Assembly: GCA_029055625.1 (NCBI GenBank)
Contig: JAIDCY010000042.1
Location: 1-46,548, forward strand
Length of the DNA stretch: 46,548 bases
DNA from: Ruminococcus sp.
GTDB lineage: Bacteria; Bacillota; Clostridia; Oscillospirales; Ruminococcaceae
Direction of reading: 5' to 3'
Of this stretch, positions 1-46,548 are shown piece by piece (positions within the stretch are counted from its first letter, which is position 1; each line of letters starts with the position of its first letter). The notes under the pieces are model-generated. The model ran no database searches and was not told where the DNA came from. It was given only the letters and a program-made list of their open reading frames with translations. Made by a program: the position numbers and the translations under genes.

Positions 1-54
1 CGGTAAATACTGTATACTGTAAATGTTAAAAAATCAGGAAAGGATTTGAAAGAA

Positions 55-1377
55 ATGTCAGTGAATATAAAAAGACCTAACGGCACGGAAGACGTTTTAC
101 CTTCCGACGTGTATAAATGGCATACCGTCGAGAAGATAGCCCGTGAAACTGCGGAAAGTTACGGATTTTCGGAGATAAGGATTCCCACGTTTGAGAGTAC
201 CGAACTTTTCCAGCGTTCCGTCGGTGAGACGACAGACGTCGTGCAGAAAGAAATGTATACGGTAAAAGCGAAAGAATCCGAATTTACGTTACGTCCGGAG
301 GGTACGGCAGGAACTATCCGGGCAATGTTACAGAACGGCTTACTGAATGAGGCGTTACCGCAGAGGGTTTACTATATACTGTCATGCTTCCGGCACGAAA
401 GACCACAGGCAGGCAGATTACGTGAATTTCACCAGTTCGGGCTTGAAATGGCAGGAAGTTCAGAACCTTCAGCGGATGCGGAAGTTATATCACTTGCAAA
501 GAGTATTCTTGACCGTCTCGGACTTCAGAATATCGAATTATATATAAATTCAATAGGATGTCCGGAGTGCCGGAAAGAGTATCACAAGGCTTTAAGGAGT
601 TACTTTGAGGCAAGAAAAGATAATTTATGTGATACGTGTATAGAACGTCTCGGAAAGAACCCTATGCGTATACTCGACTGTAAAAGTCCGGTATGTCAGG
701 AGATAGCGAAAGATGCACCGCTGATACTGGATTATCTGTGTGAGGATTGCCGTACACATTTTGACAAACTGAAGAAATATCTTACGAATTTAAAGATAGA
801 CTTCAAGGTAAATCCAAAGATAGTAAGGGGTCTGGATTACTACACTAAAACGGTCTTTGAGTTTGTGACTGATGCAATAGGTGCACAGGGTACGGTATGC
901 GGTGGCGGACGTTATGACGGATTAATAGAACAGTTAGGCGGTAAAGCAACGTCAGCCCTTGGATTTGCAATGGGTATTGAAAGACTGTTAATAGTAATGG
1001 AAAAGCAGGGTTGCGATTTCATGACCCCGAAGAGTTGCGATATATATTTTGCAACAATGGGTGAGAAAGCACTTGAAAAGGCAATGAGTATGACCCACGA
1101 ACTCCGGGATTTCGGCTACCGTGCGGAGTTTGACCTTATAGGACGTGGTATAAAGGCTCAGATGAAATATGCAAATAAAACAGGTTCAGTATTCACGGCG
1201 GTTATAGGCGACAATGAACTTGAAACAGGCAGGGTAAAAATCAAGGATATGGAAAAAGGTACGGAAATAGAGATAGCCCTTGACGACAAGTTCAGAATAA
1301 ATTTTGAGTCGCTTTACTTTAATAAGATGATGGATTCAATAGACAATACGGAGATAGGAGATAATAACAATGGCTGA
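55..1377 (+). CDS. hisS: Histidyl-tRNA synthetase
   Basis: Class II synthetase that charges tRNA-His in the cytoplasm. Visible: a motif 1 region near residue 45 (RIPTFE), motif 2 near residues 110-131 (CFRHERPQAGRLREFHQ), the histidine-specific RGLDYYTKTVFEF block, and motif 3 with GGGRYDGL and LGFAMGIERL. The middle carries Cys-x2-Cys pairs (CPEC, CDTC, CEDC), the probable zinc-type insertion common in Firmicute HisRS. A C-terminal anticodon-binding domain follows. At 440 residues it has normal length. I chose ATG 55 because AGGAAAGG (36-43) sits 11 nt upstream; an in-frame TTG at 46 would be only 2 nt from it. It overlaps aspS by 8 nt, so the two are translationally coupled. The promoter must lie before the window. 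Confidence 0.97.
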   Translation: MSVNIKRPNGTEDVLPSDVYKWHTVEKIARETAESYGFSEIRIPTFESTELFQRSVGETTDVVQKEMYTVKAKESEFTLRPEGTAGTIRAMLQNGLLNEALPQRVYYILSCFRHERPQAGRLREFHQFGLEMAGSSEPSADAEVISLAKSILDRLGLQNIELYINSIGCPECRKEYHKALRSYFEARKDNLCDTCIERLGKNPMRILDCKSPVCQEIAKDAPLILDYLCEDCRTHFDKLKKYLTNLKIDFKVNPKIVRGLDYYTKTVFEFVTDAIGAQGTVCGGGRYDGLIEQLGGKATSALGFAMGIERLLIVMEKQGCDFMTPKSCDIYFATMGEKALEKAMSMTHELRDFGYRAEFDLIGRGIKAQMKYANKTGSVFTAVIGDNELETGRVKIKDMEKGTEIEIALDDKFRINFESLYFNKMMDSIDNTEIGDNNNG

Positions 1378-3142
1378 TAGTATGAAAGGTCTGAAACGTA
1401 CGCATTATTGCGGAGACGTGACAGAAATCGGACAGGAAGTAGTAGTTGGCGGATTCGTCGACAGGATAAGGAACAAAGGCGGAGTAATATTTATAGTACT
1501 CCGTGACAGAACAGGTATAGTACAGTTACTTTTCAACGACAAGTCAGACCCTGAAATTTTTGAAAAGGCTTCGACGTGCCGGGGTGAGTACGTACTGATG
1601 GCAAAAGGAAAGGTAGTTGAGAGGGAAAGTAAGAACTACAAGATAAAAACCGGTCTTGTTGAGATATTCGTTGAAGATTTGCGGATACTCGCAAAGGCAC
1701 AGACCACACCGTTTGAGATAGTAAGCGATTCAAACGTTAATGAAGAACTCCGCCTTAAATATCGTTATCTTGACTTACGCCGTGAACCGTTACAGAAAAA
1801 TATCATGATGCGACATGATATAGCGAGAGTAACAAGGGAATATTTTTACGAGAACGGTTTTCTTGAAATAGAAACTCCGATGATGATGAAGTCCACACCG
1901 GAGGGTGCGAGAGACTATTTAGTACCGTCAAGAGTACACCAGGGGAAATTTTACGCACTTCCGCAGTCGCCACAGATATATAAGCAGTTACTTATGATTT
2001 CCGGTTATGACAGGTATATCCAGCTTGCCCGGTGTTTCCGTGACGAAGACCTGAGAGCCGACAGACAGCCTGAATTTACGCAGATAGATTTAGAAATGTC
2101 GTTTGTTGATTCAGAAGATATTCAGGAATGTGTGGAGGGGTTCATACAGAGAGTATTTAAAGAGGTAATGGGCGTTGAAGTATCTGTACCGTTGCCGAGG
2201 CTGACGTTCGCAGATGCTATGAACCGATACGGTACGGATAAGCCTGATACGAGATTCGGCTTCGAGATACAGGATATTTCGGAGACGGTAAAGGATACCG
2301 ATTTTGTGGTATTCCGGAATGCTCTTGAAAGTGGCGGTACAGTCCGTGCGGTAAACGTAAAGAACGGAGCAGGTACTTACACACGTAAGGAGATAGACAA
2401 GCTGATTGAACACGCAAAAGGAATCGGAGCGAAAGGACTGGCATATATCAGGTGGGCAGATGAGCCGAACTGTTCGTTTAAGAAATTCCTGAAGGACGGC
2501 GAACTTGAGAGTATCTGCCAAACCGTCGGAGCGGAAAAAGGAGATTTAGTTCTGATATGTGCGGACAGGAAGAAGACCGTTCTTTCAACATTAGGGGCAA
2601 TCCGTCTGATATGCGGAAAACGTCTGAATGTGATACCGGAAGATAAATATAATTTCCTGTGGATCACGGAGATGCCGTTTTTCGAGTACGACGAGGAAAA
2701 CAGTACGTGGGTAGCGTCACACCACCCGTTTACAATGCCAATGGAAGAGTGTATAGAGTACCTCGATACAGATCCTGCTAATGTAAGGGCGAAAGCGTGG
2801 GATTTGGTACTGAACGGTACGGAACTTTCAAGCGGTTCAATGCGTATAACGGACTTTGAGTTACAGCAGAAGATGTTTTCCGCACTTGGAATGACAGATG
2901 AGGAAATACAGGCGAAATTCGGATTTCTCGTTGATGCGTACAGATACGGTGCACCCCCACATGGCGGAATGGGCATAGGTCTCGACCGTCTCGCAATGAT
3001 TATGTGTAAAGTCGACAGTCTGAGGGATGTTACAGCATTTCCGAAAGTACAGAATGCCAGTGAATTAATGTCGGAATGTCCGTCAACGGTAGACGAAGAC
3101 AGTCTCGACGTACTCGGAATAAAAATCGACATCAAAGAATAG
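1370..3142 (+). CDS. aspS: Aspartyl-tRNA synthetase
   Basis: Class II synthetase that charges tRNA-Asp. It has the bacterial architecture and 590 residues: N-terminal OB-fold anticodon domain (about 1-105), catalytic core with motif 2 (ARCFRDEDLRADRQPEFTQ), the bacterial GAD insertion at roughly 290-415, and motif 3 (GMGIGLDRLAM) near the C-terminus. The start ATG lies inside the end of hisS, with GGAG 9 nt upstream at 1357-1360. The hisS-aspS pair is a standard Firmicute arrangement. Whether it is discriminating or also charges tRNA-Asn cannot be settled here. No strong terminator follows the stop; a promoter for the next operon begins 28 nt later. Confidence 0.97.
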   Translation: MADSMKGLKRTHYCGDVTEIGQEVVVGGFVDRIRNKGGVIFIVLRDRTGIVQLLFNDKSDPEIFEKASTCRGEYVLMAKGKVVERESKNYKIKTGLVEIFVEDLRILAKAQTTPFEIVSDSNVNEELRLKYRYLDLRREPLQKNIMMRHDIARVTREYFYENGFLEIETPMMMKSTPEGARDYLVPSRVHQGKFYALPQSPQIYKQLLMISGYDRYIQLARCFRDEDLRADRQPEFTQIDLEMSFVDSEDIQECVEGFIQRVFKEVMGVEVSVPLPRLTFADAMNRYGTDKPDTRFGFEIQDISETVKDTDFVVFRNALESGGTVRAVNVKNGAGTYTRKEIDKLIEHAKGIGAKGLAYIRWADEPNCSFKKFLKDGELESICQTVGAEKGDLVLICADRKKTVLSTLGAIRLICGKRLNVIPEDKYNFLWITEMPFFEYDEENSTWVASHHPFTMPMEECIEYLDTDPANVRAKAWDLVLNGTELSSGSMRITDFELQQKMFSALGMTDEEIQAKFGFLVDAYRYGAPPHGGMGIGLDRLAMIMCKVDSLRDVTAFPKVQNASELMSECPSTVDEDSLDVLGIKIDIKE

Positions 3143-3169
3143 TTAATAAAATTAAATTTCTGAAAACTA

Positions 3170-3198
3170 TTGACAAAACGGAAATTATAGTATATAAT
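3170..3198 (+). promoter_or_regulatory. Sigma-A promoter P1 ahead of the V-ATPase leader
   Basis: TTGACA at 3170-3175, a spacer of exactly 17 nt, then TATAAT at 3193-3198: a perfect consensus housekeeping promoter. Predicted start near 3205. It would produce a leader of about 294 nt before ntpF that contains the 3213-3238 hairpin and both 3270-3373 hairpins. Confidence 0.85.
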
Positions 3199-3212
3199 AT
3201 AATTGTGTTTAG

Positions 3213-3238
3213 GATATGAATGTGTTTTTTTTCATATC
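3213..3238 (+). promoter_or_regulatory. Hairpin at the 5' end of the P1 transcript
   Basis: GATATGAA (3213-3220) and TTCATATC (3231-3238) form a perfect 8-bp stem around a 10-nt U-rich loop, starting about 8 nt after the predicted P1 start. It could be a 5' stabiliser or part of the larger leader. It is not a terminator for aspS if P1 starts at 3205. AT-rich, so moderate confidence. Confidence 0.5.
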
Positions 3239-3269
3239 TTTCACTTTTTTCTTTATGATGATGTGTGAT

Positions 3270-3373
3270 GGGAGCTGTCTGTAGGGATAGCTCCTGTTGC
3301 GTTATATTGTATAAATCGGTAAAAAAAATCAATAATGTTCAATGGGGAGCTGTCTGTAGGGTAGATGCTCCCC
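3270..3373 (+). promoter_or_regulatory. Tandem conserved hairpins, candidate structured leader of the ntp operon
   Basis: Two stem-loops share the identical 17-nt segment GGGAGCTGTCTGTAGGG (3270-3286 and 3345-3361). Hairpin 1 pairs GGAGCT (3271-3276) with AGCTCC (3289-3294). Hairpin 2 pairs GGGGAGC (3344-3350) with GCTCCCC (3367-3373). The stems differ in length and loop closure while the loop core TGTCTGTAGGG is identical, which suggests the loop is under selection. CTCCT at 3291-3295 is complementary to AGGAG of the ntpF ribosome site (3486-3490), a possible switch. A ligand- or protein-binding tandem RNA is inferred. I could not match it to a named riboswitch by eye. Confidence 0.6.
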
Positions 3374-3423
3374 TATGTTTTACGAAAAAACTGAATAAAA
3401 GTCATTTTTTTATTAAAAAGCTA

Positions 3424-3452
3424 TTGACAAATAAAAAATTTTGTGATATGAT
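3424..3452 (+). promoter_or_regulatory. Sigma-A promoter P2, proximal to ntpF
   Basis: TTGACA at 3424-3429, 17-nt spacer, TATGAT at 3447-3452. Predicted start near 3459. This promoter bypasses the tandem hairpins, giving the operon two transcripts: a long structured-leader form from P1 and a short form from P2. Confidence 0.8.
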
Positions 3453-3461
3453 AGTAAATAT

Positions 3462-3482
3462 AAAATGACCATTAGTCATTTT
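3462..3482 (+). promoter_or_regulatory. Inverted repeat at the P2 start site
   Basis: AAAATGAC (3462-3469), 5-nt spacer CATTA, GTCATTTT (3475-3482): a perfect 8-bp inverted repeat just after the predicted P2 start and just before the ribosome site GAGGAGGTGA (3485-3494). A half-site copy, AGTCATTTT, lies upstream at 3400-3408. It could be an operator for a repressor or a 5' stem-loop in both transcripts. Confidence 0.5.
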
Positions 3483-3498
3483 GTGAGGAGGTGATAGA

Positions 3499-3807
3499 AT
3501 GGCATCAGAGGCGGTAAACAGGATTCTGACGGCGGAAAGAGAATCAGGTGAGAAGACAGTACAGGCACGCAAGACCGCTGAAAATATCGTCACGGAGGCG
3601 GAAAGACGTTCAGTAATAGCGATACAGAAGAAAATAGGTCAGGCATCGGCGGAAATGGAAAAAATCCGTAACGATTACGCAAAAAAACTTGAAATCTATT
3701 CCCGAAAGTCAGATGAAAAATGTATCAGGAAATTAAAGGAAATCGAATCCAATGCGGAAAAAAATACGGAAAATGCGGTAACTGCGGTAATAGAAGAATT
3801 TTTCTGA
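3499..3807 (+). CDS. ntpF: V-type ATP synthase subunit F/G-like (peripheral stalk)
   Basis: First gene of the V-type ATPase operon, 102 residues, almost wholly alpha-helical, charged and heptad-like, as expected for the small peripheral-stalk subunit that pairs with subunit E (NtpF in Enterococcus hirae; AtpH or G in other schemes). No catalytic residues are expected. Alanine- and glutamate-rich N-terminal half, no membrane segment. A strong ribosome site, GAGGAGGTGA, precedes ATG by 4 nt. The assignment rests on length, coiled-coil character and position directly before the I subunit. Naming of this small stalk subunit differs between databases. Confidence 0.85.
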   Translation: MASEAVNRILTAERESGEKTVQARKTAENIVTEAERRSVIAIQKKIGQASAEMEKIRNDYAKKLEIYSRKSDEKCIRKLKEIESNAEKNTENAVTAVIEEFF

Positions 3808-3823
3808 AAGGGGTGATAGAAAA

Positions 3824-5776
3824 ATGTCAAAACTGGAGATGAAAAAAATTGAATTAATCGCAATGCTGACGGACAGTAAAAAAATTATCGAACTGTTACA
3901 ACGCCGTGGAGTAGTGGAAATATCAAGGAATGCGGACGGTCTCGACTATATGAACGTAACCGGAGTAATCGGAGAGTTCGAGAAGTTCCGTAATATAGCG
4001 GTGCAGGCGTTAGGAGTTCTCGACCGGTACGCACCGGAAAAAAAATCGGTGACGGAAATTTTCGGGAGTAAGTCGGAAATGGACATCAATAAGTTCGGCA
4101 GTAACGCAATGCAACTTGAAAAAATTATGACGGTTGCCGGTGAGATAGTCAGGAGCAGTCAGGAGATAACGGAATCTGAAAAGAAGATACTACAGCTTAA
4201 CGTCCGGTGCGATACACTCCGGCAGTGGAAAAATCTTGATATACCGGTAAATTTCAAGGGTACGGCTACTACAACCGCTTTCATAGGTTCAGTACCATCA
4301 GCTGTTGACATCACGGAAATTTTACCGGAAAACACGTACACGGAAACAGTTTACCGTTCAAAAGAAATAACGGATATTTTCGTGATAAGTCATAAGGAAA
4401 CGGCAGACGATACAGCGGATATTCTCCGGAAAAACGGCTTTATACCGCTATCAGAAACGGATAGTCACACACCGGCGGAGATAATAAAATCATGTGAGAA
4501 AGAACGGCAGAATTTATTAAAATATATTACGGAACTTGAAAAGCATATCACCGGATTTGCCGGACAGCGTAAAAATCTTGAATTTGCGGTAGACTATCTG
4601 AGTATGCGGAAAGACAAGTATAATGCGTTAAACCTGCTCGGATTCACAGAGAATACATTTGTACTGAACGGCTATATTCCGGAAAAATATACGGATAAAC
4701 TGCGTAAGGAGTTGGAAAGTAAATTCACGGTTTACGTTGATTTTACCGAACCGTCTGAAGATGACGATGTACCGGTATTACTTGAAAACGGCAATTTTTC
4801 CGCACCGGTGGAGAGTATCACAAAGATGTACGCTATGCCGTCGAAGTCGGACGTAGACCCTACCCCGATAATGTCATTTTTTTACTATTTATTTTTCGGT
4901 ATGATGCTGTCAGATGCCGGTTACGGTCTTGTAATGCTTATCGGTACAACGATAATATTAAAGAAATTCCGGCTTGACGATACCATGAAAAAAACAATGA
5001 CAATGTTCAGGAACTGCGGAATATCAACGATAATATGGGGTGCGTTATTCGGAAGCTGGTTCGGGGATATAGTACAGGTAATAGGACGTGAATATTTCGG
5101 AAAGGAAATCGGCAGTATAGCGATATGGTTTCAGCCCCTTGATGACCCTATCAGATTATTGTTATACTCATTCGGATTAGGAATACTGCACCTGTTCTTA
5201 GGTGTGGGAGTGTCATTTAAGATGTCGTGGGACGAGGGGAAAAAACTTGATGCAATTCTCGATACAGTACCGGTTTACCTGACAATTATTGGTGTCGCAC
5301 CGTTAGCAAGTAGCATACTTGTAAGCGTTCCGGCGATAATGAAGACTATCGGAACTTATCTGATGATAGCCGGAATAGTTCTGATAATTCTTACGTCCGG
5401 ACGTTCTTCAAAATCGGTTATGGGAAAATTTTTCGGCGGACTTTACGCACTGTACAATACCGCAACCGGATATTTAAGTGATATACTGTCATATTCCCGA
5501 CTTCTTGCGTTAGGACTTGCAACGGGTAGCATAGCCGGAGTAATAAACCTGATAGGCACTATGCCGGAAAATATGATAGTAAAGACCGTACTTTTATTGA
5601 TAGTCTTCATAGTCGGACACACAGCAAATCTCGCAATAAATCTGTTAGGAGCTTACGTACACACCGACAGATTGCAGTTTGTGGAACTTTTTTCAAAATT
5701 CTACACCGGTGGTGGCAGGGAGTTCAGACCGTTCACCGCAGATACAAAATACATCAATTTCAGGGAGGATATTTGA
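3824..5776 (+). CDS. ntpI: V-type ATP synthase subunit I (membrane a subunit)
   Basis: Stator membrane subunit that forms the ion half-channels against the K ring. 650 residues: a soluble helical N-terminal arm of about 340 residues, then a block of hydrophobic segments (starting near FFYYLFFGMMLSDAGYG) running to about residue 620. Conserved family sequence includes YSRLLALGLATGSIAGVIN in a late transmembrane helix, with the functional arginine, and GHTANLAINLLGAYVHT near the end. The ATG follows AAAGGGGTGAT with good spacing, 16 nt after ntpF. Length and order match the E. hirae I subunit. Confidence 0.95.
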   Translation: MSKLEMKKIELIAMLTDSKKIIELLQRRGVVEISRNADGLDYMNVTGVIGEFEKFRNIAVQALGVLDRYAPEKKSVTEIFGSKSEMDINKFGSNAMQLEKIMTVAGEIVRSSQEITESEKKILQLNVRCDTLRQWKNLDIPVNFKGTATTTAFIGSVPSAVDITEILPENTYTETVYRSKEITDIFVISHKETADDTADILRKNGFIPLSETDSHTPAEIIKSCEKERQNLLKYITELEKHITGFAGQRKNLEFAVDYLSMRKDKYNALNLLGFTENTFVLNGYIPEKYTDKLRKELESKFTVYVDFTEPSEDDDVPVLLENGNFSAPVESITKMYAMPSKSDVDPTPIMSFFYYLFFGMMLSDAGYGLVMLIGTTIILKKFRLDDTMKKTMTMFRNCGISTIIWGALFGSWFGDIVQVIGREYFGKEIGSIAIWFQPLDDPIRLLLYSFGLGILHLFLGVGVSFKMSWDEGKKLDAILDTVPVYLTIIGVAPLASSILVSVPAIMKTIGTYLMIAGIVLIILTSGRSSKSVMGKFFGGLYALYNTATGYLSDILSYSRLLALGLATGSIAGVINLIGTMPENMIVKTVLLLIVFIVGHTANLAINLLGAYVHTDRLQFVELFSKFYTGGGREFRPFTADTKYINFREDI

Positions 5777-5779
5777 TTT

Positions 5780-6256
5780 ATGAACAGTATAGGTTTAGCA
5801 CTCGCAATAATAGGAGCATCTCTGGCAACTCTTTTTGCCGGAATCGGTTCAGCAAAAGGAGTCGGATTAGTAGGAGAGGCGGCAGCCGGTGTGGTATCGG
5901 TTGACCCCGATAAGTTCAGTAAGGTGCTTGTTCTGCAACTCCTGCCAGGTACGCAGGGGCTGTACGGACTTCTTACGGCAATTCTGATGTTAAGCCGTAT
6001 CGGTGTTATCGGCGGAAATGTAACGGAATTAACGGTAGCACAGGGCTTAATGTTTCTTGGTGCATCGTTACCGATAGCGATAGTAGGTTTGTTTTCGGGT
6101 ATCGCTCAGGGACGTTCAGCGGCGGCAGGAGTTGGCATAACAGCCCGTAAACCCGAACATAACGGAAAAGCCATCATAATGGCGGCAATGGTTGAAACGT
6201 ATGCAATTTTAGCACTGCTGGTATCGATACTGCTGATTTACAACATCGCAATATGA
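5780..6256 (+). CDS. ntpK: V-type ATP synthase subunit K (rotor proteolipid), sodium-type
   Basis: Rotor ring subunit of 158 residues with four predicted membrane helices, a duplicated proteolipid fold. The ion site is visible: LLPGTQG gives Leu55, Thr58 and Gln59; GIAQG gives Gln110; VETYAIL gives the carboxylate Glu139. These correspond to the Na+ ligands described for E. hirae NtpK (Leu61, Thr64, Gln65, Gln110, Glu139), so Na+ coupling is inferred. A single glutamate per four-helix subunit is the V-type pattern. It starts 3 nt after the ntpI stop, with AGGGAGGAT upstream inside ntpI. Confidence 0.95.
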   Translation: MNSIGLALAIIGASLATLFAGIGSAKGVGLVGEAAAGVVSVDPDKFSKVLVLQLLPGTQGLYGLLTAILMLSRIGVIGGNVTELTVAQGLMFLGASLPIAIVGLFSGIAQGRSAAAGVGITARKPEHNGKAIIMAAMVETYAILALLVSILLIYNIAI

Positions 6257-6268
6257 GGAGGTGCGGAG

Positions 6269-6856
6269 ATGTCAGGACTTGACGGCATTATTAATATTAT
6301 CGACAGTCAGGGCAGACAGAATGAAAATAATATTATCCGTACCGCACAGGAAAAAGCCCTTGAAATCGAATCCGACGGCGATAAAAAAGCTGAATCCGCT
6401 TACAATGAATACATGAAGAAATCGCTGATTCAGGCGGAAACGGATTTCAGAAATTCCTGTAACTCCGTAGACAGCGGAAACCGTCGGAAGATACTTGAAT
6501 ATAAGGTCAGAACGATTGAAAAAGTAACGGAAAATATTATCACACGGCTTGAAAAATTATCGGACAGTGAATATTTTGATACAATTCTGCGACTTTTCCG
6601 TAACAGACTTCATGACGGAGCAGGTGAAATGTATTTCAATAAAAAAGACCTCTCCAGACTTCCGGCAGATTTCAACAGTAAAATTGCGGAAATATCGGGA
6701 GATACCGTAAAAATATCAGAAACTCCGGCGGATATAGAAAACGGATTCATTTTGAAATACGGACTTATTACGGAAAACTGTACATTCCGTGCGATACTTG
6801 AGGCGGAAAAAGACAGAGTACGTGATATTCTCGCAGAAAAACTATTTGGCAGGTGA
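6269..6856 (+). CDS. ntpE: V-type ATP synthase subunit E
   Basis: Peripheral-stalk subunit of 195 residues linking the A3B3 head to subunit I. The N-terminal half is a long charged helix (residues about 10-95, with AQEKALEIESDGDKKAESAY), paired with the ntpF product. The C-terminal half is a compact alpha/beta head with the typical ENGFILKYG stretch (about 158-166), close to the GGxIL segment of the family. ATG is preceded by GAGGAGGTG, 12 nt after ntpK. It ends 4 nt before the chosen ntpC start. Confidence 0.92.
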   Translation: MSGLDGIINIIDSQGRQNENNIIRTAQEKALEIESDGDKKAESAYNEYMKKSLIQAETDFRNSCNSVDSGNRRKILEYKVRTIEKVTENIITRLEKLSDSEYFDTILRLFRNRLHDGAGEMYFNKKDLSRLPADFNSKIAEISGDTVKISETPADIENGFILKYGLITENCTFRAILEAEKDRVRDILAEKLFGR

Positions 6857-6860
6857 TGAA

Positions 6861-7787
6861 ATGAGTACGGATTACGCAAGTGCGGTGGCGGTAGTGCGGA
6901 CTTTGGAAAATCAACTTTTCAACCGTCATGATTTTGACCAGCTTATAAATGCCCGGGACGGTAAAGAGTTTGAAACGCTTATAAACTCGAAAAACAGCGG
7001 AAATCTTACGGAAGTATGGGAGATGTTAAGGAGTTTCGCACCGGATAGTAAAGAACTTGAAATAATGCTTTACAGGAACGATTTTCATAATCTGAAGGCA
7101 GTATTGAAAGCGATGATTTCCGGACGTGAACCGGATAAATATTTAACAGAACCGTCTACAATAAAAGGCAATACATTAAAAGAGATGTTCCGGACTAAAA
7201 ACACAGATTTATTACCTGCTCATATGCGTGATACGGCGGTAAAGGCTTACGGGATTCTGACGACCACACTTGACGGACAGTTACTGGATTCTTTTATAGA
7301 TACGGAATGTCTTAAAGCTATGCGGAAATCTGCGGAAAAATCGGGAAATAATTTCATAATGAAATACGTTGAACAGGTTACTGTATGTGCGGATATAAAG
7401 ACGGCGTACAGATGCAGTAAAATGGGTAAAGACCGTAATTTTCTTGAGACCGCAATATGTGGCAGCGATGAACTCGATAAGGAAATGCTTATCCGGATTA
7501 CACTGAGCGGTACGGAAAATTTACTGAATTTTCTTGACAGTACGCAATATTACGAACTTTCCGGACTGTTAAGAGAGAATCCGGCGAAGTTTGAAAAGCG
7601 TTGTGATGACTTAATCACGGAGCAGGTACAGACCGCACAGTTTAAGGCGTTCGGAACAGAACCGTTAATAGCGTACTATATCGCAAAGGAGACGGAAATA
7701 AAAAATCTCCGGATAATAAAAGTATGTCGGGAATGCGGTGCGGATATGGAAACTATTACGGAAAGGTTAAGGGAAACTTATGTATAA
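6861..7787 (+). CDS. ntpC: V-type ATP synthase subunit C (d-type)
   Basis: Central-stalk socket subunit (AC39/d family) that seats the D-F shaft on the K ring. 308 residues from ATG 6861, which follows AGGTGATG. The open frame extends upstream into ntpE, but that would add 24 residues unrelated to the family, so I reject the earlier start. All-helical, no transmembrane segments. YASAVAVVRTLENQL at the N-terminus and LIAYYIAKETEIKNLRII near the C-terminus are characteristic of the family; the latter is the conserved C-terminal signature. It overlaps ntpG by 8 nt, implying translational coupling. Confidence 0.93.
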   Translation: MSTDYASAVAVVRTLENQLFNRHDFDQLINARDGKEFETLINSKNSGNLTEVWEMLRSFAPDSKELEIMLYRNDFHNLKAVLKAMISGREPDKYLTEPSTIKGNTLKEMFRTKNTDLLPAHMRDTAVKAYGILTTTLDGQLLDSFIDTECLKAMRKSAEKSGNNFIMKYVEQVTVCADIKTAYRCSKMGKDRNFLETAICGSDELDKEMLIRITLSGTENLLNFLDSTQYYELSGLLRENPAKFEKRCDDLITEQVQTAQFKAFGTEPLIAYYIAKETEIKNLRIIKVCRECGADMETITERLRETYV

Positions 7788-8094
7788 AGTAGCGGTAATC
7801 GGCGACAGTGCCAGCGTATCGGGTTTCGCATCACTCGGACTTTCCATATTCTGCGAGACAGAACCTTCCAGAGTATCGGGACTTATCCGACAACTTGCGG
7901 AAAATGATTTTGCGGTAATATACGTAACAGAACCGGTTGCGTATACGGTAAGCGATACGATAGATAAATATAAAAAAAGTCAGACGCCGTCAATCGTACT
8001 TATTCCGGCAATACGAGGCAATACCGGCGAGGGTATGCGGAAATTGCACGAGACAGTAGAAAAAGCGGTAGGAACTGACATACTGAAGAATTGA
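7780..8094 (+). CDS. ntpG: V-type ATP synthase subunit F (NtpG)
   Basis: Small central-stalk subunit of 104 residues that binds subunit D. It begins MYKVAVIGDSASVSGFASLGL, the usual beta-strand and loop of the family, followed by a Rossmann-like alternation with FAVIYVTEPVA and IVLIPAIRG. It starts within the last codons of ntpC, with AAGGTTAAGGG upstream. Called AtpF in the archaeal scheme and NtpG in E. hirae. Located between C and A exactly as in E. hirae. Confidence 0.93.
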   Translation: MYKVAVIGDSASVSGFASLGLSIFCETEPSRVSGLIRQLAENDFAVIYVTEPVAYTVSDTIDKYKKSQTPSIVLIPAIRGNTGEGMRKLHETVEKAVGTDILKN

Positions 8095-8103
8095 GGCGAT
8101 TTA

Positions 8104-9873
8104 ATGAGCAGTACGGGAAAAATAGTAAAAATTTCAGGACCGTTAATCATAGCGGAGGGTATGCGTGATGCAAATATGTTCGACGTTGTAAAGGTGAGTA
8201 ATCAGAAACTTATCGGCGAGATTATCGAAATGCACGGCGACAAGGCATCTGTACAGGTATACGAGGAGACCGCCGGACTTGGTATGGGTGAACCGGTAGT
8301 ATCAACGGGTGAGCCTATGAGTGTAGAGTTAGGACCGGGGCTGATTGGAAGCATTTTCGACGGTATCCAGAGACCCCTTGACGATATACGGAAATTATGC
8401 GGAAACAGTCTGAAACGAGGAATAGAAGTACCGTCATTGAAACGTGACAGATTATGGCAGTTCACGCCGACGGTAAAAACAGGTGATACCGTAACCGGTG
8501 GGGATATAATCGGTACTGTGCCGGAAACAGATATTGTACTGCATAAAATACTTGTACCAAATGGTATTTCGGGAACTGTCAGGGAAATAAAAACCGGTGA
8601 ATTTCATGTAAATGACGTTGTATGCGTAATTGATACGGATAAAGGGGAAAAAAATCTTACACTGTTTCAGAAATGGTCGGTACGTCGTGGCAGACCTTAC
8701 AGAAAAAAATTATCACCGGATATGCCATTGATAACCGGTCAGCGAGTAGTAGACTGTCTGTTTCCGATTGCAAAAGGTGGTGTAGCATCTATCCCCGGAC
8801 CGTTCGGCAGTGGAAAGACTGTCACACAACATCAGCTTGCGAAGTGGGCGGAAGCTGATATAATAGTGTATATCGGATGCGGTGAACGTGGTAACGAGAT
8901 GACCGACGTTCTGAACGAATTTCCGGAATTAATTGACCCCCGCACAAATAAATCACTCATGGAACGTACCGTACTGATAGCGAATACGTCAGATATGCCG
9001 GTTGCCGCACGTGAAGCGTCGGTGTATACCGGAATCACGATAGCGGAATATTACAGGGATATGGGCTATTCCGTGGCGTTAATGGCGGATTCTACATCAC
9101 GGTGGGCGGAGGCTTTGCGTGAGATGTCGGGACGATTGGAGGAAATGCCCGGAGATGAAGGTTATCCGGCGTATCTTGGAAGCAGACTGGCACAGTTTTA
9201 CGAACGTGCAGGGCGTGTTATTTCAAACGGTACGGACGGCAGAGAGGGAACGTTATCGGTAATAGGTGCGGTATCGCCCCCCGGTGGTGACATATCAGAA
9301 CCGGTCACACAGGCGACGTTAAGAATAGTAAAAGTATTCTGGGGGCTTGATTCAAACCTTGCGTATCAGCGACATTTTCCGGCGATAAACTGGCTCACGA
9401 GTTACTCGCTGTACGTCGACACGTTAGCGGACTGGTATAATAATAACGTCTCAGCGGACTGGAATAAATTGCGGTCGAGATTCATGGAGATACTGCACGA
9501 CGAGGAGGAGTTAAAAGAGATAGTAAAGTTAATCGGTATGGATGCACTTTCCGCTAATGACCGCATAAAAATGGAAACCGCACGTTCCATACGAGAGGAT
9601 TTTTTACATCAGTTAGCGTTTCATGAAGTAGATACGTATACGAGTTTACGGAAACAATTGTATATGATGAAACTGATACTGCTGTTCAACGATAAAGCGG
9701 TTGAGAGTATCGGAAAGGGTGCGGACGTTGAAGAGATTACCGGACTGCCGGTGCGTGAGAAGATAGGAAGATTCAAATACGTGCCGGAGGAGAAGACCGC
9801 CGGAGAGTTTGAAAAAACAGCGCTGGAGATAGAGCGTGAAATAAGTCAGCTGGTGAGCAGGAGGGATAATTAA
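8104..9873 (+). CDS. ntpA: V-type ATP synthase catalytic subunit A
   Basis: Catalytic ATPase subunit, 589 residues. The Walker A loop GPFGSGKT spans about residues 232-239. The A-type non-homologous insertion lies before it (roughly 110-200). Walker B-region ([37 protein letters not shown]) and the family signature [26 protein letters not shown] are complete. Start ATG 8104 follows GAGGCGAT. Its stop TAA overlaps the ntpB ATG by one base (TAATG), a stop-start coupling consistent with equal A and B production. Confidence 0.97.
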
Positions 9874-11237
9874 TGCCGAGAGAGTACAGAACCATAGAGG
9901 AAGTAACAGGACCTTTGTTACTTGTCCGGGATGTAGAGGGTGCGAAGTATGGAGAACTTGCGGAAATACGATTAAGTAACGGTGAGCGGAGACGTTGCAG
10001 AGTACTGGAGATAGACGGTACAAACGTACTTGTACAGCTTTTCGAGAACTCAGCCGGAATAAATTTGCAGGAAAGCAGTGTAGTATTTTCCGGTCACCAG
10101 ATGGAACTTGGAGTATCGGAGGATATGCTGGGCAGAGTTTTTGACGGATTAGGAAGACCCATTGACGACGGAGCGGAGATAATACCGGAAATGCGTATGG
10201 ACGTAAACGGTTTGCCGATGAACCCGGTTGCCAGACGTTATCCGCAGGAGTTCATACAAACAGGCGTATCTGCTATAGACGGTCTTAATACACTGGTAAG
10301 AGGTCAGAAATTACCGATATTTTCCGCAAGTGGATTACCACACGCACAGTTTGCCGGACAGATTGCCCGTCAGGCGAAGGTACGAGGTACTGACGAACCG
10401 TTTGCTGTGGTATTCGGTGCTATGGGGATAACGTTTGAGGAATCGGAATATTTTATCAACAGTTTCCGGAGTACCGGAGCATTGGACAGGACAGTACTTT
10501 TCATAAATCTTGCGAGCGATTCCGCAATAGAGAGAATCGCAACGCCTAAAATGGCACTCACTACCGCCGAATTTCTTGCGTTTGAAAAGGGTATGCACGT
10601 ACTTGTGATTCTGACGGATATTACCAATTACGCAGACGCATTACGTGAAATATCGTCAGCGAGAAAGGAAGTACCGGGACGGCGAGGCTATCCGGGGTAT
10701 ATGTATACAGACCTTGCGACTATCTACGAGAGAGCAGGCAGGCAGGCGGACAGGGACGGCAGTATTACAATGATACCGATTCTGACGATGCCGGAAGACG
10801 ATAAAACCCATCCCATACCCGATCTGACAGGGTATATCACAGAGGGACAGATTATACTTTCACGTGAACTTTACAGAAAGGGAATAAATCCGCCGGTAGA
10901 CGTTTTACCGTCACTTTCGAGACTGAAAGATAAGGGAATAGGTAAAGGACGTACACGGGAAGACCATTCCGACACTATGAATCAGTTATTTTCAGCTTAC
11001 GCACGGGGGAAAGATGCTAAGGAATTAATGGTAGTACTGGGTGAATCCGCATTGACCCCCACAGACTTATTATACGCAAAGTTCGCCGACGAGTTTGAAA
11101 AGCGTTACGTATCGCAGGGGTTCGATAATGACCGTACGATAGAAGATACTTTGTCAACAGGATGGGAACTGTTAAGACTGTTACCGAAAAGCGAGTTACG
11201 GAGAATCAGGGAAGAGTACATTGAAAAGTATTATTAA
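9873..11237 (+). CDS. ntpB: V-type ATP synthase regulatory subunit B
   Basis: Non-catalytic nucleotide-binding head subunit, 454 residues, forming the A3B3 hexamer. Typical sequences are visible: [27 protein letters not shown] in place of a canonical P-loop, [18 protein letters not shown] [42 protein letters not shown], and [11 protein letters not shown] near residue 310. The upstream AGGAGG lies inside the end of ntpA. After the stop the operon is interrupted by a 239-nt non-coding stretch, unusual for this otherwise tightly packed operon. Confidence 0.97.
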
Positions 11238-11280
11238 TTCATAGCACGAACGTGAACGAACGTACACGAATAGCACCGAT

Positions 11281-11367
11281 ACAGATACAGAAACAGATAC
11301 TGATAAAGATACAGATACAGAAACAGATACTGATAAAGATACAGATAAAGATACAGAAACAGATACT
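11281..11367 (+). repeat. Hexanucleotide tandem repeat between ntpB and ntpD
   Basis: A 30-nt unit at 11281-11310 is repeated exactly at 11311-11340, with a partial third copy to 11367. The unit is five hexamers: ACAGAT, ACAGAA, ACAGAT, ACTGAT, AAAGAT. The tract is purine-rich and strongly biased between strands. It lies within the 239-nt gap 11238-11476, in which TATTAATTC also recurs three times (11232-11240, 11367-11375, 11443-11451). Read as protein, one frame would give a Thr-Asp-Glu-Lys string, but a stop codon at 11242 separates it from ntpB. A slippage-expanded spacer is the simplest reading. Confidence 0.9.
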
Positions 11368-11476
11368 ATTAATTCGCACGCACAATTTCCTGACGGAAAA
11401 TTTTGCGTTTTGTGTGTGTGATTATAATTCTTAATTATTAATTATTAATTCGATAAAGTGTGGTGATTTTTTAAAG

Positions 11477-12121
11477 ATGTCAGGAATAAATGTCAATCCG
11501 ACACGTATGGAGTTAAACAAACTCAAAAAGAAATTGCAGTCTGCAAGACGTGGACACAAATTACTGAAAGATAAAAGAGACGAACTCATCCGGCAGTTCA
11601 TGATACTGATAAAAGAGAATAACCTGCTCCGGCATGAAGTAGAGACGGCAATCGGTGAAGCAAATAAGTATATGGCAGTGGCAGGTTCTGTAATGCAACA
11701 GGAAGTACTCGATACCGCCTTAATGTTACCGAGACAGGAAGTAGAGATAGAGGTTGCAGGAAAAAACGTAATGTCTGTAAATGTTCCGGAGTTCCGGATC
11801 GTTTACAAATCAGATGACAAAAACATTTTTTCTTACGGTACAGCTTTTACGTCCTCAGACCTCGACGGTGCAGTAATCGCATTGAGTGAGGTTTTACCGA
11901 AAATGATACGACTTGCGGAGGTAGAAAAAACCTGTCAGCTTATGGCGGAGGAGATAGAAAAAACACGCCGGAGGGTAAATGCACTCGAACACATCATGAT
12001 ACCCGACTATGAGCAGGCGATACGTTACATTACAATGAAACTTTCCGAAAATGAACGTAATACAACAACGTCGATAATGAAGGTCAAGGACATGGTTCTT
12101 AAACAAAAGTATAAATATTAA
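11477..12121 (+). CDS. ntpD: V-type ATP synthase subunit D
   Basis: Central shaft subunit of 214 residues, two long antiparallel helices. The N-terminus NVNPTRMELNKLKKKLQSARRGHKLLKDKRDELIR is highly typical (family form: PTRxxLxxLKxRLxxAxxGHxLLKxKRDxL). The C-terminal helix has TRRRVNALEHIMIPDYEQAIRYI. It is the last gene of the operon. The ribosome site is weak (GGTGA about 11 nt before ATG) and follows the 239-nt repeat-bearing gap, so its translation may not be as tightly coupled as that of the other subunits. A strong hairpin terminator follows. Confidence 0.96.
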   Translation: MSGINVNPTRMELNKLKKKLQSARRGHKLLKDKRDELIRQFMILIKENNLLRHEVETAIGEANKYMAVAGSVMQQEVLDTALMLPRQEVEIEVAGKNVMSVNVPEFRIVYKSDDKNIFSYGTAFTSSDLDGAVIALSEVLPKMIRLAEVEKTCQLMAEEIEKTRRRVNALEHIMIPDYEQAIRYITMKLSENERNTTTSIMKVKDMVLKQKYKY

Positions 12122-12133
12122 TGCATAATTAAA

Positions 12134-12173
12134 AAGATGTACGATATGTATAAATATACATAAAGTACATCTT
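12134..12173. terminator. Convergent hairpin terminator between ntpD and pnp
   Basis: Outer stem AAGATGTAC (12134-12142) with GTACATCTT (12165-12173), inner stem TATGTATA (12145-12152) with TATACATA (12155-12162), separated by 2-nt internal loops: 17 bp in a 40-nt hairpin. On the minus strand it is followed by five T residues, so it should end pnp well. On the plus strand the tail is only AT-rich (TTAATTGTTAATTATTT). Confidence 0.85.
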
Positions 12174-12182
12174 AATTGTTAA

Positions 12183-14303
12183 TTATTTCTTGTTTTTCTT
12201 TTTCGCCTCAATGTCAGCGAGGGCATCTTTACGAGAGAGATTAATTCTGCCCTGTCTGTCGATTTCAAGGACTTTTACTACAATTTCGTCACCTATTGAA
12301 ACTACATCTTCAACCTTTTCCACTCTCTGGCGGTCGAGTTTTGAAATGTGTACGAGACCGTCTTTACCGGGTGCGATTTCAACGAATGCTCCGAAGTCCA
12401 TTATACGCACAACCTTACCTTTATAAATAGCTCCGACTTCCGGGTCATTGGCGATAGTATTGATAATCTGTAAAGCCTTTTCCGCCTTTTCGCCGTCGAT
12501 ACCGCTGATAAATACGTTTCCGTCTTCACTGATGTCTATTTTCACTTCACAGTCGGCGGAAATTTTCTGTATAACCTTACCGCCCTGACCGATTACTTCA
12601 CGTATCTTGTCTACCGGAATTTTTGTCTGTAACATCTTCGGAGCGTATCTGCTTACCGTCCTGCGAGGTTCAGGGATAGCCTTTAACATTATCTCGTCAA
12701 GTATATATATACGAGCCTTGCGTGTTTTCTCGAAAGCCTCTTTGATAATCGCCGGTGTGAGACCGTCAACCTTGATGTCAACCTGTATGGCTGTAATGCC
12801 CTTGTGAGTACCGCCTACTTTGAAGTCCATATCGCCGAAGAAATCTTCAAGACCTTGTATGTCAACCATGGTCATGAAGTCGTCGCTGTCGGGGAGAGTT
12901 ATGAGACCGCATGAAATACCGGCAACCGGTGCTTTAATCGGAACGCCTGCATCCATAAGTGCGAGTGTTGAACCGCATATAGAACCCTGAGAAGTTGAAC
13001 CATTAGAAGACAATACTTCTGAAACAAGTCTGAACGCATACGGGAACTCCTCAACCGACGGAATAACCGGTACTAACGCTCTTTCAGCGAGTGCACCGTG
13101 ACCTATTTCACGCCTGCCAGGTCCACGGCTTGGCTTGGTTTCGCCTACTGAATATGACGGGAAGTTATACTGGTGCATATAGCGTTTTGATTCTTCTTCG
13201 TCGAGACCGTCTATTTTCTGTGAATCGCTTACAGAACCTAACGTTGCAACGGTGAGAACCTGAGTTTGTCCACGAGTGAAGAGACCTGAACCGTGTACCC
13301 TCGGCAACAGACCTACTTCAGCTGAAAGAGGTCTTATTTCGTCGATACCTCTTCCGTCGACACGTTTTCCGTTGTAAAGCCATTCACGGACTATTTTTTT
13401 CTGTAACTTATATATGCACTCGTCAATCATTGAAATCTGTTCGGGGTAAACCTCGTCAAATTTTGTGTGTATATCGTCGATAATCGGAGCAAGTCTTTCA
13501 TCACGTACGGTTTTGTCGTCGGTATCGAGAGCGATTTTAACACGGTCTGAAGCGAATTCCTCGATAGCATCAAACATATCGTGGTCAACTTCCTGCGATT
13601 CAAAAGTAAATTTAGGCTTGCCGATTTCCTGGCGTATACCGTCAATGAAAGCAACCATTTTTTTGATTTCCTCATGACCTTTCATGATAGCCTCTAACAT
13701 CGTATCTTCCGGCACTTCATTTGCACCGGCTTCAATCATTACGATTTTTTCCGCAGTACCGGCAACGGTAAGCGTTAAGTCAGTTTTCGCACGCTGTTCA
13801 AGGGTAGGATTAAGAACTATTTCACCGTCAACGAGACCGACGTTAATTCCTGCTATCGGACCGTTCCACGGAATATCAGAAATTGATATAGCTATAGAAG
13901 TGGCAATCATACCGGCGATTTCAGGGGAATTGTCAGGTTCTACCGCAAGGACGGTCATTACTACAGATACGTCATTCCGCATATCTTTCGGGAAAAGAGG
14001 TCTTATGGGTCGGTCGACGCACCGGGAAGTGAGTATAGCCTTTTCGGAGGGTTTGCCCTCTCTTTTGGTGAATGAACCGGGGATTTTTCCGACGGAATAG
14101 AGACGTTCTTCATAGTCGACGGAGAGTGGGAAGAAGTCGATACCCTCACGAGGTTTAGCACTTGCGGTAACGTTTGCCATTACGACGGTTTCGCCGTAAC
14201 GCACCCAGCACGAACCGTTAGAGAGTCCGCAGGTCTTGCCGGTTTCAACGGTCAAAGGTCTTCCGGCGTAAATTGTTTCAAATGTTCTGTAATTTTCAAA
14301 CAT
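12183..14303 (-). CDS. pnp: Polyribonucleotide nucleotidyltransferase (PNPase)
   Basis: Phosphorolytic 3'-to-5' exoribonuclease, 706 residues, of the mRNA decay machinery. Order visible: first RNase PH domain (about 10-140, with ASAKPREGIDFFPLSVDYEE), helical linker, second RNase PH domain (about 310-540, with RVDGRGIDEIRPLS, RGQTQVL, and the active-site stretch SNGSTSQGSICGSTLALMDAGVP), KH domain (VIGQGGKVIQKI), and S1 domain (GKVVRIMDFGAFVEIAPGKDGLVHISKL). The C-terminus is lysine-rich. ATG at 14301-14303 has ACGGAGG upstream. It lies after rpsO on the same strand, the classical rpsO-pnp order, with hairpins in the gap. Confidence 0.97.
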   Translation of the reverse strand: MFENYRTFETIYAGRPLTVETGKTCGLSNGSCWVRYGETVVMANVTASAKPREGIDFFPLSVDYEERLYSVGKIPGSFTKREGKPSEKAILTSRCVDRPIRPLFPKDMRNDVSVVMTVLAVEPDNSPEIAGMIATSIAISISDIPWNGPIAGINVGLVDGEIVLNPTLEQRAKTDLTLTVAGTAEKIVMIEAGANEVPEDTMLEAIMKGHEEIKKMVAFIDGIRQEIGKPKFTFESQEVDHDMFDAIEEFASDRVKIALDTDDKTVRDERLAPIIDDIHTKFDEVYPEQISMIDECIYKLQKKIVREWLYNGKRVDGRGIDEIRPLSAEVGLLPRVHGSGLFTRGQTQVLTVATLGSVSDSQKIDGLDEEESKRYMHQYNFPSYSVGETKPSRGPGRREIGHGALAERALVPVIPSVEEFPYAFRLVSEVLSSNGSTSQGSICGSTLALMDAGVPIKAPVAGISCGLITLPDSDDFMTMVDIQGLEDFFGDMDFKVGGTHKGITAIQVDIKVDGLTPAIIKEAFEKTRKARIYILDEIMLKAIPEPRRTVSRYAPKMLQTKIPVDKIREVIGQGGKVIQKISADCEVKIDISEDGNVFISGIDGEKAEKALQIINTIANDPEVGAIYKGKVVRIMDFGAFVEIAPGKDGLVHISKLDRQRVEKVEDVVSIGDEIVVKVLEIDRQGRINLSRKDALADIEAKKKNKK

Positions 14304-14336
14304 AGAGAACCTCCGTATAAAATGATTAATGTATAT

Positions 14337-14397
14337 ACGGCTTTAGCAAAAAATTCTGATACAGCGGACTGTATCACAGTTTAATGCTAAAAGCCGT
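14337..14397 (-). promoter_or_regulatory. Long hairpin in the rpsO-pnp gap (pnp leader)
   Basis: On the plus strand ACGGCTTTAGCA (14337-14348) pairs with TGCTAAAAGCCGT (14385-14397) with one bulged base. Inside, GATACAG (14358-14364) and CTGTATC (14369-14375) form a perfect 7-bp stem. In the minus-strand transcript it ends 34 nt before the pnp start. The rpsO-pnp transcripts of Proteobacteria are cleaved in a leader hairpin by RNase III to control pnp; a similar role here is inferred from position and shape only. Confidence 0.65.
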
Positions 14398-14419
14398 TTT
14401 GATTCAGAGACTTAAAGAA

Positions 14420-14450
14420 GGCAGAGAGGTAGAGAAATACCCCGTCTGCC
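14420..14450 (-). terminator. Hairpin just after rpsO, possible attenuator
   Basis: GGCAGA (14420-14425) with TCTGCC (14445-14450), plus inner GGTA (14428-14431) with TACC (14438-14441). In the minus transcript it begins 10 nt after the rpsO stop and is followed by TTCTTTAAG, a poor T-run. It is more likely a partial terminator or 3' end protector for rpsO mRNA than a complete terminator. Confidence 0.5.
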
Positions 14451-14460
14451 ATGTAGGAAA

Positions 14461-14727
14461 TTATTTACGGAGACCGAGTTTTTCGATAACCGCACGGTAT
14501 CTGTTGATGTCCTTCTTCTTGAGATAAGCGAGAAGGTTACGTCTGTGACCTACCATTTTAAGAAGTCCACGTCTGGAGTGGTGGTCATTCTTGTGTTCCT
14601 TGAGATGAGCGGTCAGATCGTTTATTCTCTTGGTGAGAATAGCAATCTGAACTTCCGGAGAGCCTGTATCGGTTGCATGAGTTCTGTTAGCCTCAATAAC
14701 GGCTGTTTTTTCTTCTTTGAGTAACAT
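14461..14727 (-). CDS. rpsO: 30S ribosomal protein S15
   Basis: 88 residues, the exact usual length of S15, which binds 16S rRNA at a three-way junction early in 30S assembly. Visible: [13 protein letters not shown] block ([18 protein letters not shown]), [14 protein letters not shown], and [17 protein letters not shown]. The reading frame is open far upstream, but the chosen ATG at 14725-14727 has AAGAGGTG just before it and the sequence upstream of it is the leader hairpin and promoter, so the longer frame is not real. First gene of the rpsO-pnp unit. Confidence 0.97.
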
Positions 14728-14752
14728 AAAAGCACCTCTTGTATAAAATATT

Positions 14753-14808
14753 CCGGTATCTCTGAAACAGGTGAAAAATACGAGGTCAAGCCTGTATCTG
14801 AGACACGG
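14753..14808 (-). promoter_or_regulatory. Long stem-loop in the rpsO leader (candidate S15 autoregulatory RNA)
   Basis: In the minus-strand transcript CCGTGTCTCAGATACAGG pairs with CCTGTTTCAGAGATACCGG around a loop of about 19 nt. I count about 16 base pairs with two single mismatches, one bulged base and a G-U pair. It starts right at the predicted transcript 5' end and ends about 25 nt before the rpsO ATG. S15 represses its own mRNA through structured leaders in several bacterial groups, so this is a plausible operator. The leader class is not assigned. Confidence 0.65.
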
Positions 14809-14815
14809 TAAGTAT

Positions 14816-14844
14816 ATTATAACATATCTTTTACGGTTTGTAAA
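14816..14844 (-). promoter_or_regulatory. rpsO promoter
   Basis: Minus strand TTTACA (14844-14839), 17-nt spacer, TATAAT (14821-14816). Predicted start near 14809, coinciding with the base of the rpsO leader hairpin. Confidence 0.85.
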
Positions 14845-14924
14845 GAGGTTTTTTAAAAAAAATCCGAAAAATTTTCCGGAGGTAATGAGGTAATAAAGTA
14901 AAAGAAAAAAACAAATCCAACATA

Positions 14925-14953
14925 TTGACGACACACAGGAAATATTATATAAT
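14925..14953 (+). promoter_or_regulatory. rpe promoter
   Basis: TTGACG at 14925-14930, 17-nt spacer, TATAAT at 14948-14953. Predicted start about 14960, divergent from the rpsO promoter. It sets a limit on the rpe start codon. Confidence 0.85.
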
Positions 14954-14990
14954 TGGAGTATACAATAAAATGAAAAGGAATGATAGAATT

Positions 14991-15647
14991 TTGAGTAATC
15001 TTGTTTCCGCATCGGTGTTAAGTGCGGATATGCTACATCTTGAAGAAGAGATAAAAAAACTCGGAAAATCCGGTGTTGATATGATACATTTTGACGTGAT
15101 GGACGGTGTATTTGTAAATAATATATCATTCGGAATACCCGTACTGGAGAGTATAAATAAACTTTCACCTGACCTGCTCCTTGACGTACATCTCATGATT
15201 ACAGATCCCCTGAAATATATAAATAAATTTTTCCTTGCGGGTGCGGATTACATAACGTTTCACCTCGAAAGTGAAAGCGATACGGCGGAGACTATAGAGG
15301 AGATTCGACGGACTGGTGCGAGAACAGGACTTGCGATAAAGCCCGATACACCGGCGGAGGCAGTATATCCGTATATAAACGACGTTGACATGATACTTGT
15401 TATGACAGTTGAACCAGGTTTCGGCGGTCAGGAATTTATGGATATGTCAGACAAAATCCGTAATATACGTGAATATGCCGAAAGAAACAGAAGTAATCCT
15501 GCTCATTTGTTTGTAGAGGTTGACGGTGGAATCAATGACAGAACCGCTCCCATAGTAAAAAATGCAGGTGCTGACGTTCTTGTATCGGGAAGCTATCTTT
15601 TCAGAGCGGATGATATGGAAAAAGCTGTCAGAACGTTAAGGACATAA
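14991..15647 (+). CDS. rpe: Ribulose-phosphate 3-epimerase
   Basis: Interconverts ribulose 5-phosphate and xylulose 5-phosphate in the pentose phosphate pathway. 218 residues from a TTG start, a normal length. Motifs: [10 protein letters not shown] (N-terminal strand), [18 protein letters not shown] (metal and catalytic Asp), VDVHLMI-like [19 protein letters not shown], and VDGGIND (second catalytic Asp). TTG 14991 is preferred: GGAA/AAGG at 14975-14980 lies at proper distance. The in-frame ATG 14970 would need GGAG at 14955-14958, which lies upstream of the predicted transcription start, and the frame before it overlaps the promoter. First gene of the operon to dnaE. Confidence 0.93.
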
Positions 15648-15662
15648 GAGGGGCTTTTTTCA

Positions 15663-16823
15663 ATGAAATTCAGAAACAAAGGAAGAAAGATTTACAAGAC
15701 GAAAGAAAAAAATTATTACGGTAAAACGCCTTTAGGGAAATTTTTTTCAGCGATACTTACTGTAATACTGATGGGTGGTATCGGTTTTTTAGGTTATAGC
15801 GTTGCCGGTCCTATGATAGACTATACACGCCGGAAAGGTGATGAAGAACCTGTTGAAAATACGGTAACCGAACCGGCAGAAGACGTGACGGAAGAACCTG
15901 CAACTATGTTGCACGAGACGTTACCAGAAACGGAAGTATATAAAGGCGTACGGTTGAGTGAATACGAGATTACGACGACGGAAGCAATCGAGACCGCTAT
16001 AGACCGTATACCACCGGAGCAGGATATAGAGTATATAGAGATACCGTTAAAACTTGCGGACGGCAGAATAATGTACGCTACGGAGTGGACAGAATTTCCT
16101 GAACTCATAAGTAACGAGATAACGTTAAACGAGATAATACGCACGATAAAGCGGAAAGGTTATAAACCGGTAGCGTATATAGATGTTTTTGCGGACAATA
16201 TAATACCGTCGGTATATTCAAGTTACGGATATATGGACAAGGAGACGTTGACAGCGTGGAAAGATACGGATTCCAGGACGTGGGGTTCTCCATACTCGGA
16301 GGCTTACGTAAATTACGTAAAATTCATAGTAAACGAAGTAGCCGGAGCAGGATTTGAGAAAATAATATGTGGTGACGTAAAGTTTCCCGATTTTACGGAA
16401 CGTGACCTTATACAGCTTGCCGACGAAAGATTAAATAACCACATACCGGCATTATCTGCAACTGTAGAGAATTTATACAGGATTATAAACGGTAACAGTT
16501 CGGAAATGCTGATAGAAGTTGAATCGTCAGATATACTGTCGGGAAAGGCTGACGTTCTCGACGTAACGGAAGATACGCAGAAGATAGTACTTGATATAAA
16601 TATTGACAGAATGATTTCCGGAGTAGATACCGGCAGAACGATATACGAGTTCACCGGTACACCGTCGGAGAATATAGAAAAAATGCTGAAACTTGTCAGT
16701 GAATATATTTCCGGCTATGAAGTGATAGTGCGTATATCAGGAAATGCATATAATACGTCAGACCTGCTCCGGTCGGTAAGCGATATGGCGGAAACAGGTT
16801 ATAAATCGTATATTTTAGGATAA
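15663..16823 (+). CDS. Membrane-anchored glycoside hydrolase-like protein (DUF4015-like)
   Basis: 386 residues. A basic N-terminus (MKFRNKGRKIYKTKEKN) precedes one hydrophobic segment at about 27-50, then an acidic Thr/Glu/Pro-rich linker (about 58-95), so it is probably held on the outer face of the membrane. The folded part resembles the putative glycosyl hydrolase family DUF4015 (COG1306): VAYIDVFADNI, then WGSPYSEAYVNYVKFIVNEVAGAGFEKIICGDVKFPD, equivalent to the SPYSxEVxEYNxxIAxExxxxGFDEIQFDYVRFP block. Typical acidic residues of that block are partly replaced (ICGDVKFPD), so activity is uncertain. It lies between rpe and hprK; a cell-wall role is a guess. Confidence 0.7.
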   Translation: MKFRNKGRKIYKTKEKNYYGKTPLGKFFSAILTVILMGGIGFLGYSVAGPMIDYTRRKGDEEPVENTVTEPAEDVTEEPATMLHETLPETEVYKGVRLSEYEITTTEAIETAIDRIPPEQDIEYIEIPLKLADGRIMYATEWTEFPELISNEITLNEIIRTIKRKGYKPVAYIDVFADNIIPSVYSSYGYMDKETLTAWKDTDSRTWGSPYSEAYVNYVKFIVNEVAGAGFEKIICGDVKFPDFTERDLIQLADERLNNHIPALSATVENLYRIINGNSSEMLIEVESSDILSGKADVLDVTEDTQKIVLDINIDRMISGVDTGRTIYEFTGTPSENIEKMLKLVSEYISGYEVIVRISGNAYNTSDLLRSVSDMAETGYKSYILG

Positions 16824-16849
16824 TTTTTTTAAGAAACGGAGATTTTTTT

Positions 16850-17809
16850 ATGGCTGAAAATTTTAAGGTATCACTACAGAAAGTGATAGACGAGTTTAAA
16901 CTTGAAACGATATACATACATAAAGACGCAAACGAAGTAATGATTGACGAGAACGACGTAAACAGACCAGGCTTACAGCTTATGGGCTTCTATGAATATT
17001 TCAATCCGGAACGTATACAGATAATCGGCAAAATGGAATTTGCGTATCTGTCTACAATCGACGAGAAAACACGCCGGGAACGTCTTCAGCTTCTTTTCGC
17101 CCAGAGGATACCGGCATTGATAATAACCCGTGAACTGCCATACTTTGCGGAAATGCTGGAGTTAGCGAAAGAGTATGAAGTACCGTTACTCAGAAGCAAG
17201 GAAAGTACGTCAAACTTCATGTCGGGACTGATAGCGTTTCTGAATCTTAATCTCGCACCAAGAATAACACGTCACGGCGTACTCATAGAGATATACGGCG
17301 AGGGAGTATTCATAACAGGTGAAAGCGGAGTAGGTAAGAGTGAGACGGCGATAGAATTAGTAAAGAGAGGTCATCGACTTGTTGCGGATGATGCGGTAGA
17401 GATAAGGAAAGTATCTAACATAAGCCTGATAGGAAGCTCACCGGATAACATACGGCATTTTCTTGAGTTGCGGGGCATAGGAATTATAAACGCACGCCGA
17501 CTGTTTGGTATCGGAGCGGTAAAGATGACGGAAGAACTTGATTTAGTGGTAGAGCTGGAGCAGTGGGATTCCGGAAAGATGTACGACCGTATGGGAGTAG
17601 ATACGGAATACGTGTCGATACTGGGAGTGAAAGTGCCGTCGCTGACGATACCGGTCAAGCCGGGACGTAATTTAGCGGTGATACTGGAAGTTGCCGCCAT
17701 GAATAACAGACAGAAGAAAATGGGATACAATGCCGCAACGGAGTTACTGCATAAACTCGGTATGCAGTCGGAGGCAAAAGAAGTAGTACACGATTACGAA
17801 ACATTCTGA
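16850..17809 (+). CDS. hprK: HPr kinase/phosphorylase
   Basis: Bifunctional enzyme that phosphorylates and dephosphorylates HPr at Ser46, the main carbon catabolite switch of Firmicutes. 319 residues: N-terminal DRTGG-like domain (1-130), then RHGVLIEIYG with the conserved His near 142, P-loop GESGVGKS at 157-164, DDAVEIRK, and the HprK signature ELRGIGIINARRLFG. Good ribosome site ACGGAG 7 nt before ATG. Downstream murB and rapZ-whiA form the usual clostridial neighbourhood. Confidence 0.97.
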   Translation: MAENFKVSLQKVIDEFKLETIYIHKDANEVMIDENDVNRPGLQLMGFYEYFNPERIQIIGKMEFAYLSTIDEKTRRERLQLLFAQRIPALIITRELPYFAEMLELAKEYEVPLLRSKESTSNFMSGLIAFLNLNLAPRITRHGVLIEIYGEGVFITGESGVGKSETAIELVKRGHRLVADDAVEIRKVSNISLIGSSPDNIRHFLELRGIGIINARRLFGIGAVKMTEELDLVVELEQWDSGKMYDRMGVDTEYVSILGVKVPSLTIPVKPGRNLAVILEVAAMNNRQKKMGYNAATELLHKLGMQSEAKEVVHDYETF

Positions 17810-17834
17810 TCAGAAGAACAGAAGAGGAGACAAT

Positions 17835-18740
17835 ATGATAGATATAAAAGAACTCAGTGAAAAATGTACCGGATTAGGTTGTAGGATAATACCGGATTGT
17901 CCGTTAAGTAATTATGTGACATTCCGTACCGGCGGAAAATGTCGGGGCTTGATAGTCATAAACTCGACGGAATCGGCTATAGAGATACTGAAATATATAC
18001 GGAGCAGGGGAATAAAATACTTCATACTTGGTAACGGAAGTAACGTAATACCGGTAGATGAGGGATTTGACGGTATCGTAATACTTATGAAGAATGAATT
18101 TTCCGGAATAGATGTAAGGGAAAACGTAATAGAATGTCAGTCAGGAGCTTTACTGTCAACGGTGTGTACTTATGCACAGAAAAACGGATTATCGGGAATG
18201 GAAAATCTTTACGGCATACCAGGAACGGCAGGCGGTGCTTTGTACATGAACGCCGGAGCATACGGAACGGAAATATCGGATATAATATTATCTGCGGAGT
18301 ATATAGACGAAAACGGAATAGTTTGTAAGATAGAGCGTCAGGATATGGAATTATCCTACAGACACAGTATATTTTCCGGAAAAAATTTACTTATAACGTC
18401 GGTAACGTTCGAACTGACGGAAGGTAATACGGAAGAGATACGCCGGAAGATGACGGAGTGCCTGAATAAGAGACAGTCTAAACAACCGCTGGAGTTTCCA
18501 AGTGCGGGTAGTACGTTCAAGAGACCACAGGGCAGTTACGCATCACTTCTTATAGAAAAGTGCGGATTAAAAGGTATGACGTGTGGTGGTGCACAGGTAA
18601 GCGAAAAACATAGCGGATTTGTAATAAATAAAGGTGGTGCTACCTGCTCCGACGTACTGGAGTTATGCGGAAAGGTACAGGAAATAGTAAAGGAAAAAAC
18701 CGGTTACACACTGGAGTTAGAGCCAATCATTTTAAAATAA
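17835..18740 (+). CDS. murB: UDP-N-acetylenolpyruvoylglucosamine reductase
   Basis: FAD- and NADPH-dependent reductase making UDP-N-acetylmuramate for peptidoglycan. 301 residues, typical of the shorter Gram-positive MurB type. Visible: NYVTFRTGGKC, FAD-binding ILGNGSNVIP, GMENLYGIPGTAGGALYMNAGAYG, SYRHSIF, the catalytic serine region PSAGSTFKRPQG, and SEKHSGFVINKGGAT. ATG follows GAGGAGAC. It is followed by the 107-nt inverted-repeat element that separates it from rapZ. Confidence 0.96.
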   Translation: MIDIKELSEKCTGLGCRIIPDCPLSNYVTFRTGGKCRGLIVINSTESAIEILKYIRSRGIKYFILGNGSNVIPVDEGFDGIVILMKNEFSGIDVRENVIECQSGALLSTVCTYAQKNGLSGMENLYGIPGTAGGALYMNAGAYGTEISDIILSAEYIDENGIVCKIERQDMELSYRHSIFSGKNLLITSVTFELTEGNTEEIRRKMTECLNKRQSKQPLEFPSAGSTFKRPQGSYASLLIEKCGLKGMTCGGAQVSEKHSGFVINKGGATCSDVLELCGKVQEIVKEKTGYTLELEPIILK

Positions 18741-18751
18741 TTCTCGTTTGT

Positions 18752-18858
18752 TGTGGTGAGTGTGGTGGGTTTAATACTATTATAAATTCCTTTCGTATAG
18801 AAGAATAAAAAAGTTATAAGTTTTATAAAAGGGTGCAAACTCACCACAACCCACCACA
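18752..18858. repeat. Inverted-repeat element between murB and rapZ
   Basis: The left arm 18752-18772 (TGTGGTGAGT then GTGGTGGGTTT) is complementary to the right arm 18837-18858 (AAACTCACCAC then AACCCACCACA), about 19 of 21 positions paired with one bulge, one mismatch and one wobble. Each arm itself is a near-direct repeat of GTGGTGRGT. The 64-nt middle is AT-rich. It could be a MITE-like insertion, a large hairpin that protects or ends the murB transcript, or a protein-binding site. No obvious target duplication. Nothing else is seen in the 172-nt gap besides the rapZ ribosome site. Confidence 0.75.
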
Positions 18859-18913
18859 GGAAATCATTCTTAATTATGAATTATATAAAAATTCAGGGAG
18901 GTAAAAAAAGGGT

Positions 18914-19783
18914 ATGAAGTTACTGATTATTACCGGAATGTCAGGGTCAGGGAAATCGTGCGTTATGGACGTAATGGAGGATATAGGATACTACTGTATA
19001 GACAACATCCCACCTAAATTAATATCACGGTTTGTGGATATATGCCGTAAATCAGACATTGACAAAATAGCTGTTGCGGTGGATATACGCACGGGGGATA
19101 TGTTTACGGAGATATTCCGTTCGTGGCAGGCTCTGAAAGAAAATGAATATCTTGATATAAAGGTATTATTTCTTGAGGCAGGCGACGAGATACTGATAAA
19201 ACGCTATAAGGAAACACGCCGACGTCACCCACTCGACGAGAAATTCAACGGTAATCTGCATGACGCTATAAATTACGAAAGAATGCAGTTGTCACAGTTG
19301 CGGGAGATAGCGGATTATTACATAGACACTTCGGAAATATCGGCATCACAGTTAAAAGAGCAGATAAAGGAAACGTTTCTGAATAGTTCGTCGGATTCTC
19401 TGATAATAAAAGTTATGTCGTTCGGTTTCAAGTATGGCGTATCTACGGAATCTGACCTTGTTTTTGACGTCCGGTGTTTACCGAATCCGTATTATATAGA
19501 AACTCTGCGGAATCATACAGGGTGTGAGGAGTGCGTAAGGGATTACGTAATGAGTTTCGAGCAGTCAAGAATACTGTTCGATAAGCTGAAGGATTTGATA
19601 GATTATCTCATACCGTTATACGTCCACGAGGGAAAAAGTCAGCTTGTAATAGCGTTTGGCTGTACAGGCGGTAAACACCGTTCAATAACGTTTGCGGAAC
19701 TAATGGCAAAACATCTCACGGAGAACAGTTATAAAGTGCAGAAGTACCACAGAGACATCACGAAAGACAAGACATTCAGTTAA
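18914..19783 (+). CDS. rapZ: RNase adapter/nucleotide-binding protein RapZ (YvcJ)
   Basis: P-loop protein, 289 residues. In enterobacteria RapZ targets the GlmZ RNA to RNase E; in Bacillus YvcJ is a GTP/ATP-binding protein of less clear role. Visible: Walker A GMSGSGKS at residues 8-15, DIRTGDMF, RRRHPLDEK near 110 (TRRRHPLDEKF), and the C-terminal domain with VIAFGCTGGKHRSITFAELMA. Ribosome site AGGGAGG at 18895-18901. Followed 26 nt later by whiA, the conserved partner gene. Confidence 0.95.
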   Translation: MKLLIITGMSGSGKSCVMDVMEDIGYYCIDNIPPKLISRFVDICRKSDIDKIAVAVDIRTGDMFTEIFRSWQALKENEYLDIKVLFLEAGDEILIKRYKETRRRHPLDEKFNGNLHDAINYERMQLSQLREIADYYIDTSEISASQLKEQIKETFLNSSSDSLIIKVMSFGFKYGVSTESDLVFDVRCLPNPYYIETLRNHTGCEECVRDYVMSFEQSRILFDKLKDLIDYLIPLYVHEGKSQLVIAFGCTGGKHRSITFAELMAKHLTENSYKVQKYHRDITKDKTFS

Positions 19784-19801
19784 TCAGGAGAGGAGGAAAA
19801 T

Positions 19802-19843
19802 ATGAAGTCATGTCATTTGCAGAGGACGTCCGACGGGAAATAA
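19802..19843 (+). other. Short out-of-frame ORF at the whiA start
   Basis: ATG 19802 begins a 13-codon frame (MKSCHLQRTSDGK) that ends at 19843, inside whiA. It lies 5 nt after AGGAGG (19791-19796), the ideal spacing, whereas the whiA ATG 19810 is 13 nt away. It may be a decoy or leader peptide that lowers whiA translation, or simply chance. Confidence 0.4.
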
Positions 19844-20697
19844 TTTCCTCCATAACGGATAATAATAAACGTTTTTCTTGTCTTTACGGTATGCTGTTGT
19901 ACAGTCGGGAACTCACACCGGAAAGAATATGTTTCCAGACGGAAAGCCGTATCACCGCTGATTTTTTCGGTAAAATATTCCGTAACGTATTCCACATGAC
20001 CCCACCGTGCCGGAAATCGGGGATACTGTATAGTTTCGATATATCAGACAGTAAGATAACAGAGGAAATATACAGAACGTATAGATTTATAAATATCCGT
20101 ACGATAAATTCCGAGATGATTATTACTGACAGTATCAGTGCATTTACAGCCGGAATATTTCTGTCATGCGGAAGCGTAAATGACCCTGAAAAAGAATATC
20201 ACCTTGAATTTTCCGTACCCGGCGAGATTCTGACGGAAGAATTAATAATAATCCTTAACGACATAGGAGTAACTGCAAGGTCAGCAATCCGGAGGGGGCA
20301 GTATATGGTTTACGTCAAGGACAGTGAGGCGATAGAAGACACGCTGACATTTATTGGTGCACAGAACTGTACGCTGGAGTTAATGAACGTGAAGATATGG
20401 AAGGACGTACGCAACAAAGCTAACCGTATAGCAAACTGCGACTCTGCGAACATTGACAAGACTGTAAAAGCATCAGCAAGACAAACCGCCGATATTGAAC
20501 TGATACGGGATTTTAACGGTCTTGAAAATCTGTCTCCGGAACTTCGGGAAGTTGCGGAAATGAGACTTGAAAATCCTGATATGAGCTTAAAGGAAATCGG
20601 GGCAAACCTCAGTAAACCGGTAAGCCGTTCAGGAGTAAATCACCGGTTCAGGAAGATTGCGGATATTGCGGAGACGATACGGAACAGTACGCACTGA
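19810..20697 (+). CDS. whiA: DNA-binding protein WhiA
   Basis: Conserved Gram-positive protein with an N-terminal LAGLIDADG-homing-endonuclease-like fold and a C-terminal helix-turn-helix. Needed for sporulation in Streptomyces and linked to division in Bacillus. 295 residues. N-terminus MSFAEDVRREI is the family form; RGQYMVYVKDSEAIEDTLTFIGA marks the middle; the HTH block NPDMSLKEIGANLSKPVSRSGVNHRFRKI is at the C-terminus. No other in-frame start exists upstream before the ribosome site. Next to rapZ as in most Firmicutes. Confidence 0.95.
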   Translation: MSFAEDVRREIISSITDNNKRFSCLYGMLLYSRELTPERICFQTESRITADFFGKIFRNVFHMTPPCRKSGILYSFDISDSKITEEIYRTYRFINIRTINSEMIITDSISAFTAGIFLSCGSVNDPEKEYHLEFSVPGEILTEELIIILNDIGVTARSAIRRGQYMVYVKDSEAIEDTLTFIGAQNCTLELMNVKIWKDVRNKANRIANCDSANIDKTVKASARQTADIELIRDFNGLENLSPELREVAEMRLENPDMSLKEIGANLSKPVSRSGVNHRFRKIADIAETIRNSTH

Positions 20698-20711
20698 AAG
20701 GATGTTAAAAC

Positions 20712-23700
20712 ATGAAAAAAAATGAATTTGTGCATCTTCATGTTCATACTGAATATAGCTTGCTGGACGGTGCGTGTCGGATAAAGGAACTTGTAGAGAG
20801 TGTGAGGAAGTCGGGACAGGAAGCGGTTGCGATTACCGACCACGGCAGAATGTACGGCGTAATCGAGTTCTGGAGAGAAGCGAAGAAAGCCGGAATAAAG
20901 GGAATAATAGGCTGTGAAGTATACGTTGCACCACGGCGTTATACGGATAAGGACGGCAAACAAGACCTTTCACCGTATCATCTGACGTTATTGTGCCGGA
21001 ATAATCAGGGATACAGAAATCTTGTAAAAATGGTATCAACAGCGTGTACGGAAGGTTTTTATAACAGACCCCGTATTGATACTGACCTGCTCCGGAAGTA
21101 CCACGAGGGATTGATATGCCTTTCAGGTTGTCTGTATGGTGAGGTTGCAAGACTGCTTACGGATAACAGATACGAGGAAGCGAAAGAAAAAGTAATAGAA
21201 TACCGTGAAATTTTCGGCAGGGATAGTTATTATATAGAGATACAGAATCACCACACGGAAGAGGAAATCAGGATATTATCGCAACTTTTCCGGCTTGCGA
21301 AGGAAACCGATACGCAGATAGTAGCTACTAACGACGTACATTATATAAAAAAAGAAGATGCGGAAATGCACGAGATTTTATGGTGTATACAGACAAATCA
21401 GCGATACAACGGCAAAAAGCTTACAGGGGAAGCTTATCTGAAGACAGCAGAGGAGATGACAGCACTTTTTCCGGATAATACGGAGGTAATAAATAATACG
21501 GTAAGGATTGCCGGGATGTGCAACGTGGATTTTACGTATAACGGATTGATGTTACCGAAGTTTCCTTTACCCGAAGATACCGATAATACAACGTATTTCC
21601 GCCGGATATGTTATGACGGTATGCACAGCAGATACGGAGCGAATCCGGATAAGACGGTAACGGAACGGATAGAGTATGAAATATCCGTTATAGATAAAAT
21701 GGGATATACAGATTATTTTCTGATAGTATGGGATTTTGTGAAGTTTGCAAGAGAAAAAGGAATCCCTGTCGGTGTGGGCAGAGGTTCAGGAGCAGGGAGT
21801 GTATGTGCTTACTGTATGGGTATAACGTCAGTTGACCCTATGAAATACGGCTTACTGTTTGAAAGGTTTCTGAATCCCGAACGTGTAAGTATGCCTGATT
21901 TTGATATAGATTTCTGCGTAGAGGGAAGACAGACTGTAAAATCATATGTATTCCGTAAATATGGACGTGATAAAGTATCTGAAATAATAGCGTTCGATAC
22001 GCTGAAGGCAAGGGGAGCGGTTCGGGACGTTGGACGGGTATCAGGCAAGACAGTAAGATTTTGTGACGATATAGCGAAGAAGATAGAACCGAATCAGACA
22101 CTCGGTGAAGCTCTTGAAAAATCGCCGGAACTCAGAAAGATGTATGAATCAGATGCTGAAGTACGTCATATAATAGACATCTCACTGAAAATAGAGGGAA
22201 TCCCTCGCCACGTAACTACACACCCTGCCGGAGTGGTAATATCAGCTATCCCCTTAGCGGATATAGTCCCCATACAGAAGAATGACGATATAATAGTAAC
22301 GCAATACACAATGAACGTCCTTGAATCACTCGGACTGCTGAAAATGGATTTTCTCGGATTACGTAACCTCACCGTAATTAACGATACGGTAAAGGAGATA
22401 CGGAAGACAGAACCGGAATTTAATATAGATAATATACCGCTTGACGATAAAGCAGTATTCGATATGCTGAGTAACGGCGATACAGGGGGAGTGTTTCAGT
22501 TTGAAAGCGAAGGCATAACAAAAAGTCTGACGGAGTTAAAACCGGAACGGATAGAAGACCTTATAGTAATGCTTTCACTTTACCGTCCCGGACCTATGAA
22601 ATCCATACCACAGTATATAAGAAACAAAAACAATCCGGATAACGTAAAGTATATACACCCGATACTTGAAAATATACTTTCGGAAACTTACGGATGTATA
22701 GTATATCAGGAGCAGGTAATGGAAATATGCCGGAAAGTAGCCGGTTATTCATATGGTCATGCGGATATCGTCAGACGTGCAATGGCGAAAAAAAAACCTG
22801 AAGTCATGGAAAAAGAACGTGAAAGTTTCGTCACCGGAGCGGTAAGGAATAACATACCGGAGAATACGGCAACGGATATATTCAACGAGATGTCAGGTTT
22901 TGCGTCGTATGCGTTCAATAAGTCGCACGCAACGGCATATTCTATAATATCGTATCAGACCGCATATTTAAAAAAATATTATTGCGGATTGTATATATCT
23001 GTACTTATGACGAGCGTTACAGGAAATACGGAAAAATTATCGGAGTATGTGAAAATATGCAGGAGTAGTAATATAGAGGTAGAGAAACCGGATATAAACA
23101 AGAGTACGGATAAATTCAGATATTCCGGAGGCAAGATATATTTTCCGTTGACAGCAATAAAGACAATCGGCGAAAGTGCGGTACAAAAGATAACACAGGA
23201 ACGCAATTTAAACGGAGATTTCCGGAGTTATGAAGATTTTATCGAGAGAATGAATAATATATATTTCAGTAAAAAGACGATGGAATATCTTGTAATGTCG
23301 GGAGCTTTCGACGGTCTCGGACTGAATCGCCGACAGATGATAGAAAATTATGAATATATATTCGGGAAAGTCGGAAAAGAGTATAACGGTATGGAAGGAC
23401 AGTTAAATTTTCTGATTGGTGAAGATACGGAAATAAAGATTCCATATGTAAAGGAATACAATCAACGGAAAATACTGTCAATGGAAAAGGAGGCGTGCGG
23501 AATATATTTCAGCGGAAATCCGTTGACGGAGTACGGATATATAACGGCACTGATGCGGACGGTAAGTATAAAAAACTGCTCCGGAATGCCGGAGGGTAAG
23601 GAGATACAGACGTTATGTATAGTACAGAATATCAGGAATCACGTCACGAAAAAGGGCGAACGTATGGCATTTGTTGAACTGTCGGACGGTAATGCAACTA

Positions 23701-24089
23701 TCGGGGCGGTTGTATTTCCCGAACTTTTCGGCAGAACCTCCGGTATTTTAAAAAATGATGCGATATTGCTTTTAAGTGCGGAAATATCGGTGAAAGATGA
23801 CGGATTTTCATTGATATGTAATGACATCACCGGAGAAGATGAATTTTCCGGAATAATTGAGAGCATGACTTTATGTATAAAGATAAGTTCCGGAGAATTA
23901 AAAAAACTTGATTCTCCCATACGGAATTTATGCGGAAAATTTAAAGGAAATACACCGGTTGTATATTATCTTACGGATTTAAGAAAAATGATTAAATCAA
24001 AAACAGGTCTGACGGTAGGAATATCCCGGCAAAGTTACAACGAGTTACGGAAATTTTTACCGGAAAATGCAATCGGACTTATTAAATAA
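20712..24089 (+). CDS. dnaE: DNA polymerase III subunit alpha (DnaE)
   Basis: Replicative polymerase of the DnaE class, 1125 residues. N-terminal PHP domain (HLHVHTEYSLLDGACRI; AITDHGRM; later NDVHY), palm with GVGRGSGAGSVCAYC and the catalytic pair in MPDFDIDFC, fingers with YQEQVMEICRKVAGYSYGHAD and RRAMAKKKPEVM, SHATAYSIISYQTAYLK, helix-hairpin-helix region, and a C-terminal OB fold (about 985-1065). In Firmicutes with PolC, DnaE usually makes the initial extension after the RNA primer; polC is not in the window. ATG has AAAGGATG upstream. Position after whiA and before pfkA is common in Clostridia. Confidence 0.97.
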   Translation: MKKNEFVHLHVHTEYSLLDGACRIKELVESVRKSGQEAVAITDHGRMYGVIEFWREAKKAGIKGIIGCEVYVAPRRYTDKDGKQDLSPYHLTLLCRNNQGYRNLVKMVSTACTEGFYNRPRIDTDLLRKYHEGLICLSGCLYGEVARLLTDNRYEEAKEKVIEYREIFGRDSYYIEIQNHHTEEEIRILSQLFRLAKETDTQIVATNDVHYIKKEDAEMHEILWCIQTNQRYNGKKLTGEAYLKTAEEMTALFPDNTEVINNTVRIAGMCNVDFTYNGLMLPKFPLPEDTDNTTYFRRICYDGMHSRYGANPDKTVTERIEYEISVIDKMGYTDYFLIVWDFVKFAREKGIPVGVGRGSGAGSVCAYCMGITSVDPMKYGLLFERFLNPERVSMPDFDIDFCVEGRQTVKSYVFRKYGRDKVSEIIAFDTLKARGAVRDVGRVSGKTVRFCDDIAKKIEPNQTLGEALEKSPELRKMYESDAEVRHIIDISLKIEGIPRHVTTHPAGVVISAIPLADIVPIQKNDDIIVTQYTMNVLESLGLLKMDFLGLRNLTVINDTVKEIRKTEPEFNIDNIPLDDKAVFDMLSNGDTGGVFQFESEGITKSLTELKPERIEDLIVMLSLYRPGPMKSIPQYIRNKNNPDNVKYIHPILENILSETYGCIVYQEQVMEICRKVAGYSYGHADIVRRAMAKKKPEVMEKERESFVTGAVRNNIPENTATDIFNEMSGFASYAFNKSHATAYSIISYQTAYLKKYYCGLYISVLMTSVTGNTEKLSEYVKICRSSNIEVEKPDINKSTDKFRYSGGKIYFPLTAIKTIGESAVQKITQERNLNGDFRSYEDFIERMNNIYFSKKTMEYLVMSGAFDGLGLNRRQMIENYEYIFGKVGKEYNGMEGQLNFLIGEDTEIKIPYVKEYNQRKILSMEKEACGIYFSGNPLTEYGYITALMRTVSIKNCSGMPEGKEIQTLCIVQNIRNHVTKKGERMAFVELSDGNATIGAVVFPELFGRTSGILKNDAILLLSAEISVKDDGFSLICNDITGEDEFSGIIESMTLCIKISSGELKKLDSPIRNLCGKFKGNTPVVYYLTDLRKMIKSKTGLTVGISRQSYNELRKFLPENAIGLIK

Positions 24090-24118
24090 AAAAATCCGGA
24101 AAAATAATCCATATGCTA

Positions 24119-24147
24119 TTGACATTTCATGTATAAAGTAGTAAAAT
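24119..24147 (+). promoter_or_regulatory. pfkA promoter
   Basis: TTGACA at 24119-24124, 17-nt spacer, TAAAAT at 24142-24147. Predicted start near 24154, leaving a leader of about 38 nt. It rules out the longer pfkA frame that begins at 24129. Confidence 0.8.
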
Positions 24148-24191
24148 GTATATGTATAAAAAATCTGCGTGAAGCAAAAGGAGAATCTGAA

Positions 24192-25154
24192 ATGATAAAG
24201 AAAATTGCAGTCCTGACGAGTGGTGGCGACGCTCCGGGCATGAACGCCGCCGTAAGAGCGGTAGTAAGAACCGCTATAAGTAAGGGAATGGAAGTATACG
24301 GCGTGCGTCGTGGATACGTCGGACTTCTCACCGGCGATATTTTCCAGATGGACGAAAGAAGCGTAACCGATATAATCCACAGAGGCGGAACGATACTTTA
24401 CACCGCAAGATGTAGCGAGTTCAGAACGGATGAAGGCGTATCTAAGGCAAGGGCAAAATGTGAGGAACTCGGCATAGAAGGACTTGTTGTAATTGGTGGT
24501 GACGGTTCATTCCGTGGTGCTGCCGACTTATCCGCAAAAGGTATGCTTTGTATCGGAATCCCTGGTACAATCGATAACGACATAGCTTGTACAGATTACA
24601 CAATCGGATTTGATACCGCTATGAATACCGCTATGGAACTCGTCGATAAACTCCGTGATACCTCACAGTCACACGACAGAATTTCCGTTGTAGAGGTAAT
24701 GGGCAGAGGTGCGGGACATATCGCCGTAAATACAGGTATAGCCTGCGGTGCGACGGATATAATCACGCAGGAAGTACCTTACGATATCAACGCTATCGCT
24801 AACACGATGCTTGAAAAGAAAGCAAAGGGTAAGGAAAATTTCGTAGTAATCGTTGCGGAGGGTGTCGGACATTCCGTTGAAATCGCTAAGGAACTTGAAT
24901 TACGTACAGGAATAGAAGCACGTGCTACAATTCTCGGACACGTTCAGCGTGGTGGCAATCCTACACTCCGTGACAGAGTAGAGGCTACAAAAATGGGTAA
25001 CTATGCGGTAGAACTTCTTGAACAGGGCATAGGTAACAGAGTAGTCGCACTGAAAGACAATCAGCTTGTAGATTACGATATTCAGGACGCACTTGCAATG
25101 AAGAAACCATACGACGAAAAATTACACCGTATGGCTGAAACTATAGCATTCTGA
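24192..25154 (+). CDS. pfkA: ATP-dependent 6-phosphofructokinase
   Basis: Commits fructose 6-phosphate to glycolysis using ATP. 320 residues, the standard length of the tetrameric bacterial enzyme. Motifs: LTSGGDAPGMNAAVRAVV, GGDGSFRGA (the glycine pattern of ATP users), GIPGTIDNDI with the catalytic Asp, VEVMGRGAGHIA, ILGHVQRGGNP. PPi-dependent enzymes normally show GGDD and PKTIDND, which are absent. ATG 24192 follows AAAGGAG (24178-24184). It has its own promoter and a strong terminator, so it is a single-gene unit. Confidence 0.97.
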   Translation: MIKKIAVLTSGGDAPGMNAAVRAVVRTAISKGMEVYGVRRGYVGLLTGDIFQMDERSVTDIIHRGGTILYTARCSEFRTDEGVSKARAKCEELGIEGLVVIGGDGSFRGAADLSAKGMLCIGIPGTIDNDIACTDYTIGFDTAMNTAMELVDKLRDTSQSHDRISVVEVMGRGAGHIAVNTGIACGATDIITQEVPYDINAIANTMLEKKAKGKENFVVIVAEGVGHSVEIAKELELRTGIEARATILGHVQRGGNPTLRDRVEATKMGNYAVELLEQGIGNRVVALKDNQLVDYDIQDALAMKKPYDEKLHRMAETIAF

Positions 25155-25164
25155 TAAAACACAG

Positions 25165-25203
25165 AACCGCTTGCTTTTTTTACGAAGCAGGCGGTTATTT
25201 TTT
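25165..25203 (+). terminator. pfkA intrinsic terminator
   Basis: AACCGCTTGCTT (25165-25176) pairs with AAGCAGGCGGTT (25185-25196) through 12 positions with one G-U, 8-nt loop, followed by a T-run (25198-25203). Confidence 0.92.
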
Positions 25204-25223
25204 GCGTTTCGTGTGTTAAAAAA

Positions 25224-26126
25224 TCAGAATTCACTTATAATTTTTTTCGGTGAGGAGTCGGTAGAATAGCACCAGTGATTGATTATACCGGAATCCTGAT
25301 AATACTGTATGGGGTTGACAGTAGGTAAATCCTCGCACGTATCGACTATTATTAACTTTACTTTCATTTTTTCCGGAATAATCGCCTTGACGTATACGCT
25401 TACGGACTGACCGGTTTTAATATCGTCACGAGGTTCAGCAAGCCCGGCGAGATTCGGGGTAAGTTCGACGAAAATTCCGTAATCCTCTACAGAACGTACT
25501 ATGCCGGAAACAGTTTCCCCAGCCTCGAAAAGTTCCGCATTCTGTTCCCACGTACCGAGTAATTCCTTATGGGTCAGGAAAATCCTGTCACCCTCACGGT
25601 ACTTTACGACGGCGTGAATAAAATCACCGTTACGGAAACGGTCTGAGGGGTGGGAGATTCTCGATACAGAAATAGCATCAATCGGGATAAGCGACGGTAT
25701 ACCGCAACCGATATCCACGAAACACCCGAACTGTTCAAGGTGGGTAATTCTCGCATCGATAATCTGACCGGAAACAAGATTATCTATGTAGTTTTTCATA
25801 CACTCTTCCTGTACCGATTTTCTCGACAGGGTTATATTATCGCCGTCAACAGCGATTACTTTAAAGCATACAATTTTATTGACCCTCGAAATCAGGGCGA
25901 TGTCACGGGTTGAACCGTCGTCTATACCGATAGCTCCTTCTGTACGTGGTATGATACCTTTTCCGCATGGAAGATCGATAATCAGATTGTGTGAACTGTC
26001 ACATACGGCAACTCTCGCTTCAAGGATAACGCCGTTAGCCATAGCATCAGCGAGACCCTCCATAGAAGAAATGTACTTCTGATTTTCAGATGTTCTGAAA
26101 AGACTGCCTTCAGGTTTATAAATCAT
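25224..26126 (-). CDS. S1 RNA-binding domain protein (three S1 repeats)
   Basis: 300 residues with three S1 (OB-fold) repeats at about 28-101, 117-186 and 203-265; the second (GQIIDARITHLEQFGCFVDIGCGIPSLIPID) and third (GETVSGIVRSVEDYGIFVELTPNLAGL) are clear, the first (GVILEARVAVCDSSHNLIIDLPCGKGIIPR) is divergent. Relatives are often annotated as 30S ribosomal protein S1, but true S1 has four to six repeats. It may be an S1-like translation or RNA-decay factor. ATG has CGGAGG 9 nt upstream. No promoter is obvious in the 102-nt gap to 26229. It converges with pfkA. Confidence 0.85.
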   Translation of the reverse strand: MIYKPEGSLFRTSENQKYISSMEGLADAMANGVILEARVAVCDSSHNLIIDLPCGKGIIPRTEGAIGIDDGSTRDIALISRVNKIVCFKVIAVDGDNITLSRKSVQEECMKNYIDNLVSGQIIDARITHLEQFGCFVDIGCGIPSLIPIDAISVSRISHPSDRFRNGDFIHAVVKYREGDRIFLTHKELLGTWEQNAELFEAGETVSGIVRSVEDYGIFVELTPNLAGLAEPRDDIKTGQSVSVYVKAIIPEKMKVKLIIVDTCEDLPTVNPIQYYQDSGIINHWCYSTDSSPKKIISEF

Positions 26127-26189
26127 ATTTTTACCTCCGTAAATTCGTTGACTGATAGTAATTATTATGCAGTAAGGGATTAAGATATT

Positions 26190-26219
26190 CCGGAGAAGTA
26201 AATAAAAATACCTCTCCGG
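26190..26219 (-). terminator. Hairpin after the 118-residue orphan gene
   Basis: CCGGAGAAGTA (26190-26200) pairs with TACCTCTCCGG (26209-26219), 11 positions with one G-U in the minus transcript; the T residues are in the loop rather than after the stem. A terminator or attenuator for the gene at 26229-26585. Confidence 0.6.
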
Positions 26220-26228
26220 CTGAGAAAA

Positions 26229-26585
26229 TCAGCGTGACATTCTCTCACGGATATTCAGACCACCCATAGCGTTGAGAACGGATTTGACGTTATCCGTCTG
26301 CTGTTCGTCGCACATGATGTAAGCGGTAGTATTCCGTCGGCGTTCATGTTCGGGTATAACGTCTTCAGTTGCGGGATACTCCATAATGCCGGTGCAGTAA
26401 TTGTAACTCGTTACGGCGGTGGGAAGCAAAGTCCATACAGTACCGTTGCGGAGTTTTACCGCATCTTCGGAAGACTTGTTGTATACCATATTCGCAGAAC
26501 GTATCGGAACACTTTCCCGTACCCTGTGTATAGCGGATTCCGCAAGTTCTGGAGTTTCAAACTCTGCTGAAATTCTTGTAATCAT
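26229..26585 (-). CDS. Small protein of unknown function
   Basis: 118 residues from ATG 26585, which has AAAGGA 10 nt upstream. The frame is open for 22 more codons but these lack a ribosome site. No signal peptide and no membrane segment. The N-terminal stretch MITRISAEFETPELAESAIHRVRE looks like the first strand and helix of a ferredoxin-like fold, as in YflT/heat-induced stress proteins, but I do not claim membership. The C-terminal half has a similar strand (TTAYIMCDEQQTDNVKSVLNAMGG), so it may be a two-repeat alpha/beta fold. Flanked by its own 3' hairpin; it may be monocistronic and divergent from the prfA unit. Confidence 0.7.
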   Translation of the reverse strand: MITRISAEFETPELAESAIHRVRESVPIRSANMVYNKSSEDAVKLRNGTVWTLLPTAVTSYNYCTGIMEYPATEDVIPEHERRRNTTAYIMCDEQQTDNVKSVLNAMGGLNIRERMSR

Positions 26586-26657
26586 GATAACATTTTCCTT
26601 TCTGTTTGTCAACTTTAAAATATTTTCTGCACAGAATAAAAAAATATTCATAAACTC

Positions 26658-26686
26658 TTGATTTGGCAGAAATTTTGAGTTATAAT
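26658..26686 (+). promoter_or_regulatory. Promoter of the DUF951-prfA-sua5-coaE unit
   Basis: TTGATT at 26658-26663, 17-nt spacer, TATAAT at 26681-26686. Predicted start near 26693, about 30 nt before the first gene. Confidence 0.8.
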
Positions 26687-26722
26687 AAAATGTAAAGACT
26701 TTTTTAAAAGGCGGTGTATATT

Positions 26723-26920
26723 TTGGATATAAGACCCGAAGACGTTCTTACAATGAAAAAAAATCACCCATGCGGAAGTAATGAGATGTACGTAATACGT
26801 GCCGGTATGGATTTCCGGTTAAGATGCGTGAAGTGTTCACGTGAATTTCTTGTAGCGAGAAACAAGATTGAAAAAAATATAAAAAAAGTCAGCAGAAACG
26901 AGGAGACGGGAAATGTTTGA
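26723..26920 (+). CDS. DUF951 family protein
   Basis: 65-residue protein. It matches the DUF951 pattern: [46 protein letters not shown], with HPCGSNE and a CxxC pair that may hold zinc. Function unknown; it often sits near translation genes. I place the start at TTG 26723 because AAGGCGG (26708-26714) lies 8 nt upstream and family members begin MDIR; the in-frame GTG at 26714 is within the ribosome site. It overlaps prfA by 8 nt. Confidence 0.85.
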
Positions 26921-27983
26921 TAAACTCGAAGCAATGGAACAGAAGTACGAAGAAATAAGTGAAAGACTGTCGCAACCGGATATAGTCAATGATAATGTCT
27001 TGTATACGCAGTCAATGAAAGATTTCAAGAACATGACACCGATTATAGAAAAATACAGGGAGTATAAAAAAGTACGTAACGCATATGAAGAGGCACAGGA
27101 ATTGCTGTCGGAGAGCGGAATAGAAAAAGATTTCAGGGAGATGGCACAGATACAGTATGACGAATCAAAAGCGGATATGGAGAGTATCGCACAGGAACTG
27201 AAAGTATTGTTGCTACCGAAAGACCCTGACGACGATAAAAACGTAATAATCGAGATACGAGGCGGAGCAGGTGGCGAAGAAGCGTCACTTTTTGCGAACT
27301 CACTGTATAGAATGTATACAATGTATGCGGAATCCAAGGGCTGGAAACAGGAGATTTTAAACTCAAACCCTACCGAATTAGGCGGATATAAGGAAATAAG
27401 TTTTTCAATAATCGGTGACGGTGCATACTCCAGACTGAAATATGAAAGCGGAGTACACAGGGTGCAGAGAGTACCGGAAACGGAATCACAGGGGCGAATC
27501 CATACCAGCACGGTTACGGTAGCGGTACTCGTAGAGGCGGACGACGTGGAACTTGAAATTAACCCTACAGACCTTAAAATAGATGTATTCCGTTCAAGCG
27601 GAGCAGGTGGGCAGAAAGTAAATAAAACGGAATCGGCGGTCAGAATAACGTATCTTCCTACCAATGTAGTGGTGGAGTGTCAGGATGAACGAAGCCAGTA
27701 TAAGAACAAAGACAAGGCAATGAAAATATTACGTTCGAGGATATACGAGACCATGCAGAAAGAACAGAATGAAAAAATAGCATCAGAACGGAAAATGCAG
27801 GTTGGTACGGGTGACCGTTCGGAGCGTATAAGGACGTATAATTTTCCGCAGGGACGTTTGACAGACCACCGGATAAATCTGACAATATATCGACTTGAAG
27901 ACATCATGAACGGTAACATTGACGAAATTATTGACGCACTCGCTACCGCCGACCAAACCGCAAAACTCGCCGGACAGGAGTGA
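26913..27983 (+). CDS. prfA: Peptide chain release factor 1
   Basis: Releases the nascent chain at UAA and UAG. 356 residues, normal length. The catalytic GGQ lies in [18 protein letters not shown] near residue 231, and the codon-recognition tripeptide region is [17 protein letters not shown], with PET as in Bacillus subtilis RF1 (RF2 would carry SPF). ATG is preceded by GAGGAGACGGG inside DUF951. Only 4 nt separate it from sua5; the methyltransferase gene prmC, usually next, is absent here. Confidence 0.97.
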
Positions 27984-27987
27984 TTTT

Positions 27988-28995
27988 ATGGAAACAATGT
28001 TACTTGACGAAAATAAACTTGATATAGCGGTGGAACTGATAAAGCGTGGTGAGGTAATCGGCATACCGACGGAAACTGTTTACGGATTAGGTGCGGACGC
28101 ATCTGATGAAAACGCTGTCCGGAAAATATTTCAGGCGAAAGGCAGACCCGCAGACAATCCGTTAATAGTACATCTTGCCGATTTTGCGGAGGCGGAAAAA
28201 TATACGGAGAGTATACCGGATATTGCGTGGAGACTGTCGGAGAAATTCATGCCGGGGGCGTTGACGATAGTTCTTCCGAAAAACAACCGCATACCGCTGA
28301 TAACGTCAGGCGGACTTGATACGGTGGGAATAAGAGTACCGGCACACCCGATAATGCAACGTCTGATAGAACTTTCCGGAAAACCGATTTCCGCACCGTC
28401 AGCGAATAAGTCAGGATATCCGAGCCCGACGACTGCACAACACGTTATGCGTGATATGTCGGGAATCATACCGGCAATAATAGACGGCGGAGAATGTCAG
28501 TACGGTGTGGAGTCAACGGTTATTTCAATAGAGAACGGCGATACAATCCGTATACTCAGACCAGGTTTTATAACGCCGGAGATGTTAGGAACAGTCAGCG
28601 ATAACGTGATAGTAGACAAGGCGGTACTCGCAGGGCTTGAAACAGGAGAGAAAGCGAGTTCACCGGGCATGAAGTATAAACACTACTCACCGTCTGCGGA
28701 TATAGTAATAATAGAATCGGATCTGGAAAAGTTCACGGAGTACGTCGGCGGACATTACGGAGAAGGTGTATACTCGTTGATTTTCGACGATGACACAGAA
28801 AAATTTCCGTACAGATACATGTCGTACGGAAAGGACAGTCAGGAGCAGGCAAAACAGATTTTCCGACGTTTGCGTGAACTCGATGACTGCCAGGCTGTAC
28901 GTGTATACGTGCGTTCACCGGAGAAGTCAGGAATCGGATTAGCGGTATATAACCGTCTGATAAGGTCGGCAGGGTTCGAGGTGATAAGACTTTGA
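27988..28995 (+). CDS. ywlC: Threonylcarbamoyl-AMP synthase (Sua5/YwlC type)
   Basis: Makes the threonylcarbamoyl-AMP intermediate for the t6A modification at position 37 of ANN-decoding tRNAs. 335 residues: YrdC domain (about 10-210) with IGIPTETVYGLGADA, IFQAKGRPADNPLIVHL, SAPSANKSGYPSPT, and a C-terminal Sua5 domain (about 225-335) joined by SSPGMKYKHYSP. Start ATG 27988 follows ACAGGAGTGA; the longer frame into prfA has no ribosome site. It overlaps coaE by 4 nt (TTGA). Confidence 0.93.
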   Translation: METMLLDENKLDIAVELIKRGEVIGIPTETVYGLGADASDENAVRKIFQAKGRPADNPLIVHLADFAEAEKYTESIPDIAWRLSEKFMPGALTIVLPKNNRIPLITSGGLDTVGIRVPAHPIMQRLIELSGKPISAPSANKSGYPSPTTAQHVMRDMSGIIPAIIDGGECQYGVESTVISIENGDTIRILRPGFITPEMLGTVSDNVIVDKAVLAGLETGEKASSPGMKYKHYSPSADIVIIESDLEKFTEYVGGHYGEGVYSLIFDDDTEKFPYRYMSYGKDSQEQAKQIFRRLRELDDCQAVRVYVRSPEKSGIGLAVYNRLIRSAGFEVIRL

Positions 28996-29606
28996 AAAAT
29001 TCTGTAATCGTCGGACTTACCGGACAGACAGGAGCGGGGAAAAGTACGATTTCCGCAATATTCCGTGAAAAAGGATATAGTATAATAGATGCGGATATGA
29101 TAGCCCGTCAGGTAATGGAGAAGGGAAAACCTTGTCTTGCGGAGATAATCCGGACTTTCGGGGGAAATATCATTGACGATAACGGCAATCTTTACAGAAA
29201 AAAATTAGCGGAAATAGTATTTTCCGATAAAGAAAATCTGGAAAAGCTCAATAGTATAACGTATCCGTATATTATAACAGAAATATCCGATAATATAGAT
29301 AGTCTTGTATCGCAAGATAATAAATTCATACTTCTTGACGCTCCGACGTTATTTGAAAGTAATGCGGATAGGTTATGTGATGTTATAGTTTCGGTACTTG
29401 CAGAGCCGGAAATAAGAAAAAAGCGGATAATCTCCCGTGACAATCTCACACCGGAGCAGGCACAGAAGCGTATGAACTCACAGCATAATGACGGATTTTT
29501 TATAGAAAATTCCGATTATATAATAAATAATAACGACTTACCCGACAAACTCGGTGAAAAAGTAGCCGGAATAGTCGGACGTATAGAGAAGTTGTTAGAA
29601 AAATAA
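28992..29606 (+). CDS. coaE: Dephospho-CoA kinase
   Basis: Last step of coenzyme A synthesis. 204 residues with P-loop GQTGAGKS at 11-18, DADMIARQVM, and the lid region RIISRDNLTPEQAQKRMNSQ. Starts at a TTG overlapping the sua5 stop by 4 nt, with GAGGTG (28979-28984) at 7 nt spacing. It completes the prfA unit before the M18 peptidase, from which it is separated by 26 nt. Confidence 0.94.
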   Translation: MKNSVIVGLTGQTGAGKSTISAIFREKGYSIIDADMIARQVMEKGKPCLAEIIRTFGGNIIDDNGNLYRKKLAEIVFSDKENLEKLNSITYPYIITEISDNIDSLVSQDNKFILLDAPTLFESNADRLCDVIVSVLAEPEIRKKRIISRDNLTPEQAQKRMNSQHNDGFFIENSDYIINNNDLPDKLGEKVAGIVGRIEKLLEK

Positions 29607-29632
29607 AATAAAATAAAAAAGGAGTGTTTTTT

Positions 29633-31024
29633 ATGGAAACATCAAAGGTACTTAAGGAAAAACTTTTCATGAAACGTAAAAACGCCGTACTCCGTATGAG
29701 TGAGGCGGAAATAGCGGAATGTGACAGTTTCTGCGAGGGGTACAAAGACTTCATGGACACCGCAAAAATCGAACGTGAGGCGGTAAATTATACCGTAGAA
29801 CTGCTGAAAAATAACGGCTATATCGAATATAAAACCGGTATGCCGTTACGTGCCGGAGATAAAATTTTCCGCAACAACAGGGGAAAATCCGTACTTATGG
29901 CGATAATCGGAACAGAACCGGTTGAAAAGGGAGTAAAAATATGTGCGGCACATATCGATTCCCCACGTCTCGACCTCAAACAGAATCCGTTATACGAGGA
30001 TAACGAGATAGCACTTTTCAAGACCCATTATTACGGCGGAATAAAAAAATATCAGTGGACGGCTATACCGTTGGCACTGCACGGCGTAGTAATCAGGGCG
30101 GACGGCGAAAAAATAACGGTAAATATCGGTGAAGACGATAACGACCCTGTATTCTGTGTAACAGACCTGCTCCCACACCTTGCGAATGACCAGATGTCAA
30201 AAACTCTCGCAAAGGGTATCAGCGGAGAACAGTTAAATATACTGATAGGTTCAAGACCGTTCAGAGACGACGAGGCAAGCGAAGCCGTCAAACTGAACAT
30301 CATGAACATACTTTATGAAAAGTACGGCATAACGGAAGCGGATTTCATATCGTCGGAGCTGGAGGTAGTACCGGCATTCAAGGCACGTGACATAGGTTTT
30401 GACAGAAGCATGATAGGTGCGTATGGACATGATGATAAAGTATGTGCGTATACGGCATTGATGGCGACGGTGGACTGTAATAATCCGGTGCATACTGTAG
30501 TAACGGTACTCACGGATAAAGAGGAAACCGGTTCGGACGGCAACACCGGCTTATGTTCGGCGTATCTGGAATATTTTGTAGCGGATATTGCGGAAACATT
30601 AGGTTCAGACGGCAGGACAGTACTTTCAAATTCAGAATGTCTTTCCGCAGACGTAAATGCAGCATTTGACCCTACTTTTCCGGAAGTCAACGAAAAAAAC
30701 AACTGTGCGTATATCAATAAGGGCGTATGTATCACGAAGTATACCGGAGCAAGAGGAAAATCAGGTACTTCAGACGCATCGGCGGAATACACAGGCAGAA
30801 TCAGACGTTTAATGGACAGTCATAATGTAATATGGCAGACCGGCGAACTCGGTAAAGTAGACGTAGGCGGTGGCGGTACAGTTGCGGCGTATATCGCAAA
30901 TCTGAACGTAGATACAATAGATATGGGCGTTCCGGTACTCTCCATGCACGCACCGTTTGAAGTAGTTTCCAAAATTGATACGTATATGGCGTACAAAGCA
31001 TTTTCAGTATTCATAAACGACTAA
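29633..31024 (+). CDS. M18 family aminopeptidase
   Basis: Dinuclear zinc aminopeptidase (aspartyl-aminopeptidase-like), 463 residues. Metal and catalytic regions are visible: AAHIDSPRLDL (first His and Asp), YGHDDKVCAYTAL (bridging Asp), DKEETGSDGNTG (Glu pair), NSECLSADVNAAFDP (Asp), and VLSMHAPFEVVSKIDTY (last His). Cytoplasmic; no signal peptide. ATG 29633 follows AAAAGGAG at 29616-29624 region; the in-frame GTG at 29624 is inside it and rejected. Terminator directly downstream. Confidence 0.93.
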   Translation: METSKVLKEKLFMKRKNAVLRMSEAEIAECDSFCEGYKDFMDTAKIEREAVNYTVELLKNNGYIEYKTGMPLRAGDKIFRNNRGKSVLMAIIGTEPVEKGVKICAAHIDSPRLDLKQNPLYEDNEIALFKTHYYGGIKKYQWTAIPLALHGVVIRADGEKITVNIGEDDNDPVFCVTDLLPHLANDQMSKTLAKGISGEQLNILIGSRPFRDDEASEAVKLNIMNILYEKYGITEADFISSELEVVPAFKARDIGFDRSMIGAYGHDDKVCAYTALMATVDCNNPVHTVVTVLTDKEETGSDGNTGLCSAYLEYFVADIAETLGSDGRTVLSNSECLSADVNAAFDPTFPEVNEKNNCAYINKGVCITKYTGARGKSGTSDASAEYTGRIRRLMDSHNVIWQTGELGKVDVGGGGTVAAYIANLNVDTIDMGVPVLSMHAPFEVVSKIDTYMAYKAFSVFIND

Positions 31025-31030
31025 AACAAA

Positions 31031-31064
31031 AGCACCTGAAATTATATTCGGGTGCTGATTTTTT
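31031..31064. terminator. Terminator after the M18 aminopeptidase, probably bidirectional
   Basis: AGCACCTGAA (31031-31040) pairs with TTCGGGTGCT (31047-31056), 10 positions with one G-U, 6-nt loop, T-run 31059-31064. On the minus strand the hairpin is followed by TTTTGTTTT, so it may also end the convergent 31139-31929 unit. Confidence 0.9.
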
Positions 31065-31138
31065 GTATTTTGCGTGTTAAATTACACCGGATTTTTTTCT
31101 GTGTTTACCTGAAACGAACGGCTCATAATATTTTACCT

Positions 31139-31480
31139 CTATATTTCCGAAAATGTAGCAATTATTTTAATTTTTCCGATAATATGACGGTTGAAATTTT
31201 CCAGTTCTTCCGCCGGAATCCATAACTCCTGATGATGTTTTGCACCGACTGTATGTACAGTAAAATTTTTAATATATTGGTTATCAACTTCAAATTCCGT
31301 TACGTAACCTCTATGGTCGGCGGTTTTGGTATTCCATTTTTCAGCGATTTCACAAGCGTAATCATAGTTTAATACAGGATAGAAAACAGGCTGTTCAGGA
31401 AGTCGTGGCGGAAATTTTTTGTAATCGCTACCAGTTATTAAATCAAGTTCCGCTGTGCCGACAGGTCTGTATAAAATCAT
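31139..31480 (-). CDS. Conserved protein of the type annotated ADP-ribosylation/crystallin J1
   Basis: 113 residues from ATG 31480, preceded by GAGGAGTG. The sequence pattern ILYRPVGTAELDLI, FPPRLPEQPVFYPVLNYDYA, WNTK, GYVTEFEV, HQELWIPAEELENFNRHIIGKI matches from memory a family of short proteins in Bacilli and Actinobacteria labelled ADP-ribosylation/crystallin J1. That label is inherited and the function is not established. No membrane segment. It is the second gene of a two-gene unit with 31492-31929, 11 nt apart. Confidence 0.8.
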   Translation of the reverse strand: MILYRPVGTAELDLITGSDYKKFPPRLPEQPVFYPVLNYDYACEIAEKWNTKTADHRGYVTEFEVDNQYIKNFTVHTVGAKHHQELWIPAEELENFNRHIIGKIKIIATFSEI

Positions 31481-31491
31481 AAAATCACTCC

Positions 31492-31929
31492 TCAATCTAT
31501 GTACGATTCTTTCTGATTAAATTCGTCGTCAATGTAAACGAATCTGCGGAAATCCTCATCAATGATAAGCAGATATGCACTGAAGAAGAAAAAATCGTCA
31601 TAATCCCGTATAAAATCGTTGAAATTTCCGTAAATATAGATTTCAAAAATTTCCTCGCTACCCGAAAGAAAACACAGATAACAATTTCCATGTTGAGTTA
31701 TCGGACTTTTTGGCAGTCGTGAAAAATCTACTCCCCAGTGAAACGGAATTTTTTCAATAAAATTTTCAATGCGATTTTTTTCTGTATCGTCAACGAAACG
31801 GTATTTTTCCGTGAAATTTTCGACTTCCTCAATAATCTGCGATTTAGTTTTATCTATCTGGATTTCTTTAAGACGACGTTTATTTTCGGCGAGTTTCTGA
31901 TTTAATAATTCTTTAAGTTCCTTGTCCAA
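31492..31929 (-). CDS. Hypothetical protein, first gene of a two-gene accessory unit
   Basis: 145 residues from TTG 31929, with GCAGGTG 6 nt upstream; the frame also has a GTG at 31938, inside that site. The N-terminal third is a charged coiled-coil-like helix (about 1-45, KELKELLNQKLAENKRRLKEI), the rest an aromatic and acidic alpha/beta region (DYDDFFFFSAYLLIIDEDF). The C-terminal part looks vaguely like SMI1/KNR4-type immunity proteins, not enough to assign. Own promoter upstream and shared downstream terminator. Confidence 0.75.
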   Translation of the reverse strand: MDKELKELLNQKLAENKRRLKEIQIDKTKSQIIEEVENFTEKYRFVDDTEKNRIENFIEKIPFHWGVDFSRLPKSPITQHGNCYLCFLSGSEEIFEIYIYGNFNDFIRDYDDFFFFSAYLLIIDEDFRRFVYIDDEFNQKESYID

Positions 31930-31960
31930 TTGATTCACCTGCTTTCAGATTTATAGAATA

Positions 31961-31989
31961 ATTATACAATATCTGCCGGAAAAAGTCAA
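31961..31989 (-). promoter_or_regulatory. Promoter of the two-gene accessory unit
   Basis: Minus strand TTGACT (31989-31984), 17-nt spacer, TATAAT (31966-31961). Predicted start near 31954, about 25 nt before the TTG start. It begins next to the terminator of the upstream DUF308 gene. Confidence 0.85.
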
Positions 31990-31990
31990 G

Positions 31991-32017
31991 AAAAAAAGTC
32001 CGGATTTCTCCGGACTT
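31991..32017 (-). terminator. Terminator of the MoxR-DUF58-TgpA-DUF308 unit
   Basis: AAGTCCGGA (31996-32004) and TCCGGACTT (32009-32017): perfect 9-bp stem with a 4-nt loop; the minus transcript then runs into a stretch of T (plus-strand A 31991-31997). Confidence 0.93.
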
Positions 32018-32024
32018 AAGGATG

Positions 32025-32522
32025 TTATAAATCTATGATGTCACCGTTGTTACCGCCTGATTTTTTACCGGAAATGCAGTCGTAAATACCTGTGGCAATC
32101 ATGACTATTCCGGCGATAATTCTTGTAGCATTACCGGCAGAAATCAGATTAAACAGGAGCGTCCCACCGAGTACTAAATCTATCGAAGCGAGTATAGCAT
32201 TTACTATCCGTGAACCGCCGTTATTATTAAAAGCCCTCACGGCGTAATCAATGCCGTTGAATGCTAAAATAAGTCCTATGGTAAGCGGAATTATCGTCTG
32301 TACGAAGTGTGGGAGCGACGTTATCGCACCACCGATAATTATACCGATAATATCCGGAATTATCAGACGGTTTCCGGCGGTCAGGGAGCGGATTATATTT
32401 ATCACGCTGAAAATGATTACCGCCATACCGATTATATAAAATAAAGATGATATTACGCCCGGAAAAAATGCGATTATTATTCCGGAAATCAGGAGTATCA
32501 GACCTTTTCGGGTTGTATTCAT
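32025..32522 (-). CDS. DUF308/HdeD-like membrane protein
   Basis: 165 residues with about six hydrophobic segments in three helical pairs (LLISGIIIAFFPGVI, IGMAVIIFSVINII, DIIGIIIGGAI, IIPLTIGLILAFNGI, and two more), glycine-rich turns and a short polar tail. This matches the DUF308 (HdeD-like) pattern. Function unknown; HdeD of E. coli is linked to acid stress. ATG after GTGAGG. Last gene of a probable operon, 11 nt after the TgpA-like gene, before a perfect terminator. Confidence 0.8.
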   Translation of the reverse strand: MNTTRKGLILLISGIIIAFFPGVISSLFYIIGMAVIIFSVINIIRSLTAGNRLIIPDIIGIIIGGAITSLPHFVQTIIPLTIGLILAFNGIDYAVRAFNNNGGSRIVNAILASIDLVLGGTLLFNLISAGNATRIIAGIVMIATGIYDCISGKKSGGNNGDIIDL

Positions 32523-32533
32523 AAAAAATTACC

Positions 32534-35212
32534 TCACTTTACAAGAACAGTCACGAATTTCATAATAAACTTGTGGATTGTATCTGACTGTTCATAGATT
32601 TTATTTGACATATCGTCAACGAGTTTCTGACTGAATTGTATTTCTTCATTATCAGGTGCAGTATTTCCGAAACCTGCTTTTAAAGAGATGTCCATAAAAT
32701 GACTGAAATCGCCGTTATTGAAGAGTTTACCGCTGAAAGATTTTTCCGTTTTTTCCGCAAAATCGGTGAAATTAAGTTCGTCCTGTTTAAGTTTCTGCGT
32801 TGCAAGGAGTTTTTCCGCATAACCGTAAAGGTGTACTGCTTTTGCGGAATTTTTACCGGTAGTGAATTTTTTCATCCGTGAATTGAGAATAATTTTTCTT
32901 CGCAGAAGTACGAACATACAAGCGGATACTATAACCCCCAACGCATTTTTTACGGAATCCGGTATTGTAAAACCTGCTCCGGTATCGTTGGAATCTGATG
33001 TCATAATGCCTATACCACTTGAAACGGTAGTAATTTTAGTAGTAGTGGTAAGCTGTCCGGAAGTCCTCTGCGAAGTGCTTGAAGACTGTTCCGTACTTGA
33101 TTCCTCTGTAGTAGACGTTTCCGGTTGAGTTTCGGATTCGGTAGAGGAAGTAGTAGTAAATTCTTCTTCCGGCAGGTTGTTATCTGAATAACCGGTTGTG
33201 AACTCGAACGGCAACCAGCCGTAACCGTCAAGATACACTTCCGACCACGCATGACTTCTGTTATCTTTTAACTCGATAGTGTACGTACCGTCAGCGTTAC
33301 GGTTTTCATCGGTGAAGTCGTCGCTTACTACTATATATCCCGTAGCGTATCTTGCAGGAATACCTGCCATTCTCGCTAACATTACTCCGGCTGTCGCATA
33401 GTGTATACAGTATCCCCTGTGATTTTCCAGCAGAAAATAATTTATAAAATCACGGTTTGCCGGAGTTTTTCCAGGGCTTAGTGAGTAGCTGTTTTCCTGC
33501 TCTATCTTTTCACGTATCGCCTTCAGTACCGCTATCTTATCTCCACCGTATGTCGTATCCCGATTGATTATATCAGCGTATGCCGTACGGATTTCATTCA
33601 TATTTTCGTTATCGGGGACGTACAGATAATTTCTGTAAACAAATTCCTTGTATCTGCTCTGTAGTAGCTGAGCGAGAAGTACGTTACCGTTAGAGTATGC
33701 GTAAATATCGTTATTGAACGGCATTTCATTATAGGTATAAAAAATATCGTCGTAATCGAAAAGACCGTTCTCGATACAGTACTGATTCAGATTCTGTTTT
33801 ATTTCCGCACTGTATACAAGGCTTGAGGAATAGACATTCTGCATTATGTCACCGAGGAAATTGGCTATAGTTTCCGCATCAGTCGGGACGTACTTATACG
33901 AAAATTCATTTTCTCCCTTACGTTTTGAAGATACGCCCCTGTCCATATCGTACGTGAGATTACCGAAATTATCAGTACCGTATGGGGCGAAGCTCTTATC
34001 GTCACGGAGTTTTGAGTTAATCCAGATAGTATTAGTGATTATATCCGGCATGATGTTACGTGAAAACAGTGAATGGAAGTCCTGCGGATAAACACCGTAT
34101 TTTGCAAAGTCGGTAAAAACAGGGTCATTATATGAGTTATCCGGTAAATCCGACCACTCATTATCGCCATACATTGAACCGGTATAATCCTTGAGATAGA
34201 CGGCGTTAGTCTGTGGCTGGTCAAAAGTAACGACTAAATCGGTGGTATTTTTGAATTTAAGTCTGTCAGTAGTACCGAGTTTGTGGTTTTCGTATTTAAA
34301 TTCAAAACCGAACGCCCTTGTAAGTTTCGATACACTTTCCGCAAGATTTTCTATTGAGAAGTCATTGATAGCGTCACGGATTTCAATACGTTTTCTGTTG
34401 AGTTCTTCGCTCCGTTCATAACCGGAAAGCTGTATGACAAGTGACGATACAGCGGTTATAATAATTACCGTCAGGATTATAAACATACCGCATTTTTCCG
34501 TTACTTTCAACCGCATCTGCCGTTTAGGGAAAAACAGATTATCTTTCCGGACAAATCCGCCGTTACCGCCGTTAATCTCGCCGACATCAATAGTTGACAT
34601 TGCCAGTACCGCCAGCCAGTAAGCAACGGTAAGAACCGCCCACGGTATAGGAATCTCAATACCGTTATAAAGACCTGTTTCAAGTATCGGGAAAGTTGCA
34701 AGTAATGGTAATATGGGGTTAGGGTGATATATTGTAAAGAAATATATTATCATAGCAAGTAACCATACCGCAAACATAAAGAATACCGTTACAGATTCTT
34801 CTTCAATCAGGGGGTTCAGTGATTTGTAGTAATGTATATCCGTATGGTAAGAAGCACTGTAAATCACGTTGTAGATAAAGCGGAAACCATCGGCGATATG
34901 TTGAATCTGACGATACGCAAGCCCTGTGAATACCGCCACAGAAGCGAGCATTACCCACAGTGAACGCTTGCCGATAAGCGATACTATTATATAGAATACC
35001 GATACTACAACCGCACACGTTACAATCCATTTCTGATTATACCGGAAATCGAACATTCCGAGAAACGACATTATCACAGATGCATAACCCATTACCGCTA
35101 TCAGTATTGCCTCAGTTTTCCGTATATCCGGTCTTTTTTTCCTTACAGACATCACTATACTGTCGCAAATCAGTATGCCGTTATTATTTACCAGATTCTT
35201 TTTTTTCTTCAA
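32534..35212 (-). CDS. Transglutaminase-like membrane protein (TgpA-type)
   Basis: 892 residues from TTG 35212 (AAGGGGG upstream). Several transmembrane helices at about 33-260, a large extracytoplasmic region, then a transglutaminase core: GYCIHYATAGVMLARMAGIPARYATGY with catalytic Cys near 602, NRSHAWSEVYLDGYGWLPFEFT with His near 653; the third acidic residue is near LPFE. A Ser/Thr/Glu-rich linker follows (about 677-733), then one transmembrane helix (about 750-775) and a cytoplasmic tail. This order is that of TgpA-like proteins. With DUF58 and MoxR it forms a widely conserved trio of unknown exact role in envelope processes. The long Ser/Thr linker is longer than I expect for the family. 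Confidence 0.88.
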   Translation of the reverse strand: MKKKKNLVNNNGILICDSIVMSVRKKRPDIRKTEAILIAVMGYASVIMSFLGMFDFRYNQKWIVTCAVVVSVFYIIVSLIGKRSLWVMLASVAVFTGLAYRQIQHIADGFRFIYNVIYSASYHTDIHYYKSLNPLIEEESVTVFFMFAVWLLAMIIYFFTIYHPNPILPLLATFPILETGLYNGIEIPIPWAVLTVAYWLAVLAMSTIDVGEINGGNGGFVRKDNLFFPKRQMRLKVTEKCGMFIILTVIIITAVSSLVIQLSGYERSEELNRKRIEIRDAINDFSIENLAESVSKLTRAFGFEFKYENHKLGTTDRLKFKNTTDLVVTFDQPQTNAVYLKDYTGSMYGDNEWSDLPDNSYNDPVFTDFAKYGVYPQDFHSLFSRNIMPDIITNTIWINSKLRDDKSFAPYGTDNFGNLTYDMDRGVSSKRKGENEFSYKYVPTDAETIANFLGDIMQNVYSSSLVYSAEIKQNLNQYCIENGLFDYDDIFYTYNEMPFNNDIYAYSNGNVLLAQLLQSRYKEFVYRNYLYVPDNENMNEIRTAYADIINRDTTYGGDKIAVLKAIREKIEQENSYSLSPGKTPANRDFINYFLLENHRGYCIHYATAGVMLARMAGIPARYATGYIVVSDDFTDENRNADGTYTIELKDNRSHAWSEVYLDGYGWLPFEFTTGYSDNNLPEEEFTTTSSTESETQPETSTTEESSTEQSSSTSQRTSGQLTTTTKITTVSSGIGIMTSDSNDTGAGFTIPDSVKNALGVIVSACMFVLLRRKIILNSRMKKFTTGKNSAKAVHLYGYAEKLLATQKLKQDELNFTDFAEKTEKSFSGKLFNNGDFSHFMDISLKAGFGNTAPDNEEIQFSQKLVDDMSNKIYEQSDTIHKFIMKFVTVLVK

Positions 35213-35229
35213 ATTCCGTAACCCCCTTT

Positions 35230-36420
35230 TTAAAATTCCATATCCCTTACAGATGCCGTTATTCTGCCGATTATTACCGGTATTACGTTAAGTTCGGCAA
35301 GTCCGGAACTGGTTTTATCCGCTTCTTCCGGTGACCTCACTATTACAACCGCATTTCTTGTATCAGCATCAATATTTTCTTCAATGTAGTTCAGAATCGG
35401 CGTATCGGGGACGGAGGTTATGAATGTAAACGACGACAGAGAAATATTTTCTGACTGGAAATATTTTTCAGGAGGTTCACAGAAAAGATTGTCATTTATT
35501 GAGAGTATCAGATTTTTTACCGTCTGCATCAGCACTTCCTGACTGGTTATGCTTACTTCGGAAAATTCTTTAAGTCTCGCATTATAGAAAACTATTGTAT
35601 GAATGCGTTCATTTTCTATCAGGAACTGTGATATTGAAATGAGGGTTTCAACCAGCGTATCGAAGACCGGCAAAGTGTATTCAGAATCTTCATAACACCG
35701 CAGGTTAAGGAAAAGCATACACGGAACGTCTACCGGAAGGCTGTAATCTTTTACTATCAAATCGTCTTTTTTCGACGATAATTTCCAGTGTATACGATTA
35801 ATTTTATCTCCGACTGCGTAATCTCTCAGGTCGAAAACTTCAGAAGGGTCATCACCGGCGATACTCTCGGAGAATACTGAACTTTCTTCCGTTTCACGGT
35901 CGGTATAGTTAATATTACCGCTCACCTCGTGTATTTCCGGCATAACCGCTATTTCCGCCGTAATATTCATACCGGTTCTGAATCTGAACATCCGGAGCGG
36001 ATCGTAAATATCTATGCGTGCTGAACGTATCTTCAGTATACCGCAGTATTTAGAACTAAGTTGAAAAGTTACACGTTGAGTATTGCGAGCCTGCAGCGGA
36101 AACATCAGCTCAAATTCGTTTATCTGATTATTGAAGATATTGTAGTATTCTATATGTGCTTCCGCCTTGCCAATCGGGAAAATACTGTTGTTTGTAACGC
36201 ATAGCTGTACGGGAAAAGAGTTATTTTTAGGAGTAGTTTTATCCGGCACTGCAAATTCAGTTTTAGTCATTTTTTTTGTTATCAGGGTAGTTGCGAACAT
36301 AACAACAGGCAATACCATGAAAATTATCATCAGTATCAGCGAAAAATTCCAGATATACAGTATATAGAAGAATATACATATTATGATTATGAGCAGGAAA
36401 AGTATTTTTGTTATCAGCAT
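35230..36420 (-). CDS. DUF58 domain protein
   Basis: 396 residues. Two hydrophobic stretches at the N-terminus (about 1-48), a beta-rich region, then the DUF58 signature SEVFDLRDYAVGDKINRIHWKLSSKKDDLIVKDY near 205-240, equivalent to the RxYxxGDxxRxIxWKxSAR core, and a vWA-like C-terminal half. Partner of MoxR and TgpA-type proteins. ATG follows GGATAAG; the MoxR stop is 6 nt upstream. Confidence 0.9.
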   Translation of the reverse strand: MLITKILFLLIIIICIFFYILYIWNFSLILMIIFMVLPVVMFATTLITKKMTKTEFAVPDKTTPKNNSFPVQLCVTNNSIFPIGKAEAHIEYYNIFNNQINEFELMFPLQARNTQRVTFQLSSKYCGILKIRSARIDIYDPLRMFRFRTGMNITAEIAVMPEIHEVSGNINYTDRETEESSVFSESIAGDDPSEVFDLRDYAVGDKINRIHWKLSSKKDDLIVKDYSLPVDVPCMLFLNLRCYEDSEYTLPVFDTLVETLISISQFLIENERIHTIVFYNARLKEFSEVSITSQEVLMQTVKNLILSINDNLFCEPPEKYFQSENISLSSFTFITSVPDTPILNYIEENIDADTRNAVVIVRSPEEADKTSSGLAELNVIPVIIGRITASVRDMEF

Positions 36421-36426
36421 GATTTC

Positions 36427-37380
36427 TTATCCTTTTGTAATTTTCGGTACGGATACCGTTTTCAGTATCTCGTTTACTATGCTACCGGTTGTGAGTTCCG
36501 CAAGTTTCGCCTTCGAGTTCAACATGAGACGGTGTTCAAAAACGTCGTGACATATATAGGAAACATCATCGGGTATAACGTAATCCCTGCCCATCGCAAC
36601 CGCTATCCCTCGTGAGATGTTCATCAGTGCAAGCGTACCACGTGGACTTATTCCGAGTTTCAGCATAGGGTGATTTCTCGTTGCAGTGGAAAGCGATACT
36701 ATATATTCATAGATTCTGTCATCAATATATATATTTGAAATATATTCCTGTAATTCAAGAATCATATCGGCATTTGCAACAGGTTTTACTTCTGCAAGCG
36801 GATTTATGCGGGATTTTGATTTAAGTATAGATACCTCACCGCTGAAATCCGGATAGCCCATACTTAACTTTAACATGAACCGGTCAAGCTGGGAATCCGG
36901 CAGATTATGCGTACCTGCTGAACCGATAGGGTTCTGAGTGGCGATAACGGTATAGGGTTCAGGCAGATGATACGTCATACCGTCCACCGTGATACTTTTT
37001 TCCTCCATGAGTTCCAGTAATGCGGATTGCGTTTTACTTGAAGTACGGTTTATCTCGTCGGCGAGAAACAGGTTACAGAACGCCACACCCTTTCTGAACT
37101 CAAAATTACCGGTGTTCTTGTTGTAGATTGAAAATCCGGTTACATCTGAAGGCAGTACGTCCGGCGTGAACTGCATTCTGTTGTGTTCGAGTGAGAGAGC
37201 CTTAGAAAATGCGAGTGCTAAAGTTGTTTTGCCTACCCCTGGTATGTCCTCGATAAGTACATGACCTTTACACAGAATCGTCAGCAATACTTTTATTATA
37301 ATCTGGTCTTTACCTACTACCGCTTTTTTTACCTCGCTTAAAATACCGTTTATGCGGTTTGAATAATATTTTTTGTCCAT
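36427..37380 (-). CDS. MoxR family AAA+ ATPase
   Basis: 317 residues. Walker A in EDIPGVGKTTLALAFSKAL, then DVTGFSIYN, Walker B LFLADEINRTSSKTQSALLELMEE, sensor region VIATQNPIGSAGTHNLPDSQLDRFMLKL, and GISPRGTLALM in the lid. MoxR proteins are thought to act as chaperones in assembly of protein complexes, here with DUF58 (a possible vWA protein) and TgpA. First gene of the unit; AGGAGA upstream. A clear promoter is not seen in the 77-nt gap after ftsH, so some readthrough past the ftsH terminator is possible. Confidence 0.93.
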   Translation of the reverse strand: MDKKYYSNRINGILSEVKKAVVGKDQIIIKVLLTILCKGHVLIEDIPGVGKTTLALAFSKALSLEHNRMQFTPDVLPSDVTGFSIYNKNTGNFEFRKGVAFCNLFLADEINRTSSKTQSALLELMEEKSITVDGMTYHLPEPYTVIATQNPIGSAGTHNLPDSQLDRFMLKLSMGYPDFSGEVSILKSKSRINPLAEVKPVANADMILELQEYISNIYIDDRIYEYIVSLSTATRNHPMLKLGISPRGTLALMNISRGIAVAMGRDYVIPDDVSYICHDVFEHRLMLNSKAKLAELTTGSIVNEILKTVSVPKITKG

Positions 37381-37410
37381 TTTTATTATCTCCTGTATCT
37401 TTATTTTTTG

Positions 37411-37447
37411 AAAAAAATGACTGCCGGTAATTTTTTTTACGGCAGTC
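37411..37447 (-). terminator. ftsH terminator
   Basis: GACTGCCGGTAA (37419-37430) pairs with TTACGGCAGTC (37437-37447) with one bulged base; the minus transcript continues into ATTTTTTT (37418-37411). Confidence 0.92.
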
Positions 37448-37457
37448 GGGAAAATTA

Positions 37458-39344
37458 TTATGATATTTCCTTAATCTCTTCACTGCCTGTAGGGTCAATG
37501 AGAATATCTTCAGTAATTTCACCTTTCATAAGTTTTTCAAAGTCTTCACCGTCAATTTTTTCAAATCTGAGTAAATACTTTGCGAGTAAGTGGAGTTTAT
37601 CCATATTTGCGGTAAGGATTTCCGCACAGTCACTGTAAGCCTTATGGATTATCGACGATATTTCATTGTCAATCTGTCCGGCAACGGCTTCACTGTAATT
37701 TCTTGTATGCCCGTAATCCTTACCAAGAAAAACTTCATCATTATCAGAACCGTATACAACCGTACCGAGTTTCTTTGAAAAACCGTACTTTGTAACCATA
37801 TTCCTTGCTGTATTCGTCGCACGTTCAATATCATTTGATGCTCCCGTGCAGATGTCGTCAAGTACGAGTTCTTCCGCCACACGTCCGCCGAGTAACATTA
37901 TTATACTTTCTCTCATCTGATTACGTGAGACGTGCTGATCATCGTTATCGGGACGGGTTACGGTCAGACCTGCCGCCATACCACGCTGAATAATAGTAAC
38001 CTGATGTACCTTGTCTTGTGTCGGGAGGTTGTAGGCGGTTATAGCGTGACCGGCTTCATGATAAGCTGTAACCCTGCGGTCATGTTCGGAAACAATTCTT
38101 GATTTCTTTTCCGGTCCGGCGATAACTTTCATTGTAGCGTCTTCAATATCCTTTTCCGTAATCGCTAACCTGTCAGCACGTGCGGCGAGTAATGCGGATT
38201 CGTTCAGTAAATTTTCCAAGTCCGCACCGGTAAAACCTTGTGTAGTCTGTGCGATTATCTTTAAATCTACGTCCGGAGCGAGTGGCTTATTTTTAGCGTG
38301 TACTTTCAGAATTTCTTCACGTCCTTTTACGTCGGGGTATCCAACTACAATCTGTCGGTCAAAACGTCCGGGACGTAACAGAGCAGGGTCAAGAATGTCA
38401 CGTCTGTTTGTAGCGGCGATTACTATTACGCTTTCGTTACCGGTGAAACCGTCCATCTCGACGAGTAACTGGTTAAGTGTCTGTTCTCTTTCGTCGTGAC
38501 CGCCTCCGAGACCTGCTCCACGGTGTCTGCCGACTGCGTCTATTTCGTCGATAAAGATTATCGCCGGTGAATGTTTTTTTGCCTGCTCGAAAAGGTCACG
38601 TACTCTTGAAGCACCAACACCAACGAACATCTCCACAAAGTCTGAACCCGATATCGGAAAAAACGGACAGCCTGCCTCACCGGCTACCGCTCTGGCAAGT
38701 AACGTCTTACCAGTTCCGGGAGGTCCGAGAAGTAAAACGCCTTTTGGTACTTTCGCACCTATTTCTGAATATTTTTTCGGATTCTTAAGATAGTCAACTA
38801 TTTCTTCGAGTTCCTGTTTTTCCTCGTCCGCACCGGCAACGTCTGCGAAAGTAGCTTTTCTTGCTCCCGACTGGTTTTTCAGATTTGCTTTCCCGAATGA
38901 TGTATACTTCCCTCCTCCACTGCTCTGCCTCATCATGAATATCAGTATAGCTATTCCGAGAATTATTGTCAGTATCACCGGTATAAGCGAATATAACCAT
39001 GTGCGGTCAGTAATCTTGATATAATCCTGTTTCAAAGGCGTATCGGGATATTTTGCGTTGTAATTCTTTCTGTAATCTTCCGTATCGCTCAGAAAAATGT
39101 TGACATTCGGAACTTCATATCTCTTTTTGCTTTCCTCACCCCTGAGCTGATAAGTAAGTTCGCCAGTTCCTAAATCAAGTTCATAATACGAGACCTCGAA
39201 ATTATCAAAATGACTTATTATACTGGTATAATCGTTTTTGCTGGTTGACGACGTAAGCCGTGTACTGAGGAAGTATATTCCGAAAATGGCAATCATCACA
39301 ACCAGCAGATAGGTAAAAATGCCTCTGTTTCTTTTTGGTGTCAA
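37458..39344 (-). CDS. ftsH: ATP-dependent zinc metalloprotease FtsH
   Basis: Membrane-bound AAA+ protease, 628 residues. Transmembrane helices at about 10-27 and 117-138 enclose an extracytoplasmic domain. Walker A GPPGTGKT at 207-214, Walker [15 protein letters not shown], second region of homology with [19 protein letters not shown], and zinc site YHEAGHAIT near 430. It degrades membrane and short-lived proteins. TTG at 39342-39344 is preceded by TGGAGTGG, and the usual MxxKRN-like N-terminus begins there. The usual hpt gene between tilS and ftsH is missing; only 24 nt separate them. Confidence 0.96.
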
Positions 39345-39368
39345 AAAATATCCACTCCAATCTTTTTT

Positions 39369-40706
39369 TTATTTTTGTCTCACCGAAATTTTCATGAATT
39401 TTACGGTGTGTTCGTCAGGGGCTACACGTTGAGCGATACCTAAATTTTCGGCAAAAACAGTACCTTCAGCATCTTCGAGGAAGTGCAGGGTATCACGTTC
39501 TTCAGCCGGTATTTTCTCGTTAATCAGTTTCTTTACCGAAGACGTGAAATTTCTGCCCTTTAACTGTATTCTGTCACCAAACCGTCGGTTACGCAGAAGA
39601 ACCCTTCCTATTATTTTATCATAATCCATCAGGTAAAATGTTAATTTTTTATGAACAGAATTAATTTTCCGCAAATCTTCACATGAAAGAATTTCACATG
39701 AAAGAATTTTGTCAGAAAATATAGAATTATCGCCGGTTTTCAATTCAACGGAAATCAGACCGGGTTGTTTAAGCGGTATAATTTTCTTAAGTTCCGCACT
39801 GTTACCGTCGGAGACAAAAAAAGTATCTCCGGAAATGTTGACTTTTCCGCCACCGGTGATAATTTTATCAATCTTCAGCAGTCTTTCGTGTGAGTAAGAA
39901 AACTGATTTTCTGAAAGTATACGTGCGATGCATCTTTTCCGGATTACCTCGTGAAACTGATTCAGACCGTTTAATTTATTACCGTTTCTGCATAAAGTCA
40001 ACGCTTTTTCCGTAAGTTCTTCAATCAGCGAATTTTCCGAACGTATCGCATCTATCGAGTTTACGGAAGTTTCAATCAGTGACGGATTTATTCCGGCGAG
40101 TAACGGCAATATCTGGTGACGTATTCTGTTGCGTGTGTAATCGTCGGAAAGATTCGTACTGTCTGTTACGTAATCCTGACCGTTTTTTTTCAGATAATCT
40201 TCTATCTCCTGACGGCTTGCCACCAGAAGAGGACGGATTATGTTATCACGCACCGGCGGTATACCGGATATTCCTTTCAGTGCAGTGCCTCTTGTGAGAT
40301 TGAATATAACGGTTTCAAGGTTATCATTTGCATTATGTGCGGTGGCAATCTTCGCACCGGCTGAATTTTCCGCAAATATCCGGTATCTTAATTTTCTTGC
40401 GGATTCTTCCGTTGAAAGACCATGTTTCTGAACGAAAGCGTTAACGTCACATGAAACGGCTGTAAACGGAATATTCATTTTTCCGCAAAGTTCCCGACAG
40501 AATTTTTCGTCCCGGTCACTTTCCTCACCTCTTAAACAGTGGTTCACGTGCAAAGCCTTTACGGTAAATTCAATTTTCCTGCTTATTTCCTTAAGTACAA
40601 CAAGAAGGCTGATACTGTCCGCACCGCCTGAAAGACCGCATATGACAGTATCGCCTTTAACAATCATATTATATTTTTTAATAAAAGAAAAAATTTTATC
40701 AGTCAT
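39369..40706 (-). CDS. tilS: tRNA(Ile)-lysidine synthase
   Basis: Makes lysidine at C34 of the tRNA-Ile that reads AUA, using ATP. 445 residues. PP-loop SGGADS at 26-31, TAHNANDNLETVIFNLTRGTALKGISGIPP in the middle, YTRNRIRHQILPLL, and the C-terminal TilS domain (GDRIQLKGRNFTSSVKKLINEKIPAEERDTLHFL). ATG overlaps the dnaB stop by 4 nt (ATGA). Confidence 0.95.
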   Translation of the reverse strand: MTDKIFSFIKKYNMIVKGDTVICGLSGGADSISLLVVLKEISRKIEFTVKALHVNHCLRGEESDRDEKFCRELCGKMNIPFTAVSCDVNAFVQKHGLSTEESARKLRYRIFAENSAGAKIATAHNANDNLETVIFNLTRGTALKGISGIPPVRDNIIRPLLVASRQEIEDYLKKNGQDYVTDSTNLSDDYTRNRIRHQILPLLAGINPSLIETSVNSIDAIRSENSLIEELTEKALTLCRNGNKLNGLNQFHEVIRKRCIARILSENQFSYSHERLLKIDKIITGGGKVNISGDTFFVSDGNSAELKKIIPLKQPGLISVELKTGDNSIFSDKILSCEILSCEDLRKINSVHKKLTFYLMDYDKIIGRVLLRNRRFGDRIQLKGRNFTSSVKKLINEKIPAEERDTLHFLEDAEGTVFAENLGIAQRVAPDEHTVKFMKISVRQK

Positions 40707-42040
40707 TTTTTATCTCTCCCCGGATTGTCGTCATAAACCGGATTTGAAAAACGGGTATACCTGCCGTCCCACATCAACTCTATAGTGCCGGTTTCGCCGT
40801 GACGGTTTTTAGCTATTATGCACTCGGAAATATTCGTGTTCGGACTGTCCTTGTTGTAATATGCGTCACGATACAGGAAGAGCACAATATCGGCATCCTG
40901 TTCGATAGAACCGGATTCTCTCAGGTCGGAAAGCATTGGTCTTTTATCGTTACGGCTTTCCACTCCTCTTGAAAGCTGGGAGAGTAATATTACAGGAATA
41001 TCCAGTTCTTTCGCCATTATTTTAAGCTGACGTGTTATTTCCGATACTTCCGTAACCCTGTTTTCACGCCGTGAGGCAGAAGATATAAGCTGAAGATAGT
41101 CAATGACAACAAGACCCACATTACGTAAACGTTTCAGTTTTGATTTTATCTGCTGTACGGATATACTGGCGGTATCGTCAATATACATGGGGAGCGAGCT
41201 TAAATAGCCTGCTCCGTTTGCGAGTTTTTCCCATTCCTCTCCAGTGAGACGACCGTTACGGATACGACCCGAATCAACAAGGGATTCTGTGGAAAGCATA
41301 CGGAGTGCGAGCTGTTCGCCTGACATTTCAAGATTGAATACAACAACAGCCTTTTCCGTTCTTCTGGCAACGTTTACGGCTATATTCATAGCAAAGGACG
41401 TTTTACCCATTGCGGGGCGTGCGGCAATTATAATAAGGTCAGATTTGTTAAGCCCTGAAATAATGTTGTCAAGATAAACAAAGCCGGAGTTTAACCCCTT
41501 GTACTTTTCCTTATCCGGACCGGTTATTTTGCCCAGATAGTCATAAGCTTCAGTGACAGCCTCTGAAATAGGTATAAGTTCATTTTTCACACGTTCCTGG
41601 CGGATTGCATATATTTGATTTTCTAAAGAATCAAGAAGTAAATAAAGGTCATTTTCTACGTAAGCATTTTTAATGATATTTTCTGCCACTTGTACAAGGA
41701 AACGCCGAACATATTTATCTTTGATTATATCACAATAACTTTTTATCTGTGATTCCGAAATTTTAAGGTCTTCAATTTTCGATAAATAACCATCCGTAAC
41801 AGATGAACTGTTCACTATTCCTAAACTGACTGATTTATCTGTAATTGTTATCAAATCTACCGTATCATTATTGGAGTACATCTTTACAATCTCTACATAT
41901 ATCATCCGATGTTGTTCAGTAAAGAAATACTCTGGCTTTAAATTTTCCGTAGCTTTCGGAATTAAAGACGGGTTAGCAATAATTGAACCTAATAGAGCTT
42001 GTTCCGTTTCCGAACTGTGTGGCAGATTGTTTGATTCCAT
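40703..42040 (-). CDS. dnaB: Replicative DNA helicase
   Basis: Hexameric 5'-to-3' helicase of the replication fork (Bacillus DnaC). 445 residues: N-terminal all-helical domain with LPHSSETEQALLGSI, linker, RecA-like C-terminal domain with Walker A ARPAMGKTSFAMNIA near 210, VVFNLEMSGEQLALRML, VIDYLQLIS (Walker B), VPVILLSQLSRGVE-like IPVILLSQLSRGVESR, and DLRESGSIEQDADIVLFLYR. No intein at the usual site. It is 13 nt after rplI, a conserved rplI-dnaB pairing. Confidence 0.96.
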   Translation of the reverse strand: MESNNLPHSSETEQALLGSIIANPSLIPKATENLKPEYFFTEQHRMIYVEIVKMYSNNDTVDLITITDKSVSLGIVNSSSVTDGYLSKIEDLKISESQIKSYCDIIKDKYVRRFLVQVAENIIKNAYVENDLYLLLDSLENQIYAIRQERVKNELIPISEAVTEAYDYLGKITGPDKEKYKGLNSGFVYLDNIISGLNKSDLIIIAARPAMGKTSFAMNIAVNVARRTEKAVVVFNLEMSGEQLALRMLSTESLVDSGRIRNGRLTGEEWEKLANGAGYLSSLPMYIDDTASISVQQIKSKLKRLRNVGLVVIDYLQLISSASRRENRVTEVSEITRQLKIMAKELDIPVILLSQLSRGVESRNDKRPMLSDLRESGSIEQDADIVLFLYRDAYYNKDSPNTNISECIIAKNRHGETGTIELMWDGRYTRFSNPVYDDNPGRDKK

Positions 42041-42053
42041 AAGGTATCACCGG

Positions 42054-42500
42054 TCAGCCTTCTGTCACTTCAATATCTATTTTTTCGGAAATACCATTAT
42101 AAAGTTTTATTACGGCGTTATATGAGCCGAAATTCTTTATATCCCCACTGAGATTTATTTTCTTCTTGTCGATTTCCACACCCACCTGATTTTTAATAGC
42201 TTCCGCAATGTGTCCGGCTGTTACAGAACCGAAAAGCCTGCTGTTTGAACCAGCCTTTGCGGTAACGGTTATTTTTTTACCTCTTAGTTTTTCTGCGGAT
42301 TCCTTAGCTTTCTGAATTTCAATGTCAACTTTATGCTGTGCGGAGGCTTTCTGACCGGCTAGTTCCGCCATATTTTTCTGATTAGCTTCTATCGCCAGAC
42401 CTTTCGGGATAAGCATATTCCTTGCATAACCATCGGCGACGTTCTTTACTTCTCCCTTTTTTGCTGAACCTTTTACGTCCTGTAGAAAAATTACTTTCAT
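42054..42500 (-). CDS. rplI: 50S ribosomal protein L9
   Basis: 148 residues. N-terminal rRNA-binding domain [36 protein letters not shown], central long helix, C-terminal domain with [30 protein letters not shown] has AAAGGAAG upstream. Located between the gdpP-like gene and dnaB, as in many Firmicutes. Confidence 0.97.
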
Positions 42501-42547
42501 AAAAAACTTCCTTTCATGTTAAAATAATATATTAATCCGGATTTTTT

Positions 42548-44521
42548 TTAACTGTTTCCGGAATAATCGGTTTCATCTATGGCATTTCTGAGAATCTCTT
42601 TTACTTCGGCGGTTGATTTGTCTTTAATCTGCGTAGCCGCCATTGTCTGATGTCCGCCACCGCCGAGTTTTTCCATGATTACCTGTACGTTCACCGCACC
42701 GAATGAACGGGCTGAAATATTTACGGTATTCCCTGTTTTATAGAGTACGAAAGACGCTTCAATGCCGGATATACATAATAATTCGTCCGCCGCCTGAGGT
42801 GAGGCAATGCGTATATCATCTGATTCAAAATCTGCGGTTGCGATTGCAAAATTGTTATATATCTCCGCAGACGATACTATTCTTGACTTCCGCTTATATA
42901 AGTCTATCGAACCGGAAAACAGCAGTTTTACCCCGACAGTATCCGCACCCAGTTTTTTAAGAAACGCAGCGGCTTCAAAGGTGCGTGAACCGGTACGCAT
43001 CACGAAATTTTTAGTATCAAGCATAATTCCGGCAAGAAGTGCGTCGGCGTGACACGGTGGGAGAATCTCATCAGGCGGAAAACTGAAATATTGTATAATT
43101 TCCGTTACCATTTCCGAAGCAGACGAAGCATACGGTTCGTGGTGGAAAATAACGGCATTATCTATAAAACCTGCCTTTTTCCTGTGATGGTCTATCACCA
43201 CTACAGATTTTGCCTTATCGTAAAGTTCCGGAGATTCAAGAACGTCACGGCTGTGTGTATCAACTATGATAAGTAAATCCTGCTCCGTAATAAGTGAGAT
43301 TGCATTTTCCGGTGATATGAATAATTCGTTGTCGGTACGTTCTTCCGTGATGTCGATAAGATTAGTTGCGAGATTTGCGGAACGGTTTACGACAATATGT
43401 GCCTCTTTCCCGAGCAGGCGGACAGCACCAGCCATACCGCACGAAGACCCGACGGAATCCAGATCGCCGAAACGGTGACCCATAAGGAAAATCTTTTCAG
43501 AACTCATGATTACGTCTTGTAATGCGTTGGCGAGTATACGTGTTTTCGCACGGGACTTTTTTTCCATACCCTGCGATACTCCGCCGAAAAACTGATAGCC
43601 ACTCTCCGTTTTTAATACAGCCTGGTCACCGCCTCTGCCTAAAGCCATATCAAGGCACTGTTTCGCAATCTGTTCACTTTCTGCGAGAGATTCCGCACCT
43701 TTTCCCACTCCTATTGAAAACGTCAGCGGATATTTTCCCGCAATCTTTATATTTCTTGCGAGGTCGAGAATATTGAATTTTCCGGCTATAATCTCGTCAA
43801 GATGCTTATTCTCGATTACCGCATAGAACGTATTTGAACCGCTTTTCCGGACGAATCCGTTAGTACTGCTCATGAAGTTTTCAATAAGTTTTTCAACCTC
43901 AACTGATGCCTGCGATTTTTCACTTTCCTTTGCGTTCTGAAGGATTTCATCGTAATTATCAACCATTATCACAACGACGTTAGGGTGTGTTTCGTCAAAC
44001 TTCTTTTTCAGTGCAGTATAGTTTGTTTCGTCACGGAAGAAGAGTATATAAAGTGAAACATCATTTTCAGAATATTTATCAGAAGTTATACGGTATGTAC
44101 TTCCGCCGATTTTACAGATACCTGTTCCGGATGAAATTATATTTTCGATATTAACATCTGTAAGACTGCCTATATCCAGACCGTAGATATTACGGTTTCC
44201 GCCCAGTTTTTCGGAGAATGCGGAATTATACCATATAAGCTGACGTTCGCTGTCTATGACGGCAACAGGTTCAGTGACGGAATTTATATATTCGGATACC
44301 GAGTTTTCGAGATGTTCATTCATTCTTGAAACGTGTTTCATAGTATTTCCAGCGAAGAAAAACACTTCAGCGAGACAGCAAACGGCGGTGAGTGCGGACA
44401 GTATCAGACAGGTTATTCCCTTAGCAGAATCATAATTACTTAGCATGAGTGCGGAAGTTACAGTTTCCGTGAGAAGAATTGCAAGTAATACAAGCGATAC
44501 TGCCGGAAATTTCTTTTTCAA
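42548..44521 (-). CDS. gdpP: GdpP/YybT-type cyclic-di-AMP phosphodiesterase
   Basis: 657 residues. Two transmembrane helices at about 6-60, PAS-like domain (about 85-170), a degenerate GGDEF domain (about 175-315), then DHH (GHRFGDLDSVGSSCGMAGA near 350; VVIDHHRKKAGFIDN near 420) and DHHA1 with MEKLGGGGHQTMAATQI at the C-terminus. These are the marks of GdpP, which hydrolyses c-di-AMP to pApA and so affects wall stress and potassium control. A TTG start at 44519-44521 follows AAAGGAG. Order gdpP-rplI-dnaB is widely conserved. Activity is inferred from motifs. Confidence 0.94.
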   Translation of the reverse strand: MKKKFPAVSLVLLAILLTETVTSALMLSNYDSAKGITCLILSALTAVCCLAEVFFFAGNTMKHVSRMNEHLENSVSEYINSVTEPVAVIDSERQLIWYNSAFSEKLGGNRNIYGLDIGSLTDVNIENIISSGTGICKIGGSTYRITSDKYSENDVSLYILFFRDETNYTALKKKFDETHPNVVVIMVDNYDEILQNAKESEKSQASVEVEKLIENFMSSTNGFVRKSGSNTFYAVIENKHLDEIIAGKFNILDLARNIKIAGKYPLTFSIGVGKGAESLAESEQIAKQCLDMALGRGGDQAVLKTESGYQFFGGVSQGMEKKSRAKTRILANALQDVIMSSEKIFLMGHRFGDLDSVGSSCGMAGAVRLLGKEAHIVVNRSANLATNLIDITEERTDNELFISPENAISLITEQDLLIIVDTHSRDVLESPELYDKAKSVVVIDHHRKKAGFIDNAVIFHHEPYASSASEMVTEIIQYFSFPPDEILPPCHADALLAGIMLDTKNFVMRTGSRTFEAAAFLKKLGADTVGVKLLFSGSIDLYKRKSRIVSSAEIYNNFAIATADFESDDIRIASPQAADELLCISGIEASFVLYKTGNTVNISARSFGAVNVQVIMEKLGGGGHQTMAATQIKDKSTAEVKEILRNAIDETDYSGNS

Positions 44522-44547
44522 AAATTACAGCTCCTTTCGGACACACT

Positions 44548-46347
44548 TCATGTTTCCATGATAACAGGCAGTATCATGGGGTGACGCTGTGTTTTTCTAT
44601 AGATAAATTCGGCGAGTTCGTCACGCATCTTGTCTTTAAGGAAGCCCCATTCACGCAGTTCTGCGGAAGAACAGCCGTAAAGAATATCCTTGATACATTT
44701 GCGTGCATCTGTCATGAGTTCTTCGGATTCACGGACATATACGAAACCTCTTGAAATTATATCCGGACCGGCGGAAATTCTGTTTGAACCCCTTTCAAGA
44801 CCAATTACTACTATTATAATTCCGTCCTGTGCGAGATGTCGGCGGTCATGAAGGACTATCGATCCCACATCACCCACGCCGAGACCGTCAACCAGCGTTC
44901 TTCCTGCCGGAACTTGTGAGACAATGCCCATTCTGTTTCCGTCCGTTTCGATAACATTTCCGATACCGGCTATGAAAATATTTTCCTCCGGAATTCCCAC
45001 CTGTAACGCCAGTTCGCTGTGTTTCTTCAGGTGTTTGTATTCGCCGTGCACGGGTATAAAGAACTTAGGTTTTGTGAGTGCGAGCATAAGTTTGAGTTCT
45101 TCCTGGCACGCATGCCCCGATACATGAACTTCATACATTGCTTCATAAACCACTTCCGCACCGGATTTCATTAATTCGTTTACAACTTTTGTTACATATT
45201 TTTCGTTACCAGGTATCGGGGTGGCGGAGATTATGATAAAATCCATCGGCGTTATGACAACTTGTTTGTGGTCGTTCATCGCCATGCGTGTTAATGCTGA
45301 CATAGGCTCACCCTGACTGCCGGTGGTAATCAATACGATTTCCTCACTGTTATAACTTTCCATTTCCTCAATGTCAATCATGATTTTATCCGGCACGTTC
45401 AGATAGCCTGATTCCTTTGCGGTAGTGATAACATTTATCATACTTCTGCCGAAAACCGCCACTTTCCGTCCATACTTCACCGCACAGTTTATAATCTGCT
45501 GTACCCTGTGGATATTCGACGAGAACGTAGCAATTATCACACGTTTACCCTCCGCCTGCTGGAAAAGCCTGTCAAAAGATGCACCGACGGTTTTTTCCGA
45601 ACGTGTAAAGCCTGCTCTTTCCGCATTGGTGGAATCCGACATAAGAGCGAGCACGCCCTTGTTACCGAGTTCGCCGAAACGTGCGAGGTCGATAACTTTT
45701 CCGTCTATGGGGGTGGAATCAATTTTGAAGTCTCCCGTATGGATTATCACACCGGCTGGCGTATGGATTGCCATGCCGACGGAATCAGGTATTGAGTGGT
45801 TAACCTTTATGAACTCCACCGCCATACAACCCATTTTAACGGTCTTGCGTGGTTCAACAACGTGCAGTTTCACCTTACCGCTTAAACCCTGCTCTTTCAG
45901 TTTGCTTTCGATAAGTCCGATAGTCAGGCGTGTGGCGTATACCGGAACGTTGATTTTCTTCAGTAAATAGGGTAAAGCTCCTATGTGGTCTTCGTGACCG
46001 TGTGTTATTACAATGCCTCTTATGCGGTCTTTGTTGCGTTCAACGTATGCGAAATCAGGGATTACGATATCCACACCGGGCATATCGGAATCGGGGAAAG
46101 ACAGTCCGCAGTCGAGAATAAACATATCATTTGAACATTCAAAGACGGTCATATTCTTTCCAATCTCGTTAAGTCCGCCGAGTGGGATTATTTTTACAGT
46201 AGCCTTCCTGATTTCTTTCTGCTGTACCGGTTTTTCCGCCGTGATGACGCTGTTTTCCGTGGGAGTTCTTTTTTTATAGTAACGCTTCTGATACGTCCCT
46301 TTCGGAGTATAATTTTTGGGTCGGGTAGATTTTTCCCTTTCGTTCAC
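44548..46347 (-). CDS. rnj: Ribonuclease J
   Basis: Metallo-beta-lactamase ribonuclease, 599 residues, with 5' exo- and endonuclease activities in mRNA decay and rRNA maturation. THGHEDHIGALPYL (residues 115-128) supplies the metal ligands; VNHSIPDSVGMA, HTGDFKID, LMSDSTNAER, the beta-CASP part with TFSSNIHRV and TTGSQGEPMSAL, and HVSGHACQEEL (later His) complete it. The core starts near VKIIPLGG at 51; the preceding 48 residues are basic and Tyr/Lys/Arg-rich, a long N-terminal extension. GTG start at 46345-46347 follows GAGGT. Whether it is J1 or J2 cannot be told. Confidence 0.95.
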   Translation of the reverse strand: MNEREKSTRPKNYTPKGTYQKRYYKKRTPTENSVITAEKPVQQKEIRKATVKIIPLGGLNEIGKNMTVFECSNDMFILDCGLSFPDSDMPGVDIVIPDFAYVERNKDRIRGIVITHGHEDHIGALPYLLKKINVPVYATRLTIGLIESKLKEQGLSGKVKLHVVEPRKTVKMGCMAVEFIKVNHSIPDSVGMAIHTPAGVIIHTGDFKIDSTPIDGKVIDLARFGELGNKGVLALMSDSTNAERAGFTRSEKTVGASFDRLFQQAEGKRVIIATFSSNIHRVQQIINCAVKYGRKVAVFGRSMINVITTAKESGYLNVPDKIMIDIEEMESYNSEEIVLITTGSQGEPMSALTRMAMNDHKQVVITPMDFIIISATPIPGNEKYVTKVVNELMKSGAEVVYEAMYEVHVSGHACQEELKLMLALTKPKFFIPVHGEYKHLKKHSELALQVGIPEENIFIAGIGNVIETDGNRMGIVSQVPAGRTLVDGLGVGDVGSIVLHDRRHLAQDGIIIVVIGLERGSNRISAGPDIISRGFVYVRESEELMTDARKCIKDILYGCSSAELREWGFLKDKMRDELAEFIYRKTQRHPMILPVIMET

Positions 46348-46504
46348 TATATAACCTCGCTTTCTGATAAATGGTTAATTGATTTGATTTATTCCGGAAT
46401 TTTCAGTAGTAAATCATCCGTAAAGCTTACAGACAGTCAGGGAAAGTTGATAGATATTCATTGAAAGAGCGTTCCGGAAAATATGATTAAAATTTTAAGT
46501 AAAT

Positions 46505-46525
46505 GCTTCCGACTGAATCGGAAGC
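46505..46525. terminator. Perfect hairpin upstream of rnj, possible terminator of the preceding gene
   Basis: GCTTCCGA (46505-46512) and TCGGAAGC (46518-46525), 8 bp with a 5-nt loop. On the minus strand it would follow a gene beyond the window edge, but the trailing T-run is poor (ATTTACTT). The rest of the 201-nt region 46348-46548 is AT-rich and I see no clear promoter or gene in it. Confidence 0.5.
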
Positions 46526-46548
46526 GGTGATTGATACATCTATAATTA

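Follow-up and report, generated by a model that had tools for sequence, protein, structure and literature searches.

A near-invariant terminator-like hairpin, probably a cis-acting RNA, in the leader of the Na+-type V-ATPase operon of Ruminococcus

The window, the whole 46,548-nucleotide stretch of DNA analysed here, carries a V-ATPase operon whose leader contains two promoters, two copies of a terminator-like hairpin and a palindrome. These features, together with the first genes of the operon, are arranged as follows.

3170..3198, + strand: promoter P1, TTGACA-17-TATAAT, 12/12 consensus letters matched
3211..3240, + strand: small additional hairpin between P1 and hairpin 1, GATATGAA...TTCATATC, paired in the MFE fold
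3264..3302, + strand: element copy 1 (hairpin 1), terminator-like, matching covariance model R1 at E 7.0e-13; 5' arm GGGAGC at 3270-3275, loop strand TGTCTGTAG at 3276-3284, 3' arm GCTCCT at 3290-3295
3339..3389, + strand: element copy 2 (hairpin 2), matching model R1 at E 2.3e-9; 5' arm GGGGAGC at 3344-3350, loop strand TGTCTGTAG at 3351-3359, 3' arm GCTCCCC at 3367-3373
3388..3408, + strand: O1, degenerate copy of O2, the palindrome farther downstream (repeat family D2, 76%)
3424..3452, + strand: second promoter P2, 3' of both hairpins, 11/12 consensus letters matched
3462..3482, + strand: O2, palindrome AAAATGAC-CATTA-GTCATTTT (that is, AAAATGACCATTAGTCATTTT), adjoining the P2 start, a probable operator judged from its sequence
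3486..3491, + strand: Shine-Dalgarno sequence of ntpF, placed from its sequence
3499..3807, + strand: ntpF-like gene, first of the V-ATPase operon, an ORF of 102 aa that precedes ntpI in relatives
3824..5776, + strand: ntpI, V-ATPase subunit I
5780..6256, + strand: ntpK, Na+-type rotor subunit; best PDB match 2bl2, E. hirae NtpK, E 1.6e-46

Farther into the operon, about fifteen GATACA-like hexamer repeats (11278-11366) lie between ntpB and ntpD, within a low-complexity short ORF at 11252-11434. Judged by the sequence of its rotor subunit, the pump encoded in the window is a Na+-type V-ATPase, in agreement with an earlier suggestion that it probably moves Na+: residues L61, T64, Q65, Q110 and E139, which we take to be the Na+ ligands of E. 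hirae NtpK, are all retained in the window's NtpK.

The two hairpins of the window are copies of one element. As the initial annotation of this DNA had observed, they share an identical 17-mer, GGGAGCTGTCTGTAGGG, which is found exactly at 3270-3286 and at 3345-3361, and both of them fold. Hairpin 1 (3264-3300) reaches -22.4 kcal/mol (z -8.1), with 0 of 200 shuffles equally low, and hairpin 2 (3340-3380) reaches -17.9 kcal/mol (z -3.2), with 4 of 200 shuffles equally low; the whole leader (3207-3498) folds with a z of -5.5. The stems, however, extend higher than they had first been drawn, leaving apical loops of 4 and 5 nt, and the proposed 'loop core' is therefore partly paired in the window's strain. 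The perfect promoter that had been placed at the start of the leader is present as P1. Three features had been overlooked: P2, the palindrome at 3462-3482, and the 71-nt distance from P1 to hairpin 1, in which the surplus stretch (3206-3263) contains a small hairpin of its own. A transcript started at P2 in the window would include neither copy of the element.

Leaders of relatives were gathered via ntpI, via a 16-mer with up to two mismatches, and via covariance model R1, which was built from 52 hairpins. The genus set comprised 125 genomes from the genus to which the window belongs, identified as Ruminococcus through its named relatives. Strong R1 matches, at E 5.4e-9 or better, occur in 93 of these genomes; the next match has an E of 4.4e-7, and the line was placed in this gap after the gap had been seen. 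At E 0.1, any R1 match is found in 108 of the 125. Leaders from 91 of the 93 element-bearing genomes (G110 and G026 being left aside), with 105 hairpins, were compared letter by letter. Rows were counted if they resembled the core with at most 4 mismatches in 16 (the largest number seen was 2), and the counts describe the elements found in this way.

Across these leaders, the element is a terminator-like hairpin, GGGAGC...GCUCCC, with a U-rich tail, a near-invariant 5' strand, GGGAGCUGUCUGUAG, and a loop strand, UGUCUGUAG, with the core CUGUCUGUA. Thirteen of the 15 letters of GGGAGCUGUCUGUAG (1-8, 10-12, 14 and 15) are identical in all 105 hairpins, letter 9 is the same in 104 and letter 13 in 99, and CUGUCUGUA is exact in 98; for scale, ntpI identity to the window falls as low as 61% across the genus genomes. 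At least 5 U are found among the 8 nt past the stem in 98 of 105 hairpins, although this tract is interrupted, and poor in some cases (L159 and the window copies). The element is duplicated as a unit, with two copies in 15 genomes, including that of the window, and one copy in 78. A 15-letter search of the window's genome, on either strand and with up to two mismatches, returned only one further matching site.

Pairing is retained while the 3' arm drifts. Among the 105 hairpins, 628 of 630 stem pairs are standard, and G-U replaces G-C in 50. The closing base pair is seen in six standard types (AU 51, GU 31, UA 6, GC 4, UG 3, CG 1) and as UU in 9, and is thus paired in 96 of 105. In the 52-row alignment, the share of paired cells is 92%; sliding the partner lowers it to 49-70%, and shuffling columns to 90%. 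Three measures surpass every one of 500 shuffles of this alignment, namely the covariation score and the counts of paired cells and of two-sided cells, whereas at least as many pairs with change on both sides (2) arise in 196 of 500 shuffles and at least as many pair types in 33. Covariation inside the genus is modest and for the most part confined to the 3' side, as C to U changes, because the GGGAGC arm is invariant there; two-sided changes come from the stem base and from lineages outside the genus. The expectation of a functional RNA with a conserved loop on changing stems is nonetheless borne out, both by the 93 genomes and by the variety of closing pairs.

The element accompanies the operon. 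ntpI was found in 98 of the 125 genus genomes (E 1e-30), and 93 genomes have both element and ntpI, 5 ntpI only, none the element only, and 27 neither; a strong R1 match is absent from every one of the 27 genomes without ntpI. Two of the ntpI-only genomes (G004, G119) hold ntpI fragments only, and in a third (G156) the contig stops inside ntpF. In the remaining two (G011, G125), the operon is present, and the leader ahead of it is readable and lacks the element. By eye, G125 (L149) and G011 (L029/L150) have in common an alternative, structured-looking leader before ntpF, UUGAAGnAGUAUAGCUGCCUUCAnCAGU inside UAUUAUUGU/ACAAUAAUA, where the element would stand. All strong matches in the 91 genomes examined precede ntpF. 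Distant V-ATPase leaders (L033, L141-L146, L082, L084 and L085) have at least 4 mismatches in 16 at their closest, and no Rfam match was found in them.

To look beyond the genus, evenly drawn sets of 295 genomes from the order and 391 from the class were searched. The strongest matches that came from outside the genus lay at ntpF, in G253 (L118), of another family of the order, and in G543 (L137), of another order. Among 51 genomes of G543's order, G764 (L159) was the one further find, which makes 2/51, L137 and L159 belonging to one genus; the 12 genomes screened from G253's family yielded only L118 (1/12). The element is thus rare outside the genus and the finds are sparse, both counts being taken regardless of whether the operon is present. 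At L118, L137 and L159, the element lies directly 5' of an ntpF-like gene; the stems are GGGGAGC/GGUUCCCC, GGGAGC/GCUCCC with an inner bulge, and GGGGGC/GCCCCC, and the loop retains CUGUCUGUA. The other outer matches inspected, all of those listed but L120 and L123, look like ordinary terminators (L119, L121, L122, L124, L125, L138-L140 and L158).

The position of the hairpin relative to its promoter is also constrained. Of the 91 leaders, 90 have a P1-like promoter 5' of the element, the spacer being 17 in 87, and the sole leader without one (G142) is at a contig end. In 85 of the 91, a distance of 24-31 nt separates the -10 box from the stem, the rest having 20, 35, 38, 41 and, in the window, 71 nt. 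Outside the genus, this distance is 30 nt in L118 and 29 nt in L159; in L137, the sole promoter from the same scan sits 86 nt off. Consensus matching places a P2 in 72 of the 91 leaders; a few of these calls carry three mismatches and may be chance. The scan used found no P2 in the other 19, where the hairpin lies within the sole visible 5' leader, and in several P2-less genomes (L030, L114, L199, L118, L137, L159) the stem begins 55-72 nt 5' of the ntpF start codon. The palindrome TGAC[CT]-N2-4-[AG]GTCA is present in 66 of 91 leaders and, beside P2, is a probable operator for a V-ATPase transcription factor.

Additional signals surround the stem. Taken over 89 of the 91 leaders, the stretch of about 20 nt on its 5' side folds on itself more strongly than shuffles (MFE -1.8 vs -1.0, 0/200 shuffles), and its pairing with the tail of the same leader is stronger than with the tails of other species (-6.9 vs -5.9, 0/10000 permutations). 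A set of 52 segments agrees with this; species differ widely, and many have neither pairing. Neither the local nor the tail pairing reaches the 5' arm, and no antiterminator covering that arm was found. Of these 89 leaders, 27 have UGAAUA 5' of the stem, where mononucleotide shuffles give 1.9 on average, and GAAUA is present in 37, beginning 13-17 nt before the stem (GGGAGC) in 36, which hints at a second functional patch. A leader peptide was considered and set aside: inspection by eye shows that the frame differs from species to species and that the third positions of codons do not vary.

Comparison with known RNA classes gave no assignment. Rfam 15 at gathering score returned 0 matches over the window. 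Over 3100-3520, at E up to 10, it returned 6 chance-level matches, the best at E 0.86 and all far below cut-offs, and over 23 related loci, at E up to 1, it returned 3 matches, again all below cut-offs. One of the sub-threshold matches, to mir-46 at L008, overlaps the element and was taken as a generic hairpin match. The lithium riboswitches nhaA-I and nhaA-II, which likewise precede alkali-ion transport genes according to the part of PMC9646797 consulted, were not among the Rfam 15 matches in the window or in 3100-3520, their presence in that release being assumed. Earlier proposals that the leader might belong to the Na+-riboswitch (DUF1646) class or to another Rfam riboswitch family accordingly found no match in the window or its leader. 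Of the outcomes that had been named as counting against a functional RNA, neither a lack of covariation nor a lack of conservation arose, whereas the lack of a match to any RNA model did. In the literature, as represented mostly by titles and the beginnings of abstracts, no such leader is named, and a 224-motif survey may describe one; in the part of Weinberg 2010 (PMC2864571) consulted, mentions of ATPase, ATP synthase, Ruminococc and sodium came to one, about another motif.

The closest known counterpart is Na+-I (DUF1646 motif, RF03071 'Sodium'). In the available part of White et al. (PMC9337991), Na+-I riboswitches are reported at V-type ATPase genes of enterococci and clostridia, in the 5' leaders of Na+-coupled genes, and described as terminator-based ON switches. 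The element resembles them in standing before Na+-related genes, here a Na+-type NtpK, in being short (the Na+-I model has 55 positions), and in a two-hairpin layout, where Na+-I has its conserved loop in the second hairpin and works via a terminator (PMC9337991, as far as consulted); unlike Na+-I, the element has its conserved loop in the terminator-like stem itself. The Na+-I model (cut-off 40.5 bits) matched neither the window nor its leader, and under stricter filters none of the 125 genus genomes passed the cut-off; four sub-threshold matches, the best at 24 bits, all lie on non-V-ATPase contigs. As a positive control, the same model found 6 of 148 class genomes above cut-off. When the consensus was compared by eye, the conserved Na+-I clusters GGUUG, UUCAAGA and CUUCUGGGGUGGGAAG were absent from the element leaders. 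UUCAA alone stands before some stems, such as copy 2 of the tandem clade, and Na+-I P2 with its CUUCUGGGGUGGGAAG is not matched by the loop strand of the element. Lacking both a model match and these clusters, the element is ruled out as a Na+-I riboswitch.

What these leaders show directly is the conserved element, with its pairing, geometry and linkage to the operon, and a functional cis-acting RNA of the V-ATPase operon is very probable. The 19 of 91 leaders without P2 count in favour of the cis role. We lean towards attenuation by the terminator-like hairpin: as in intrinsic-terminator attenuators, a stable, GC-rich stem with a U-rich tail lies close to the promoter, in the 5' leader of the operon, although the element departs from these in that its loop strand is near-invariant and no antiterminator is seen to compete with it. 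RNA polymerase would initiate at P1, make about 20 nt, and then meet the terminator-like hairpin (GGGAGC/GCUCCC, U-rich tail). A factor recognising the loop strand (core CUGUCUGUA) would decide between stopping and reading through, and P1 read-through into ntpF would thereby be tuned. P2, past the hairpin and bearing the operator, would supply the operon independently in most species. On balance, we favour describing the element as a cis-acting leader RNA dedicated to the Na+ V-ATPase operon and without an Rfam match, for which attenuation and the recognising factor are inferred. We think that the partner is most likely a protein, with a small ligand or ion next, because one short near-invariant loop, a changing stem, duplication as a unit and restriction to one operon would suit a docking site better than an aptamer.

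Direct sensing of Na+ or another ligand, a reading that overlaps with attenuation, is a less probable possibility. In Ruminococcus, a small riboswitch for an ion or a metabolite, Na+ being the obvious candidate, would then occupy the place that Na+-I holds at enterococcal and clostridial V-ATPase operons, and we regard this as doubtful. The Na+-type pump and the second patch, UGAAUA, are consistent with it, and so is the association of Na+-I with V-type ATPase genes elsewhere, set against its absence from the genus. Intracellular Na+ reportedly regulates ntp transcription in E. hirae, as a 1996 title by Murata puts it. Strict conservation, however, covers only about 9-15 letters in one simple hairpin, which is small for an aptamer, and a sensor of Na+ should turn up beside further Na+ genes as well, whereas the finds examined (91 of 93 genomes and three outside) lie only before ntpF.

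It is improbable that P1 and the hairpin make an independent small RNA, which would pair with other messages through its loop and be linked to the V-ATPase only historically. The strong P1, a terminator-like hairpin at about +20 and a P2 able to drive the operon in most species would suit such an RNA, but no high-scoring element occurs in genomes without ntpI, and the element also occurs in leaders that lack a visible aspS within the upstream stretch examined. The short distance from stem to ntpF start codon in several P2-less genomes and the single other 15-letter site in the window's genome likewise argue against it. We also give little credence to a passive terminator or 5' stabilising hairpin that senses nothing. 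Stem and tail do resemble the gene-end terminators of the same genomes, but 10 weaker R1 matches, inspected singly, proved to be ordinary terminators with varying loops, none with the constant loop of the element, which moreover lies about 20 nt past a promoter rather than past a gene. Very unlikely is the switch first proposed, in which a freed 3' arm (CTCCT) masks the ribosome site (AGGAG) of ntpF: the pairing exists and is striking in P2-less L159 (CCCCCUU with AAGGGGGG) and in L086/L089, but own pairs are no better than species-swapped ones (-9.0 vs -8.6, p 0.16, n=22 without P2; p 0.54, n=72 with P2; flawed rows being G117 with a wrong start, G137 with a start 326 nt away and, in the with-P2 set, G061 with an upstream start), and the window's P2 starts 3' of both hairpins.

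Species of Ruminococcus are major fibre degraders of the rumen and gut. The element in their V-ATPase leaders looks like an undescribed RNA switch or a protein-docking site for the pump. More tentatively, and at rather low probability, it may represent a second, unrelated Na+-sensing class, a 'Na+-II' type leader replacing Na+-I in Ruminococcus and scattered other Clostridia, or a feedback site for pump state or a subunit. Because the loop strand is kept nearly letter for letter across the genus and in other lineages, and before one operon only, it offers a compact, testable regulatory target; if Na+ is indeed sensed, this operon would be a case in which two unrelated RNAs have arisen to serve a single ion.
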